Shown in pieces: positions 1 to 41,513 of a stretch of 41,513 nt of DNA (position 1 is its first letter; every line of letters starts with the position of its first letter). The translations under genes and the position numbers were made by a program. The DNA comes from a virus. The stretch is taken from positions 1 through 41,513 of the IMG/VR virus record IMGVR_UViG_3300045120_000458, one strand, 5' to 3'. The notes beneath the pieces were generated by a model, which had not been told where the DNA came from, did no database searches, and saw nothing but the letters and a program-made list of their open reading frames with translations.

Positions 1-15
1 GGTTAAGGTTTCGGC

Positions 16-1998
16 ATGCCCCACCCCACCCACGATCTCCACCTCGACTTCGAAACCTATTGCGACCTCGACCTGACCCGGGTTGGCGTGCACCGCTATG
101 TCGCGCATGCCTCGTTCCGGGTCACGGCCGCGGCGTGGAAGCTCAACGGCCGCAACACGGTCACCGCGTCCTTCATGACCCGGGCACCCTTGCCACCGGA
201 GCTGGTGCGGGCCTTGATGGACCCAGCGGTGCAGGGGCACGCCTTCAATGCCGCGTTCGAAACCGCCGTGCTGGCGCGGCTCGAGATCGTCCCCGCCCAT
301 CCGCTGTCCTGCACCATGCAACGAGCCCTTTCGTACGGATTGCCGGGCAAGCTGGAAACCGCGGCAGCGGCACTCGGGCTGGCGCATCAGAAGGACATGG
401 CCGGGCACCGGCTGATGCTGCAGATGGCGCGGCCGCTGAAACCGGGGGCGCGGCCATGGGAACCAGCCGACTACGCCCGGCTGGCGCGGTACTGCGGGGG
501 CGACGTCGCCGCCGAAGCCGACGTGGCAGCCGCGGTTCCGGAGCTGCAGCCTTCGGAACGGGAGCTTTCGGAACTCGACGCCCGGATGAATACGAACGGC
601 GAACTCGGCATCGATGTCGACCGGGTGAGGGCGCTGCAGACCGCCGCCCGGGCCGCCGAGCAGGCGGACGCCGAGCGGTGCGCCGTTCTGACCGGCGGCG
701 CGGTGACGTCGCCGGGAACCCAGACCGCACGGCTGCTGAAATGGCTGACCGCGAAGGGGCTGTCGATCGACAATACGGAGCGGGCCACCATCGAGGAAAT
801 GACGGCGCTGTTCGGCGACGAACTGGCGCCCGACGTGTTCGAGGTGCTGCAGATCCGGCTGCGGACGGCGCGGGCCTCCACCCGCAAGCTGGCAGCCATG
901 CTGGCCATCGGCGAGCCCGGAACCGGGGCGCTGCGCGGCCAGTTCCAATTCTGCGGCGCCGGACGGACCGGACGCTGGTCGGGACGGGGGGTGCAGGTGC
1001 AGAACCTGCCCCGGGTGCCGCCGGGGTTCGCGCCCGATCTGTTCGCTGGGATGGCCCGCGCCGCCCTTAGCGAGGGCGCTGGTGCGTTGGATGCGGTGGC
1101 GGGGGCTCCAGTGCTGGATTGCGTGTCGTGGTCGCTGCGGGGCTGCCTGAAGGCTACGGACGAGACGCGGGTTCTATGGTCGTTTGACTTCGCACAAATC
1201 GAAGCCCGAATATTAGCATGGCTGGCCGGACAGCGGGATGTTCTCGCGGTGTTCGCCTCCGGCGAGGACGTTTACGTCTGGGCGGCAGCACAGTTCGGGT
1301 CCTCGAACCGGCAGCTCGGGAAGGTTCTGATCCTGGCGCTGGGGTTCGGCATGGGGGCTTCGAAGCTGCGGGAACAGGCCTGGAAATCTTACGGGGTGCG
1401 GATGACAGCTTTGGAGGCCGAACGGTTCAAGGGCGGCTGGCGGACGGCGAACCGGCACATCGTTTCGTTTTGGGCCGAAATGGAATTCGCGGCGAAGCAG
1501 GCGCTGCTGCGCCGGGGCGCGGTGTTTGCCGCCGGGGGCTCGGGGGTGGCGTTCGTCGGCACCGGGCGGACGCTGCAGATGCGGCTGCCGTCGGGACGGG
1601 TCTTGTACTACCACAAACCGCGGCTGGATCCCGAGACGGGGTCGATCGTGTACTGGGGGCCGGAGGTCGGCGGACGCTGGACGGAACAGCGGACCTGGGG
1701 CGGCAAGCTGGCGGAGAACGCGACGCAGGCCTGTGCCCGGGACATCATGGCCGAAGCGATGCTGCAGGCGTGGCAGCGGGTGGAGATGGTGCCGTGCATG
1801 TCGGTGCATGACGAGCTGGTCTATGCGGTGCCATCGACATGGCGGGTGTTCCATAACCTGCAGGACCTGATGCTGGAACCGGCGCCGTGGGCCGGGGGCT
1901 TGCCGCTGGCCGGGGAGAGCAAGCGGATGCGGCGCTACAGCATCGTGGACAAGCCCTCTGGTACAATTGCCAAAGCGCCACAAAGCGGGAGAGTATGA
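16..1998 (+). CDS. Family A DNA polymerase (phage type) with 3'-5' exonuclease domain
   Basis: This 660-residue protein replicates the phage genome. The N-terminus carries a DnaQ-like proofreading domain: Exo I is DFE (D11, E13), a later HAFNAAFE block fits Exo II, and YCGGDVAAE fits Exo III. The polymerase half has motif A DFAQIEAR (D391), motif B beginning RQLGK (R432, K436) and ending GFGMG, and motif C VHDE (H598, D599). The order and the GFGMG form are typical of phage family A polymerases without a 5' nuclease domain. The ATG follows TTAAGG. It begins 15 bases from the window edge and looks complete. It is the first gene of a short plus-strand replication group. Family assignment is very secure. 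Confidence 0.96.
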   Translation: MPHPTHDLHLDFETYCDLDLTRVGVHRYVAHASFRVTAAAWKLNGRNTVTASFMTRAPLPPELVRALMDPAVQGHAFNAAFETAVLARLEIVPAHPLSCTMQRALSYGLPGKLETAAAALGLAHQKDMAGHRLMLQMARPLKPGARPWEPADYARLARYCGGDVAAEADVAAAVPELQPSERELSELDARMNTNGELGIDVDRVRALQTAARAAEQADAERCAVLTGGAVTSPGTQTARLLKWLTAKGLSIDNTERATIEEMTALFGDELAPDVFEVLQIRLRTARASTRKLAAMLAIGEPGTGALRGQFQFCGAGRTGRWSGRGVQVQNLPRVPPGFAPDLFAGMARAALSEGAGALDAVAGAPVLDCVSWSLRGCLKATDETRVLWSFDFAQIEARILAWLAGQRDVLAVFASGEDVYVWAAAQFGSSNRQLGKVLILALGFGMGASKLREQAWKSYGVRMTALEAERFKGGWRTANRHIVSFWAEMEFAAKQALLRRGAVFAAGGSGVAFVGTGRTLQMRLPSGRVLYYHKPRLDPETGSIVYWGPEVGGRWTEQRTWGGKLAENATQACARDIMAEAMLQAWQRVEMVPCMSVHDELVYAVPSTWRVFHNLQDLMLEPAPWAGGLPLAGESKRMRRYSIVDKPSGTIAKAPQSGRV

Positions 1999-2022
1999 CG
2001 CTTCCGTGAAGCCATAAAGGAA

Positions 2023-2051
2023 CGGCCCCCGCGCGTGTAACGTAGGGGCCG
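2023..2051 (+). other. GC-rich hairpin between polymerase and primase genes
   Basis: A 7-bp perfect stem (CGGCCCC with GGGGCCG, 15-base loop) lies in the 98-base gap between the polymerase stop and the next start. It has no T-run after it, so it is a poor intrinsic terminator. It could be an RNA processing or attenuating structure in the replication transcript. No separate gene is seen in this gap. Confidence 0.4.
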
Positions 2052-2096
2052 GAACCGAAGATGTAAATCTCTTCCCGCTAAGAAAGAAGTTACAAC

Positions 2097-2594
2097 ATGA
2101 TTAACGATAGCGACACCAAGCGGTTCCTACAAGCGGTTTTTGGGGCGGATTACGCGCTGCACGCCATTGTCGCGGATTATGACCGGTACGCCGTCCCCGA
2201 ACCAGTCATGCGGCACTTCCGGACGGTCGATGCCCTCAACCCGGCGCTCGACTGTTACTGGTCTATCGCGGCCTTCCCACCCAATGCGAAACGAAACTTG
2301 AAGGCGCTGGCTTTGGAAGTCCGCGCGCTGGTGATCGACGATGTCGGAACCAAGGTCCGGGAAGAAACGGTGGAACGGGCGCTAGGGCGGCCGACAGCCA
2401 TCGTCCTGACGTCGCGTGCGAATTATCAGTGGACCTATCGATTGTCCAAATCTGTCCCCATCAAGCGATGGGGCGCGTTCTTTGACGCGGTTGAAGCGAA
2501 GGTTGGGGAGAAGTTCGACCGCGCCACGCGAGATCCCGTGCACCTGTTCCGGCTGCCGATGGGCGTGAACACCAAGCCGGAGCACAACCAATGA
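2097..2594 (+). CDS. Primase-like replication protein (RepB/AEP-type domain)
   Basis: A 165-residue protein whose blocks resemble the RepB-like or archaeo-eukaryotic primase fold. LVIDDVGTKV looks like the metal-binding acidic motif, SRANYQWTY sits where the second motif falls, and HLFRLPMGVNTK resembles the RLPGTxNxK block of these proteins. Its ATGA overlap with the downstream PriCT/VirE helicase gene indicates translational coupling, and together they look like one primase-helicase split over two reading frames. The start ATG is preceded by AAGAAAG. Enzymatic activity is inferred from motifs; it could be a priming accessory factor instead. Confidence 0.68.
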   Translation: MINDSDTKRFLQAVFGADYALHAIVADYDRYAVPEPVMRHFRTVDALNPALDCYWSIAAFPPNAKRNLKALALEVRALVIDDVGTKVREETVERALGRPTAIVLTSRANYQWTYRLSKSVPIKRWGAFFDAVEAKVGEKFDRATRDPVHLFRLPMGVNTKPEHNQ

Positions 2595-4354
2595 AGGGGT
2601 TCACGGTCAAACAGGTTGAGCTGAAAGCCGCCAACACGCTGACATCAGAGGGCTGGAAGAACGTTCAACAACCAGCACCGGCACCGGCAAATGGCAGAGC
2701 CAAGCCCTCATGGCCCGTCCAGCTGAAGGTTGACGCGCTCAAAGGCCTTATGGCGTTAATCCCAAATGTTCCGGATCTCGACCGCGACCAGTGGCTCGGC
2801 ATCGGACATGGGCTGAAGGCGCTCTGCGGGGACGACGCCGACGGCTTCGAGACGTTCAATGCGTGGTCGCAGCAATGGCCCGGCAAGGATGGCCACGGCT
2901 ATGACGCCGCCAAGACGCGGACGGCATGGGACAGTCTCGGCGCCTCCGGGCTGCGGACGGCAGGCGGCAGCCTGCGGGCCCGGGCGGAGGCTTCGAGCGC
3001 TGAAAGGTTCAAGCAGTGGGACGCGTCGCTGGTATTCGACGACGGGGAGGCGCCGCCCGCGGTGCCCGCAGGGAGGGGGCAGGTCCAATTCGAGCTGGGC
3101 GCTAAAAAAGAGGTGCTGCGGTCGCTGACCAACGCCAAGCTGGCGATTACAGGGCTCGGCATCGCCTGCTCACACGACGAATTCCATCACCGGATGCATA
3201 TTCAGCACGCGGGGGCGCCTTCGGCGCTCTACACCGGGCAACCGTCGGACGTCACGGTGCTGATGCTGCGGGTGGCGCTGACGCGGGTATACGGCAAGGA
3301 TTTCGGCACCGCCATTGTATGGGATGCGGTGATCGCGCTGGCGCGGGAAAACGGCTTCAATCCGGTTTGTGAGATGTTGGCGGAAGCCGAATTGTTTTGG
3401 GATGGGGTGTCGCGGCTGGACCGGCTGGGGCCGGATTATTTTCATTCAGAGGATACCGCGTTTGCGCGGATGGCGTTCCGCAAGACGTTATTGGCCGCGG
3501 TGCGGCGGGCGCGGCGGCCGGGATGCAAGTTCGATCAGATCCTGGTGGTCGAAGGCCCGGAAGGCTGGAATAAAAGTTCGGCGTGGGCCGTGCTGGCGGG
3601 GAAGGGGAATTTCTCCGACGCGCCGATCTTGGGCAAGGACGCGCGTGCTGTGCAGGAAGAGCTGGGGAACATCTGGGTCCACGAAATAGCCGATCTGTCC
3701 GGGCTGTCAAAGGCTGAGGTCGAACACGTCAAGGCGTTTGCGTCGCGCGTCAATGACCGGGCGCGGCCCGCGTATGGGCGTGCGCTGGTGGATCAACCAC
3801 GGCAGTCGATCGAGGTCGGCACCACCAATGCCGACGCCTATCTGCTGTCGATGACCGGAAACCGGCGGTTCTGGCCCTGCAAGATCCTGCAGCGGATTGA
3901 TCTGGAGAAGCTGCGGCGAGACCGGTTGCAGCTATGGGGCGAAGCGGCAGCCGCCGAGACGGCAGGCGAGAGCCTGATGTTGCCCGAGCCTTTGTGGACG
4001 ATCGCGGGGGAAGAACAAGAAAAGCGGCGCGCGATCGATACCTGGGAAGCGGAGCTGGAGAACCTCGAAGAGATCCCGGCAGGCACTGTGGTGATTTCGG
4101 GCGCGCAGCGCATTCAAATCGTGAATGGGGAGCAATTCATCACCAATTTGAGCGTCCAGGAATATCTTGGCGGATATCGATCCCAACACTTCACTTCCGG
4201 ATCTGGAAGAAAGATTGCAGAGATTATGACACGTCTCGGGTGGGAAAGAACACGCGTACGCATCGACGGCAAGCCCACGAGGGGGTATGTACGCGCAAGG
4301 TCGATTATCTGGAACGCATCTGGTACGGCATCTGGGACAGAAAATCTTTTTTAG
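2591..4354 (+). CDS. PriCT-2 / virulence-associated E (VapE) family helicase
   Basis: A 587-residue replication protein. Residues about 49-115 match a PriCT-2 primase C-terminal domain (DRDQWLGIGHGLKAL...FNAWSQQWPGK). The centre is a VirE/VapE-type P-loop ATPase with Walker A EGPEGWNKSS (K328), a Walker B-like IWVHEIADLS (E365, D368), a later DRARPAYGR block and the GNRRFWP signature near sensor position. VapE proteins act as SF3-like helicases in phages and satellites. The C-terminus (about 495-587) is a separate small region that may bind DNA, and its coding end already contains three copies of the origin-type CATCTGG element. It overlaps the upstream primase gene by ATGA and is the last gene of the plus-strand replication group. 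Confidence 0.9.
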   Translation: MKGFTVKQVELKAANTLTSEGWKNVQQPAPAPANGRAKPSWPVQLKVDALKGLMALIPNVPDLDRDQWLGIGHGLKALCGDDADGFETFNAWSQQWPGKDGHGYDAAKTRTAWDSLGASGLRTAGGSLRARAEASSAERFKQWDASLVFDDGEAPPAVPAGRGQVQFELGAKKEVLRSLTNAKLAITGLGIACSHDEFHHRMHIQHAGAPSALYTGQPSDVTVLMLRVALTRVYGKDFGTAIVWDAVIALARENGFNPVCEMLAEAELFWDGVSRLDRLGPDYFHSEDTAFARMAFRKTLLAAVRRARRPGCKFDQILVVEGPEGWNKSSAWAVLAGKGNFSDAPILGKDARAVQEELGNIWVHEIADLSGLSKAEVEHVKAFASRVNDRARPAYGRALVDQPRQSIEVGTTNADAYLLSMTGNRRFWPCKILQRIDLEKLRRDRLQLWGEAAAAETAGESLMLPEPLWTIAGEEQEKRRAIDTWEAELENLEEIPAGTVVISGAQRIQIVNGEQFITNLSVQEYLGGYRSQHFTSGSGRKIAEIMTRLGWERTRVRIDGKPTRGYVRARSIIWNASGTASGTENLF

Positions 4355-4497
4355 TTTCAACTCTGTACCAGATGTTCCAGATGTTCCAGATAAATAGAAT
4401 ATATATAGTAAATAAGGTACATCTGGCATATGCATGGTACATGGTATAGACGTAATTACGCCTATAGGAAACATCTGGTCACATCTGGAACATCTGG
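4306..4497. repeat. CATCTGG/CCAGATG iteron cluster with AT-rich core, candidate replication origin
   Basis: Near-identical 7-mers are packed here. TATCTGG is at 4306 and CATCTGG at 4317 and 4329, inside the end of the helicase gene. The inverted form CCAGATG is at 4368 and 4377, with CCAGATA at 4386 (9-base spacing). CATCTGG recurs at 4420, 4472, 4482 and 4491 (9-10 base spacing). Between the inverted and direct blocks lies a strongly AT-rich stretch (about 4391-4415) in an otherwise GC-rich genome. This is the arrangement of an iteron origin with an unwinding element. It sits directly downstream of the primase-helicase and between convergent transcription units. Origin function is inference. 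Confidence 0.6.
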
Positions 4498-4500
4498 AAC

Positions 4501-4524
4501 GGCGCCTTGCGGGGTGCAGGCGCC
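4501..4524 (-). terminator. GC-rich stem-loop between convergent genes
   Basis: A 7-bp stem GGCGCCT/AGGCGCC (4501-4507 with 4518-4524) abuts the stop codon of the minus-strand gene at 4524. An overlapping alternative stem AGGCGC/GCGCCT (4518-4523 with 4529-4534) is also possible. There is no clear T-run on either strand, so it is at best a weak or factor-assisted terminator for the converging transcripts. Confidence 0.3.
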
Positions 4525-4859
4525 TAGAGCGCCTGCATGATCGCTTTGACGCGGATCCGCGGCTTGAGGTTTTTCCGCTTAAGGGCGTGTTCTTGCAGCA
4601 GCTTCTCGATCTTTCGCGCCAGCATAAATGTTGCTGCACTCTCGCGTGGGGCTGCTGCCGTATAGGCTTGCAGCGTTGCTTCGATCTGCGCCTTGAGGAT
4701 TGGGTGCTGCAGGGCGAATTCGATCAGGTCCGCGTTTCTGGCCGAAGCCGAGAGGATGCCTTTCTGGTCGAGAAAGGCTTTCCAGCTTTTGTGCGCCTTG
4801 ACGCGGGCGCGGATTTCGCCGCGCAGGGAGGTCGGGATTTGAGTGTTGAGGGTAAGCAT
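4524..4859 (-). CDS. Small early protein of unknown function (111 aa)
   Basis: I do not recognise a family. The 111-residue protein starts MLTLNTQIPTSLRGEIRARV and is helical and basic toward the C-terminus (LKRKNLKPRIRVK), so nucleic-acid binding is conceivable. The start ATG follows AAGGAAAAATCA, a good ribosome site. It has its own promoter and operator 36-75 bases upstream (see 4895-4934), so it belongs to the set of early genes under shared palindromic control. It ends beside the candidate origin, converging on the helicase gene. Confidence 0.8.
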   Translation of the reverse strand: MLTLNTQIPTSLRGEIRARVKAHKSWKAFLDQKGILSASARNADLIEFALQHPILKAQIEATLQAYTAAAPRESAATFMLARKIEKLLQEHALKRKNLKPRIRVKAIMQAL

Positions 4860-4894
4860 TGATTTTTCCTTAGGCCGGGGTTCTTAGTGGACCC

Positions 4895-4934
4895 AGCATA
4901 GAAACGAGGGTGTTGAATGTCAACACCCTCGTTT
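4895..4934 (-). promoter_or_regulatory. Promoter with overlapping palindromic operator (copy 1)
   Basis: On the minus strand TTGACA (4923-4918), a 17-base spacer and TATGCT (4900-4895) form a near-consensus sigma-70 promoter for the 111-aa gene. The -35 box lies inside a perfect inverted repeat with 15-base arms (AAACGAGGGTGTTGA and its complement) around a 3-base centre, 4902-4934. The core GGGTGTTGA/TCAACACCC recurs at 6071-6093 and 6378-6398. A repressor bound here would block the -35 box. Confidence 0.8.
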
Positions 4935-4954
4935 TAATGGGTCAGGCTTTTTGC

Positions 4955-6004
4955 TTAGGCGGCGATCGCCACCCGATCCTTGACGAGGGGCATCAGCAGG
5001 CTCATCGCCTTACCCTTGAGTTGATCGCCGCTGCCGAACTGTGCGGAGGCAAACCGTGCTACGGTTTCGGACTGATCCCCCTTCTGCACCGAGCGGTCGT
5101 GGTCGGCGTAGCGGGTGATGGCTTGCAGCGCCGACCACACGCTGTTCTTCTCGGCGCCTTCCCGGACGCTGGTTGAATAGGCGCGCGACAGGTCGCTGAA
5201 CTGGTTCATCTTGCGGGACGAGATATCTTCTTTCTTGGCGTCGAACGGGATCTCCAGCACGGTTTTGAAGAATTCTGAGATCTGCTGTGCTGACATCTCG
5301 ACTTGCGCCATGGCGTCGCCAATCGCCTTGTATTGGGCGAAGCCAGAAGCCAGTTGCGCTAATTCCTTGCCGACCTTGGCAGCGTCGAACCGGGTCGAGT
5401 GCCGGGTCTTGATTGCCGCCTTGCTGTCGGCGTGGGCGATCCGCAGGGTATTCTGACACACCACGCGCGTCATGCTGCACTGGTTGATGGTGGCGCCGGA
5501 TCCGTCGAACGTCGTGCTCATGAGCACCCGCGCGCTGTGGTTCTCACCGGCCACCGAGATGTCGCCGTTGTACTTGGCGGTGGCCCAAATCCGCTTGCCG
5601 CCGTCCAGTGAGCCGCAAACGTCTAAGGCGAAACGATCATCGACTGCGATGTATTTGTCGAACCACGCCAGCACGTCGGCGGGTTGCACGATTTGGTAGC
5701 CGCTGCTGTCGGTTTCGCCGGAGACGTAGCCCAACAACCCGGCGTTGTCCGAGCGCACCACGAAGGCGCGATCGGGCGCGGGCAACATGCGTTTGCCCGC
5801 TTCGATGTGGTCGAATTGCGGGCCGTTCAGGGCGACCAGCGCGGGCACTTTGACGGCGGACCAGCCAAGCCCGGCCGCATCGGCCCATGCGTCGATGGAC
5901 TGGCCGGTTAGCATTTCCTGGCCCATGCGGTGCCAGACGTCGTTGCGGGAACCTAAGAAGGCGATGTTGGCGCGATTGTTGGTCATATCGATATTGTGAG
6001 CCAT
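4955..6004 (-). CDS. DUF932 family phage/plasmid-like protein
   Basis: A 349-residue protein of the DUF932 family, widespread on phages and plasmids and of unproven function. Recognisable blocks are the N-terminal AFLGSRNDVWHRMGQ, then ALVALNGP, GYQIVQPADVLAWFD, and MTRVVCQNTLRIAH in the centre. Its full length is normal for the family. The ATG lies 6 bases from a 13-base leader element AGAAAGATCT-type sequence that is repeated before the SSB gene at 36042. It has its own operator-promoter at 6059-6093. A role in DNA replication or host takeover is only suggested by company. Confidence 0.88.
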   Translation of the reverse strand: MAHNIDMTNNRANIAFLGSRNDVWHRMGQEMLTGQSIDAWADAAGLGWSAVKVPALVALNGPQFDHIEAGKRMLPAPDRAFVVRSDNAGLLGYVSGETDSSGYQIVQPADVLAWFDKYIAVDDRFALDVCGSLDGGKRIWATAKYNGDISVAGENHSARVLMSTTFDGSGATINQCSMTRVVCQNTLRIAHADSKAAIKTRHSTRFDAAKVGKELAQLASGFAQYKAIGDAMAQVEMSAQQISEFFKTVLEIPFDAKKEDISSRKMNQFSDLSRAYSTSVREGAEKNSVWSALQAITRYADHDRSVQKGDQSETVARFASAQFGSGDQLKGKAMSLLMPLVKDRVAIAA

Positions 6005-6010
6005 GGGGTA

Positions 6011-6023
6011 AGATCTTTCTGTT
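6011..6023 (-). repeat. 13-base leader repeat (AACAGAAAGATCT), copy 1
   Basis: The minus-strand 13-mer AACAGAAAGATCT lies just upstream of the DUF932 start codon. An identical copy at 36047-36059 lies just upstream of the ssDNA-binding protein start. Both precede an ATGGCT-type gene start. It contains the purine-rich AGAAAGA that probably acts as the ribosome-binding site. The identity beyond that suggests a duplicated leader or a shared post-transcriptional signal. Confidence 0.5.
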
Positions 6024-6058
6024 TGCTGTTAGCGGGCGAGGTTTCGGCCGCGAGAGAT

Positions 6059-6093
6059 GAAATACGCGGGAGGGTGTTGAATGTCAACACCCT
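6059..6093 (-). promoter_or_regulatory. Promoter with overlapping palindromic operator (copy 2)
   Basis: Minus-strand TTGACA (6087-6082), 17-base spacer, TATTTC (6064-6059). The -35 box sits in a perfect inverted repeat, arms AGGGTGTTGA/TCAACACCCT around a 3-base centre (6071-6093). It drives the DUF932 gene. The -10 box is weaker than in copy 1. Confidence 0.72.
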
Positions 6094-6107
6094 GGTTTGA
6101 AAAATTT

Positions 6108-6329
6108 TTAGACTGGCATGCAATCGGCTAAAATGAAGCGAAGGACCTTGTTGGATTTGTCCAACTTGACGTGAGCGATTTCGATGTAGGTGCCGTGTTG
6201 ATCGGCGGATACAAGAGCGCGCGGTGGGAAGTTTTTTCGGCTTTTGGTGATCTTGACGATTTCGCCGTAGCGGTCGCCCATCATCCAGCGATCGGTGTAA
6301 GCGGGGATTTGAACGCGTTCGTTGGTCAT
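6108..6329 (-). CDS. Small early protein, possible SH3-like/nucleic-acid-associated (73 aa)
   Basis: A 73-residue protein starting MTNERVQIPAYTDRWMMGDR. The pattern 'PAYTDRWMMGDRYGEIVKI' followed by a predicted short beta-rich segment resembles small phage SH3-like barrel proteins in which a turn with RYG precedes a strand. I cannot name a family with certainty. It follows GGAAAAAAGCAA as ribosome site and has its own operator-promoter (6365-6398). It is the leftmost-reading gene next to the terminase operon. Confidence 0.72.
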   Translation of the reverse strand: MTNERVQIPAYTDRWMMGDRYGEIVKITKSRKNFPPRALVSADQHGTYIEIAHVKLDKSNKVLRFILADCMPV

Positions 6330-6364
6330 TTGCTTTTTTCCGTGGGTTGGGTTTCGATGGATTT

Positions 6365-6398
6365 GATGTAGCCGCGAGGGTGTTGAATGTCAACACCC
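6365..6398 (-). promoter_or_regulatory. Promoter with overlapping palindromic operator (copy 3)
   Basis: Minus-strand TTGACA (6393-6388), 17-base spacer, TACATC (6370-6365). The palindrome core GGGTGTTGA/TCAACACCC with 3-base centre is at 6378-6398. A further partial copy, GGGTGTTGAAT, lies at 6421-6431 on the plus strand, in the leader of the terminase operon. The region is divergent, so a factor bound here could also act on late transcription. A plus-strand TTGAAT is present in the same element, but I see no convincing -10 at normal spacing. Confidence 0.68.
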
Positions 6399-6488
6399 AC
6401 GATAAAAATAAAATCTTGAAGGGTGTTGAATTTGTCCGCGCTTGTTTCAAAGGGTCCGCGGCATTACGTCAAATCACTGAAAGGCGTG

Positions 6489-7397
6489 ATGTTGCTCGGC
6501 GTCGATCTGAGGGACGCGAGGGAAGAGATTTTCGTTCGTATGGTCTGCGACGGGATCGCCCTTGGCGTCGCTTATGTTAGAGCCGGGTTCAAGCCTAATC
6601 CTGTTGCAGCTTCAGAACTGTTTGCCTTACCGCGCATTCAGGAACGGGCGAATAAGATACTTGAGGCGAGACGGACAACGGGCGTCGTCACGCTCTCAGA
6701 GGTGACCGACATGCTGCAGCGGGTGTTTGCTGGCGCCCACAGCGCAGAGGAGTACAGCGCGGCGCACAACGCGGCGTTCAGCCTCGCGAGGCTGTACGGC
6801 CACGTCACGGACAAGGCGACGCTGGAGGTGATCCGGAGGCCGTCCCGGGATCCGGACGCGCCGAGCGAACAGGTCCTCAGCGATTGGGTGGCGTCGCTGC
6901 CTGTGGTGTCGGGTTCAAGCTCTCAGTTGTTCGGGCCCGAGCCCGCGCCGTCCGAACCTGCGGATCTCGCTAGTACGGATCTCCCTATTGGAGGGCCGTT
7001 TCGTGGCGCCCCCGCCGCGCCAATAGGGCTCGGGCCTTCGGACCAACCCAGGGCTATCGACGGCGCGGTCGAGGGCTCGGTTCCCGAGTTGACCGCGGTC
7101 AACTCGGGCCCTGAGGGCTCGCGCCCTCAGCTGGATTTGTTCAACGATAGCAACGGCTTGGCAGGCGCCACGCGGGGGATGGAAACCGGAAACGGGGCCC
7201 CAACTCGGCCGGTAACTGGGACCCCCGCAGCGTGCGCACGCACCACCCCATTAGTAAAACGGCCCGCCAAAACGAAACAGGTACCGGTTAAAAAACGGGT
7301 GAAGAAGCGTAAGCTGGCGAAGCCTTCTGCGAAGGTTTCGCAGCCGCCGAAGCCGCTGAAGCCTCGTATTCCGAGCGCCAGGGTTCTGTTCGGATGA
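6489..7397 (+). CDS. Terminase small subunit (TerS)
   Basis: A 302-residue protein from ATG 6489, chosen because GAAAGG lies 4 bases upstream. A GTG at 6423 would add 22 residues but overlaps the operator half-site and lacks a ribosome site. The folded part (up to about residue 150) has RIQERANKILEARR, VVTLSEVTDMLQRVF and AAFSLARLYGHV, the helical pattern of terminase small subunits that recognise packaging sites. The rest is a long disordered tail rich in Pro and Ser, ending in a Lys/Pro-rich stretch (KKRVKKRKLAKP). It overlaps the large subunit gene by ATGA. The coding part of the disordered tail contains three long inverted repeats. Confidence 0.85.
   Translation: MLLGVDLRDAREEIFVRMVCDGIALGVAYVRAGFKPNPVAASELFALPRIQERANKILEARRTTGVVTLSEVTDMLQRVFAGAHSAEEYSAAHNAAFSLARLYGHVTDKATLEVIRRPSRDPDAPSEQVLSDWVASLPVVSGSSSQLFGPEPAPSEPADLASTDLPIGGPFRGAPAAPIGLGPSDQPRAIDGAVEGSVPELTAVNSGPEGSRPQLDLFNDSNGLAGATRGMETGNGAPTRPVTGTPAACARTTPLVKRPAKTKQVPVKKRVKKRKLAKPSAKVSQPPKPLKPRIPSARVLFG
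6983..7130. repeat. Cluster of three inverted repeats in terS, candidate packaging site
   Basis: Three inverted repeats sit in 148 bases. The first is CCCTATTGG (6983-6991) with CCAATAGGG (7019-7027). The second is a perfect 26-base palindrome with half-site CCCGAGTTGACCG at 7083-7108. The third is CTGAGGGC/GCCCTCAG with a 4-base loop at 7111-7130. They lie in the segment encoding the low-complexity tail of the small terminase, where protein sequence constrains little. In P22-like phages the pac site lies inside the small terminase gene, so this is a reasonable candidate. Alternatives are RNA structures affecting terL translation. Confidence 0.45.
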
Positions 7398-8800
7398 AGA
7401 TCATTACCGGCTTCAAGCCGCAGCCGGGCCCGCAGCACCATTTCCTGACCTGCCCGGCCGATATCGTGGTGTACGGCGGTGCTCGCGGAGGTGGCAAATC
7501 GTTCGCGAGCCTCGGCGAGTTCTGGTGCCATGCCGAGGATTGGGGGCCGCACGCCAAGGGCCTGATGCTGCGGCGCAGCCGCGAGGATCTCAAGGACACC
7601 ATCGACGTCGCGCGGCAAATGTACGGCAGCGCTGCCGAATGGAAGGACAAGGAGAAGCAATTCCGTTTCCGCAACGGCGCGGTGTTTCACATGGCGTATC
7701 TCGAAAGCGATGCCGACGCCATGAACTACCAGGGCTGGAGCCTCACCCGGGTCTATGTCGAGGAGCTGACGCAATACGCTTCCTCCACCGGGATATTCAG
7801 GTTGTTCGCGACTTTACGCACAACCTCGGGCGCCCGGTGCCAATTTAGAGCCACCTGCAACCCCGGCGGCCCGGGACATCACTGGGTCAAGCAATGGATC
7901 ATCGACAACGGCGCCTACCAGCCCGTGAAAGACCACGAGACCGGCCTGATCCGGATCTTCATCCCGGCAAAAATCTCCGACAACCCGGCGTTGCTGAACC
8001 ATGATCCCGCCTACATCAACCGGCTGCGGGCTTCCGGCTCTGCCGCCCTCGTCAGAGCCTGGCTGGAGGGCGACTGGAACGTGATCGAGGGCGCCTTCTT
8101 TCCCGAGTTCGATCCCAACCGTCACGTCATTCCGCCGTTGCGGATGCCGCTGCACTGGACCCGCTTCCGCAGCATGGACTGGGGCAGCGCCACCCCCTTC
8201 TCGATCGGCTGGTGGGTTGTGATCCAGGACGATACCATCCACGACAAACGCCGCTTGCCCAAGAATTCGATCGTCAGATACCGCGAGTGGTACGGTGCCT
8301 CGGCCTCCAACGTCGGCCTGCGTTTACCGGCGGATGCCGTCGCCAAGGAAGTCGTCAGGCGAGAAACCGATGGCAAAGGATTTCGCGAACCGATCGCGTA
8401 TGGCATCATGGACCCTTCCGCTTTCCAGGTCGTGTCAGGTCCGAGCATTGGTGAAACATTTGCACGCAACGGCGTGTACTTCCGGCGTGCCGATAACGCG
8501 CGTGTCTCTACGCCGAAGCGGATGGGTGGTTGGGATCAGATCCGCTGGCGGCTCCGCGGCGACGAAGCCGGAGACCCCATGATGTTCTTCGTCGACCATT
8601 GCAAGGATCTTATCCGCACGCTGCCGATGATGCAGCACGATAGCAACCGCCCCGAGGACCTCGATACCGAGGGCGAGGACCATGCCGTCGATGATACTCG
8701 CTATGCGTGCATGTCCCGGCCGTTCGGCAACCGGGTCGAAGACGACGAGGACCGCAACCCCTTGCTGGTGCGGAACGCTTTTCGGCTGGATAGCTTGTGA
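7394..8800 (+). CDS. Terminase large subunit (TerL)
   Basis: The 468-residue DNA-packaging motor ATPase and nuclease. Walker A is GGARGGGKS (K35), Walker B is VYVEE (E123/E124), and the coupling motif is RATCNPGG (about 152-159). The RNase H-like nuclease has acidic residues in SMDWGS (D262), GIMDPSAF (D340) and AVDDTRY (D433/D434). Length and motif order are normal. It is coupled to terS by ATGA. The assignment is very secure. Confidence 0.97.
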   Translation: MKIITGFKPQPGPQHHFLTCPADIVVYGGARGGGKSFASLGEFWCHAEDWGPHAKGLMLRRSREDLKDTIDVARQMYGSAAEWKDKEKQFRFRNGAVFHMAYLESDADAMNYQGWSLTRVYVEELTQYASSTGIFRLFATLRTTSGARCQFRATCNPGGPGHHWVKQWIIDNGAYQPVKDHETGLIRIFIPAKISDNPALLNHDPAYINRLRASGSAALVRAWLEGDWNVIEGAFFPEFDPNRHVIPPLRMPLHWTRFRSMDWGSATPFSIGWWVVIQDDTIHDKRRLPKNSIVRYREWYGASASNVGLRLPADAVAKEVVRRETDGKGFREPIAYGIMDPSAFQVVSGPSIGETFARNGVYFRRADNARVSTPKRMGGWDQIRWRLRGDEAGDPMMFFVDHCKDLIRTLPMMQHDSNRPEDLDTEGEDHAVDDTRYACMSRPFGNRVEDDEDRNPLLVRNAFRLDSL

Positions 8801-8842
8801 GTTTGGGCTTATACCGCCCCCAAGATCTAGCGGGGCCTGCCG

Positions 8843-11332
8843 ATGGCGTCGACCACCTATGGGGCCGCAGACGAGCGCCCGCCGGGCGCCGACCTCCGCT
8901 CGCCCGAGGCCGACCGCCCGGACGTGCCGCAACCCGATGTCACCTCGACCGACGACGTTGATCTCGGCTGGTGGGAACGCGCCTTGAGTGATGCCGAGCG
9001 GGCCGAAAAGGACTGGCGCACCCGGGGCCGCGACATCGTCCAGATCTACCGCGGCGACATTCCCATCACCCGCCCCCGTGCGGGCAAGTACAACGCCGCC
9101 ACCGTCTACGGCTCCAGGCAGGACTTAGCCTCGGCCTTCAACATCCTCTATGCCAACACCGAGGTGATGCTGCCCGCGGCCTATTCGAAGCCGCCGGATC
9201 CGGTCGTCAGAAGCCGCTTCATCAAGAAGACCGCCGACCCGATCCAGCCCGTGCCGCCTCCCCCTCCCGGAATGCCGCCTGGCATGCCCCCCGGTATGCC
9301 GCCGCCCGGCGGTATGCCGCCTGGCGGGCCTCCGGGCCCGCTGGGTGCGCTTCCGCCGGGAATGGGTCCTCCAGGCCCGCCCGGCCCGCAAGCCCCTCCT
9401 GGGCCTCCGCAAGGCCTTCCAGGCCCAGGTCCGGCGCCCGCGCCTCCGTCTCCTGCACCCCCGCCGCCTCCGGCGGTGAGCGGATCGCCTTCCCCGCTGC
9501 CGGGGGATGCGGGAGCCCAAGGCGGAGGGATCGGGGGTCCGCCGCCGCAGCTAACGCCCCAGCCCCCCGGCGGCGGGCCTCCACCTCCCGCGCCCCCACC
9601 CCCCGGCCTTGGCCCCGCGCTTCCGGCCCCGACGCCATCAGGGCTGCCGGAACAGAACGACATCGAGACCGCCGCGGCGGTGATGGAGAAGGCCTTAGAA
9701 ATTGTCGTCTCCGATGAGGCCTCTCACGAGGCGGTGAAATCCGCGGTGCGGGATATGCTGCTTCCAGGCAGAGGCGTCTGCCGGGTGCGCTGGAAGCCGG
9801 TCATCAAGCCGGTCCCGGTCGACGACCCCGTGATGGGCGGCCAATTGGCGCATCCGGTGACCGGCGAGCCGCAGACCCGGGAGACCAAGATCTGGGAGAC
9901 CGTCGATGACGAGTACGTGTTCTGGGAAGACCTGTTGATGGATCCGGTGCGGCAGCATTCGGATGTCAGCTGGATCGCGTTCCGGCATCTGTTCGATCAA
10001 CAGTCTTTGTTGCAGGAGTTCGACGACAGCCCGCAACTGAAAGCGCTGCAGGCCCAAAATAAAATCTCTGACCTCTTCAAGTGGACCGAGGAGACCGCCG
10101 CCAAATCCCCGATCGGCGGCGGAGCATCACCCAAGACGGCGGGCCGTCTCGATGCCGTGATCAGGAAAGCCATGGTCTGGGAGGTCTGGAATAGATCCAC
10201 CAAAGAAATTATCTGGTTGATCAGGGAGAGCGGCGGCATCGCCCTGCGGGTGGATCCGGACGCCCTTGGGTTGCAGGGCTTCTATCCCATTCCCAAGCCG
10301 ATCTACGCCGTCGTCACCACCGACAGCATGATCCCGAAGGCGTTCTACGATCTCTACGCTGCCTTGGCCGCGGATCTCGACGACACCTCGCGGCGCATCT
10401 CCGATCTCACCAACAAGATCAAAGTCCGCGGCGGCTACAACGCCGCTAACAAGGACATCGCCAGCCTGTTGACCGCCGACGACGGCAAGCTGCTGCCGGT
10501 CGATGGCGTCGACCTGATGTCGGGTGGATTGCAGAACCATATCTGGCTCGTCCCCATTCTCGAATGGGTCAACGCCTTAAAAGAACTCTACGCCAGCCGC
10601 GATCAGCAGAAGCAGGCGATCTACGAAATCATCGGCTTGTCGGATATCGTTAGAGGCGCTTCCAACCCCTATGAAACCGCCACCGCCCAGCGCATCAAGG
10701 GCACCATGGGCACCGGCCGGATGCAGGGCGTCAAGACCGCGGTGGCCAATTTCGTCCGCGACATGATGCGGATGAAAGGCGACATCATTGCCAAGAATTT
10801 TGACGCCGAAACCCTCACTAAAATGACCGGCGAGAACGTCACGCCGCAGGTGATGTCGATACTTCGTAGTGACTTCACACGGGTCTGCGCCATCGATATC
10901 GAAACCGATAGCACGGTCGAGATCGACGAGACCACCGAGAAGGAAAGCAACGCCCAGACCATGCAGGTGATCGGCGCGGTGATGACCGCGGCGCAAGGCA
11001 TGCTGCAGACCGGCCTGCTGCCGCCGCCGATGATCATTCAACTCACGTTAGAAATGGTCAAGATGATGCTGCATCCGGTGCGCCATTCCCGTGGCGTGAT
11101 TGACCTCATCAACGGCTATCAGGAGTTGCTCACCAACTTCATGAAAGCCGACCCGATGGGCGTCAGCATGCGCCCGCCCGCCCCGCCGCCCGGTGCCCCG
11201 CCATCGCCACCCCTGCCGCCAAGAGGCGCCAATGGCCAACACCCGCCGCAACCCGGCCAGGGCCTTCCACCAGGGGGTCCGCCGCGTCCAGGCCCCCCGC
11301 CGCAGCCCGTCACCCGGCCGTCCAGCCCGTAA
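8843..11332 (+). CDS. Portal protein with a large Pro/Gly-rich insertion
   Basis: An 829-residue portal of the podovirus type (P22 gp1-like). The core blocks include WWERALSDAERAEKDWRTRGRD-type N-terminal helices, AFNILYANTEVMLPAAYS, the DEYVFWEDLLMDPVRQ region, DDTSRRISDLTNKIKVRGGYN and IIGLSDIVRGASNPYETATAQRIKG. Residues about 133-271 are instead almost entirely Pro and Gly, with repeats such as PPGMPPGMPPGMPP, and the C-terminal 50 residues are also Pro-rich. Core sequence resumes at DIETAAAVMEKALEIVV. The insertion keeps frame and interrupts the point where related portals run on directly. Forms the dodecameric DNA channel at the capsid vertex. Confidence 0.93.
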   Translation: MASTTYGAADERPPGADLRSPEADRPDVPQPDVTSTDDVDLGWWERALSDAERAEKDWRTRGRDIVQIYRGDIPITRPRAGKYNAATVYGSRQDLASAFNILYANTEVMLPAAYSKPPDPVVRSRFIKKTADPIQPVPPPPPGMPPGMPPGMPPPGGMPPGGPPGPLGALPPGMGPPGPPGPQAPPGPPQGLPGPGPAPAPPSPAPPPPPAVSGSPSPLPGDAGAQGGGIGGPPPQLTPQPPGGGPPPPAPPPPGLGPALPAPTPSGLPEQNDIETAAAVMEKALEIVVSDEASHEAVKSAVRDMLLPGRGVCRVRWKPVIKPVPVDDPVMGGQLAHPVTGEPQTRETKIWETVDDEYVFWEDLLMDPVRQHSDVSWIAFRHLFDQQSLLQEFDDSPQLKALQAQNKISDLFKWTEETAAKSPIGGGASPKTAGRLDAVIRKAMVWEVWNRSTKEIIWLIRESGGIALRVDPDALGLQGFYPIPKPIYAVVTTDSMIPKAFYDLYAALAADLDDTSRRISDLTNKIKVRGGYNAANKDIASLLTADDGKLLPVDGVDLMSGGLQNHIWLVPILEWVNALKELYASRDQQKQAIYEIIGLSDIVRGASNPYETATAQRIKGTMGTGRMQGVKTAVANFVRDMMRMKGDIIAKNFDAETLTKMTGENVTPQVMSILRSDFTRVCAIDIETDSTVEIDETTEKESNAQTMQVIGAVMTAAQGMLQTGLLPPPMIIQLTLEMVKMMLHPVRHSRGVIDLINGYQELLTNFMKADPMGVSMRPPAPPPGAPPSPPLPPRGANGQHPPQPGQGLPPGGPPRPGPPPQPVTRPSSP

Positions 11333-11353
11333 CAAACCGAAAGGGAAGCCCCG

Positions 11354-11845
11354 ATGACCGACCCCCGAACCCCGCCCCACACGCCCCCGGCCTCACCCCC
11401 GCGTCCCGCCACGCCGCAGCGATCCCATGACAACCCGAACCAGGATCCCGATCACCCGGCCAACAGGACCCTCTCCCCCGAGCGGCCCCCCGTTCAGCGC
11501 TCCGCGGCCGAGAGCTTCAACATCCCGCCGGAAGACCTGATGACGGCGCAGGAGAGCGATCAGGCTGGTGCTGTCCCGGGTGTCGGACCGGCCTCGCCTG
11601 CCGAACTCTCGCCAGGCCCGGCTGTGACCATCGAGGAGCTGGGCATCGGTCCCCGGACCCCTTACCCGGATGGTGATCCGCCGCCGCCGGTCGAGACCGT
11701 CACCCAGGGCCAAGGCATCAAGGGCGTCACCGACAAATCCGTCCTCAAGCCCGGCGATCCCAACGTTCGCACGGGCGTCGCCGCCAACCGGCCTGCGCCC
11801 CCGCCGCCTCCGCCGCCGCCGCCCAGCAGACCTCCGGTCCGATAA
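11354..11845 (+). CDS. Proline-rich disordered protein (163 aa)
   Basis: No known family. The 163-residue protein has almost no hydrophobic core. It is rich in Pro, begins MTDPRTPPHTPPASPPRP and ends with ten consecutive Pro residues before SRPPVR. A less biased central segment (SFNIPPEDLMTAQESDQ, TIEELGIGPRTPYP) may carry a short interaction motif. GGGAAG precedes the ATG. It lies between portal and collagen-like genes and shares their composition. It is likely a virion or assembly component, but this is context only. Confidence 0.7.
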   Translation: MTDPRTPPHTPPASPPRPATPQRSHDNPNQDPDHPANRTLSPERPPVQRSAAESFNIPPEDLMTAQESDQAGAVPGVGPASPAELSPGPAVTIEELGIGPRTPYPDGDPPPPVETVTQGQGIKGVTDKSVLKPGDPNVRTGVAANRPAPPPPPPPPPSRPPVR

Positions 11846-11877
11846 TGTTAAACCCGAACCCCACAGGAGCTTGCGAC

Positions 11878-12393
11878 ATGCAACCATTTCTGGCGATGAT
11901 TACCCCGATCGGCAACATCGGCGGCCCCGGCGGTCCCGGCAGCCCCGGAGGTCCCGGAGGTCCCGGAGGTCCCGGCGGCCAGCCCCCGGTCTATCCGGCG
12001 CACCCGATCGCCGGAGGCCCGTGGCCGAGCCACCCGATCGCCGGTCCGCAGCCGCCGCAGCCGGGTGGCGGCCAGCCGCCGCAGCCGACCCACCCGATCT
12101 ATTTCCCGCCGGAAGGTTCGCAGCCGCCGCTCGGGATCTGGGGCGGACCGCCGCTGTATCCGGACATCGGCGGCCCGGCGCCGCAGCCGAAACCGGAGCA
12201 TCCGATCGTGCTGCCGCCGGATCTGCCGCCGGATATTCCGCCCCCGGAGGGCGGCGGTTCGCCGAGTCCGATCGAGTGGAAGACGGGCTGGACCCAGGAG
12301 ACCGGCTGGATCATCGTCGGCATCGTCACGCCGCCCGATACCCACCCGACGCCGTCGGTGGCACCTGCCGCACCCGCTGGGCGACGCCGATGA
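11878..12393 (+). CDS. Collagen-like Gly-Pro-Gly protein
   Basis: A 171-residue protein from ATG 11878, which has AGGAG 8 bases upstream; an earlier in-frame ATG at 11845 lacks one. After MQPFLAMITPIGNI comes a run of GPG/SPG triplets (about residues 15-34), then Pro-rich segments with repeated HPIAG/HPIY/HPIV motifs. The C-terminal part contains WKTGWTQETGWIIVGIV before a Pro-rich end. The triplets resemble collagen-like phage proteins that form fibres or capsid decorations. It overlaps the next gene by ATGA. Confidence 0.75.
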   Translation: MQPFLAMITPIGNIGGPGGPGSPGGPGGPGGPGGQPPVYPAHPIAGGPWPSHPIAGPQPPQPGGGQPPQPTHPIYFPPEGSQPPLGIWGGPPLYPDIGGPAPQPKPEHPIVLPPDLPPDIPPPEGGGSPSPIEWKTGWTQETGWIIVGIVTPPDTHPTPSVAPAAPAGRRR

Positions 12394-12983
12394 CCATGGT
12401 GCGCTATCCGCTGCCGATCACGGTGGCGATGTTGGCGCCTGCTGACCCGAACATCGACCGGCCGCGCTATGGTACGCCAGGCGACTGGTCGATGGGCGTC
12501 ACCGGCAACGACGTCGACATCTCGGCCCGCAGCGAAGCGGTGGTGACGCGAACTGGCACGGTGACGCCCTACCCGATCCGCACCCAGACCGCCAAAGGGG
12601 CGGCGATGGTGCCGCCGCTTACGCCGGGCGTCGATATCGGCATCGACTATGGCGCCTATGCGGGCCAGACCGGCCGTACCGGCACCATCACGCCGAAAGC
12701 GCCCTACCCGGACGCCACCTCGCCGCCGGTCGTGACGCGGGTCAGTCCGAACACCGGTCTGGCGGCGGGCGGCACCGCCGTCACCATCTCGGGGTGGAAC
12801 CTGACCGGTGCCACCGCGGTGACGTTCGGCGGCACCGCAGCAACCGCCGTCACGGTCGTCAATGCGACGACGGTCACGGCGACCGCTCCGGCGCATGCCA
12901 CCGGCACCGTCGACGTGCAGGTGACGACGCCGAGAGGCGTCAGCCCGGCCGCGGGTGCGGCGGATAATTTCATCTACACGTGA
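12390..12983 (+). CDS. IPT/TIG-domain protein, possible capsid decoration
   Basis: A 197-residue protein starting at ATG 12390 (MTMVRYPLPITVAM), coupled to the collagen-like gene by ATGA. The C-terminal half (about 112-197) is an IPT/TIG immunoglobulin-like domain: VTRVSPNTGLAAGG, VTISGWNLTGATAVTFGG, VNATTVTATAPAHATGTVDV and a final NFIYT strand. Such domains commonly decorate phage capsids or fibres and bind surfaces weakly. The N-terminal part has repeated TPYP/KAPYP motifs and no recognised fold. Position between portal and scaffold suggests a virion protein. Confidence 0.8.
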   Translation: MTMVRYPLPITVAMLAPADPNIDRPRYGTPGDWSMGVTGNDVDISARSEAVVTRTGTVTPYPIRTQTAKGAAMVPPLTPGVDIGIDYGAYAGQTGRTGTITPKAPYPDATSPPVVTRVSPNTGLAAGGTAVTISGWNLTGATAVTFGGTAATAVTVVNATTVTATAPAHATGTVDVQVTTPRGVSPAAGAADNFIYT

Positions 12984-12989
12984 GGCATC

Positions 12990-13265
12990 ATGAGCGGCGG
13001 TTTCCGTCCCAACGAACAGATGCGTCTTCCCGGTCTGGGGGTCCCCGTCGATCCCTTGACCGGCGAATTGCTGCAGCCGGTGGTGCTGGCGCGGTTGGCC
13101 CGGCTCCGGGACGCCGAGGGCATCGTTCGCCAGATCCTGCACGAGCTTTCCGGCAGCACGATGGGCTCGCGGCCGGGTGACCGCCGCATGGCGATGGCGT
13201 TCACCAAGCTCGAAGAGGTTCTGATGTGGGCCACCGCAGCGATACTGGATCATTACCCGGATTAG
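12990..13265 (+). CDS. Small Acb2/Tad1-hairpin-like protein, candidate cyclic-nucleotide sponge
   Basis: A 91-residue helical protein. Its C-terminal half, GDRRMAMAFTKLEEVLMWATAAI, follows the pattern I know for the Acb2/Tad1 hairpin family (a basic residue, then ALAxTKLEEAxMWAxxAI). A first helix is RLARLRDAEGIVRQILHEL. Acb2 and Tad1 proteins bind CBASS or Thoeris cyclic nucleotide signals and blunt host defence. GAGG lies 5 bases before the ATG. Function is inference from a short motif; it could instead be a structural helper, given its place between TIG and scaffold genes. The likely nucleotide-contacting residues cannot be fixed without a structure. Confidence 0.62.
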   Translation: MSGGFRPNEQMRLPGLGVPVDPLTGELLQPVVLARLARLRDAEGIVRQILHELSGSTMGSRPGDRRMAMAFTKLEEVLMWATAAILDHYPD

Positions 13266-13271
13266 AGGGTC

Positions 13272-13574
13272 ATGCCGACTTACGTATTCTATGATGGACG
13301 ACTGATCGAAAAACGCTACCGCCCGGCCAGGCCGCAACACGCCGTTTCGGAGCTGCCTGCTCCGGCCGTGCAGTCGTTCGAGAGCTATCCGAGCCCGATC
13401 GACGACGCCGTGATTTCGTCCAGCCGCCAGCGCGAGCGCGATCTCCACCATTCCGATAGCTACGATCCCCGGGATACTCCCGCAGCTTTCAAGAAAGCCA
13501 GAGATGTCAGATACCAACAACGGTGCCGGTCCGTCCCAACCGAGCCTGAGAGAGATCGCCGAACAGGCTTATGA
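13272..13574 (+). CDS. Small head-region protein (100 aa)
   Basis: Starts MPTYVFYDGRLIEK, an opening common to small phage proteins placed before the scaffold or capsid gene, and is otherwise polar. The last 23 codons overlap the scaffold gene in another frame. GAGGGTC precedes the ATG. I know no biochemical function. The reading frame is supported by tight spacing (6 bases from the previous stop). Confidence 0.7.
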   Translation: MPTYVFYDGRLIEKRYRPARPQHAVSELPAPAVQSFESYPSPIDDAVISSSRQRERDLHHSDSYDPRDTPAAFKKARDVRYQQRCRSVPTEPERDRRTGL

Positions 13575-14700
13575 CGATCTGGAGCGCGGCGCGGAAGAGG
13601 TGGCTCCGGAGCTCTCCGAACCCTCGGAGCTCGCCGAGCCCCTTGCGTCGGACGACAGACCGCGCGATAAAAGCGGCCGTTGGGTTGCGAAATCGGCCCA
13701 GCCAGGCGAAGCAATCGCGCAACCCCCCGTTGCCGATCCAGCCCTGAAGCCAACCGTTTCCGAGACCCGTGCGACAGTCCCTGATCCAGCCGCCGCGCAA
13801 GCGCCGAGAAGCAATCAGGTCCCCGAGCACTGGAGCGCCGAAGACAAGGCGGTCTTCGCCAAACTTCCTGCAGAAGGACAGGCCTTCCTTCTCAGGCGGC
13901 ACGGCGAAATGGAAGCCGAGTTCACGCGCAAGTCTCAGGCGAGTGCGGGAGCAGTCCAGTTTACGCAGTCGCTCGCGCCAGTGTTTACCGATCGGCGGAT
14001 CCAGTCGTCGTTGCAGCAGGCGGGCCTCAACCCGACGCAAGCGGTCCAGGAATGGGCGGGCTTTCACGTCCGGGCCACCTCCCCGAACCTGCAGGACCGG
14101 TTCAACCTGCTGGTAGACCTGACCGAGCGGATGGGGCTGGACCCAGCGCGCATCTTCTCCGCCCTCAACAAATCGCCGTTGCCGGAAGGTCTGTCGGAAG
14201 CAGAACTGAAGGACCCGGCGGTCAAATTCTTCGCGGATCGTCTCGGTCAGACCACGGGTGAACTGAACGCGCTCAAGAATGAGATGCAACAGCGCTGGGC
14301 CCAGGAAAACCAGGCCCGCGCGCAAGCCGGGGAAGCCCATGCGAGGGCGAACATCGATCAGTTCGCGGACGAGAAAGCGGCCGACGGCACCCCGTTGCGG
14401 CCGCACTTCAACGCCGTGCTGCCGATCCTGCTCGACCTTTTCAAGGCCAATCCGCAGCGCAGCCTCGCCGAAGCCTACGACGCGGCGTGCTGGTCTCATC
14501 CTGAGGTCCGGAAGCAATTACTGGCAGCCGAACAGTATCGCCAGCAATCGCGGCAGGACGTCGAGAAAGCCAAGATCGCGCAGCGCGGCAACGCCCGGGG
14601 GCTTACCAGCCCTGCGGTCAAGCCGCCTGGCGTTAACGGGCCTTCGCGGGGATCGTTGCGGGACACCATTGAGCAGGCGGCCGAGCAGATCGGGTATTAA
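13504..14700 (+). CDS. Scaffolding / capsid assembly protein
   Basis: A 398-residue acidic, Ala/Glu/Gln-rich protein directly upstream of the major capsid gene. An unstructured N-terminus with RDKSGRWVAK is followed by EHWSAEDKAVFAKLP and GQAFLLRRHGEMEAEFTRK, then long helices. This is the standard layout of podovirus scaffold-type proteins. The start overlaps the previous gene by 71 bases; AAGAAAG lies before the ATG. Role inferred from position and composition. Confidence 0.82.
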   Translation: MSDTNNGAGPSQPSLREIAEQAYDDLERGAEEVAPELSEPSELAEPLASDDRPRDKSGRWVAKSAQPGEAIAQPPVADPALKPTVSETRATVPDPAAAQAPRSNQVPEHWSAEDKAVFAKLPAEGQAFLLRRHGEMEAEFTRKSQASAGAVQFTQSLAPVFTDRRIQSSLQQAGLNPTQAVQEWAGFHVRATSPNLQDRFNLLVDLTERMGLDPARIFSALNKSPLPEGLSEAELKDPAVKFFADRLGQTTGELNALKNEMQQRWAQENQARAQAGEAHARANIDQFADEKAADGTPLRPHFNAVLPILLDLFKANPQRSLAEAYDAACWSHPEVRKQLLAAEQYRQQSRQDVEKAKIAQRGNARGLTSPAVKPPGVNGPSRGSLRDTIEQAAEQIGY

Positions 14701-14717
14701 CCTTATAGGAGCGCCAT

Positions 14718-15671
14718 ATGGCCGACCCGACAGTCAGCATGCTCGTCGCCACCACCATCGAGAATTATCACAAGCAGTTTGCCGACAATGTTTCCAACAG
14801 TAACGCCGTCACCGCGCTGTTGCGGGAAGGCAACCGCGTTCGCGTCATCGAAGGCGGCCGTGCGATCGGCTGTCCGCTGATCTACGCCGAAGAAACCTTT
14901 CTTTGGTACGCCGGGACCGACATGCTGTCCCGCGCCACCAAGGATACGATTTCCGAGGCGACCTACTCCCCGGCCAACGCCGTCGCCTCGGTGACGCTGG
15001 CGGGTGCCGATCTGGCCAAGAACCGTTCCAAGGAGCGCATCCTCAATTTGCTGGAGGGCAAGCTCGAGAACGCCCAGGCCACCATGAAGAACAACATCAC
15101 CAAGGCGGTCTACGGCGACGGCACGGTGGCGAAATCCTTCGCGGGCCTCAAGGCGTTCGTCACGGTGGACGGCCTCGGCATCGTCGGCGGCATTGACGCC
15201 TCAACCTGGACATTCTGGAAGAACCAGTTTCAGAGCGTCGCCCGCGCCACCGGGCTGCAGTATCCGGCGTTGAAGGCGGGCATGGCTGCGCTCTGGATGA
15301 AGCTGATCCGCGGCGCCGAGAAACCTGACTTGATCGTCGCCGACGGTGAAATCTATTCCACCTATGAGAGCGGCTTGCAGGAGAACCAGCGTTACGCCGA
15401 CGCCAAGCTCGGGGCGCTCGGTTTCGAGACGCTGAAATACAAGACCGCGCCGCTGGTGTTCGATGGTGTCGCCACCGGCCTGACCGGCGCTTACTACCTC
15501 AACACCAAATACATGAAGTTCGAGATCTATTCGGGCCGGAATTTCGAAAGCCTCGATTTGCCCGATCAATCGCCGGATATGGATGCCGTGACCCGTCATC
15601 TCGCCTTCATGGGCGCGCTGACGCTGTCCAACCGTGCGATGCAGGGCAGGCTCACCGCAACCGGAACTTGA
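14718..15671 (+). CDS. Major capsid protein
   Basis: A 317-residue protein with a strong AGGAG site 8 bases before its ATG. The sequence is typical of short HK97-fold capsid proteins lacking a delta domain: an N-terminal helix (MLVATTIENYHKQFADNVS), IEGGRAIGCPLIYAEE, AKNRSKERILNLLEGKLENA, and a C-terminal IYSGRNFESLDLP. No protease gene is seen. A stem-loop terminator directly follows, in keeping with a highly expressed product. Position after scaffold supports the call. Confidence 0.9.
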   Translation: MADPTVSMLVATTIENYHKQFADNVSNSNAVTALLREGNRVRVIEGGRAIGCPLIYAEETFLWYAGTDMLSRATKDTISEATYSPANAVASVTLAGADLAKNRSKERILNLLEGKLENAQATMKNNITKAVYGDGTVAKSFAGLKAFVTVDGLGIVGGIDASTWTFWKNQFQSVARATGLQYPALKAGMAALWMKLIRGAEKPDLIVADGEIYSTYESGLQENQRYADAKLGALGFETLKYKTAPLVFDGVATGLTGAYYLNTKYMKFEIYSGRNFESLDLPDQSPDMDAVTRHLAFMGALTLSNRAMQGRLTATGT

Positions 15672-15680
15672 GCCCGGTAT

Positions 15681-15718
15681 AACGGCGGCCGGTTTGCGGG
15701 GAGCACGGCCGCCGTTTT
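15681..15718 (+). terminator. Intrinsic terminator after the capsid gene
   Basis: Perfect 11-bp stem AACGGCGGCCG/CGGCCGCCGTT with a 14-base loop, followed by TTTT. It begins 9 bases after the capsid stop. It would reduce transcription into the downstream adaptor and tail genes, giving more capsid than tail message. Confidence 0.82.
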
Positions 15719-15743
15719 CCCGTAGCTCCCTAATGGAGTCAAG

Positions 15744-16301
15744 ATGTCTGACACCGATACCCCGGCACTGGTGCGTTTTTACTCTGGCTGGCAGCGCGAC
15801 GGCAACGGCCCCGATGGGTTGCCGTGCTACCGCGAGACCGTTCGGGTGCGGCTGGACCGGCCGCCGTATCTCTCGGTGGAACGGGAAGCCGAAGCAGCGG
15901 ATATTACCGACCATCCCGGGCCTTATGAGCTGTATCAAAAGACCTGTGACGCCCGCAAAGAAATCGTCGGCTACCCCTTGGCGCTGTGGCCCGCTTGTCC
16001 GCCGCACATCTTTCAGATGTGCGCGGTGCGCGACATCCATACCGTCGAACAGCTGGCGCAGCTGGTCAGCAAGCGGCGCCGTGCCGAGGCGGTCAAGACC
16101 ATCCCGCCCGACATCATCGAGATCGCCGACCGCGCCGTGCGGATGATCGAACTGCAGTCGAAGGCTGGTCAGTACGAAGAGCTGGTGACCAATCTGCAAG
16201 GCCAGATCGAGGCGATGAAGGAGCAGCTTGGAGATGCCGCCGCCACCATCGCGGCGCAGAAGACCATGATTGAAACGCTCAGACTGAAAGCGGTGGCCTG
16301 A
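15744..16301 (+). CDS. Hypothetical virion-region protein (185 aa)
   Basis: Not recognised. The N-terminal half (MSDTDTPALVRFYSGWQRDG to YPLALWPACPPHIF) looks globular. The C-terminal third (QSKAGQYEELVTNLQGQIEAMKEQ-type, about 138-180) is a coiled coil. GGAG precedes the ATG. It overlaps the next start by one base (TGATG). A head-tail or neck accessory role is possible from its location. Confidence 0.78.
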   Translation: MSDTDTPALVRFYSGWQRDGNGPDGLPCYRETVRVRLDRPPYLSVEREAEAADITDHPGPYELYQKTCDARKEIVGYPLALWPACPPHIFQMCAVRDIHTVEQLAQLVSKRRRAEAVKTIPPDIIEIADRAVRMIELQSKAGQYEELVTNLQGQIEAMKEQLGDAAATIAAQKTMIETLRLKAVA

Positions 16302-16723
16302 TGCCGCGGCTGTCGACCATCCTGCAAGTGGTGTCCGACGTTTCGCTGGAGTTGGGCACCTCGCAAATTCCGGTGCTGCAGGCGGTCGGCAGCCAGGATC
16401 AGGATATCGCGCAGATGACGGCTTTGATGCAGAACGTGGCGGATGAGTTGCTGCTGGATCCGCCGTACCGCGATGCGCTGGGCGACGGCAACTGGCTGTA
16501 CGACGCGGGCAATCTGGTGCGCAAAGCGCGGCCGACCCAGGACACCGACATCGTGCTGTTTGACCCGCGGCTGGCGGTCAACGGGCTCAAATACCGTTTC
16601 CTGAAAGCCAAGGGGCTCGAATATGGCGAGGAGCAGCGCGACTTCATTGTCCGCCTCAACAAGCTCGCCGCGCGCAACGCGCCGGTGATCGATCTCAACG
16701 TCGATCCGGGGCGCGTGCAATAA
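16301..16723 (+). CDS. Head-tail adaptor protein (P22 gp4-like)
   Basis: A 140-residue protein whose opening, LQVVSDVSLELGTSQIPVLQAVGSQDQD, follows the VxxVxxxLGxxxPxxVxGSxDxQ pattern of podovirus adaptor proteins that bind under the portal. The later WLYDAGNL and FRLNKLAARN-like helices fit. It is coupled to both neighbours by one-base overlaps. The gp4-like call is by pattern and order. Confidence 0.7.
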   Translation: MPRLSTILQVVSDVSLELGTSQIPVLQAVGSQDQDIAQMTALMQNVADELLLDPPYRDALGDGNWLYDAGNLVRKARPTQDTDIVLFDPRLAVNGLKYRFLKAKGLEYGEEQRDFIVRLNKLAARNAPVIDLNVDPGRVQ

Positions 16724-18381
16724 TGCGAATGATGCCGACCGAGTTTCTGAAGATAAAAGACCGGCACGGCACCATGACCCGCAGCAAGCGGCGGTCGAGC
16801 AGTCACGTGACGCATGTCAGCGTGCCGCTGAAGGGTCTCAGCCGCTATGCCCAGCTCAACGAGGCGGACCCGCTGCTGGCGTCCATTCTTACGAATTGGA
16901 TTGTCGAGCAGGACCGGATTTCGCTGCGGCCGGGCTATGTCCAGGTCGGTGCCATTGCCGACGGCCGGGTGATCTCCTCGATGATCCCGTTCTACGGCAC
17001 CGGTCAGAAGTTCATCGTCGGCGCGGGCGATGGGCTGTTCAACGCCACTGGCACCCGGATCGGCACCCGGGTCTATGGCGGCGATCAGTGGCAGTGGACC
17101 TCGGTCGCTAATCTATCGGATGCAAAGTTTACCGTCATGGTCAACGGCCATGACGGCATCATCGCCTGGGATGGCAGCAACGGTTCGCTGCCGAGCAGCC
17201 GGGAAGCCAGCGGGAGCAACACCTGGGAAGCCGACCCGGCCGGTTTCCATCAGGTCGAAGTTCTGCTCGCGCAAGGTCGAAGTCCCGAGCTTCGCGCCAT
17301 CAACTTCAGCATCTTTGACAAGGTGCTGGCGCACATGAACCGGCTGTGGTTCGCCGACAGCCAGACGCTCGCGGTGTATTACGGCGGGCTGCAGGAAGTC
17401 AGCGGCAGCATTTCCTTAAACATCCTGCCGCTCAATGCGTATTTCCGCCGCGGCGGCACCATCCGGTCGCTGATGACGTGGACCTTGGACGGCGGTGCCG
17501 GGATGCAGAACATGCTGGTGATCTTCACCTCGAATGGCGAAGCCGCGATCTATTCCGGCAGCGATCCCACCACCGATTTCAAGCTGGTCGGCGTCTACCG
17601 GTTTGATAGTCCGATGGGGGCGGGCTGCACCGTCAATTACGGCGGCGAGCTGTACGTTCTGATTTCGACCGGTCTGGTGCCGATGTCCACGCTGCTGAAA
17701 GCCGAAGAGGACAATCTCGGCACGTCCGACCAGAACATCATGCAGGAGTTCATCGACGTCTCGAAGACGTTCCGCGACGCCTACGGCTGGAGCGTCATCA
17801 TCAACAGCCAGACCAATCACGCGATCTGCAACATGCCGACCGGCAGCGGCACCTATCAGCAGCTGGTGCGGTTCATGCCGAACGCGATCTGGTCGAAATG
17901 GAGCGACATCCCGGCGCGGTGCTGGGCCTGGCTCGGCAACCACGCCTATTTCAGCACCGAGACCGGCAAGATTTACCAGACCGGCCGCGAGTACCTCGAC
18001 GACAACGGCACCGCCATCAACGTCGATGTCCGGTTCGCCTGGTCGAGCTTCAAGAGCGTCAACAAGAAGCAGTTCAAGCTGGTGCGGCTCTACATGGTGT
18101 CGGATAGCGTGCCGACGCCGTTCATCGATATCGAAGTGGATTACGAGAACTTGCCGCCGACCAACATGCCCGCGACGGCGGTCGCAGGCGTAGCGGCGAC
18201 TTGGAACACGAGCAGTTGGGACACCGCGTCCTGGGCGATCGATGCGGCGCCCCGGCAGACCTGGCAGGGCGTCGTCGGTCTCGGGCGGGTCGGGGCGCCG
18301 CGTATCAGAGCCAGCCTCAAGGGCACCACGTTCGCGCTGACTGGCGCTGACGTGATCTACGAGGAGGGAGGCCTGATGTGA
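16723..18381 (+). CDS. P22 gp10-like tail/DNA stabilisation protein
   Basis: A 552-residue beta-rich protein. Blocks such as VPLKGLSRYAQLNEADPLLA, RPGYVQVG, PFYGTGQKFIVGAGDGLFN and the later FTSNGEAAIYSGSDPT match the beta-propeller-like tail hub or packaged-DNA stabilisation proteins of podoviruses. It lies after the adaptor, where the gp10 position is in P22-like phages. It forms the upper tail tube and closes the portal after packaging. It is linked to upstream gene by TAATG. Confidence 0.82.
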   Translation: MRMMPTEFLKIKDRHGTMTRSKRRSSSHVTHVSVPLKGLSRYAQLNEADPLLASILTNWIVEQDRISLRPGYVQVGAIADGRVISSMIPFYGTGQKFIVGAGDGLFNATGTRIGTRVYGGDQWQWTSVANLSDAKFTVMVNGHDGIIAWDGSNGSLPSSREASGSNTWEADPAGFHQVEVLLAQGRSPELRAINFSIFDKVLAHMNRLWFADSQTLAVYYGGLQEVSGSISLNILPLNAYFRRGGTIRSLMTWTLDGGAGMQNMLVIFTSNGEAAIYSGSDPTTDFKLVGVYRFDSPMGAGCTVNYGGELYVLISTGLVPMSTLLKAEEDNLGTSDQNIMQEFIDVSKTFRDAYGWSVIINSQTNHAICNMPTGSGTYQQLVRFMPNAIWSKWSDIPARCWAWLGNHAYFSTETGKIYQTGREYLDDNGTAINVDVRFAWSSFKSVNKKQFKLVRLYMVSDSVPTPFIDIEVDYENLPPTNMPATAVAGVAATWNTSSWDTASWAIDAAPRQTWQGVVGLGRVGAPRIRASLKGTTFALTGADVIYEEGGLM

Positions 18382-18575
18382 TCAAGGTGCATCTGCTGAC
18401 CGGTGGCGGTCTGGTTTATCTCAACCCGCTCCACATCGAGCGGGTCTACGCCACGTCCGCCAACCCGACCAATTCGGTCATCGTGCTGACCACCGGTGTT
18501 CCGGATGTCGCCGTCCAGGAGGGCAACGATCAGGTTGTCTATTCAATTCAGGCCGACAACAGAGCAGGGTCATGA
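18378..18575 (+). CDS. Small FlbD-like phage protein (65 aa)
   Basis: A GTG-started 65-residue protein with a strong GGAGGGAGG site, overlapping the tail gene by four bases (GTGA). The sequence MIKVHLLTGGGLVYLNPLHI, then VIVLTTG and VVYSIQ, follows the layout of the FlbD/YlzI family: a beta strand, YLNPxxIxxV, a second strand with T-G, and a C-terminal VV. FlbD-like proteins act in flagellar assembly; phage forms are of unknown role. Confidence in the gene is high, in the family modest. Confidence 0.72.
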   Translation: MIKVHLLTGGGLVYLNPLHIERVYATSANPTNSVIVLTTGVPDVAVQEGNDQVVYSIQADNRAGS

Positions 18576-18576
18576 C

Positions 18577-19071
18577 GTGAAAGTATTGTTCGGCGATCTT
18601 CCTTCCGATGCGCAGGCGATGCTGACGCAGCACTTGCACGTGGATTTTTCGCACTGTAGTTTCAAGGCTCCGCGGTGGTTCTCGGCGTGGAGCCGCAACG
18701 AAAGAGGCTATATCACCGGCGTTCTTGCCGTCGAATTTCAGACGTGGTTCGAAGGCAAGATTACGGTTTTGGTACTCGATCCGCGCTGTCTCTCACGCCG
18801 GGCACTGCGAGCGATTTTCACCGCCCTTTTCAGCCAAGCCAAACGGCTCACCGCCGAGGTCGAGCCGGATAACCATCGCGCGTTGCGGCAGGTGCAGCGG
18901 CTCGGCTTTCAGTTCGAAGGTCATCATCCGCTCGGGCTCGAAGGTATCCGGGACACCCTTGTGTACGGCATGCTGAAAGAAGAATGCCGCTACCTGCCAG
19001 GCTATGACGCGGACGTGACGCCGCGCACCGTACCGGTTCTCCCCAGCTATGTTTATGAGGGAGTGCACTGA
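18577..19071 (+). CDS. GNAT-family acetyltransferase-like protein
   Basis: A 164-residue protein; GTG 18577 is preferred because AGGG lies upstream and the previous stop ends one base before. The C-terminal part has the GNAT strand-helix pattern: TVLVLDPRCLSRRALRAIF, then AEVEPDNHRALRQVQRLGFQFEG (the NxxAxxxxxxxGF signature) and a final LVYGML strand. Such proteins are common in podovirus tail operons. The substrate is unknown; it may modify a virion or host protein. It joins the next gene by TGATG. Confidence 0.82.
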   Translation: MKVLFGDLPSDAQAMLTQHLHVDFSHCSFKAPRWFSAWSRNERGYITGVLAVEFQTWFEGKITVLVLDPRCLSRRALRAIFTALFSQAKRLTAEVEPDNHRALRQVQRLGFQFEGHHPLGLEGIRDTLVYGMLKEECRYLPGYDADVTPRTVPVLPSYVYEGVH

Positions 19072-20003
19072 TGGTCTCGCAGCCCAACGCCCCCGATCCC
19101 TACGCCACCGCTGGCGCCCAGAACGCGCAGAACTCGTTTGCCAGCCAGTTCAGCGGTGCTTCCAGCAACGCCAACGAGGTCAATCCCTACGGCTCGGTCA
19201 GCTACAACCAGACCGGGCAAACCCCGATCTACACCAACGGCCAGGTCACCGGTTACGCGCCGCAGTGGACAAAAACTACGTCGCTGGCGCCGGACCAGCA
19301 GAAGCTGCTCGGGCTAGAAACACAGGGCAAATACAACCTCGGCACCACGGCGGTAGAGCAGTCCGCCAATCTGCGCGACGCGCTCAACAAGCCGGTCGAT
19401 CCCAGTCAGTGGACGCCGTGGCAGACCAGCCTGCCGCAACAGGATCTGCGGCAGGATACCGGCACGACGGATCGTGCGGGCATCGAAAAAGCGATGATGG
19501 ACAGCTACAACCGCAGCGTCGCGCCGCAGGAGCAGTCGCAGGAAACCAGTCTCGCCAACCGGGGACTGGCGCCCGGCAGCCAGGGCTACAGTCAGTATCA
19601 GATGACCCGCGACGACAGCCGGGCGGAGGCGGCGCGGCAAGCCTATCTGGCGTCAGGAAGTGAAAGCCGCGCGGCGCAAGCCGCCTACAACGACGTTGGC
19701 ACCCAGCGCTTCAACATGCAGCAGTCGGCCAACTCGTATTTGAACAATCTGCGCGGCGCCCAGATGCAGGAGGCGTACCAGACCCGCAGCCAGCCGATCA
19801 ACGAGATCACCGCGCTGATGTCGGGCTCGCAGGCCACCGTTCCGCAGTTCCAGGCGTTTCAGGGCTCGCCGGTCGCGCCGTCGAATATCGGGCAGTACAT
19901 CCAGAGCAATTTCCAGAACCAGTCGCAGGCAGCGGCGGCGACCAACGCGGGCATCTTCGGCCTCGGCGGCGGCCTGGCCAAGCTCGGCGTCGGGATGCTG
20001 TGA
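19071..20003 (+). CDS. Hypothetical ejection-type virion protein (310 aa)
   Basis: A Gln/Asn/Ala-rich protein. The N-terminus (NPYGSVSYNQTGQTPIY) is followed by helical Gln-rich stretches (RAEAARQAYLASGSES, FNMQQSANSYLNNL). The end is hydrophobic and Gly-rich (NAGIFGLGGGLAKLGVGML). A Gly-rich amphipathic C-terminus is typical of small podovirus ejection proteins. It directly precedes other ejection-type genes. Role inferred from composition and order. Confidence 0.75.
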   Translation: MVSQPNAPDPYATAGAQNAQNSFASQFSGASSNANEVNPYGSVSYNQTGQTPIYTNGQVTGYAPQWTKTTSLAPDQQKLLGLETQGKYNLGTTAVEQSANLRDALNKPVDPSQWTPWQTSLPQQDLRQDTGTTDRAGIEKAMMDSYNRSVAPQEQSQETSLANRGLAPGSQGYSQYQMTRDDSRAEAARQAYLASGSESRAAQAAYNDVGTQRFNMQQSANSYLNNLRGAQMQEAYQTRSQPINEITALMSGSQATVPQFQAFQGSPVAPSNIGQYIQSNFQNQSQAAAATNAGIFGLGGGLAKLGVGML

Positions 20004-20022
20004 ACGCAGGAGAAAGCAGCCA

Positions 20023-20220
20023 ATGAAACACCATGTTGAACGGACATCACCCAAAGGCGGGCCTTTTATCGGCACTTGCCGGTTGTGCGGCATGACTGGG
20101 CTTGCAGCATCGGCCGCGCGCGAGGATTGCGAGAACGTGCGCGGGTTTTCGGTGGAAGAGGCTTTGATCGAAACCATCGAGGGCCCGCCAGCGAAGGGTG
20201 GAGAGCGTCATGGGCTCTAG
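20023..20220 (+). CDS. Small CxxC protein (65 aa)
   Basis: Starts MKHHVERTSPKGGPFIGTCRLC; a single CRLC pair (about residues 19-22) and a further Cys (36) could bind a metal. This short type of protein recurs in podovirus tail operons, with no known activity. AGGAG is about 12 bases before ATG. The end overlaps the next gene by 11 bases. Confidence 0.7.
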   Translation: MKHHVERTSPKGGPFIGTCRLCGMTGLAASAAREDCENVRGFSVEEALIETIEGPPAKGGERHGL

Positions 20221-20626
20221 TGGCGGCAGCGCCAACCCGATGTTTCTGTCGCAGGGCGGCGTACCGATGCCGGGCATTCCGATCGCCGGGCAGGGAGCGT
20301 CGAACGACAATCCGCAGAACTACGGCAAGTTTCAGAACTTCCTGCCGGATATCCCGCCTGCGGGTCAGGGTCCGGCGCCCTCGGCCCGGGGCCTGACCTC
20401 CGAGATGTTCCAGTACAAGTCGCCGCAAGGCCAGGTCGCTCCGAGCGATATCGACAGCCTGCGGCAACAGCTGGCAGCGTTGCAGTCGCAAGTAAGCAGC
20501 GGCGGCGGCAATGGGCAATTCGGCGCCGCGCGGCCGGGCGGGTCGTGGTCGCCAGCGGCGGCGTCCAGCGGCAGTCCGACGGACGGCCCGAGCGTGATGT
20601 CGCTGCGCGGCGGCGTCTGGTCGTAA
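20210..20626 (+). CDS. Hypothetical Gly/Ser-rich virion protein (138 aa)
   Basis: Start ATG 20210 is chosen because GGAG lies 6 bases upstream; a GTG at 20198 is in frame but lacks a site. The product is low-complexity (MGSSGGSANPMFLSQGG) with one helical part DIDSLRQQLAALQSQV (about 79-95). It lies in a compact group of internal virion genes. No family recognised. Confidence 0.7.
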   Translation: MGSSGGSANPMFLSQGGVPMPGIPIAGQGASNDNPQNYGKFQNFLPDIPPAGQGPAPSARGLTSEMFQYKSPQGQVAPSDIDSLRQQLAALQSQVSSGGGNGQFGAARPGGSWSPAAASSGSPTDGPSVMSLRGGVWS

Positions 20627-20636
20627 GGAGGATGAT

Positions 20637-21419
20637 GTGGCCCGGCAATACGCGCTGCCGAAACCAGATGAGATGGCGGGCAAGCCCAGCCGGGACGATC
20701 CGCGCGGCTTGGCGGGGTATATTCGCGAGACCGCCCGGAAACACGGGGTCGATCCGGAAATCGCGCTCAAGGTGGCGAAGTCCGAGGGCCTGCGCGACTT
20801 CTCTGGCGACGGCGGCAAGTCGGGCGGCGCGTTTCAGCTCTACACCGGCGGCGGGCTCGGCAACAAGTTCAAGAAGGAGACCGGGCTCGACCCGCTCGAT
20901 CCGGCGAACGAGAAGGCCACGATTGATTACGCCCTGCGCGAAGCGGCCAAGGGGGGCTGGGGCCCGTGGTACGGCGCAGCCAAGGTCGGGGTCGGCAAAT
21001 GGGATGGGATCGGCGGTGGCGGGGCGAGTGCGGCTGTGGCGGAAACGGAACCAGCCCCCACGGACACCAGTGACAAGGTGAAGGGTACTGATATCTCGAC
21101 CATTACCCCGACCGTCGCGCCAAATACCCCGCAGACGGCTTCAGGAGCCTCACCAGGCGATTGGCTCGACAAGCTGAAGGATCCGAAGGGCAACGCGGCT
21201 ACGGGCCTGGATGAGGCTATCAAAGGCCTTGGGCAGGCCACCGCGGCCACGGGCCTGGCCAGGAACCCCACCGCCACCGCGCCCATCAGCCCGGTTCCGG
21301 TCGCGCCGACGCCACCTCCGGCGCAAGTGGTGCCGATGGTCGACCCCCGGGTGGCGGACAATCAGCGTCAGCAACTGGCGTTGGCGATGCAGCGGCTGAA
21401 CTCTGGGAGGCTGGTCTGA
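20637..21419 (+). CDS. Lytic-transglycosylase-like internal virion protein
   Basis: A 260-residue protein with GTG start after AAGGAGG. Residues 25-125 have a lysozyme-like fold pattern: YIRETARKHGVDPEIALKVAKSEG with likely catalytic E50, KSGGAFQLYTGGG (the SxGxxQ block) and GGWGPWYGA. This would locally open peptidoglycan during DNA ejection. The rest is a Pro/Ala/Thr-rich linker. The extreme N-terminus MARQYALPKPDE carries the QYxLPK motif found in three nearby proteins. The domain call is good; enzyme activity is inferred. Confidence 0.78.
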   Translation: MARQYALPKPDEMAGKPSRDDPRGLAGYIRETARKHGVDPEIALKVAKSEGLRDFSGDGGKSGGAFQLYTGGGLGNKFKKETGLDPLDPANEKATIDYALREAAKGGWGPWYGAAKVGVGKWDGIGGGGASAAVAETEPAPTDTSDKVKGTDISTITPTVAPNTPQTASGASPGDWLDKLKDPKGNAATGLDEAIKGLGQATAATGLARNPTATAPISPVPVAPTPPPAQVVPMVDPRVADNQRQQLALAMQRLNSGRLV

Positions 21420-21420
21420 C

Positions 21421-22518
21421 ATGGCGATCTTTGCATCCACCACCCTCGGTTCCAGCGACCCGTCCCGCGCCATGAGCATCAAGGCTCTAGAGGCCCGGGC
21501 GCAGGCGCTGGCGGCGACGCAGGCCAAGCAGGAGATGCCGACCAGCCTGCCGAGCCCCTGGCAGGGCGCTGGATATCTCGCCAACACCGTAGCGGATGCG
21601 TTCGCCACCAAGCGGGCGGATCAAGCGGCAGGACAGCGCCGCCAAGATCTCGCCAACATCATAAGTGGGGTAGGGCCCGAGGGCCCGACTCCGCAGCAGC
21701 AGGCGGGAATTACCACCGCCGATCCAGAACTCGGCAAGCTGTATGCCCAGCAGGCGTTTTCGGCGCGGCAGGGGGCTGAAGAACTTGCCGCCCGCAAGGA
21801 AGCGGCGGCAGCGAAGGCGCAGACGGATCAGGCCTATCTGGCCGAGCAGGACCGGCTCTCGCAGGCGCATCCGCAAAGCGATATCGGCAAGCTCACCGCC
21901 GACGTTGGCCGCAAGCCGACCGAAGAGGAAATCCAGGCCGAGATCAGGAAGAAAACCCAGCCGAGCCCGGCCGACCAGGCCGCGCTGGGCCAGGCGCGGG
22001 ACGAAAACATCAACCTGCAAACCACCGCGGCCAAGCTGGCGGAAGCCGCCGATCTGTTGGACAAGGGCATCTATCACGGCAGCGGCGCGGGAGCCAAAAC
22101 CACCTATGGGCAGTCCGTACCGGGCGTACTACAGGGTATCACCGGCACCGATCCGGAGACCACCGCGCGCAGCAAGCGCTACAGCCAGATCATGAGTTCG
22201 GAAGTGGTGGCGCAACTGAAAGCGCTGAAGGGCCCGGCGTCGAACAAGGACATGGACTGGGCCACCACCACGGTGAACGATCCGTCGGCGCCCAAGGAGA
22301 ACAAGGTGCAGGCGCTCAAGATCCTGCGGGCCCAGATGGATGCGCATCTGGCCTCCTCCGAGCAGACGCTGAAAGGCATGGGCACTGCGCCAGTCAAGGT
22401 TGAAATACCGGCGGCGGGTGCGACGCCGAGCGCTGCCGACCCGCTGGAAGGCCGCACCGCCACCAGCCCGGACGGCAAGAAGATCGTTCGCCGCGGCGGC
22501 AAATGGGGGCCGGTGTGA
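21421..22518 (+). CDS. Hypothetical internal virion protein with long helices (365 aa)
   Basis: An Ala/Gln/Lys-rich, mostly helical protein (GAEELAARKEAAAAKAQTDQ, NLQTTAAKLAEAADLLDKG). The C-terminus has DGKKIVRRGGKWGPV, typical of phage proteins ending in a small basic module. It begins one base after the previous stop and ends in TGATG overlap with the next gene. A role as ejection or internal core protein is likely by position. Confidence 0.78.
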   Translation: MAIFASTTLGSSDPSRAMSIKALEARAQALAATQAKQEMPTSLPSPWQGAGYLANTVADAFATKRADQAAGQRRQDLANIISGVGPEGPTPQQQAGITTADPELGKLYAQQAFSARQGAEELAARKEAAAAKAQTDQAYLAEQDRLSQAHPQSDIGKLTADVGRKPTEEEIQAEIRKKTQPSPADQAALGQARDENINLQTTAAKLAEAADLLDKGIYHGSGAGAKTTYGQSVPGVLQGITGTDPETTARSKRYSQIMSSEVVAQLKALKGPASNKDMDWATTTVNDPSAPKENKVQALKILRAQMDAHLASSEQTLKGMGTAPVKVEIPAAGATPSAADPLEGRTATSPDGKKIVRRGGKWGPV

Positions 22519-24083
22519 TGGCGAGCGATCTCCCTGCCGGTTTCACCCTGGACGAGCCCGCCGCGGATCTGCCTGCCGGTTTCAAGCTCGACGCGACGGC
22601 GGCGGACCGCGAGAAGGCGCTGCGCGCCAAGTACGGCGGTGAAATCATGAGCCGCGGCGAGCCGGGCTACGGCGAACGGTTCATCGACGCCGCGACGCTC
22701 GGGCTGTCGCGGCCGCTGAGCGGGGCGGCGCGTGCCGTCACCGGCGTGTTCGATCCGGGTACTACCGCGGGCGAGCGTTATCGCGCGGGGGTGGGTGCGG
22801 CGGAAGACTACTTCAAGAAAGGCGAAGAGAACACGCCGGGTGCGCTCGGCATCGTGACCGATGTCGCGGGCGGTCTCGCCGCACCACCGGTGGGCAAGAT
22901 CGCGCAGGCCGGTAAAGGTGCGGTTAAGGGCGGCCGGGAATTGCTCAGCCGGATCATCGCGCAGGGCGCCACCACCGGCGCCATCGAGGGTGCCGCCAGG
23001 AACGCGGAAGACGTGGGGAGCGCCACCCAGGGCGCGACGATTGGCGGCGTGCTCGGCGCGGGCACGTCGGCCGTGGTTGGCGGCGCAGCCAAATTTATCC
23101 CCGGGGTGAAAGGGGCGGAGGAAGCCGTCCGCAAGGCCAACCAGGGCGCCACCCCGGAAGAGCTGAAAGCCGCCGCCAAGCCACTGTTCGAGACCCTCGA
23201 TCAGAACGGCATCGCCTATGCCCAGCCGCAGACCAAAGCGCTGAAGCAGGGCCTCGATGATCTGATCGCCAACAACAAGTACAATCCGCACGCCAACCCG
23301 ACGCTGAAAGGCTATGTCGATCAGCTGGGCACGCTCGCGGCGCAGCCGCAGGGTGCCAAATTCACCGAGCTGAACAACATTCGATCCGCGCTCGCCGAAC
23401 AGGCCCGGGGTCCGGACCCTTCGACCCGCCGTGCGGCCGGGGAAATCATCGGCCAGATCGATGATCTGGTGCTGAACAACAAGCCCGCCATCAATCCGGC
23501 CGGGGTCGATGTCGCCGCCGTCCACACCGAAGCCAAGAAACTCTGGAAATCGGCCATGCTGGCTGACGATGTCGGCTATACGGCGGGCAAGGCCGAACGC
23601 AAGGCGCTGTCCAAGTCCGGCGTCAATCCCGACGAAGCCAATCGCGCGGCCTTTCGTCCGATTTTGGAGAAGACCGAAAAACCGGGAGCGTACAGCCCGT
23701 ATGATGCTGCCCAGCGCGATCTGCTGGCCAAGATCGTGAGCGGCGACAAACTGCAGAACACCTATCGCAATCTCGGCGCAGTGGCGGGCAGCCCGGCATT
23801 GCGGGTGGCCGCAGGCGTCGGCGCCGGGGCGCTCGGGTTGCACGGTGGCGTTGGTCTCATCCCGAGCGCGCTGGGCGGCGGTGCGGCGGGCGGCGGCGCG
23901 GTGAAAGCTCTGCTGGACCGTGCGGCGGCCAATCGCGGCGCGGCCAACATCGATGAACTGATCCGCAGCATCACCGGCTCGCAGCCCAAGGCTATTCCGC
24001 CGGATGCGTTGCGCACGCTGCTGGCGAAACAGGCCGCGCAGCGCGGCGGCGCGGCGTATGCAGGCAGCAAGCTAGGAGAGTGA
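22518..24083 (+). CDS. Ejection-type virion protein with LPAGF repeats (521 aa)
   Basis: ATG 22518 overlaps the previous stop (TGATG). The N-terminus has two LPAGFxLD motifs, a mark of phage internal proteins often used for inter-protein contacts. The centre holds Gly/Ala-rich hydrophobic segments (GATTGAIEGAARNAEDVGSA, GATIGGVLGAGTSAVVGG), like membrane-active ejection proteins. The C-terminus is again Gly-rich (GVGAGALGLHGGVGLIPSAL) and then helical. Probably ejected with DNA to form a channel; inference from composition. Confidence 0.8.
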   Translation: MASDLPAGFTLDEPAADLPAGFKLDATAADREKALRAKYGGEIMSRGEPGYGERFIDAATLGLSRPLSGAARAVTGVFDPGTTAGERYRAGVGAAEDYFKKGEENTPGALGIVTDVAGGLAAPPVGKIAQAGKGAVKGGRELLSRIIAQGATTGAIEGAARNAEDVGSATQGATIGGVLGAGTSAVVGGAAKFIPGVKGAEEAVRKANQGATPEELKAAAKPLFETLDQNGIAYAQPQTKALKQGLDDLIANNKYNPHANPTLKGYVDQLGTLAAQPQGAKFTELNNIRSALAEQARGPDPSTRRAAGEIIGQIDDLVLNNKPAINPAGVDVAAVHTEAKKLWKSAMLADDVGYTAGKAERKALSKSGVNPDEANRAAFRPILEKTEKPGAYSPYDAAQRDLLAKIVSGDKLQNTYRNLGAVAGSPALRVAAGVGAGALGLHGGVGLIPSALGGGAAGGGAVKALLDRAAANRGAANIDELIRSITGSQPKAIPPDALRTLLAKQAAQRGGAAYAGSKLGE

Positions 24084-24085
24084 AA

Positions 24086-24274
24086 ATGCCGTCGAAATCA
24101 CCCGCACAGGAAAAGCTGATGCGCGCCGTAGCGCACTCACCCGCGTTTGCCGCCAAGGTTGATATCCCGCAGCCGGTCGGCAAGGAATTCTACGAAGCCG
24201 ACAAGAGAAAGAAATCAAGCCAATATTCGCTGCCGAAATCGAAAGGGATGAGAGATGCCAAAGACAACTGCTGA
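24086..24274 (+). CDS. Small basic phage protein (62 aa)
   Basis: Starts MPSKSPAQEKLMRAVAHSPAFA and continues with GKEFYEADKRKK, a pattern seen in many small podovirus proteins of unknown role. It ends with SQYSLPKSKG, another instance of the QYxLPK motif. AGGAG lies about 8 bases before ATG 24086. Overlaps the next gene by 20 bases. Confidence 0.78.
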   Translation: MPSKSPAQEKLMRAVAHSPAFAAKVDIPQPVGKEFYEADKRKKSSQYSLPKSKGMRDAKDNC

Positions 24275-24464
24275 CATCCCGCCGGTAGTCAAGGCCGACT
24301 ACGCCCGCATTCCACGGCCTGACGCGGTCGCGGTTGCCGAGGAAGACGGCTACACCAAGACCAAGCCGATGCAGAAGGCGCAACGGCCGAGCAAAAGCTC
24401 GAAGCAGTTCGGACTGCCGAAATCCAGCGGCTCGAAACCGATGATGAAGCTGAAGGGTTGCTGA
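24255..24464 (+). CDS. Small basic protein with QFGLPK motif (69 aa)
   Basis: A Lys/Pro-rich 69-residue protein (MPKTTADIPPVVKADYARIP). KQFGLPKSSG near the C-terminus matches the motif in three neighbouring proteins. GGGATGAGAG precedes the start. No family known. Confidence 0.72.
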   Translation: MPKTTADIPPVVKADYARIPRPDAVAVAEEDGYTKTKPMQKAQRPSKSSKQFGLPKSSGSKPMMKLKGC

Positions 24465-24465
24465 G

Positions 24466-24975
24466 ATGCCATACAGTACGGCAAGCCCGCTGGTGAATAT
24501 CACGGACGAGGATATCGACAACGCGATGAAGGTCGCGCTGGCGTCGTCCGGCGGCGGCTTGTCGGTCAAGGCTCCCAGACTCACGCTGACGCAGGCCCCG
24601 GAAGGTGGGGTGTACGAGCCCGCCCAGCTCCGGGCCAATGAAAAGTACTACAAGGCGCTCGATCCGGAGGGGGCGACACAGGCCGAGATACTGATGCGGT
24701 TTCTTCCCGACAACGTCGCCCGGGTGGAGGACATCATGCAGCTCAACGCGCCCCGCGAGCTGGGCCGGGGCGGGTTGGGGCCTGCGGCCCTGCGGGATCT
24801 GCTGGCGCAATTCCGCAGTCAGCATCCGGAGGTAAGTCAGATCACCGGGCGCAGGGTGAGCGGGGCGGCAACAGGCGGGAAATACGATTTGACGCCAGGC
24901 ACCGGGCGTGAGGCGTCCGTACCGCTTAAACCGGTACCCGTGTCGCAGTACGCTCTGCCGAAAGCGAAGGAGTGA
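24466..24975 (+). CDS. Hypothetical virion-region protein (169 aa)
   Basis: One base separates it from the previous stop. The N-terminal part (ITDEDIDNAMKVALASSGGG) and YKALDPEGATQAEILMRFLP look folded. The end is PVSQYALPKAKE, an almost exact match to the QYALPK at the N-terminus of the lysozyme-like protein. Unknown function; likely virion associated. Confidence 0.75.
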   Translation: MPYSTASPLVNITDEDIDNAMKVALASSGGGLSVKAPRLTLTQAPEGGVYEPAQLRANEKYYKALDPEGATQAEILMRFLPDNVARVEDIMQLNAPRELGRGGLGPAALRDLLAQFRSQHPEVSQITGRRVSGAATGGKYDLTPGTGREASVPLKPVPVSQYALPKAKE

Positions 24976-24979
24976 TGCC

Positions 24980-26059
24980 ATGGCGTTCGACGGCTTCGGC
25001 ACTTTCCTGCGGTTGTACAGCTGGGTCGCGGACGCGACCGCGGGCACCAAGATCCGCGCGGACCGGCACGACGACGAAGACAACAACCTCGCCAGCGGTC
25101 TGAGCCAGTGCATCGTCAAGGACGGCCAGACCACCATCACCCAGAATATTCCCTTCAATTCGAAACGCATCACGGCGCTGGCCGATCCGATCAACCCGCA
25201 GGACGCCGCCACCAAGGCCTATGCGGACACCAAGCTGGCGCTCGATGGCAGCACGCCGCTGACCGGCGACGTAGTCATCAAGCAGAACGACCCGGCGCTT
25301 ACCCTGGACGGCCAACCGGGTTTCAAGAACAGCATCTTCGGCCAGAAGGCCGACAAAAACCGCTGGGAGATCGTGCTCGGCAACTTAACCGCCGAGGGCG
25401 GCAGCGACGCCGGGTCGGATTTCGAATTGATCAACTACCATGACGATGGCAGCCTGATCGGCGACGTGCTGGCCGGTTCGCGCGCCACCGGGCTGTTGAC
25501 CGTCAAGGCCAACCCGGCGGCGGCGCTCGGCGTCGCCACCAAGCAATACGTTGACACCACGGCTGCCAACGCGGCGGCCAGCAAGCTGCCGCTGGCAGGC
25601 GGCACGCTGACCGGCGCGCTCGTGACCGCCGTTGGCGGCAACATCGCTTCCGCCAGTCTGGCTGGCACCCTTCAGATTATGGGTGGCGCCAACGCGGCGA
25701 TCGGTTTCTACGCCCCCGGATATTTTGCCGCCAATTTCGGGCTGGGCTCTGACGGCAATTTCTACATGGGCGGCTCGTCGCACGGCGCCAGCACCAGCTA
25801 CAAGTTCTGGACGACGCGCGACTTTGCGGTGGCGCCAGGGGCGAACCTCGTCTCGAATGTGCGGCTGGTCTACGCAGGGGACGTCGGCACCGGCAGCATG
25901 GGAGGGCCGGGCTCGATGAAAGAACCGTATGCGGGCGCGGTCATGACCGGGTTTGACATCATCATCGAGCCCGGGCCCGCTTGGGTCGTTCCGGTCATGT
26001 TCCGGTGGCGATACCTGCAGATGTATACGAACGGTTGGTACACAGTGGGGTACGCCTGA
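24980..26059 (+). CDS. Tail fibre protein 1
   Basis: A 359-residue protein; ATG 24980 follows AAGGAG, whereas a longer frame has no site. The N-terminus (MAFDGFGTFLRLYSWVADAT) is a conserved podovirus fibre attachment start. ATKAYAD and ATKQYVD pairs mark fibre shaft repeats, and the stretch VIKQNDPALTLDG to LGVATKQYVD is paralogous to part of the fibre at 30193. The C-terminus (FNFDIIIEPGPAW-like region, WVVPVMFRWRYLQMY) is distinct and may be the receptor tip. TGATG links it to the next gene. Confidence 0.85.
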   Translation: MAFDGFGTFLRLYSWVADATAGTKIRADRHDDEDNNLASGLSQCIVKDGQTTITQNIPFNSKRITALADPINPQDAATKAYADTKLALDGSTPLTGDVVIKQNDPALTLDGQPGFKNSIFGQKADKNRWEIVLGNLTAEGGSDAGSDFELINYHDDGSLIGDVLAGSRATGLLTVKANPAAALGVATKQYVDTTAANAAASKLPLAGGTLTGALVTAVGGNIASASLAGTLQIMGGANAAIGFYAPGYFAANFGLGSDGNFYMGGSSHGASTSYKFWTTRDFAVAPGANLVSNVRLVYAGDVGTGSMGGPGSMKEPYAGAVMTGFDIIIEPGPAWVVPVMFRWRYLQMYTNGWYTVGYA

Positions 26060-26484
26060 TGAGCTTTATCGATCACGGTAATTGGCAAGTCTACGTGCCG
26101 GGCACGTTCCCGCTAGGCGCGCCGAGCGGCGCGCTGTTCGTGCAGCGGGAGAGCGATGGCGCCGATTGGTACGACTACGTCAGGGCCGATACGCATTTTG
26201 GCGCCGGTACGGTCAAGTTCACGGCGTTGTGGAATGACAGTTATGCCGGGTACGTCGTCAGCGTCGCCGTCACCGACGTGACCATGCTGTTTCCGGCTAA
26301 TCAACTGGTGCGGGAAATCACCGACTATACCGGCAGCGATCCGCAGGCTGATTTCGGGCAGAAGCTCTACGACCCGGCCACCGACGCCTTCAGCGATCTG
26401 CCGCCGCTGGAGCCTCCGGCGGGCATCGCGTCGTTGCTTGACCGGGTTGCGGCGATCGAAGCCAGGCTGGAAGTAGATAAATGA
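26059..26484 (+). CDS. Small tail-fibre-associated protein (141 aa)
   Basis: Starts at ATG 26059 (MSFIDHGNWQVYVPG), overlapping the fibre stop. The product is beta-rich with a C-terminal helix LLDRVAAIEARLEVDK. Its place right after the fibre fits a fibre chaperone or accessory. No firm family. Confidence 0.7.
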   Translation: MSFIDHGNWQVYVPGTFPLGAPSGALFVQRESDGADWYDYVRADTHFGAGTVKFTALWNDSYAGYVVSVAVTDVTMLFPANQLVREITDYTGSDPQADFGQKLYDPATDAFSDLPPLEPPAGIASLLDRVAAIEARLEVDK

Positions 26485-29126
26485 GCGACGTTTTCGGCAC
26501 TCCCTACATGGGCAACTTCTCCGGCAACCCGTTCCTTGGCGGCGGCACCGGGGCGGGGACGATGTCGGCCGGACAGGTGTCGGCGCCGTGGGCGCCGGAG
26601 ACCTACGGCAACCAGAACGTCGTCAACAATCTGTATTCGTCCGGTGGCGGCTTCGGCCAGCAGACCAACTATTATTCGGGTCTCGGCGCGCAATACAGTG
26701 CCGCGGGCATGAGCCCGTACGGCGTCTTCACCGACCCGGGGTATGGCAGGGGTGGCGGGGCGTCGCCTTATCAGACCACACCTAACGTCTGGGAGACGGG
26801 CGCTTCGCCGTTCCAGGGCGGCGGCGGCTCCAGCGGGTTCGGCGGCAGCATCTACGACTTTGGCGGCGGCCTCGGCAGCCTGGGGGCGTCGCCGTACCAG
26901 ACCACGCCCAACGTGTTCGACACCGGTTCGCGCGGTTTTCAGTTTCCGGGGGCGGGCGGCATCGACTGGGGCGGCCTCGCCCAGGCCGCGCAGCAGCAGC
27001 AGCCCCATGCGGCCGACTTCGGCGCCGGGATGTTCGGCGGCCTCGCGGGCGGCCTCGGCGGCGCCTACCAGGGCCCCAACAACGCCATCGACTGGTCCGG
27101 GCTGTTTGGTGGCGGCAGCGGCGGCGCACGTGCGGCCCAGCCGCAGCAGCCGCCGGTCAATTTCGGTTCGCTGTTCGGCCAGGGCGTCGGCGGCAGCAGT
27201 GCCGATCCGTTGGCCAACCTGCAACCGAAGTCACAAGCGCAGCCGCCGTTTGACTTCAACGGCGGCAACGCCGGATGGGGCCGCGCGCCGACCTTGCCCG
27301 ACGCGCAGCGGCTGGTCGGCTATGACCCGAGCCAAGGCTTCAGCGCCGGGGGCAATGCGATCGGCGGCAGTCCGTTCGATACTGGCGCAGCTCCGATCGT
27401 CGGCACCAGCGGGCCGCAGAGCGGTGGCGTGGCTGGGGGGATCGGCGGGCTCGACTGGGGCGGCCTGACTGGCCAGACTTATCAGCCGCCGTCGGAGCCC
27501 AACCAGTTCAAAACCAACGGGCCGCCCGTCACCGAAGCCTATAATCCGTATTTCGGCGTCACGTCGCCGTATAGCCCGCGTTCCGGGGGCGAAATTCAGG
27601 GTGGCGGCGGCCTGACCGCGGCCGATCTGGGCGAGCAGGCCCGGGCCCGGCTCGCCGAAGTCATGGCGAAGGGCGGCGGCCCCGCCACGGCGGAAACGCC
27701 GAAAATTCCGCCGCCTGCGGTGCCGCCTGCCGAAGCCCCGACCGAGCGGGTGCCGCTGCCGGTGGCGCGCCCGGCCGAGGCAAACGCCGATCCCTACGCG
27801 GCGCTGCCCGGCGCCATCCCGCTGCCCCTGGGGCGAACGGCGGAAAGCGCCAGGGAGGCGGGCGGTCCGGCGACGAGCGACGCGGCCACAGGGGATATCC
27901 CGCTGCCACGCGCGCGTCCCGCCGAGGCCAATGCCGCCGAGAGCCCGGCCACCCAGGTCTATCCTGGCGCGAATGCGCCGCGTCCACCGGCGGATGTCTT
28001 CCCGGCCGCGCGGCTCGCGCCCAACGGCCAGGAGCCGGAGCTTTTCGTCGTGCACCATACCGGCGGCGGCAGTTCGCCCGAGGCCATCGTCAACAGCTGG
28101 CGGACCGAGCGTCCCGGTGTCGGGGCGCAATACATCATGGACCGCAACGGCGTCATTCACGACACAGCCAACGAGTACGGCTACACCGGCACCGGCCACG
28201 CCAAGGATCTCGAAATGCCGGGCTCGGGCGTCTCAACCAAACAAACGGGGGTGAGTAACCGCAGCATCGTCGGCATGGAAATCATGGCCAAGAACGAAAA
28301 GAATGTGACGCCCGCCCAGCTGGCTGCGCTGACGCAGTTCGCCAACACCCGCTATCCGAATACGCCATTTTATGGCCACGGCGAAATCTCCACCAACCGG
28401 GCGAATGATGAAGGCAGCCGGGGCGTGCAGGCGATCCTGCAATCACGGCCGCCCGCGTTCAACTTCGATTGGACTAATGCGCCTATTCCCGGTCCGCCAA
28501 ATGGCCGCGCCGCCCCGCCCGCTGCCGCCCCGCCCCCTGCCGTCGTCGAACGTCTCGGGGGAGACACGGCGATGCGAGACCGGCTGGCGGCCTCCATGAG
28601 CGCGCCTTCCGCCGCCATGGCGAACTTCCAGAGCCCCGCCAACAGCTACGGCCCGTTCCAGCAAATCGCGCGACAGCCTTATGACCAGTACAGCGACGAG
28701 CCGCCGTTAAACCCGGCTGGCGCGGGATTTGCCACCGTTCGTAATAACAACCCGGGCGCGCAGTATCCCGGTGACATCGCCACCATGTACGGCGCCACCG
28801 GGCAACAAGACCTGCTCGGCGGCAAGTACAAGATAGCCACCTTTGACACGCCGGTTGCCGGCGCCGCCGCCAATTTCGAGAACCTGAGCCAGAACTATGT
28901 CGGCAAAACCGTGGGAGATGCCATCTCCAAATGGAGCGGAAATCTCAGAAGCACCATTCCCGGCTACCCCAGCAGCATGGTGATTACGCCGGAGATGATC
29001 CGCGATCCGGCGTTTGCGATCCCGTTCATGCGCGCGATTGCCGGCGGCGAAGCGTCGGGGGCTTATCCGATGTCCGAGCGAGACTGGCAGAAAGCGCATG
29101 GCATGTTCACGGGGAATTATCCATGA
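26481..29126 (+). CDS. Large virion protein with amidase and lysozyme-like domains
   Basis: An 881-residue modular protein, coupled by ATGA. Residues 1 to about 370 are Gly/Ser/Tyr-rich and contain tandem units ASPYQTTPNVWETG and ASPYQTTPNVFDTG, 42 residues apart. A Pro/Ala linker follows with two copies of PLPxARPAEANA. Residues about 518-655 are an N-acetylmuramoyl-L-alanine amidase (Amidase_2/PGRP) domain with VVHHTGGG (H525, H526), YIMDRNGVIHD, and YGHGEIS (H633), D643 probably completing the zinc site. The C-terminus, RNNNPGAQYPG (754-764) onward, matches the RxNNPG lysozyme-like domain found in virion proteins such as PRD1 P5-type. Likely a virion-associated wall hydrolase rather than the endolysin. 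Confidence 0.86.
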   Translation: MSDVFGTPYMGNFSGNPFLGGGTGAGTMSAGQVSAPWAPETYGNQNVVNNLYSSGGGFGQQTNYYSGLGAQYSAAGMSPYGVFTDPGYGRGGGASPYQTTPNVWETGASPFQGGGGSSGFGGSIYDFGGGLGSLGASPYQTTPNVFDTGSRGFQFPGAGGIDWGGLAQAAQQQQPHAADFGAGMFGGLAGGLGGAYQGPNNAIDWSGLFGGGSGGARAAQPQQPPVNFGSLFGQGVGGSSADPLANLQPKSQAQPPFDFNGGNAGWGRAPTLPDAQRLVGYDPSQGFSAGGNAIGGSPFDTGAAPIVGTSGPQSGGVAGGIGGLDWGGLTGQTYQPPSEPNQFKTNGPPVTEAYNPYFGVTSPYSPRSGGEIQGGGGLTAADLGEQARARLAEVMAKGGGPATAETPKIPPPAVPPAEAPTERVPLPVARPAEANADPYAALPGAIPLPLGRTAESAREAGGPATSDAATGDIPLPRARPAEANAAESPATQVYPGANAPRPPADVFPAARLAPNGQEPELFVVHHTGGGSSPEAIVNSWRTERPGVGAQYIMDRNGVIHDTANEYGYTGTGHAKDLEMPGSGVSTKQTGVSNRSIVGMEIMAKNEKNVTPAQLAALTQFANTRYPNTPFYGHGEISTNRANDEGSRGVQAILQSRPPAFNFDWTNAPIPGPPNGRAAPPAAAPPPAVVERLGGDTAMRDRLAASMSAPSAAMANFQSPANSYGPFQQIARQPYDQYSDEPPLNPAGAGFATVRNNNPGAQYPGDIATMYGATGQQDLLGGKYKIATFDTPVAGAAANFENLSQNYVGKTVGDAISKWSGNLRSTIPGYPSSMVITPEMIRDPAFAIPFMRAIAGGEASGAYPMSERDWQKAHGMFTGNYP

Positions 29127-29131
29127 AGCGG

Positions 29132-29512
29132 CTAGTCCAAGCGATGCCACACACACCGCGGGGATATTCTCCCGATGGCGTTGCTGGTGGCCGCAGCGAA
29201 CGCGTACGGCGCCGTCGTCCGGTCGGCGACCAAACGGCGCCCGGCGGCCAGGCACCGCTTCTGCGTGGCGTAGCTGTCCCGGTGCACGAAATCCTCTTCC
29301 GGCGGCTTCCCTTCCCCGCAGTCATGCACGTCGCAGAACCAGGTATCGAACAGCAGAAACCAGGTGCCTTTGGCCGCTTCGCGGGCTTCGCGCGCCGCGT
29401 ATTGTTTGGCGTCCAGTCTAAGCACCCAGCCGGGGACGGTGTTGCGAACTTCAGCACCATGCGCGGAAGTAGCGAGGGCCAGCAGCAAGCCGACAGCGAT
29501 GAGGGTTTTCAT
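29132..29512 (-). CDS. Secreted protein of unknown function, probable moron
   Basis: The only minus-strand gene in the late region. ATG 29512 (AAAGGTG upstream) gives 126 residues, with a classic signal peptide MKTLIAVGLLLALATSAHGA and probable cleavage after AHGA. The mature part has five Cys (CDVHDC among them) and GTWFLLFDTWFCDVHDCG; disulfides are likely. The stop lies 5 bases from the convergent stop of the amidase gene. A product exported by the host with its own orientation looks like a cargo gene (moron), perhaps altering the envelope. No family recognised. I see no strong promoter upstream. Confidence 0.75.
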   Translation of the reverse strand: MKTLIAVGLLLALATSAHGAEVRNTVPGWVLRLDAKQYAAREAREAAKGTWFLLFDTWFCDVHDCGEGKPPEEDFVHRDSYATQKRCLAAGRRLVADRTTAPYAFAAATSNAIGRISPRCVWHRLD

Positions 29513-29590
29513 GGGGGTAAGCACCTTTTTGTTTGTCGAACCTGAGTTAAGCGACGTTCTTGGACGATACAACCTGGGATAACTACGGGG

Positions 29591-30196
29591 ATGCACACCG
29601 CAACGATCTACGTCAACCCGGCGTCGCCGGACGAGATTGGTTTCGCGCAGGCCGCGGGCATGCCGGGCGACGTACAGTTTTATTTCAAGGACCTCAACGG
29701 CCTGCCCTACGCGGTGATTGCGAACCTTAATCCGCAACTGGTACTGCGGCCGTTCACCTCCAACGTCGTTTCCGGCTACGACATCGTCGTCAACGACGTC
29801 ACCGGGGCCTCGGGCATCGCCACGATCCCGGCCTCGGTGATGAACGACCGCTTCAGCATCGAGGTCTATACCCGCAACGATCAAGGGCAGCCGCAAGACA
29901 TGCTGGCCTGCGGCCGCATCGATCTCACCGGCTACGGCTACGCGATCTACGGGCCGTTGGCGCCCGCGAGCTATTCGACCGGGCCGGTGGGTCCGGCGGG
30001 GCCGATCGGGCCGCGCGGCGTGCAGGGCGACCCGGGGTTAAGGGGTTCGCGCTGGTACACGGGCCCCGGCGCCCCCGGCACCGTGCCGGATACAAGGATC
30101 GAAGGCGACATGTGGCTGGACGAGACCAGCGGCGATGTCTGGCGCTGGAGCGCGGCAACCGCGACATGGGGCGCGTTCAGGGGGACGGCTGCATGA
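29591..30196 (+). CDS. Collagen-like tail protein (201 aa)
   Basis: The N-terminal 130 residues (MHTATIYVNPASPDEIGFAQ) look like a beta-sandwich domain. A short collagen-like run follows (GPVGPAGPIGPRGVQGDPG), then the YTGPGAPGTVPDTRIEGDMWLD motif that usually precedes fibre folding or tip modules, and WRWSAATATW. ATGA overlap couples it to the next fibre gene, whose start continues with KGPAGPAGG. The pair probably assembles as one fibre. Confidence 0.78.
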   Translation: MHTATIYVNPASPDEIGFAQAAGMPGDVQFYFKDLNGLPYAVIANLNPQLVLRPFTSNVVSGYDIVVNDVTGASGIATIPASVMNDRFSIEVYTRNDQGQPQDMLACGRIDLTGYGYAIYGPLAPASYSTGPVGPAGPIGPRGVQGDPGLRGSRWYTGPGAPGTVPDTRIEGDMWLDETSGDVWRWSAATATWGAFRGTAA

Positions 30197-31761
30197 GCTG
30201 GACGTCGGAAACCAACATCAAGGGTCCGGCGGGCCCGGCGGGCGGCATCAGCGAAGCCCCGGCCGACGGTCAGACCTACGGCCGCAAGAACACCGCGTGG
30301 AGCGCCGTGACCAGCGGCGGCGGCGGCGCCGCCTCCGGCATCACGGTCACTCCGGCAGGGAATATCGCCTCGACCAACGTGCAGGCGGCGCTGCAGGAAC
30401 TGGACAGCGAGAAGGTCGCCAAGGCGGGCGATGTGATGACGGGCAATCTGCAGATCGGCAAGACCAATCCGGCGCTGGTGCTGCAGAAGACCGCGTCGGG
30501 GCAATCCGATCAGATCGCCGCCTACAACGGCGCCAATCCGCGCTGGGCGATGATTTTAGGGGACGTTACCGCCGAGAGCGGCGGCAACGCTGGGTCCGAT
30601 TTCGCGCTGTACCGCTACACCGATGCCGGGGGTTTCATCGACGCCCCGCTGACGGTCAAGCGGTCCGATGGTGGGATCACGCTGACCGGCGCGCTGCTGC
30701 TGGCGGCCGATCCCGGCGCCGCGCTCGGCGCCGCCACCAAACAGTACGTCGATAACAATGTGCGGGCCCCGGCCACCGCGCTGCCGCTGGTCGAAAGCGG
30801 TGCCGGTGCGGTGGGTACATCGGTCAAGTTCGCGCGCGAGGACCACGTTCACCCGCTGGGGCCCGGAGGCGGCGGCGTCGTGATTTCAGATACGCCGCCC
30901 GCGTCGCCGACCGCAGGCATGCTGTGGTGGCAGAGTAACACCGGCCTGTTCTTTCTCTACTATAATGACGGCAACTCCAGCCAGTGGGTGGCGCTGCCCG
31001 GCGGCAATGTTAATCCCGTACAACGCAGTCACCTTGCCGGGCTGACGCTGTCGACGCCGGGTGCATCGGCGAGCTTTACGGTGCAGCCCGGCGTCGCCGC
31101 AGACAGCACCAATATTGCGATGATGACACTGCCCGCGGCGATCACCAAGACCATGGGCGCGTGGGTGGTCGGCAGCGGCAACGGCGCGCTCGATACCGGA
31201 ACGATTGCGGCTAACTATCACGACGTCTATCTGATCCGCCGCCCTGATACCGGCGTGGTCGATGTGCTGCTGACGATCATGGGCAACGCGCCGACGTTAC
31301 CGGCCAACTACACGCAGTTTCGCCGTATCGGTTCGCTTAATAACGGCCTCAACGTCAACCAGTGGCTTAAATTCACCCAGACTGGCGACGAGTTTTTGTG
31401 GGACGCGCCGATCCAGGACCTCAACGCTCAGGCGGTTGGCACGACGGGATTTTTCGCGACCGCGATAGCACCACCGAACTGCGAGGCGATCCTGTATGCC
31501 GTCATGGTGTCCAACACGGCAATCACGCTGGCGACAATCCATTCGTTGGTGGCCAACGCCGCCCTCATCGTCAACAACCCCGTGATTGGCAATTATCAAT
31601 TCTGTACCCCGATCGCGAATGTACCAGCAACCGCCACCAACCTCAGAGTTCGCCTCAACGCATCGCGGCAGTATCGCATCGTTTCGAACGCGTCGGCGGC
31701 GACGTGTCAATTTAGTATTGCGACACTCGGTTACATCGACCGGCGCGGGAGGGATGCCTGA
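30193..31761 (+). CDS. Tail fibre protein 2
   Basis: A 522-residue fibre from ATG 30193 (MSWTSETNIKGPAGPAGG). The shaft region (LQIGKTNPALVLQ to GAATKQYVDN) is paralogous to fibre 1, and FAREDHVHPLG is the usual HxHP metal motif of fibre proteins. The distal half (about 240-522) is divergent and beta-rich, presumably tip. It ends in TGATG overlap. Confidence 0.85.
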   Translation: MSWTSETNIKGPAGPAGGISEAPADGQTYGRKNTAWSAVTSGGGGAASGITVTPAGNIASTNVQAALQELDSEKVAKAGDVMTGNLQIGKTNPALVLQKTASGQSDQIAAYNGANPRWAMILGDVTAESGGNAGSDFALYRYTDAGGFIDAPLTVKRSDGGITLTGALLLAADPGAALGAATKQYVDNNVRAPATALPLVESGAGAVGTSVKFAREDHVHPLGPGGGGVVISDTPPASPTAGMLWWQSNTGLFFLYYNDGNSSQWVALPGGNVNPVQRSHLAGLTLSTPGASASFTVQPGVAADSTNIAMMTLPAAITKTMGAWVVGSGNGALDTGTIAANYHDVYLIRRPDTGVVDVLLTIMGNAPTLPANYTQFRRIGSLNNGLNVNQWLKFTQTGDEFLWDAPIQDLNAQAVGTTGFFATAIAPPNCEAILYAVMVSNTAITLATIHSLVANAALIVNNPVIGNYQFCTPIANVPATATNLRVRLNASRQYRIVSNASAATCQFSIATLGYIDRRGRDA

Positions 31762-33350
31762 TGGCGTTTGATTTCCCCAACACGCCGACGGTCGGCCAGA
31801 CCTTCCAGGGCTACACCTACGACGGCGAAAAATGGCTGTACACGCTGGCGACACCAAACACCGGCGGCGTGATCCGGATTTTAGCGTTCACCGCCAGCGG
31901 AACCTACACACCTTCGCCCAACATGGTGACATGCATCATCGAACTGGTGGGCGGCGGGGGCGGGGGCGCGGGGTGTCTGGCGTCCGGGGCTTCGCCCAAC
32001 ATCACCGTGGGCGGTGGTGGTGGCGCCGGAGCCTATTCACGTCTGTACGCCACCGCCGCGATGATCGGCGTGTCGCAAACCGTGACCGTCGGCGCAGGCG
32101 GCGCGGGCGGTCTCGCCGGAAACAATACAGGCGGCGCCGGAGGCATCACATCGGTGGGGTCGCTGTGCAGCGCGGTTGGCGGTGCTGGCGGCAACCCGAT
32201 CGGATCGGCGCTGGTGTCCTACGTCATCTCTGGCGGCGCCGGGGGCATTGGCGCAAACGGCGTCGGTGACGTGCGGTTGAGTGGCTCGGCGGGCAACCCC
32301 GGCGTCGGGACCGGCGGTGTCGCCCAGGGCGGCAACGGCGGGCCGAGTGTGTTCGGCGGCGCGGCACAGGGTCTGCTGTCCGCCACCGGAAACGCCGGAT
32401 TGACGGGGAGCGGCGGAGCGGGCGCCGCGCAATTCAGCAACGGCCCGGCGCTGGCCGGGGGTGCTGGCGGCGCGGGCCTCGTCATCATCACCGAATACGG
32501 TATCACCGCGCTCGGCTCGGCGGCCACCACCGCGGGCGCGGTGCGGTTTGATCTGCCGCAGGGCCTGACCGCCAACCAGCAGGCGCAGGCGCGCAGCAAT
32601 ACCGGCACGCCCAATGCTAACAGCGTCATCAACGGAGATTTCCGCATCAATCAGGGCGGCTATGTTTCTGCGGCTGTGCTGGCTGCCGGGGCCTACGGTC
32701 ACGACCAATGGAAAGCCGGAGCGAGCGGAGGTGATTACTCTTTTACGCAACTGGCCAGCAGTACGCAAATCACCATCGCAGCCGGTAAGTCGCTGATCCA
32801 ACCGATTGAGGATGTGAGGGTCGTCGGTGGTTCCTACATTCTTACCTGGACCGGCACGGCACAAGCGCGTGCGGGTGTAAATTCACTGACACCTTCCGGG
32901 GCCTATGCCGCCAGTCCGCTGCTGATTAACGGGCAGACAGCTGGCACGGTGATGTCGGTCGAGTTTAATGCCGGTACACTCGGCACGGTCAAACTGGAAA
33001 TCGGGACAATCGCAACGCCATTCGTGGTGCCGGACTACGTGAACGAGCTGCTGTTGTGCAAGCGGTACTGGCAGAAACTAGGCGGCACTGTCCTGTTCGA
33101 CGCCATGGTCAACGCGGGTTACGCGCCGTCGGCAATGTCGGTTGTCGGACCGGTTATTCATTACGGTGTAGAAATGCGTGCTGCGCCAACCCTCACTTTC
33201 GTCGGCACCTGGACCTACACCAATGCGTCCACCATCAACCCATTCCCCGGTGTCCGTAGCGCGTATTTCGGGCTTAATGCTACCGCCGCGGGTGCTGCCT
33301 ATTACTATAATGCCGCGGGCAGTTACATTTCGCTGAATGCGAGGTTGTAA
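31761..33350 (+). CDS. Gly-rich tail fibre / receptor-binding protein
   Basis: A 529-residue protein. It begins MAFDFPNTPTVGQTFQGYTYDGEKWLY, the N-terminal module of many tail proteins. Residues about 70-250 are a Gly-rich domain (GGGGGGAGCLASG, GGAGGLAGNNTGGAGG), then NSVINGDFRINQGG (295-308 region), the start of a carbohydrate-binding-like domain. A receptor-binding role is likely by analogy. Confidence 0.84.
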   Translation: MAFDFPNTPTVGQTFQGYTYDGEKWLYTLATPNTGGVIRILAFTASGTYTPSPNMVTCIIELVGGGGGGAGCLASGASPNITVGGGGGAGAYSRLYATAAMIGVSQTVTVGAGGAGGLAGNNTGGAGGITSVGSLCSAVGGAGGNPIGSALVSYVISGGAGGIGANGVGDVRLSGSAGNPGVGTGGVAQGGNGGPSVFGGAAQGLLSATGNAGLTGSGGAGAAQFSNGPALAGGAGGAGLVIITEYGITALGSAATTAGAVRFDLPQGLTANQQAQARSNTGTPNANSVINGDFRINQGGYVSAAVLAAGAYGHDQWKAGASGGDYSFTQLASSTQITIAAGKSLIQPIEDVRVVGGSYILTWTGTAQARAGVNSLTPSGAYAASPLLINGQTAGTVMSVEFNAGTLGTVKLEIGTIATPFVVPDYVNELLLCKRYWQKLGGTVLFDAMVNAGYAPSAMSVVGPVIHYGVEMRAAPTLTFVGTWTYTNASTINPFPGVRSAYFGLNATAAGAAYYYNAAGSYISLNARL

Positions 33351-33354
33351 TACG

Positions 33355-33423
33355 ATGGGCTATCAACTCAGCGCAACCGGAGACACCGTGCCCCCTTTCG
33401 ATCCATTCACCACGCCAAAATAA
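33355..33423 (+). CDS. Possible 22-residue microprotein
   Basis: ATG 33355 begins 4 bases after the fibre stop. It encodes MGYQLSATGDTVPPFDPFTT plus two residues and ends with TAATG overlapping the next start. The fit between stop and start suggests a real coupled micro-ORF, or at least a reinitiation bridge. It has no family and no clear ribosome site, so confidence is low. Confidence 0.4.
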   Translation: MGYQLSATGDTVPPFDPFTTPK

Positions 33424-33731
33424 TGTCCGCCAGAGGTGCCGCATCGACGATCGTGTTGCTGGCGCTTCTGGTGACGCTCACGACGGCCACCGAACCGCCA
33501 GCGATCGTGAAATACTGCGTCGCCGATCAGCAGCAGGAAGACCATATGCACAAGATGATGTCCGACAGCCTCGATCACGCCTTCGAGGAGCACATCAGCC
33601 ACCTGTTCGAGATCTGGATCAAGGACCCGGCGGAGCAACCGGCCCGTGCCGTCAATGGCGCGTCGCTCGGCGTCAACGCCTATGTCCGGGCGCAGCGTAA
33701 TCTGGCAAATTGGCACCCGCCGCGATGTTGA
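33423..33731 (+). CDS. Small exported/membrane-anchored protein (102 aa)
   Basis: A hydrophobic N-terminal segment (TIVLLALLVTLTTA) is either a signal peptide or an anchor, followed by a soluble helical part with many acidic and His residues (QQQEDHMHKMMSDSLDHAFEEH). It lies just before the endolysin, so an i-spanin-like or accessory lysis role can be considered, but no spanin signature is visible. ATG overlaps the micro-ORF stop. Confidence 0.7.
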   Translation: MSARGAASTIVLLALLVTLTTATEPPAIVKYCVADQQQEDHMHKMMSDSLDHAFEEHISHLFEIWIKDPAEQPARAVNGASLGVNAYVRAQRNLANWHPPRC

Positions 33732-33743
33732 AGGAGTTGGCCC

Positions 33744-34481
33744 ATGGCTGAAATCGTCAAATGCATCGACATCTCGCACCACCAGGATTTTCCCGACTTC
33801 GGCAAGGTGCGCGCCGCGGGCGTCATCGCGCTGATCCACAAATGCACCGAAGGGTCGAGCTACGTCGACCCCAACCGCGGCAAGAACTGCAAGAACGCGA
33901 TCGACGCCGGGATCGCAGTGGCGACCTATCACTGGCTGTCGCCAAGCTCCAGCCCGGCGTCGCAGATGAAATTCTATTTGGACACGCTGCAGCCGGTCGT
34001 GGGCGAGCGAGTGGTGATCGACTACGAAGAAGATGGCTGCACGCTCGACGATCTGCACCAAGCCGTGCAAGCGTTGCTGGACGATCCGCGCGATTTGCGG
34101 GTGACGATCTATTCTGGCCATCTGCTGAAGGAGCAGCTCGACGGCAGCTATGACAAGCTGCTGGCCGAGAATACCGACCTGTGGCTGGCGCAATACACCA
34201 GTGGCACCCCGTCGTGGCCGGAAGGTACCTATCCCGGCTGGACGTTGTGGCAGTATTCGGAGAGCGGCACCATCAACGGCGTCAGCGGCAGCCTGGTCGA
34301 CCTCAACCGCTTTAACGGCAGCGACGATCAGCTGCTGGCGTGGATCAAACCGGCGGGGTCGGTGCAGCCGCCGAAGCCCGCACCGGAAATGGCCAGCGTG
34401 CACCTCAACATCGTCACCTCGGGCGAAGTCGCGGTTTCGATCGCGATCAACAACGAGGTGATCTACGGCGACGAGGTTTGA
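33744..34481 (+). CDS. Endolysin, glycoside hydrolase family 25 lysozyme
   Basis: A 245-residue protein with AAGGAG before its ATG. GH25 markers are VKCIDISHHQ (D9), VIALIHKCTEG, ATYHWLSP, and ERVVIDYEED with D93 and E95 as the expected catalytic pair, then LWLAQYTSGTPSWP and WTLWQYSESG. It cleaves the MurNAc-GlcNAc bond of peptidoglycan at lysis. The C-terminal about 45 residues form a linker and short beta segment. There is no signal peptide, so a holin is needed; candidate holins follow. Confidence 0.93.
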   Translation: MAEIVKCIDISHHQDFPDFGKVRAAGVIALIHKCTEGSSYVDPNRGKNCKNAIDAGIAVATYHWLSPSSSPASQMKFYLDTLQPVVGERVVIDYEEDGCTLDDLHQAVQALLDDPRDLRVTIYSGHLLKEQLDGSYDKLLAENTDLWLAQYTSGTPSWPEGTYPGWTLWQYSESGTINGVSGSLVDLNRFNGSDDQLLAWIKPAGSVQPPKPAPEMASVHLNIVTSGEVAVSIAINNEVIYGDEV

Positions 34482-34589
34482 ATGCGGTGGGATGGCAGGG
34501 ACAATCAAATTCCGTGGATCGTGATCCTCGGCATCGTCGCGTGCCTCGGCGTCATCGCGATCGTGGCGTGGTACGCGGTCGCGCCGTGA
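34482..34589 (+). CDS. Single-span membrane protein (35 aa), possible holin/lysis factor
   Basis: Starts directly after the endolysin stop, MRWDGRDNQIPWIVILGIVA, and continues through a second hydrophobic turn CLGVIAIVAWYAV. One transmembrane helix with a charged N-terminus. Position and size fit a lysis accessory; no family. Confidence 0.62.
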   Translation: MRWDGRDNQIPWIVILGIVACLGVIAIVAWYAVAP

Positions 34590-34603
34590 GGAAGGTTTGA
34601 GCC

Positions 34604-34780
34604 ATGGGTGCCAATATCTGGTTCTGGATCATCTGGGTCTTCACGCTGGTGTTCGGGGTCTGGGGCATGAACCCGTGGCGGCCCGCCGGGCAGATCTGGG
34701 CGCCGTTCGGCAGCTGGTTCATCCTGTTTCTGCTGATCGGCCTGCTCGGATTTCAGGTGTTCGGCAGCCCAGTCCGCTGA
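34604..34780 (+). CDS. Two-span membrane protein (58 aa), candidate holin
   Basis: ATG 34604 follows AGGAAGG. The protein is MGANIWFWIIWVFTLVFGVW, then a short basic turn (NPWRPAG) and a second hydrophobic helix (FILFLLIGLLGFQVFG). Two spans and tight coupling to the endolysin suggest a holin, but the type is not certain. Aromatic content is unusual. Confidence 0.68.
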   Translation: MGANIWFWIIWVFTLVFGVWGMNPWRPAGQIWAPFGSWFILFLLIGLLGFQVFGSPVR

Positions 34781-34791
34781 CCCGCCAGAGC

Positions 34792-34916
34792 ATGACAACG
34801 ACAACGACAACGGCCTGAACGTCGCCCGCGGCATCCTCACCGGCATGCTGCTGTCGCTGCCGCTGTGGCTGTTGATTGCCGGAGGCGCCGTGCTGTGGTA
34901 CCGGTGCGGCGGGTAA
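34792..34916 (+). pseudogene. Frameshifted short membrane protein
   Basis: A reading frame ending at the TAA at 34914-34916 encodes DNDNDNGLNVARGILTGM followed by a hydrophobic helix (LLSLPLWLLIAGGAVLWY). That pattern is familiar as a single-span phage protein. But the frame has no ATG, GTG or TTG before the DNDN block: the ATG at 34792 is in another frame and stops after eight codons. A one-base loss within ATGACAACG would explain it. Alternatives are a start at ATG 34845 (22 residues), a programmed shift in the ACAACG repeat, or a sequencing error. Confidence 0.5.
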
Positions 34917-34927
34917 GACAACTAAAA

Positions 34928-34957
34928 AGCCCCGCCGTTCTGGCGGGGCTGTTTTTT
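34928..34957. terminator. Bidirectional intrinsic terminator between late and early operons
   Basis: A 9-bp stem AGCCCCGCC/GGCGGGGCT with a 5-base loop, followed on the plus strand by GTTTTTT and on the minus strand by TTTTTAG. It closes the plus-strand late operon and the minus-strand early operon, which converge here. Confidence 0.92.
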
Positions 34958-34958
34958 G

Positions 34959-35144
34959 TCAGGACCTGATCTGGTCGCGTACCTGCAACTCTTTCTTAAG
35001 CGCCAGCCGGATGTAATCCGACAGGGTTTCCCACGGCCACAGCTGCTGCCGGATCTGCTGATGCAGGGTGCGCTGCAGCCGGTGCATCGTCGTCGGACCG
35101 TATTTGACCGGACGTCCCGGCCGCCGCCTGATCTTGTCGTCCAT
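34959..35144 (-). CDS. Small basic protein, possible ribbon-helix-helix DNA-binding (61 aa)
   Basis: The last gene of the minus-strand operon. MDDKIRRRPGRPVKYGPTTM is basic with an AT-hook-like RPGRP, followed by two helices (LWPWETLSDYIRLALKKELQ) as in ribbon-helix-helix regulators. It could be one of the candidates for binding the phage operators. The stop of the previous gene shares a base with its start (TAATG). Confidence 0.68.
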   Translation of the reverse strand: MDDKIRRRPGRPVKYGPTTMHRLQRTLHQQIRQQLWPWETLSDYIRLALKKELQVRDQIRS

Positions 35145-35503
35145 TAGGCGCCTCCGTTGAATTTGCGCTGCGCTTCCAGCACCTGTTCGCCGGACGCCTT
35201 GAGCCGGTTGTTGATGTCGGCGAGCAGCTTGCTTTGCTCGGAGACCTGTAGCCGGATGTCGGCGGCCAGGGTCCGGGCGTTGTTGGCCAGCTGATGCGCA
35301 TCCTCTGTCAACCGGTTGGCGATCTGTTGCGCTTCGGCCGACAGATCTTCGGCCGCCTGCACCAGACTGTCCGACAAGGTTTCGCCGAGATGCTCGAAGT
35401 CGTAGATCGGCATCGGTGCTGACCTCGAAGGCGGCACCGCCGCCTTCGTTCGTTTGGCGGTGCTGGCCAGCTCGGACAGCTCCCTGGTAAACTCGTCCGC
35501 CAT
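35144..35503 (-). CDS. Coiled-coil protein of unknown function (119 aa)
   Basis: ATG 35503 is chosen because it overlaps the previous stop (TGATG). The protein is mostly a long coiled coil (LVQAAEDLSAEAQQIANRLT through LADINNRLKASGEQV). No family known. Lies between SSB and the basic regulator-like gene. Confidence 0.74.
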   Translation of the reverse strand: MADEFTRELSELASTAKRTKAAVPPSRSAPMPIYDFEHLGETLSDSLVQAAEDLSAEAQQIANRLTEDAHQLANNARTLAADIRLQVSEQSKLLADINNRLKASGEQVLEAQRKFNGGA

Positions 35504-36042
35504 CAGAAGATCCCGTCGCCGCCTTTGACTTCGCCGTCGTCGAATGCTGAGCCTGCCGACGGCCGCCCGTCGAGCCGCTGGCGGCCGTCGCTCTGGATCA
35601 CCTGGACATGGTTCAAGCCAAAGGAGACGCCGCGCTTGCCGGTATGCGACCACGCGAACGGCACCACGTTGGCGCGCACCAGTTGCCCGGACCAGACTTC
35701 CTCGGACAACAGGATATCCTCCCGGTTGGTGTCGACGATGCCGGGCTTGTTCTTTGACCACGGCGAGATGAAGACATCGCCGGGACGGTAACCATCATAA
35801 GACTTTTCGCCCGCGTCCCGGAACGGCATTTTGACCTGTTTGATGTTGACGTTGTCGCCCCATTCACTGCGGGCGGCTTCGATGCAGGCGTCCTGCAGCG
35901 CCTTGTACTTCGGCGACTTCTGCGCGGCCGGATCGAAGATCAGCGCGCAGGAATACACCGGGTCACCGCCTTCGGCGCGGGGACGCGGGGTGAACAGGTT
36001 CTGAAAGGAGAGGGTGGCATAGGGGGTATTGATGGCAGCCAT
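35503..36042 (-). CDS. ssDNA-binding protein, DUF2815 family
   Basis: A 179-residue protein. ATG 36042 is supported by the upstream leader repeat and the sequence MAAINTPYATLSFQNLFTPR. VYSCALIFDP, GYRPGDVFISPWS, and WSGQLVRANVVPFAWSHTGKRGVSFGLNHVQVI fit the DUF2815 OB-fold proteins that act as phage single-stranded DNA-binding proteins. The acidic C-terminus is short (DDGEVKGGDGIF). It would coat DNA during replication and recombination, together with the RuvC-like and nuclease genes of the same operon. Confidence 0.86.
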   Translation of the reverse strand: MAAINTPYATLSFQNLFTPRPRAEGGDPVYSCALIFDPAAQKSPKYKALQDACIEAARSEWGDNVNIKQVKMPFRDAGEKSYDGYRPGDVFISPWSKNKPGIVDTNREDILLSEEVWSGQLVRANVVPFAWSHTGKRGVSFGLNHVQVIQSDGRQRLDGRPSAGSAFDDGEVKGGDGIF

Positions 36043-36046
36043 GATG

Positions 36047-36059
36047 AGATCTTTCTGTT
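36047..36059 (-). repeat. 13-base leader repeat (AACAGAAAGATCT), copy 2
   Basis: Identical to 6011-6023. It lies 4 bases before the ssDNA-binding protein start and contains the presumed ribosome-binding AGAAAGA. It is one of the few sequences shared between the two early regions besides the GGGTGTTGACA promoter element. Confidence 0.5.
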
Positions 36060-36097
36060 GAGATGGGTTGACACGAAGTAACAGGGACATAGTCCGT

Positions 36098-36130
36098 CGA
36101 AAGCCGCGGCCCTGTCAACCGCGGCTTTCG
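36098..36130. terminator. Strong 12-bp stem-loop splitting the early operon
   Basis: A perfect 12-bp stem CGAAAGCCGCGG/CCGCGGCTTTCG with a 9-base loop lies directly after the stop of the 45-aa gene and before the SSB leader. There is no real T-run on the minus strand, so it may be a partial terminator or an RNA-processing/stability element. A minus-strand TTGACA sits across the loop and stem, but the next TATGTC is 21 bases away, too far for a normal promoter. A short palindrome GGAC-tat-GTCC lies at 36085-36095. Confidence 0.55.
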
Positions 36131-36268
36131 TTAACGTTTAACCCGCCGTTTTGCCCGGGTCATCAGCAGCAGCGCCGCGTAGACGTAATCCCAGTCTTTC
36201 AGCTCCATGCCCCTGATCAGCAGCGACCGGGCCCGCGGGATGTCGCTCGGCGGGTTGCGGCGCTTCAT
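36131..36268 (-). CDS. Small basic protein (45 aa)
   Basis: ATG 36268 overlaps the stop of the nuclease gene (ATGA). The protein is MKRRNPPSDIPRARSLLIRG followed by a helix DWDYVYAALLLMTRAKRR. Not recognised. Longer upstream frame is rejected because it lies inside the nuclease gene. Confidence 0.68.
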   Translation of the reverse strand: MKRRNPPSDIPRARSLLIRGMELKDWDYVYAALLLMTRAKRRVKR

Positions 36269-37008
36269 GCGAACGGTCCTGCATCGTCGAACACGTCCGT
36301 GGCGCGCGCCTGATGTTTTTGGGCAAAGGCTTTGCATTCGGTTTGCCGCACGCACCAGCGGCAGTGCGGGCCCGCGTGCTCGGTTAAGTCACCCGCCTTG
36401 ATCCGCAGGATGGCGGGCCTGACGTAGGTTGCCCGCCACGTCTTCAACGCACCCAGCGTCGAAACGTGCGAGCGCAGCGCCGTATCCCCGGCACGCGGCT
36501 GGCAGATGGTCAGCGTGACGCGAGTATCTGGCCGCGTCGCTTTGACGTGATCAGCCAGCGCCAGCGCGTAGAGCTTGAGCTGCGGAGCATCGGGATCGAC
36601 AACACCCCACTTGCCGAATTTCAGGTCGACGACGTGTAACTCGCCGGTCGCCTGCACGCCGCAGTCCAGCGTACCCCAGACCATGCCGCCGGTCTGCGGG
36701 ACGACGAGGCGTTTTTCAAGCACCACCACGGCATCGGGTAAGGCTCGAAGGCTTTCGATATGCGTGATGTATGAGTTGAGGGCCCGGCACATGCCGGGCG
36801 AAACGATATACTCGTAGCCTTCGACGGTGACCTTGTCGGGCAGGAAGATATCCCCCTTCAGGGTCAGCTCGGCCACCTTGTGCGCGGCGGTGCCTTCACG
36901 GGCATATTTTGACGACGGACGAACCATGTCCTTGGTTTTGGTGACGCTGGCCGCACAATTTAACCACATCGTGGCGGACGACGGCGAACAAGCGGCATGC
37001 AGGCTCAT
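36265..37008 (-). CDS. PD-(D/E)XK nuclease with Cas4-like Fe-S cysteines (DUF2800-type)
   Basis: A 247-residue protein from ATG 37008 (overlapping the previous stop, ATGA). RecB/Cas4-type features: GTAAHKVAEL (H43), MVWGTLDCG (D115), and VVDLKFGK (D128, K130), then a helix QLKLYALAL with the conserved Gln. A Cys near the N-terminus (C18, in WLNC) and three near the C-terminus (C216, C219, C225, pattern CRWCVRQTEC) match the four-Cys Fe-S cluster of Cas4/AddB nucleases. It would process DNA ends for phage recombination. DUF2800 family assignment is by pattern; the fold is strongly supported. Confidence 0.86.
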   Translation of the reverse strand: MSLHAACSPSSATMWLNCAASVTKTKDMVRPSSKYAREGTAAHKVAELTLKGDIFLPDKVTVEGYEYIVSPGMCRALNSYITHIESLRALPDAVVVLEKRLVVPQTGGMVWGTLDCGVQATGELHVVDLKFGKWGVVDPDAPQLKLYALALADHVKATRPDTRVTLTICQPRAGDTALRSHVSTLGALKTWRATYVRPAILRIKAGDLTEHAGPHCRWCVRQTECKAFAQKHQARATDVFDDAGPFA

Positions 37009-37376
37009 GCCGTTTCCTTCGGCCCGACAAACTCCGACGGCGGCAACGGGATGACGCCTTCGAGCGGCCGCCAGAGGTGCAGGCAATACGGATGGTGGTT
37101 GACGTAATCCCGCTTGGCCGGATGCAACTGCATCACCACTTCATCGTCGTCCCAGAACAGATCCTTGATCCAGCACATTTCCTTCCACGTCGGGGTGCGG
37201 TCATGGGCTGAAACGCTGACATGCTCCCAACCCTCATTGGGGCCGCTGGAGAGCACCGCCAGCCGCCGCGATGGCGCAATGAGCTTGAACGCGCCATGCT
37301 GATCTCCGGTCCTTGAGGCGTAAGCGCCATCACGGAGGCGAGCTGTTTCCAGCAGCTGAGGAAGCGTCTTTTTCAT
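37005..37376 (-). CDS. Conserved phage protein, DUF7694-like (123 aa)
   Basis: ATG 37376 overlaps the previous stop. The block GWEHVSVSAHDRTPTWKEMC then FWDDDEVVMQLHP and DYVNHHPYCLHLWRP is a strongly patterned region shared by many phage proteins of unknown function. His and Cys residues (HH, C) could bind metal. The gene is well supported. Confidence 0.8.
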   Translation of the reverse strand: MKKTLPQLLETARLRDGAYASRTGDQHGAFKLIAPSRRLAVLSSGPNEGWEHVSVSAHDRTPTWKEMCWIKDLFWDDDEVVMQLHPAKRDYVNHHPYCLHLWRPLEGVIPLPPSEFVGPKETA

Positions 37377-37645
37377 TTTCCTGTATCCTTGCCCAGTGCG
37401 GCGCTGGCGATCTTTCCGATTACGTCTATCCATACGACGTCTGTGCAATCTCCTGATAGCTCGGCGATCTCCCGCAGCGCCGCCTCCAACGCCTCGATGC
37501 GGTTGATGAGAGCATCGACGCTGATGGTCATTTCCTTATCCAATGCGTCCAGCGCCTCGATCTGATCGGCAGCTTCCCGGCATGGCACCGCATGCGATCC
37601 AAGGTCGGAAGCATGATAGCGCAAGCGTTCGATCAGATCGCTCAT
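37373..37645 (-). CDS. Small helical protein, paralogue A (90 aa)
   Basis: Starts MSDLIERLRYHASDLGSHAV and is near identical over its first 30 residues to the neighbouring gene 37642-37950. The rest is a coiled coil (ALINRIEALEAALREIAELS). The two are a tandem duplication that has kept the N-terminus (CREAADQIE/CREAADRIE) and diverged after it. ATGA overlaps at both ends. Unknown function. Confidence 0.8.
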   Translation of the reverse strand: MSDLIERLRYHASDLGSHAVPCREAADQIEALDALDKEMTISVDALINRIEALEAALREIAELSGDCTDVVWIDVIGKIASAALGKDTGK

Positions 37646-37950
37646 TCGCTAGCGTCCTTATCGAGCGCGGCGCGGGCGCGGCGACCTCCATCAAGCGATA
37701 GGACAGTGACGCTAGCTAAAATCGCATCCGCCTTGTTTCCATCAACCATATACCGTGCCAGCGCCTCTGCTTCGGCGCCGTAAAAATCTAATGCCCGGCG
37801 CATGATTACTTCAGCTCCCTGCAATGTTGCCTGCAGCGAAACAACGTTAGTCTCCAGCGTCTCGATACGGTCGGCGGCTTCCCGGCACGCCACCGCATGC
37901 GCGCCAAGGTCGGATGCGTGATAGCGCAGGCGTTCGACAAGGCTGCTCAT
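37642..37950 (-). CDS. Small helical protein, paralogue B (102 aa)
   Basis: MSSLVERLRYHASDLGAHAV, paralogous to 37373-37645. The C-terminal part (IMRRALDFYGAEAEALARYM) differs. Both copies keep the LRYHASDLGxHAVxCREAAD core, which might bind a partner or DNA. ATGA overlaps both neighbours. Unknown function. Confidence 0.8.
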   Translation of the reverse strand: MSSLVERLRYHASDLGAHAVACREAADRIETLETNVVSLQATLQGAEVIMRRALDFYGAEAEALARYMVDGNKADAILASVTVLSLDGGRRARAALDKDASE

Positions 37951-38174
37951 CGGTGCTGGTCCGCCACGTGCGAACGGCGCACGGTTTTAACTCGCAGGCG
38001 GCCGTCGCTCACCTCGTGGCTGGAGCGATGCACCGCATGCCGCAGATGGTGCGAAAGGCTGTGCCAAAGTTCGCGCTCATCGCCGCGGTCGTGCCGGATC
38101 CGGCGCAGCGCGCGGAAATCCTCCAGCGCGTGACAGGCGTGGCGGTGCAGGGCGTCGGCGTTGCTCCAGCTCAT
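37947..38174 (-). CDS. Small His-rich protein (75 aa)
   Basis: A 75-residue protein with nine or more His (HRHACHALEDFRALRRI, SHHLRHAVHRSSHEV). ATGA overlaps with both neighbours make the gene likely despite no family. The repeated His and one Cys might bind metal. Confidence 0.68.
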   Translation of the reverse strand: MSWSNADALHRHACHALEDFRALRRIRHDRGDERELWHSLSHHLRHAVHRSSHEVSDGRLRVKTVRRSHVADQHR

Positions 38175-38755
38175 GTCAAGGCTCCGTTGTCGATCGCCTC
38201 GCGGATCGGCACGAAGGCCTCCACCGGCACTTCCCGGAACGACTTGGCGCCGTTGCCGAACCGCGCCAATAGCTCGAAGACTTCCTTCTGGAAGCCGTTG
38301 GCGTAGGCAGTCTGCAGGTCCTCGATGGTCTTCACCTTGATCTTCGCCACCTCGATCGGATCCATGCCTTCGGCGGAGGCAGGCGGCGGTGGAGCGGGCA
38401 TCATCGCCGCGGTATCGAGGCCAGCCGATCTGGCGGCTTTCTTGGCGTCCTTGGCCGCCCGCATCTTGGCGGCGGCTTTCTGCTTATCGGTGACGTTCTT
38501 GTGGGGATCTATCTGCTTCGGTTTATCCACCGCGGCTTCCACCGGCGCGTCCACAGGCGTATCCACAGGAATATCCACAGGCTTTTCCACCGGAGCGGCT
38601 TCGCGCAAGGCGTCGTATCGCGCCTGAAGCGCCGCCGCTTCGTCAAGGGCGACACGCTGACTTTCTTCGTAGTGCGCACTATCGAGGATACGAAGCGTGG
38701 CTTCCATCTGGCTGAAAACATCCTGAATAGTCGGGCCTTCAAACGTAATCTTCAC
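38171..38755 (-). CDS. Hypothetical protein with PVD repeats (194 aa)
   Basis: GTG 38755 follows AGGAG. After an N-terminal helix (IQDVFSQMEATLRILDSAHY) comes a repeat run (PVEKPVDIPVDTPVDAPVEA), a Lys-rich linker (KQKAAAKMRAAKDAKKAARS), and a C-terminal folded part (IEDLQTAYANGFQKEVFELLARFGNG). The end resembles proteins accompanying recombination genes in phages, with no defined function. Confidence 0.78.
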   Translation of the reverse strand: MKITFEGPTIQDVFSQMEATLRILDSAHYEESQRVALDEAAALQARYDALREAAPVEKPVDIPVDTPVDAPVEAAVDKPKQIDPHKNVTDKQKAAAKMRAAKDAKKAARSAGLDTAAMMPAPPPPASAEGMDPIEVAKIKVKTIEDLQTAYANGFQKEVFELLARFGNGAKSFREVPVEAFVPIREAIDNGALT

Positions 38756-38758
38756 GGG

Positions 38759-40153
38759 TTAATCTCCTGTGTTTTCGGTGTCAAAGAGGGCGGTGAATTC
38801 GCGGGCCTTGCGGATCAGCAGGTTGTTGACGAGGTCGTCGACGGTGCCTGCCGCCGACAGCATGCGGACCACGACGCCGTCTTTCTGGCCGATGCGGTGC
38901 ACCCGGCAGGCCGCCTGCGCGTTGTCCATCGGGGTCCACGAACTCTCGACAAACACCACGTCGCTGCAGCGGCAACGGGGGCCGACCAGCGTGATCGCGG
39001 TGCCTGCCGCCTGGATGTTGCCGATGAAGACCCGGCACTGTTTTTCGTTGAGGAATTTGTCGACGGCGATTTCGCGGTCCTTCGGCCGGGTCTCGCCGGT
39101 GATGACCGCGGGGGCGTATTCGCCGAGATGCCGCGTCAGGGCGCCGATGACATGGGCGTGGTGCGCGAACACCAGCACCTTGCGGTCCGGCGGCAAATTG
39201 TCGAGCATGTCGATCAGATAGTCGGTGGCGCCGCGCAGCTTGGCGATGCCGAGCATACGGCGCAGGGTGGCGATCCCCACGCTGCCGCCCATCACCCGCA
39301 GCGCTTCGATCAGCACGTCAGGGTTCGCCGTCGGGCCCGCGTCGGCCAGAATGCCGTTGATGGCCCGTTCGAACTGCGCCGCCTCGGCGTCCGGCATCAG
39401 GCTGGCGTCGAGCGGCACCGGGACTTGATCCCAGATAATCGACGGCAGGTCCTCGAACACCTCTTCCTTCCTGACCCGGAGCATGAACGGCGCGATCATG
39501 GCTTTGAGCTGGTCGAGGTTCTTGGAGCCCTCGATGACGCGGATCATGCGGGCGCCGCCGAAGGTCTTGTGGGTCACCTTGCAGAACCGCTCTTCGTAGT
39601 CGTGCCGGGCCATCGTGGCGCCGTTGGGCTTGACCAGACCGCGCGGCCAGCAGATCGACAGCAGGGTGTAGAGGTCGCCCGCATGGTTGCGCATCGGGGT
39701 GCCGGAAAGCGGGGTGATGTAGCCCAGCCGCAGCGCGGCGCGGCGCAACGCCTTGACCCGGTTGGTGTCGGCGGCGTTGTAGGCGTGGGCCTCGTCGATC
39801 GCGGTCATGTCGAACGCAAGTCCCGTCGCGAGCGCCTCGGGGACCGGGCCCGGCTTCTGCGACATCAGGCCGTGCGAAACGATGTAGTAGGTCGCAGGCG
39901 CGGTGAAGTCCGCCGCGGTGCGGACGATGACGAAGCGGCTGCCGGGATGCCAGAGCTGGATCTCGCGCTTCCAGACCAACAGCGCTGACGCCGGGCACAG
40001 CACCAGCACCCGGCGGGCTTTACGTAATCGGACCGCCTCGATGAAGGTGCGGGTCTTGCCGATCCCCATGTCAAAGCCGAGATAGGTTGGGGTGCCTGCG
40101 CCGATGCGCAGGGCGCCTGCGGTCTGGTGCGGAAATAGCGGCACGGCCGTCAT
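38759..40153 (-). CDS. SNF2-family DNA helicase/translocase
   Basis: A 464-residue protein from ATG 40153 (overlaps the preceding stop). Motifs: FDMGIGKT (Walker A, K33), CPASALLVWKREI (Ia), DEAH (D120-H123), LSGTPMRN (III), VFAHHAHVIGAL, ITGET (IV region), GNIQAAGTAITL (V) and ACRVHRIGQ (VI). This is a small SNF2-like enzyme without extra domains, as found next to phage recombination genes. It probably moves along DNA to support replication or recombination. The stop is 4 bases before the next start. Confidence 0.92.
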   Translation of the reverse strand: MTAVPLFPHQTAGALRIGAGTPTYLGFDMGIGKTRTFIEAVRLRKARRVLVLCPASALLVWKREIQLWHPGSRFVIVRTAADFTAPATYYIVSHGLMSQKPGPVPEALATGLAFDMTAIDEAHAYNAADTNRVKALRRAALRLGYITPLSGTPMRNHAGDLYTLLSICWPRGLVKPNGATMARHDYEERFCKVTHKTFGGARMIRVIEGSKNLDQLKAMIAPFMLRVRKEEVFEDLPSIIWDQVPVPLDASLMPDAEAAQFERAINGILADAGPTANPDVLIEALRVMGGSVGIATLRRMLGIAKLRGATDYLIDMLDNLPPDRKVLVFAHHAHVIGALTRHLGEYAPAVITGETRPKDREIAVDKFLNEKQCRVFIGNIQAAGTAITLVGPRCRCSDVVFVESSWTPMDNAQAACRVHRIGQKDGVVVRMLSAAGTVDDLVNNLLIRKAREFTALFDTENTGD

Positions 40154-40263
40154 CGCCACTCCCCCGCGTTCAGTCCCGACCAGATGACGGCGATGGCCAG
40201 CCCGATCATCAGGCCCAGGATCAACGACGCGACGGGCAACAGGAAAACCAGCGCGGTGGTCAT
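40150..40263 (-). CDS. Single-span membrane protein (37 aa)
   Basis: ATG 40263 (MTTALVFLLPVASLILGLMI) to TGA at 40150. One long hydrophobic helix and a short polar tail. ATGA overlaps on both sides make it part of the early operon. A membrane product inside a replication operon suggests a host-interacting role, for example at the envelope; unknown. Confidence 0.72.
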   Translation of the reverse strand: MTTALVFLLPVASLILGLMIGLAIAVIWSGLNAGEWR

Positions 40264-40751
40264 GCAAAGATCTCCTGACGGGGAATGACGCAGCGAACAT
40301 AGTACCAGTCGCCGATCAAGAGCGCCTCGGCGCGATCGGCGTCCTTCTTGCGGTCGAGCGCGCGGTTGTGGTCCGGCCATTTGCGGATCGCCAGCTCGCG
40401 CGCCGCCTCCTTGCGGGCGCTCGCCTCCGTAAGGTGCGGCAGGCTATGAAACACCTTCCACTGGTTGGGCGCCACCAGCGTGATGGGGATGCGCAAGGCC
40501 CCGGCAACGCCGTGGATGATGCCGACGCCCTTGCCGAACCGGAAGGTCGAGGAGACACCCTGCTTCGGCATGGCGTGGACGTTCTCGACGGCGAGGCGCT
40601 CCACCTTGCTGTCCTGCAGCAGGTGCGCCAGCGCGGTAGCGTCGAGCATGCCGTTGACGGTCTTGATGTCGTCGACCAGCAGCGGCACCGCGTCGTGGAA
40701 CACGGCGATGGCGGCGTTGACGGCGCCGGGATCGATGGCGGCGAAGATCAT
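40260..40751 (-). CDS. RuvC-like Holliday junction resolvase
   Basis: A 163-residue protein from ATG 40751 (ATGA overlap). Residues MIFAAIDPGAVNAAIAV give the first acidic residue D7, VERLAVENV gives E56, and KKDADRAEAL gives the C-terminal acids D137/D139. The order is that of RuvC-type resolvases seen in phages (RNase H fold). It should cut branched DNA before packaging. Length is normal. Confidence 0.88.
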   Translation of the reverse strand: MIFAAIDPGAVNAAIAVFHDAVPLLVDDIKTVNGMLDATALAHLLQDSKVERLAVENVHAMPKQGVSSTFRFGKGVGIIHGVAGALRIPITLVAPNQWKVFHSLPHLTEASARKEAARELAIRKWPDHNRALDRKKDADRAEALLIGDWYYVRCVIPRQEIFA

Positions 40752-40849
40752 GAAAGCACCGAGTAGACGCAGGTCGCGATAAATCCAAGGGCGCAAAGCC
40801 AAAGGATCAGGGTGTCGCCGCACGGGTCCTCGTCCCAGAAATTTCTCAT
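40748..40849 (-). CDS. Single-span membrane protein (33 aa)
   Basis: ATG 40849, MRNFWDEDPCGDTLILWLCA, hydrophobic to the end (LGFIATCVYSVLS). Both ends overlap neighbours by ATGA. It is the second tiny membrane protein in the early operon; unknown role. Confidence 0.7.
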   Translation of the reverse strand: MRNFWDEDPCGDTLILWLCALGFIATCVYSVLS

Positions 40850-41139
40850 GTTCGTACTCTCTTTTTGCGTTCCAGCCGAAAGTCTTTGACCAGGGCGTCC
40901 ATCGGGGTTTCGATCAGGCCCGCGTCCTGCGCCAGCGAGAACACCGCAGGGCTCCACGCCCCGGGCAGGGAATTGCGGTTGTACCAGCCTTGCACCGTCT
41001 CGTTGCCGGGCGGCAGGAACCCTTTGGCCATCAATTTCTCGGTGACCGGGCCGACGCCACCGAGCTTGACGATGATGTCCCGGACTTTCCAGACCGGATC
41101 CTCGCGGCCGAACAGGGTGCGGTCCCGCCGGGGCATCAT
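40846..41139 (-). CDS. Possible HTH DNA-binding protein (97 aa)
   Basis: Begins with two Met (41139 or 41136 possible). The region IIVKLGGVGPVTEKL, then ETVQGWYNRNSLPGAWSPAV, resembles the helix-turn-helix of Cro or YdaS-type phage regulators, where a GG-V-xVAEKLG helix is followed by VxxWxxRxxIPxxW. As the second gene after the strongest promoter it is a candidate for the repressor of the GGGTGTTGACA operators. The call is by pattern only. Confidence 0.66.
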   Translation of the reverse strand: MMPRRDRTLFGREDPVWKVRDIIVKLGGVGPVTEKLMAKGFLPPGNETVQGWYNRNSLPGAWSPAVFSLAQDAGLIETPMDALVKDFRLERKKRVRT

Positions 41140-41441
41140 CCGTTCTCCACCAGTTTCACGGTCTTGAAGGGCGTCGCCTTGATGAAGGGCGCGATCGCCT
41201 TCTCGCCGAACGCCTCGGTGATGGCCTTGCGGTCCAACGTCTCGCGCACGCTCGCGGTGATGACGGCGGTGTACTGGTCGCCCTTGAGGTCGGCGGCTTC
41301 GTCCAGCAAGAGGTCGCGCAGCTGGTCGGCGCGTTTTTCCAGAATTTTGATCTCCTCGCGCACGGCGGAGAGTTCGTCGGCGGGATGGACGTTGGTGAGT
41401 TTGACCGGGGCTTGAAGCGCAGCAGATTTCTTGGCGGGCAT
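41136..41441 (-). CDS. First gene of the early operon, coiled-coil protein (101 aa)
   Basis: MPAKKSAALQAPVKLTNVHP, then a helix with a coiled-coil heptad (ELSAVREEIKILEKRADQLR) and a C-terminal GDQYTAVITASVRETLDRKA. The pattern resembles small phage proteins near RuvC-like genes with no known activity. AAAGGA lies before the ATG, about 30 bases after the promoter at 41469-41503. Confidence 0.8.
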   Translation of the reverse strand: MPAKKSAALQAPVKLTNVHPADELSAVREEIKILEKRADQLRDLLLDEAADLKGDQYTAVITASVRETLDRKAITEAFGEKAIAPFIKATPFKTVKLVENG

Positions 41442-41468
41442 AGGGTTTTCCTTTAAGGTGTTGGATTG

Positions 41469-41503
41469 AACATACTTGACAAAAATTACATTGTCAACAC
41501 CCT
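41469..41503 (-). promoter_or_regulatory. Strong early promoter with GGGTGTTGACA element
   Basis: Minus-strand TTGACA (41497-41492), a 17-base spacer and TATGTT (41474-41469) drive the long early operon. TTGACAA and TTGTCAA form an inverted repeat across the spacer (7 bases each, 8 apart). The upstream flank GGGTGTTGACA is the same 11-mer as in the three palindromic operators at 4.9, 6.1 and 6.4 kb, but the second arm of the palindrome is absent. A further GGTGTTGGAT lies at 41457-41466 on the plus strand. The remaining edge sequence shows nothing else. Confidence 0.85.
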
Positions 41504-41513
41504 TTTTTGGGGT

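What the first reader, a model, noticed from the sequence alone, without database searches (positions are those of the whole stretch)
12990..13265. Acb2/Tad1-like anti-defence protein hidden among head genes
The 91-aa protein carries the hairpin-domain pattern (MAMAFTKLEEVLMWATAAI) I associate with Acb2/Tad1 proteins, which sequester cyclic nucleotide signals of CBASS and Thoeris. It sits between TIG and scaffold genes. If correct, this virulent phage carries a sponge in its structural operon, perhaps made late or packaged. The subtype and ligand could be new for an alphaproteobacterial host.
Basis: partly seen in the sequence, partly recalled or inferred. Interest (0 to 1): 0.78.

Follow-up and report, generated by a model that had tools for sequence, protein, structure and literature searches.

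The report
Acb2/Tad1-type hairpin protein in head operon
A phage carries, among its head-building genes, a small protein of the Acb2/Tad1 family, whose known members soak up the alarm molecules bacteria use against phages; the family match is solid, but binding to such a molecule has not been shown.

Summary
Window 12990-13265 (+) encodes a 91-aa protein matching Pfam PF24729 (Acb2/Tad1 hairpin) at E 1.3e-8, 35.4 bits against a cut-off of 27. An independent profile built around Acb2 and T4 Vs.4 gives 25.6 bits; 2000 shuffles reach at most 5.1. The model is two antiparallel helices; Acb2 and Vs.4 are the top PDB neighbours, with weak E-values.

It is neither Acb2 nor Tad1 proper: no N-terminal beta-sheet is modelled, it has its own conserved N-terminal arm (LPGLGVPVDPxTG), and Glu aligns with the binding Tyr of Vs.4. 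The Thr whose mutation weakens Vs.4 binding is kept.

The head-module position is real: TIG gene, this gene, a 100-aa gene, putative scaffold, capsid. A copy sits there in 43 of 51 related contigs. Eight contigs lack just this gene while the flanking order is kept; the record of one carries another PF24729 gene beside the terminase instead. So it looks like accessory cargo under purifying selection, not an essential head part.

Best reading: a nucleotide-signal sponge of a distinct subfamily, about 0.6. Ligand, oligomer, timing and packaging are untested.

The parts
12990..13265 (+). CDS, 91 aa, Acb2/Tad1 hairpin superfamily protein (proposed sponge)
   Evidence: PF24729 E 1.3e-8 over cut-off; shuffle control; dN/dS 0.12-0.26
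13095..13244 (+). stretch matching PF24729 (profile positions 13-56 of 58)
12990..13076 (+). N-terminal arm, residues 1-29, FRPNEQMRLPGLGVPVDPLTGE; subfamily-specific and strongly conserved, low model confidence
   Evidence: alignments A2 and A4; model
13077..13151 (+). modelled helix 1, residues 30-54
   Evidence: AlphaFold2 model
13182..13250 (+). modelled helix 2, residues 65-87, with FTKLEE..MWA; Thr72 aligns with T68 of T4 Vs.4
   Evidence: T68M effect from PMC12657230
12396..12983 (+). upstream neighbour, IPT/TIG-domain protein (exact start uncertain)
   Evidence: PF01833 E 1.4e-16
13272..13574 (+). downstream neighbour, 100-aa protein of unknown role, conserved in the lineage
13504..14700 (+). 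putative scaffold gene (by position only)
   Evidence: no family hit; conserved before the capsid gene
14718..15671 (+). major capsid protein
   Evidence: phrog_9953 E 3.7e-75

Best explanation
The gene encodes a sponge of the Acb2/Tad1 hairpin superfamily, in a subfamily of its own. Two long antiparallel helices form the protomer; protomers are inferred to assemble (by analogy, into a hexamer) so that helix 2 (TKLEE..MWA) and the N-terminal arm (VPVDPxTG) wall a pocket. Made with the head proteins, it would hold a defence second messenger (cyclic oligonucleotide or gcADPR type) without cutting it and so keep CBASS- or Thoeris-like effectors off. Shown here: family membership of the hairpin, two-helix model, conserved Thr72, purifying selection, location in the head block, accessory distribution. 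Inferred: oligomer, ligand, timing, anti-defence effect.
For: PF24729 above its curated cut-off; 18 of 20 head-locus copies match PF24729 on their own; independent Acb2/Vs.4-based HMM 25.6 bits against 5.1 for the best shuffle; profile-profile match to that set, 94%, E 1e-7; Vs.4 is the first PDB sequence hit of the 20-member profile, E 0.005; Acb2 and Vs.4 head the Foldseek PDB list and Acb2/Tad1 hairpin proteins the viral list; Thr72, aligned with Vs.4 T68, is invariant in 10 close relatives (T68M lowers binding, PMC12657230). Presence/absence in otherwise collinear relatives, and a PF24729 gene at another site in the record of one relative that lacks this copy, fit counter-defence cargo.
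Against: No binding data. The Tyr needed for binding in Vs.4 (Y8) aligns with Glu26 here. Foldseek E-values are above 1 and TM about 0.54. The profile match leaves out positions 1-12 of PF24729, the N-terminal motif. Most PF24729 members have never been tested. No CBASS- or Thoeris-bearing host is known for this phage.
Confidence: 0.6

Rival explanations
1. A hairpin protein of the same ancestry that now serves head morphogenesis, for example a small oligomeric assembly factor or minor head protein, and no longer binds signals.
For: It lies between the TIG and capsid genes in 43 of 51 related contigs that hold the region, is tightly spaced with its neighbours and has a strongly conserved arm not seen in Acb2.
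Against: Eight contigs of the same lineage lack it with the head gene order kept, the 42-kb L102 record has no PF24729 gene at all, and three Aureimonas loci with related portal, scaffold and capsid genes have no member.
Confidence: 0.2
2. A sponge of this superfamily that binds something other than the known Acb2/Tad1 ligands, for example another nucleotide messenger or a metabolite.
For: Glu, His, Phe or Tyr stand at the position of the Acb2/Vs.4 tyrosine in close relatives, and the N-terminal arm is rebuilt.
Against: Helix 2 and its Thr are kept; known members already bind a wide range of ligands (PMC12043709), so a new ligand need not be assumed.
Confidence: 0.15
3. A chance motif or a spurious ORF.
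For: Short protein; only weak single-sequence matches to solved structures.
Against: Curated cut-off passed, shuffle test, homologues in dozens of contigs at the same place, dN/dS well below 1.
Confidence: 0.02

Closest known systems
Acb2 (PaMx33 ORF24 / PaP2 p26, PDB 8H2J, 8H2X; T4 Vs.4, PDB 7UQ2; phrog_717)
   Same: Size (88-93 aa), two-helix hairpin, PF24729, conserved Thr and A..TKL.E..MWA-type helix 2 (Vs.4); first-ranked PDB neighbours
   Different: Not a phrog_717 match; Glu at the binding Tyr; different N-terminal arm; in the head block instead of an early-type block on the strand opposite to the structural genes
Tad1 (PDB 8KBB)
   Same: Helix 2 signature, NAMAITKLQECLMW against MAMAFTKLEEVLMW
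   Different: 91 aa against 132; no N-terminal beta-sheet in the model
Actinophage PF24729 proteins, phrog_1454 (e.g. Mycobacterium phage Taquito gp3, Gordonia phage Battleship gp52)
   Same: Best PHROG match of the window protein, E 3.2e-6; same hairpin signature, consensus GRExALAxTKLEEAMxWANAAIA
   Different: RFxxHP-type N-terminus; the ones checked sit among early or metabolic genes or before the terminase, not between portal and capsid; their function is untested as far as found

Membership tests
PF24729 Acb2_Tad1_hairpin (superfamily) | Profile match above the curated cut-off | tested here: met
   35.4 bits against 27; 18 of 20 head-locus copies match at E <= 0.01
PF24729 Acb2_Tad1_hairpin (superfamily) | Two long antiparallel helices | tested here: met
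   Helices 30-54 and 65-87, pLDDT mostly above 90
Acb2 | Match to the Acb2/Vs.4 sequence group (phrog_717) | tested here: not met
   Window protein matches phrog_1454 and phrog_15810 only; Acb2 and Vs.4 match phrog_717 at about 1e-32
Acb2 | Ligand-binding Tyr in the N-terminal arm (Vs.4 Y8; the aligned Tyr of Acb2 is Y11) | tested here: not met
   Aligned residue is Glu26; Y8A is binding-deficient (PMC12657230). The alignment there is by sequence only and not certain
Acb2 | Thr of helix 2 (Vs.4 T68) | tested here: met
   Thr72, invariant in 10 close relatives
Acb2 | Hexamer that binds cyclic dinucleotides and trinucleotides | not testable with these tools
   Only single-chain prediction is offered; binding needs the bench
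Tad1 | N-terminal antiparallel beta-sheet before the two helices | tested here: not met
   No strands of 3 or more residues in the model; feature from PMC12043709
Tad1 | Sequestration of gcADPR | not testable with these tools
   Needs a binding assay
Essential head protein of this lineage | Always present with the head genes | tested here: not met
   Absent from 8 of 51 contigs with head order kept and from three Aureimonas loci

The most novel reading that the evidence does not exclude
A late-made, possibly virion-carried sponge subfamily whose rebuilt N-terminal arm and acidic pocket residue bind a defence signal that known Acb2/Tad1 proteins do not, fixed in the head operon of a large uncultured phage lineage.
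Probability: 0.12. Interest if true: 0.75.

Novelty: new variant of a known kind. Interest (0 to 1): 0.45.

Why it matters
If it binds a nucleotide signal, it adds a sponge subfamily with an altered pocket from an uncultured phage lineage, and a case where a counter-defence gene is built into the head operon, so that dose and timing would follow capsid production. Its presence and absence in otherwise collinear relatives makes both points directly testable.

Tried and rejected
Acb2 proper and Tad1 proper: rejected on the PHROG group, the Tyr position and the missing beta-sheet. Essential head component: made unlikely by clean absences. Chance motif: rejected by the shuffle test. PADLOC and NCBIfam gave nothing useful. 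The single-sequence PDB search only hinted at Tad1 (E 1.8). No DNA-level relatives of the first 20 kb among 50,697 phage records. No relative in GTDB genomes with the patterns used. The main Acb2/Tad1 papers I looked up by DOI are not held in the library, so the trinucleotide-pocket residues could not be mapped from a source and I left that test out. The promoter scan of 11000-16000 found one site, about what chance gives. Unusually fast evolution of the gene: not claimed, because its small neighbour diverges similarly.

Full report
What is there. The ORF at 12990-13265 (+) is real: ATG start, 91 aa, six bases after the stop of the TIG gene and six before the next gene's ATG. Neighbours in order: terminase large subunit (7394-8800, PF03237), a long portal-like gene (8843-11332; only a sub-threshold SU10-portal match), proline-rich genes, a TIG-domain gene (PF01833), the hairpin gene, a 100-aa gene, a putative scaffold gene, and the major capsid gene.

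Family. Pfam PF24729 matches residues 36-85 at 35.4 bits against a cut-off of 27. The best PHROG is phrog_1454 (E 3.2e-6), to which two actinophage hairpin proteins also belong (E 1e-35 or better). As positive controls the same Pfam model gives T4 Vs.4 70.3 bits, PaMx33 Acb2 65.3 bits, and PaMx41 58.7 bits with one TAG inside, which fits the short PaMx41 gene described in PMC12043709. An HMM made only from Acb2, Vs.4 and nine other phage members, none of them head-locus copies, scores the window protein 25.6 bits; the best of 2000 shuffles has 5.1 and the best other window ORF 5.5. Profile-profile comparison of 20 head-locus members with that set gives probability 94% and E 1e-7 over the C-terminal half. 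With the 20-member profile, Vs.4 is the first hit among all PDB sequences (E 0.005).

Fold. AlphaFold2 with ten sequences gives helices 30-54 and 65-87 at high confidence and a low-confidence arm (mean pLDDT 81.5). Foldseek's first PDB entries are Acb2 8H2X and Vs.4 7UQ2, but with E 1.8, TM about 0.54 and rmsd 6-7 A, so this is ranking evidence only. Among predicted viral proteins the first hits are mostly named 'Acb2/Tad1 hairpin', with probability 0.95-0.99. A diverged relative from the same locus again ranks Vs.4 first, more weakly. A two-helix hairpin is a common shape, so the sequence evidence carries more weight than the fold.

Not Acb2, not Tad1. Tad1 has an N-terminal beta-sheet (PMC12043709); none is modelled here. 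In Vs.4, Y8A is binding-deficient and T68M lowers binding (PMC12657230). MAFFT puts Glu26 at that Tyr and Thr72 at T68. In close relatives the Tyr position is E, F, H or Y, and Thr72 is invariant. The arm (LPGLGVPVDPxTG) is as conserved as helix 2, and VPV(D/N)xxTG is largely kept in relatives only 26-37% identical. I read this as a separate subfamily whose pocket may have changed.

Core or cargo. With the capsid protein I fetched 80 loci of the same lineage. Of 51 other contigs that reach more than 2.3 kb upstream of the capsid gene, 43 have a head-locus copy found by an iterated HMM (some are near duplicates, such as L041-L044). The 8 without it fall into about three groups (L095/L097/L098/L100, L102/L104/L105, L103). 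They keep the 100-aa gene homologue, scaffold and capsid. In them a small gene, whose relatives lie upstream of the hairpin gene in some contigs that have it, is followed directly by the 100-aa gene homologue. Three Aureimonas loci with related portal, scaffold and capsid genes also have no member. The record behind L098 has instead a 72-aa canonical PF24729 gene just before the large terminase gene; L009 has both a head-locus copy and a 75-aa PF24729 gene between terminase and portal; the 42-kb L102 record has none. Accessory counter-defence genes behave this way, and it argues against an essential head part. Divergence of the gene (59-83% identity where the capsid is 87-92%) is similar to that of its small neighbour. 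dN/dS is about 0.12-0.26.

Position compared with known members. The PaMx33/PaMx41 gene is on the strand opposite to the structural block, near a MazG-like gene; T4 vs.4 is near regB, vs and denV; seven other phage members checked sit among early or metabolic genes or before the terminase. A place between portal and capsid is thus unusual in this small sample.

Mechanism. Most likely a signal-holding oligomer made together with the head proteins. Shown: family, likely fold, selection, location, dispensability. Inferred: oligomer, ligand, late timing, effect on defence. Late timing is read only from gene spacing; no convincing promoter was identified. Packaging has no support.

Host and lifestyle. 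No cultured phage is close: the best capsid match is 39% (Bradyrhizobium phage ppBjS10J-1; others in Stenotrophomonas, Myxococcus, Ruegeria). In GTDB genomes only three Aureimonas loci match, at 46-47%. An alphaproteobacterial host is plausible. No tyrosine integrase was found in three related records, which fits a virulent phage without proving it.

Noticed in passing
window 4906-4937, 6070-6101, 6376-6407, 6419-6450: Near-perfect palindrome GAGGGTGTTGA-ATG-TCAACACCCTC repeated upstream of the minus-strand genes that start at 4859, 6004 and 6329, with a weaker copy at the start of the plus-strand gene at 6423; looks like a set of operators or 5' leader hairpins.
   Followed up: no
L009 629-856: A second, different PF24729 gene (75 aa) between terminase and portal in a contig that also has the head-locus copy.
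   Followed up: partly
L106 3230-3448 (record of L098): A canonical PF24729 gene (72 aa, ATG- or GTG-start uncertain) just before the large terminase gene in a phage that lacks the head-locus copy.
   Followed up: partly
L022 4478-4636 (Arthrobacter phage Jasmine): A second, weak PF24729 match directly after the first, below the cut-off (21.3 bits): possible tandem pair of hairpin proteins.
   Followed up: no
record of L028 (IMGVR_UViG_3300047388_000107, 79810 bases): Contains parts identical to the window but is about twice as long as its relatives, and matches the window's right end in several separate pieces at 72-100% identity; may be two related phages joined in assembly.
   Followed up: partly
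window 4955-6004 (-): DUF932 protein (PF06067, E 1.1e-39), preceded by one of the repeated palindromes.
   Followed up: no
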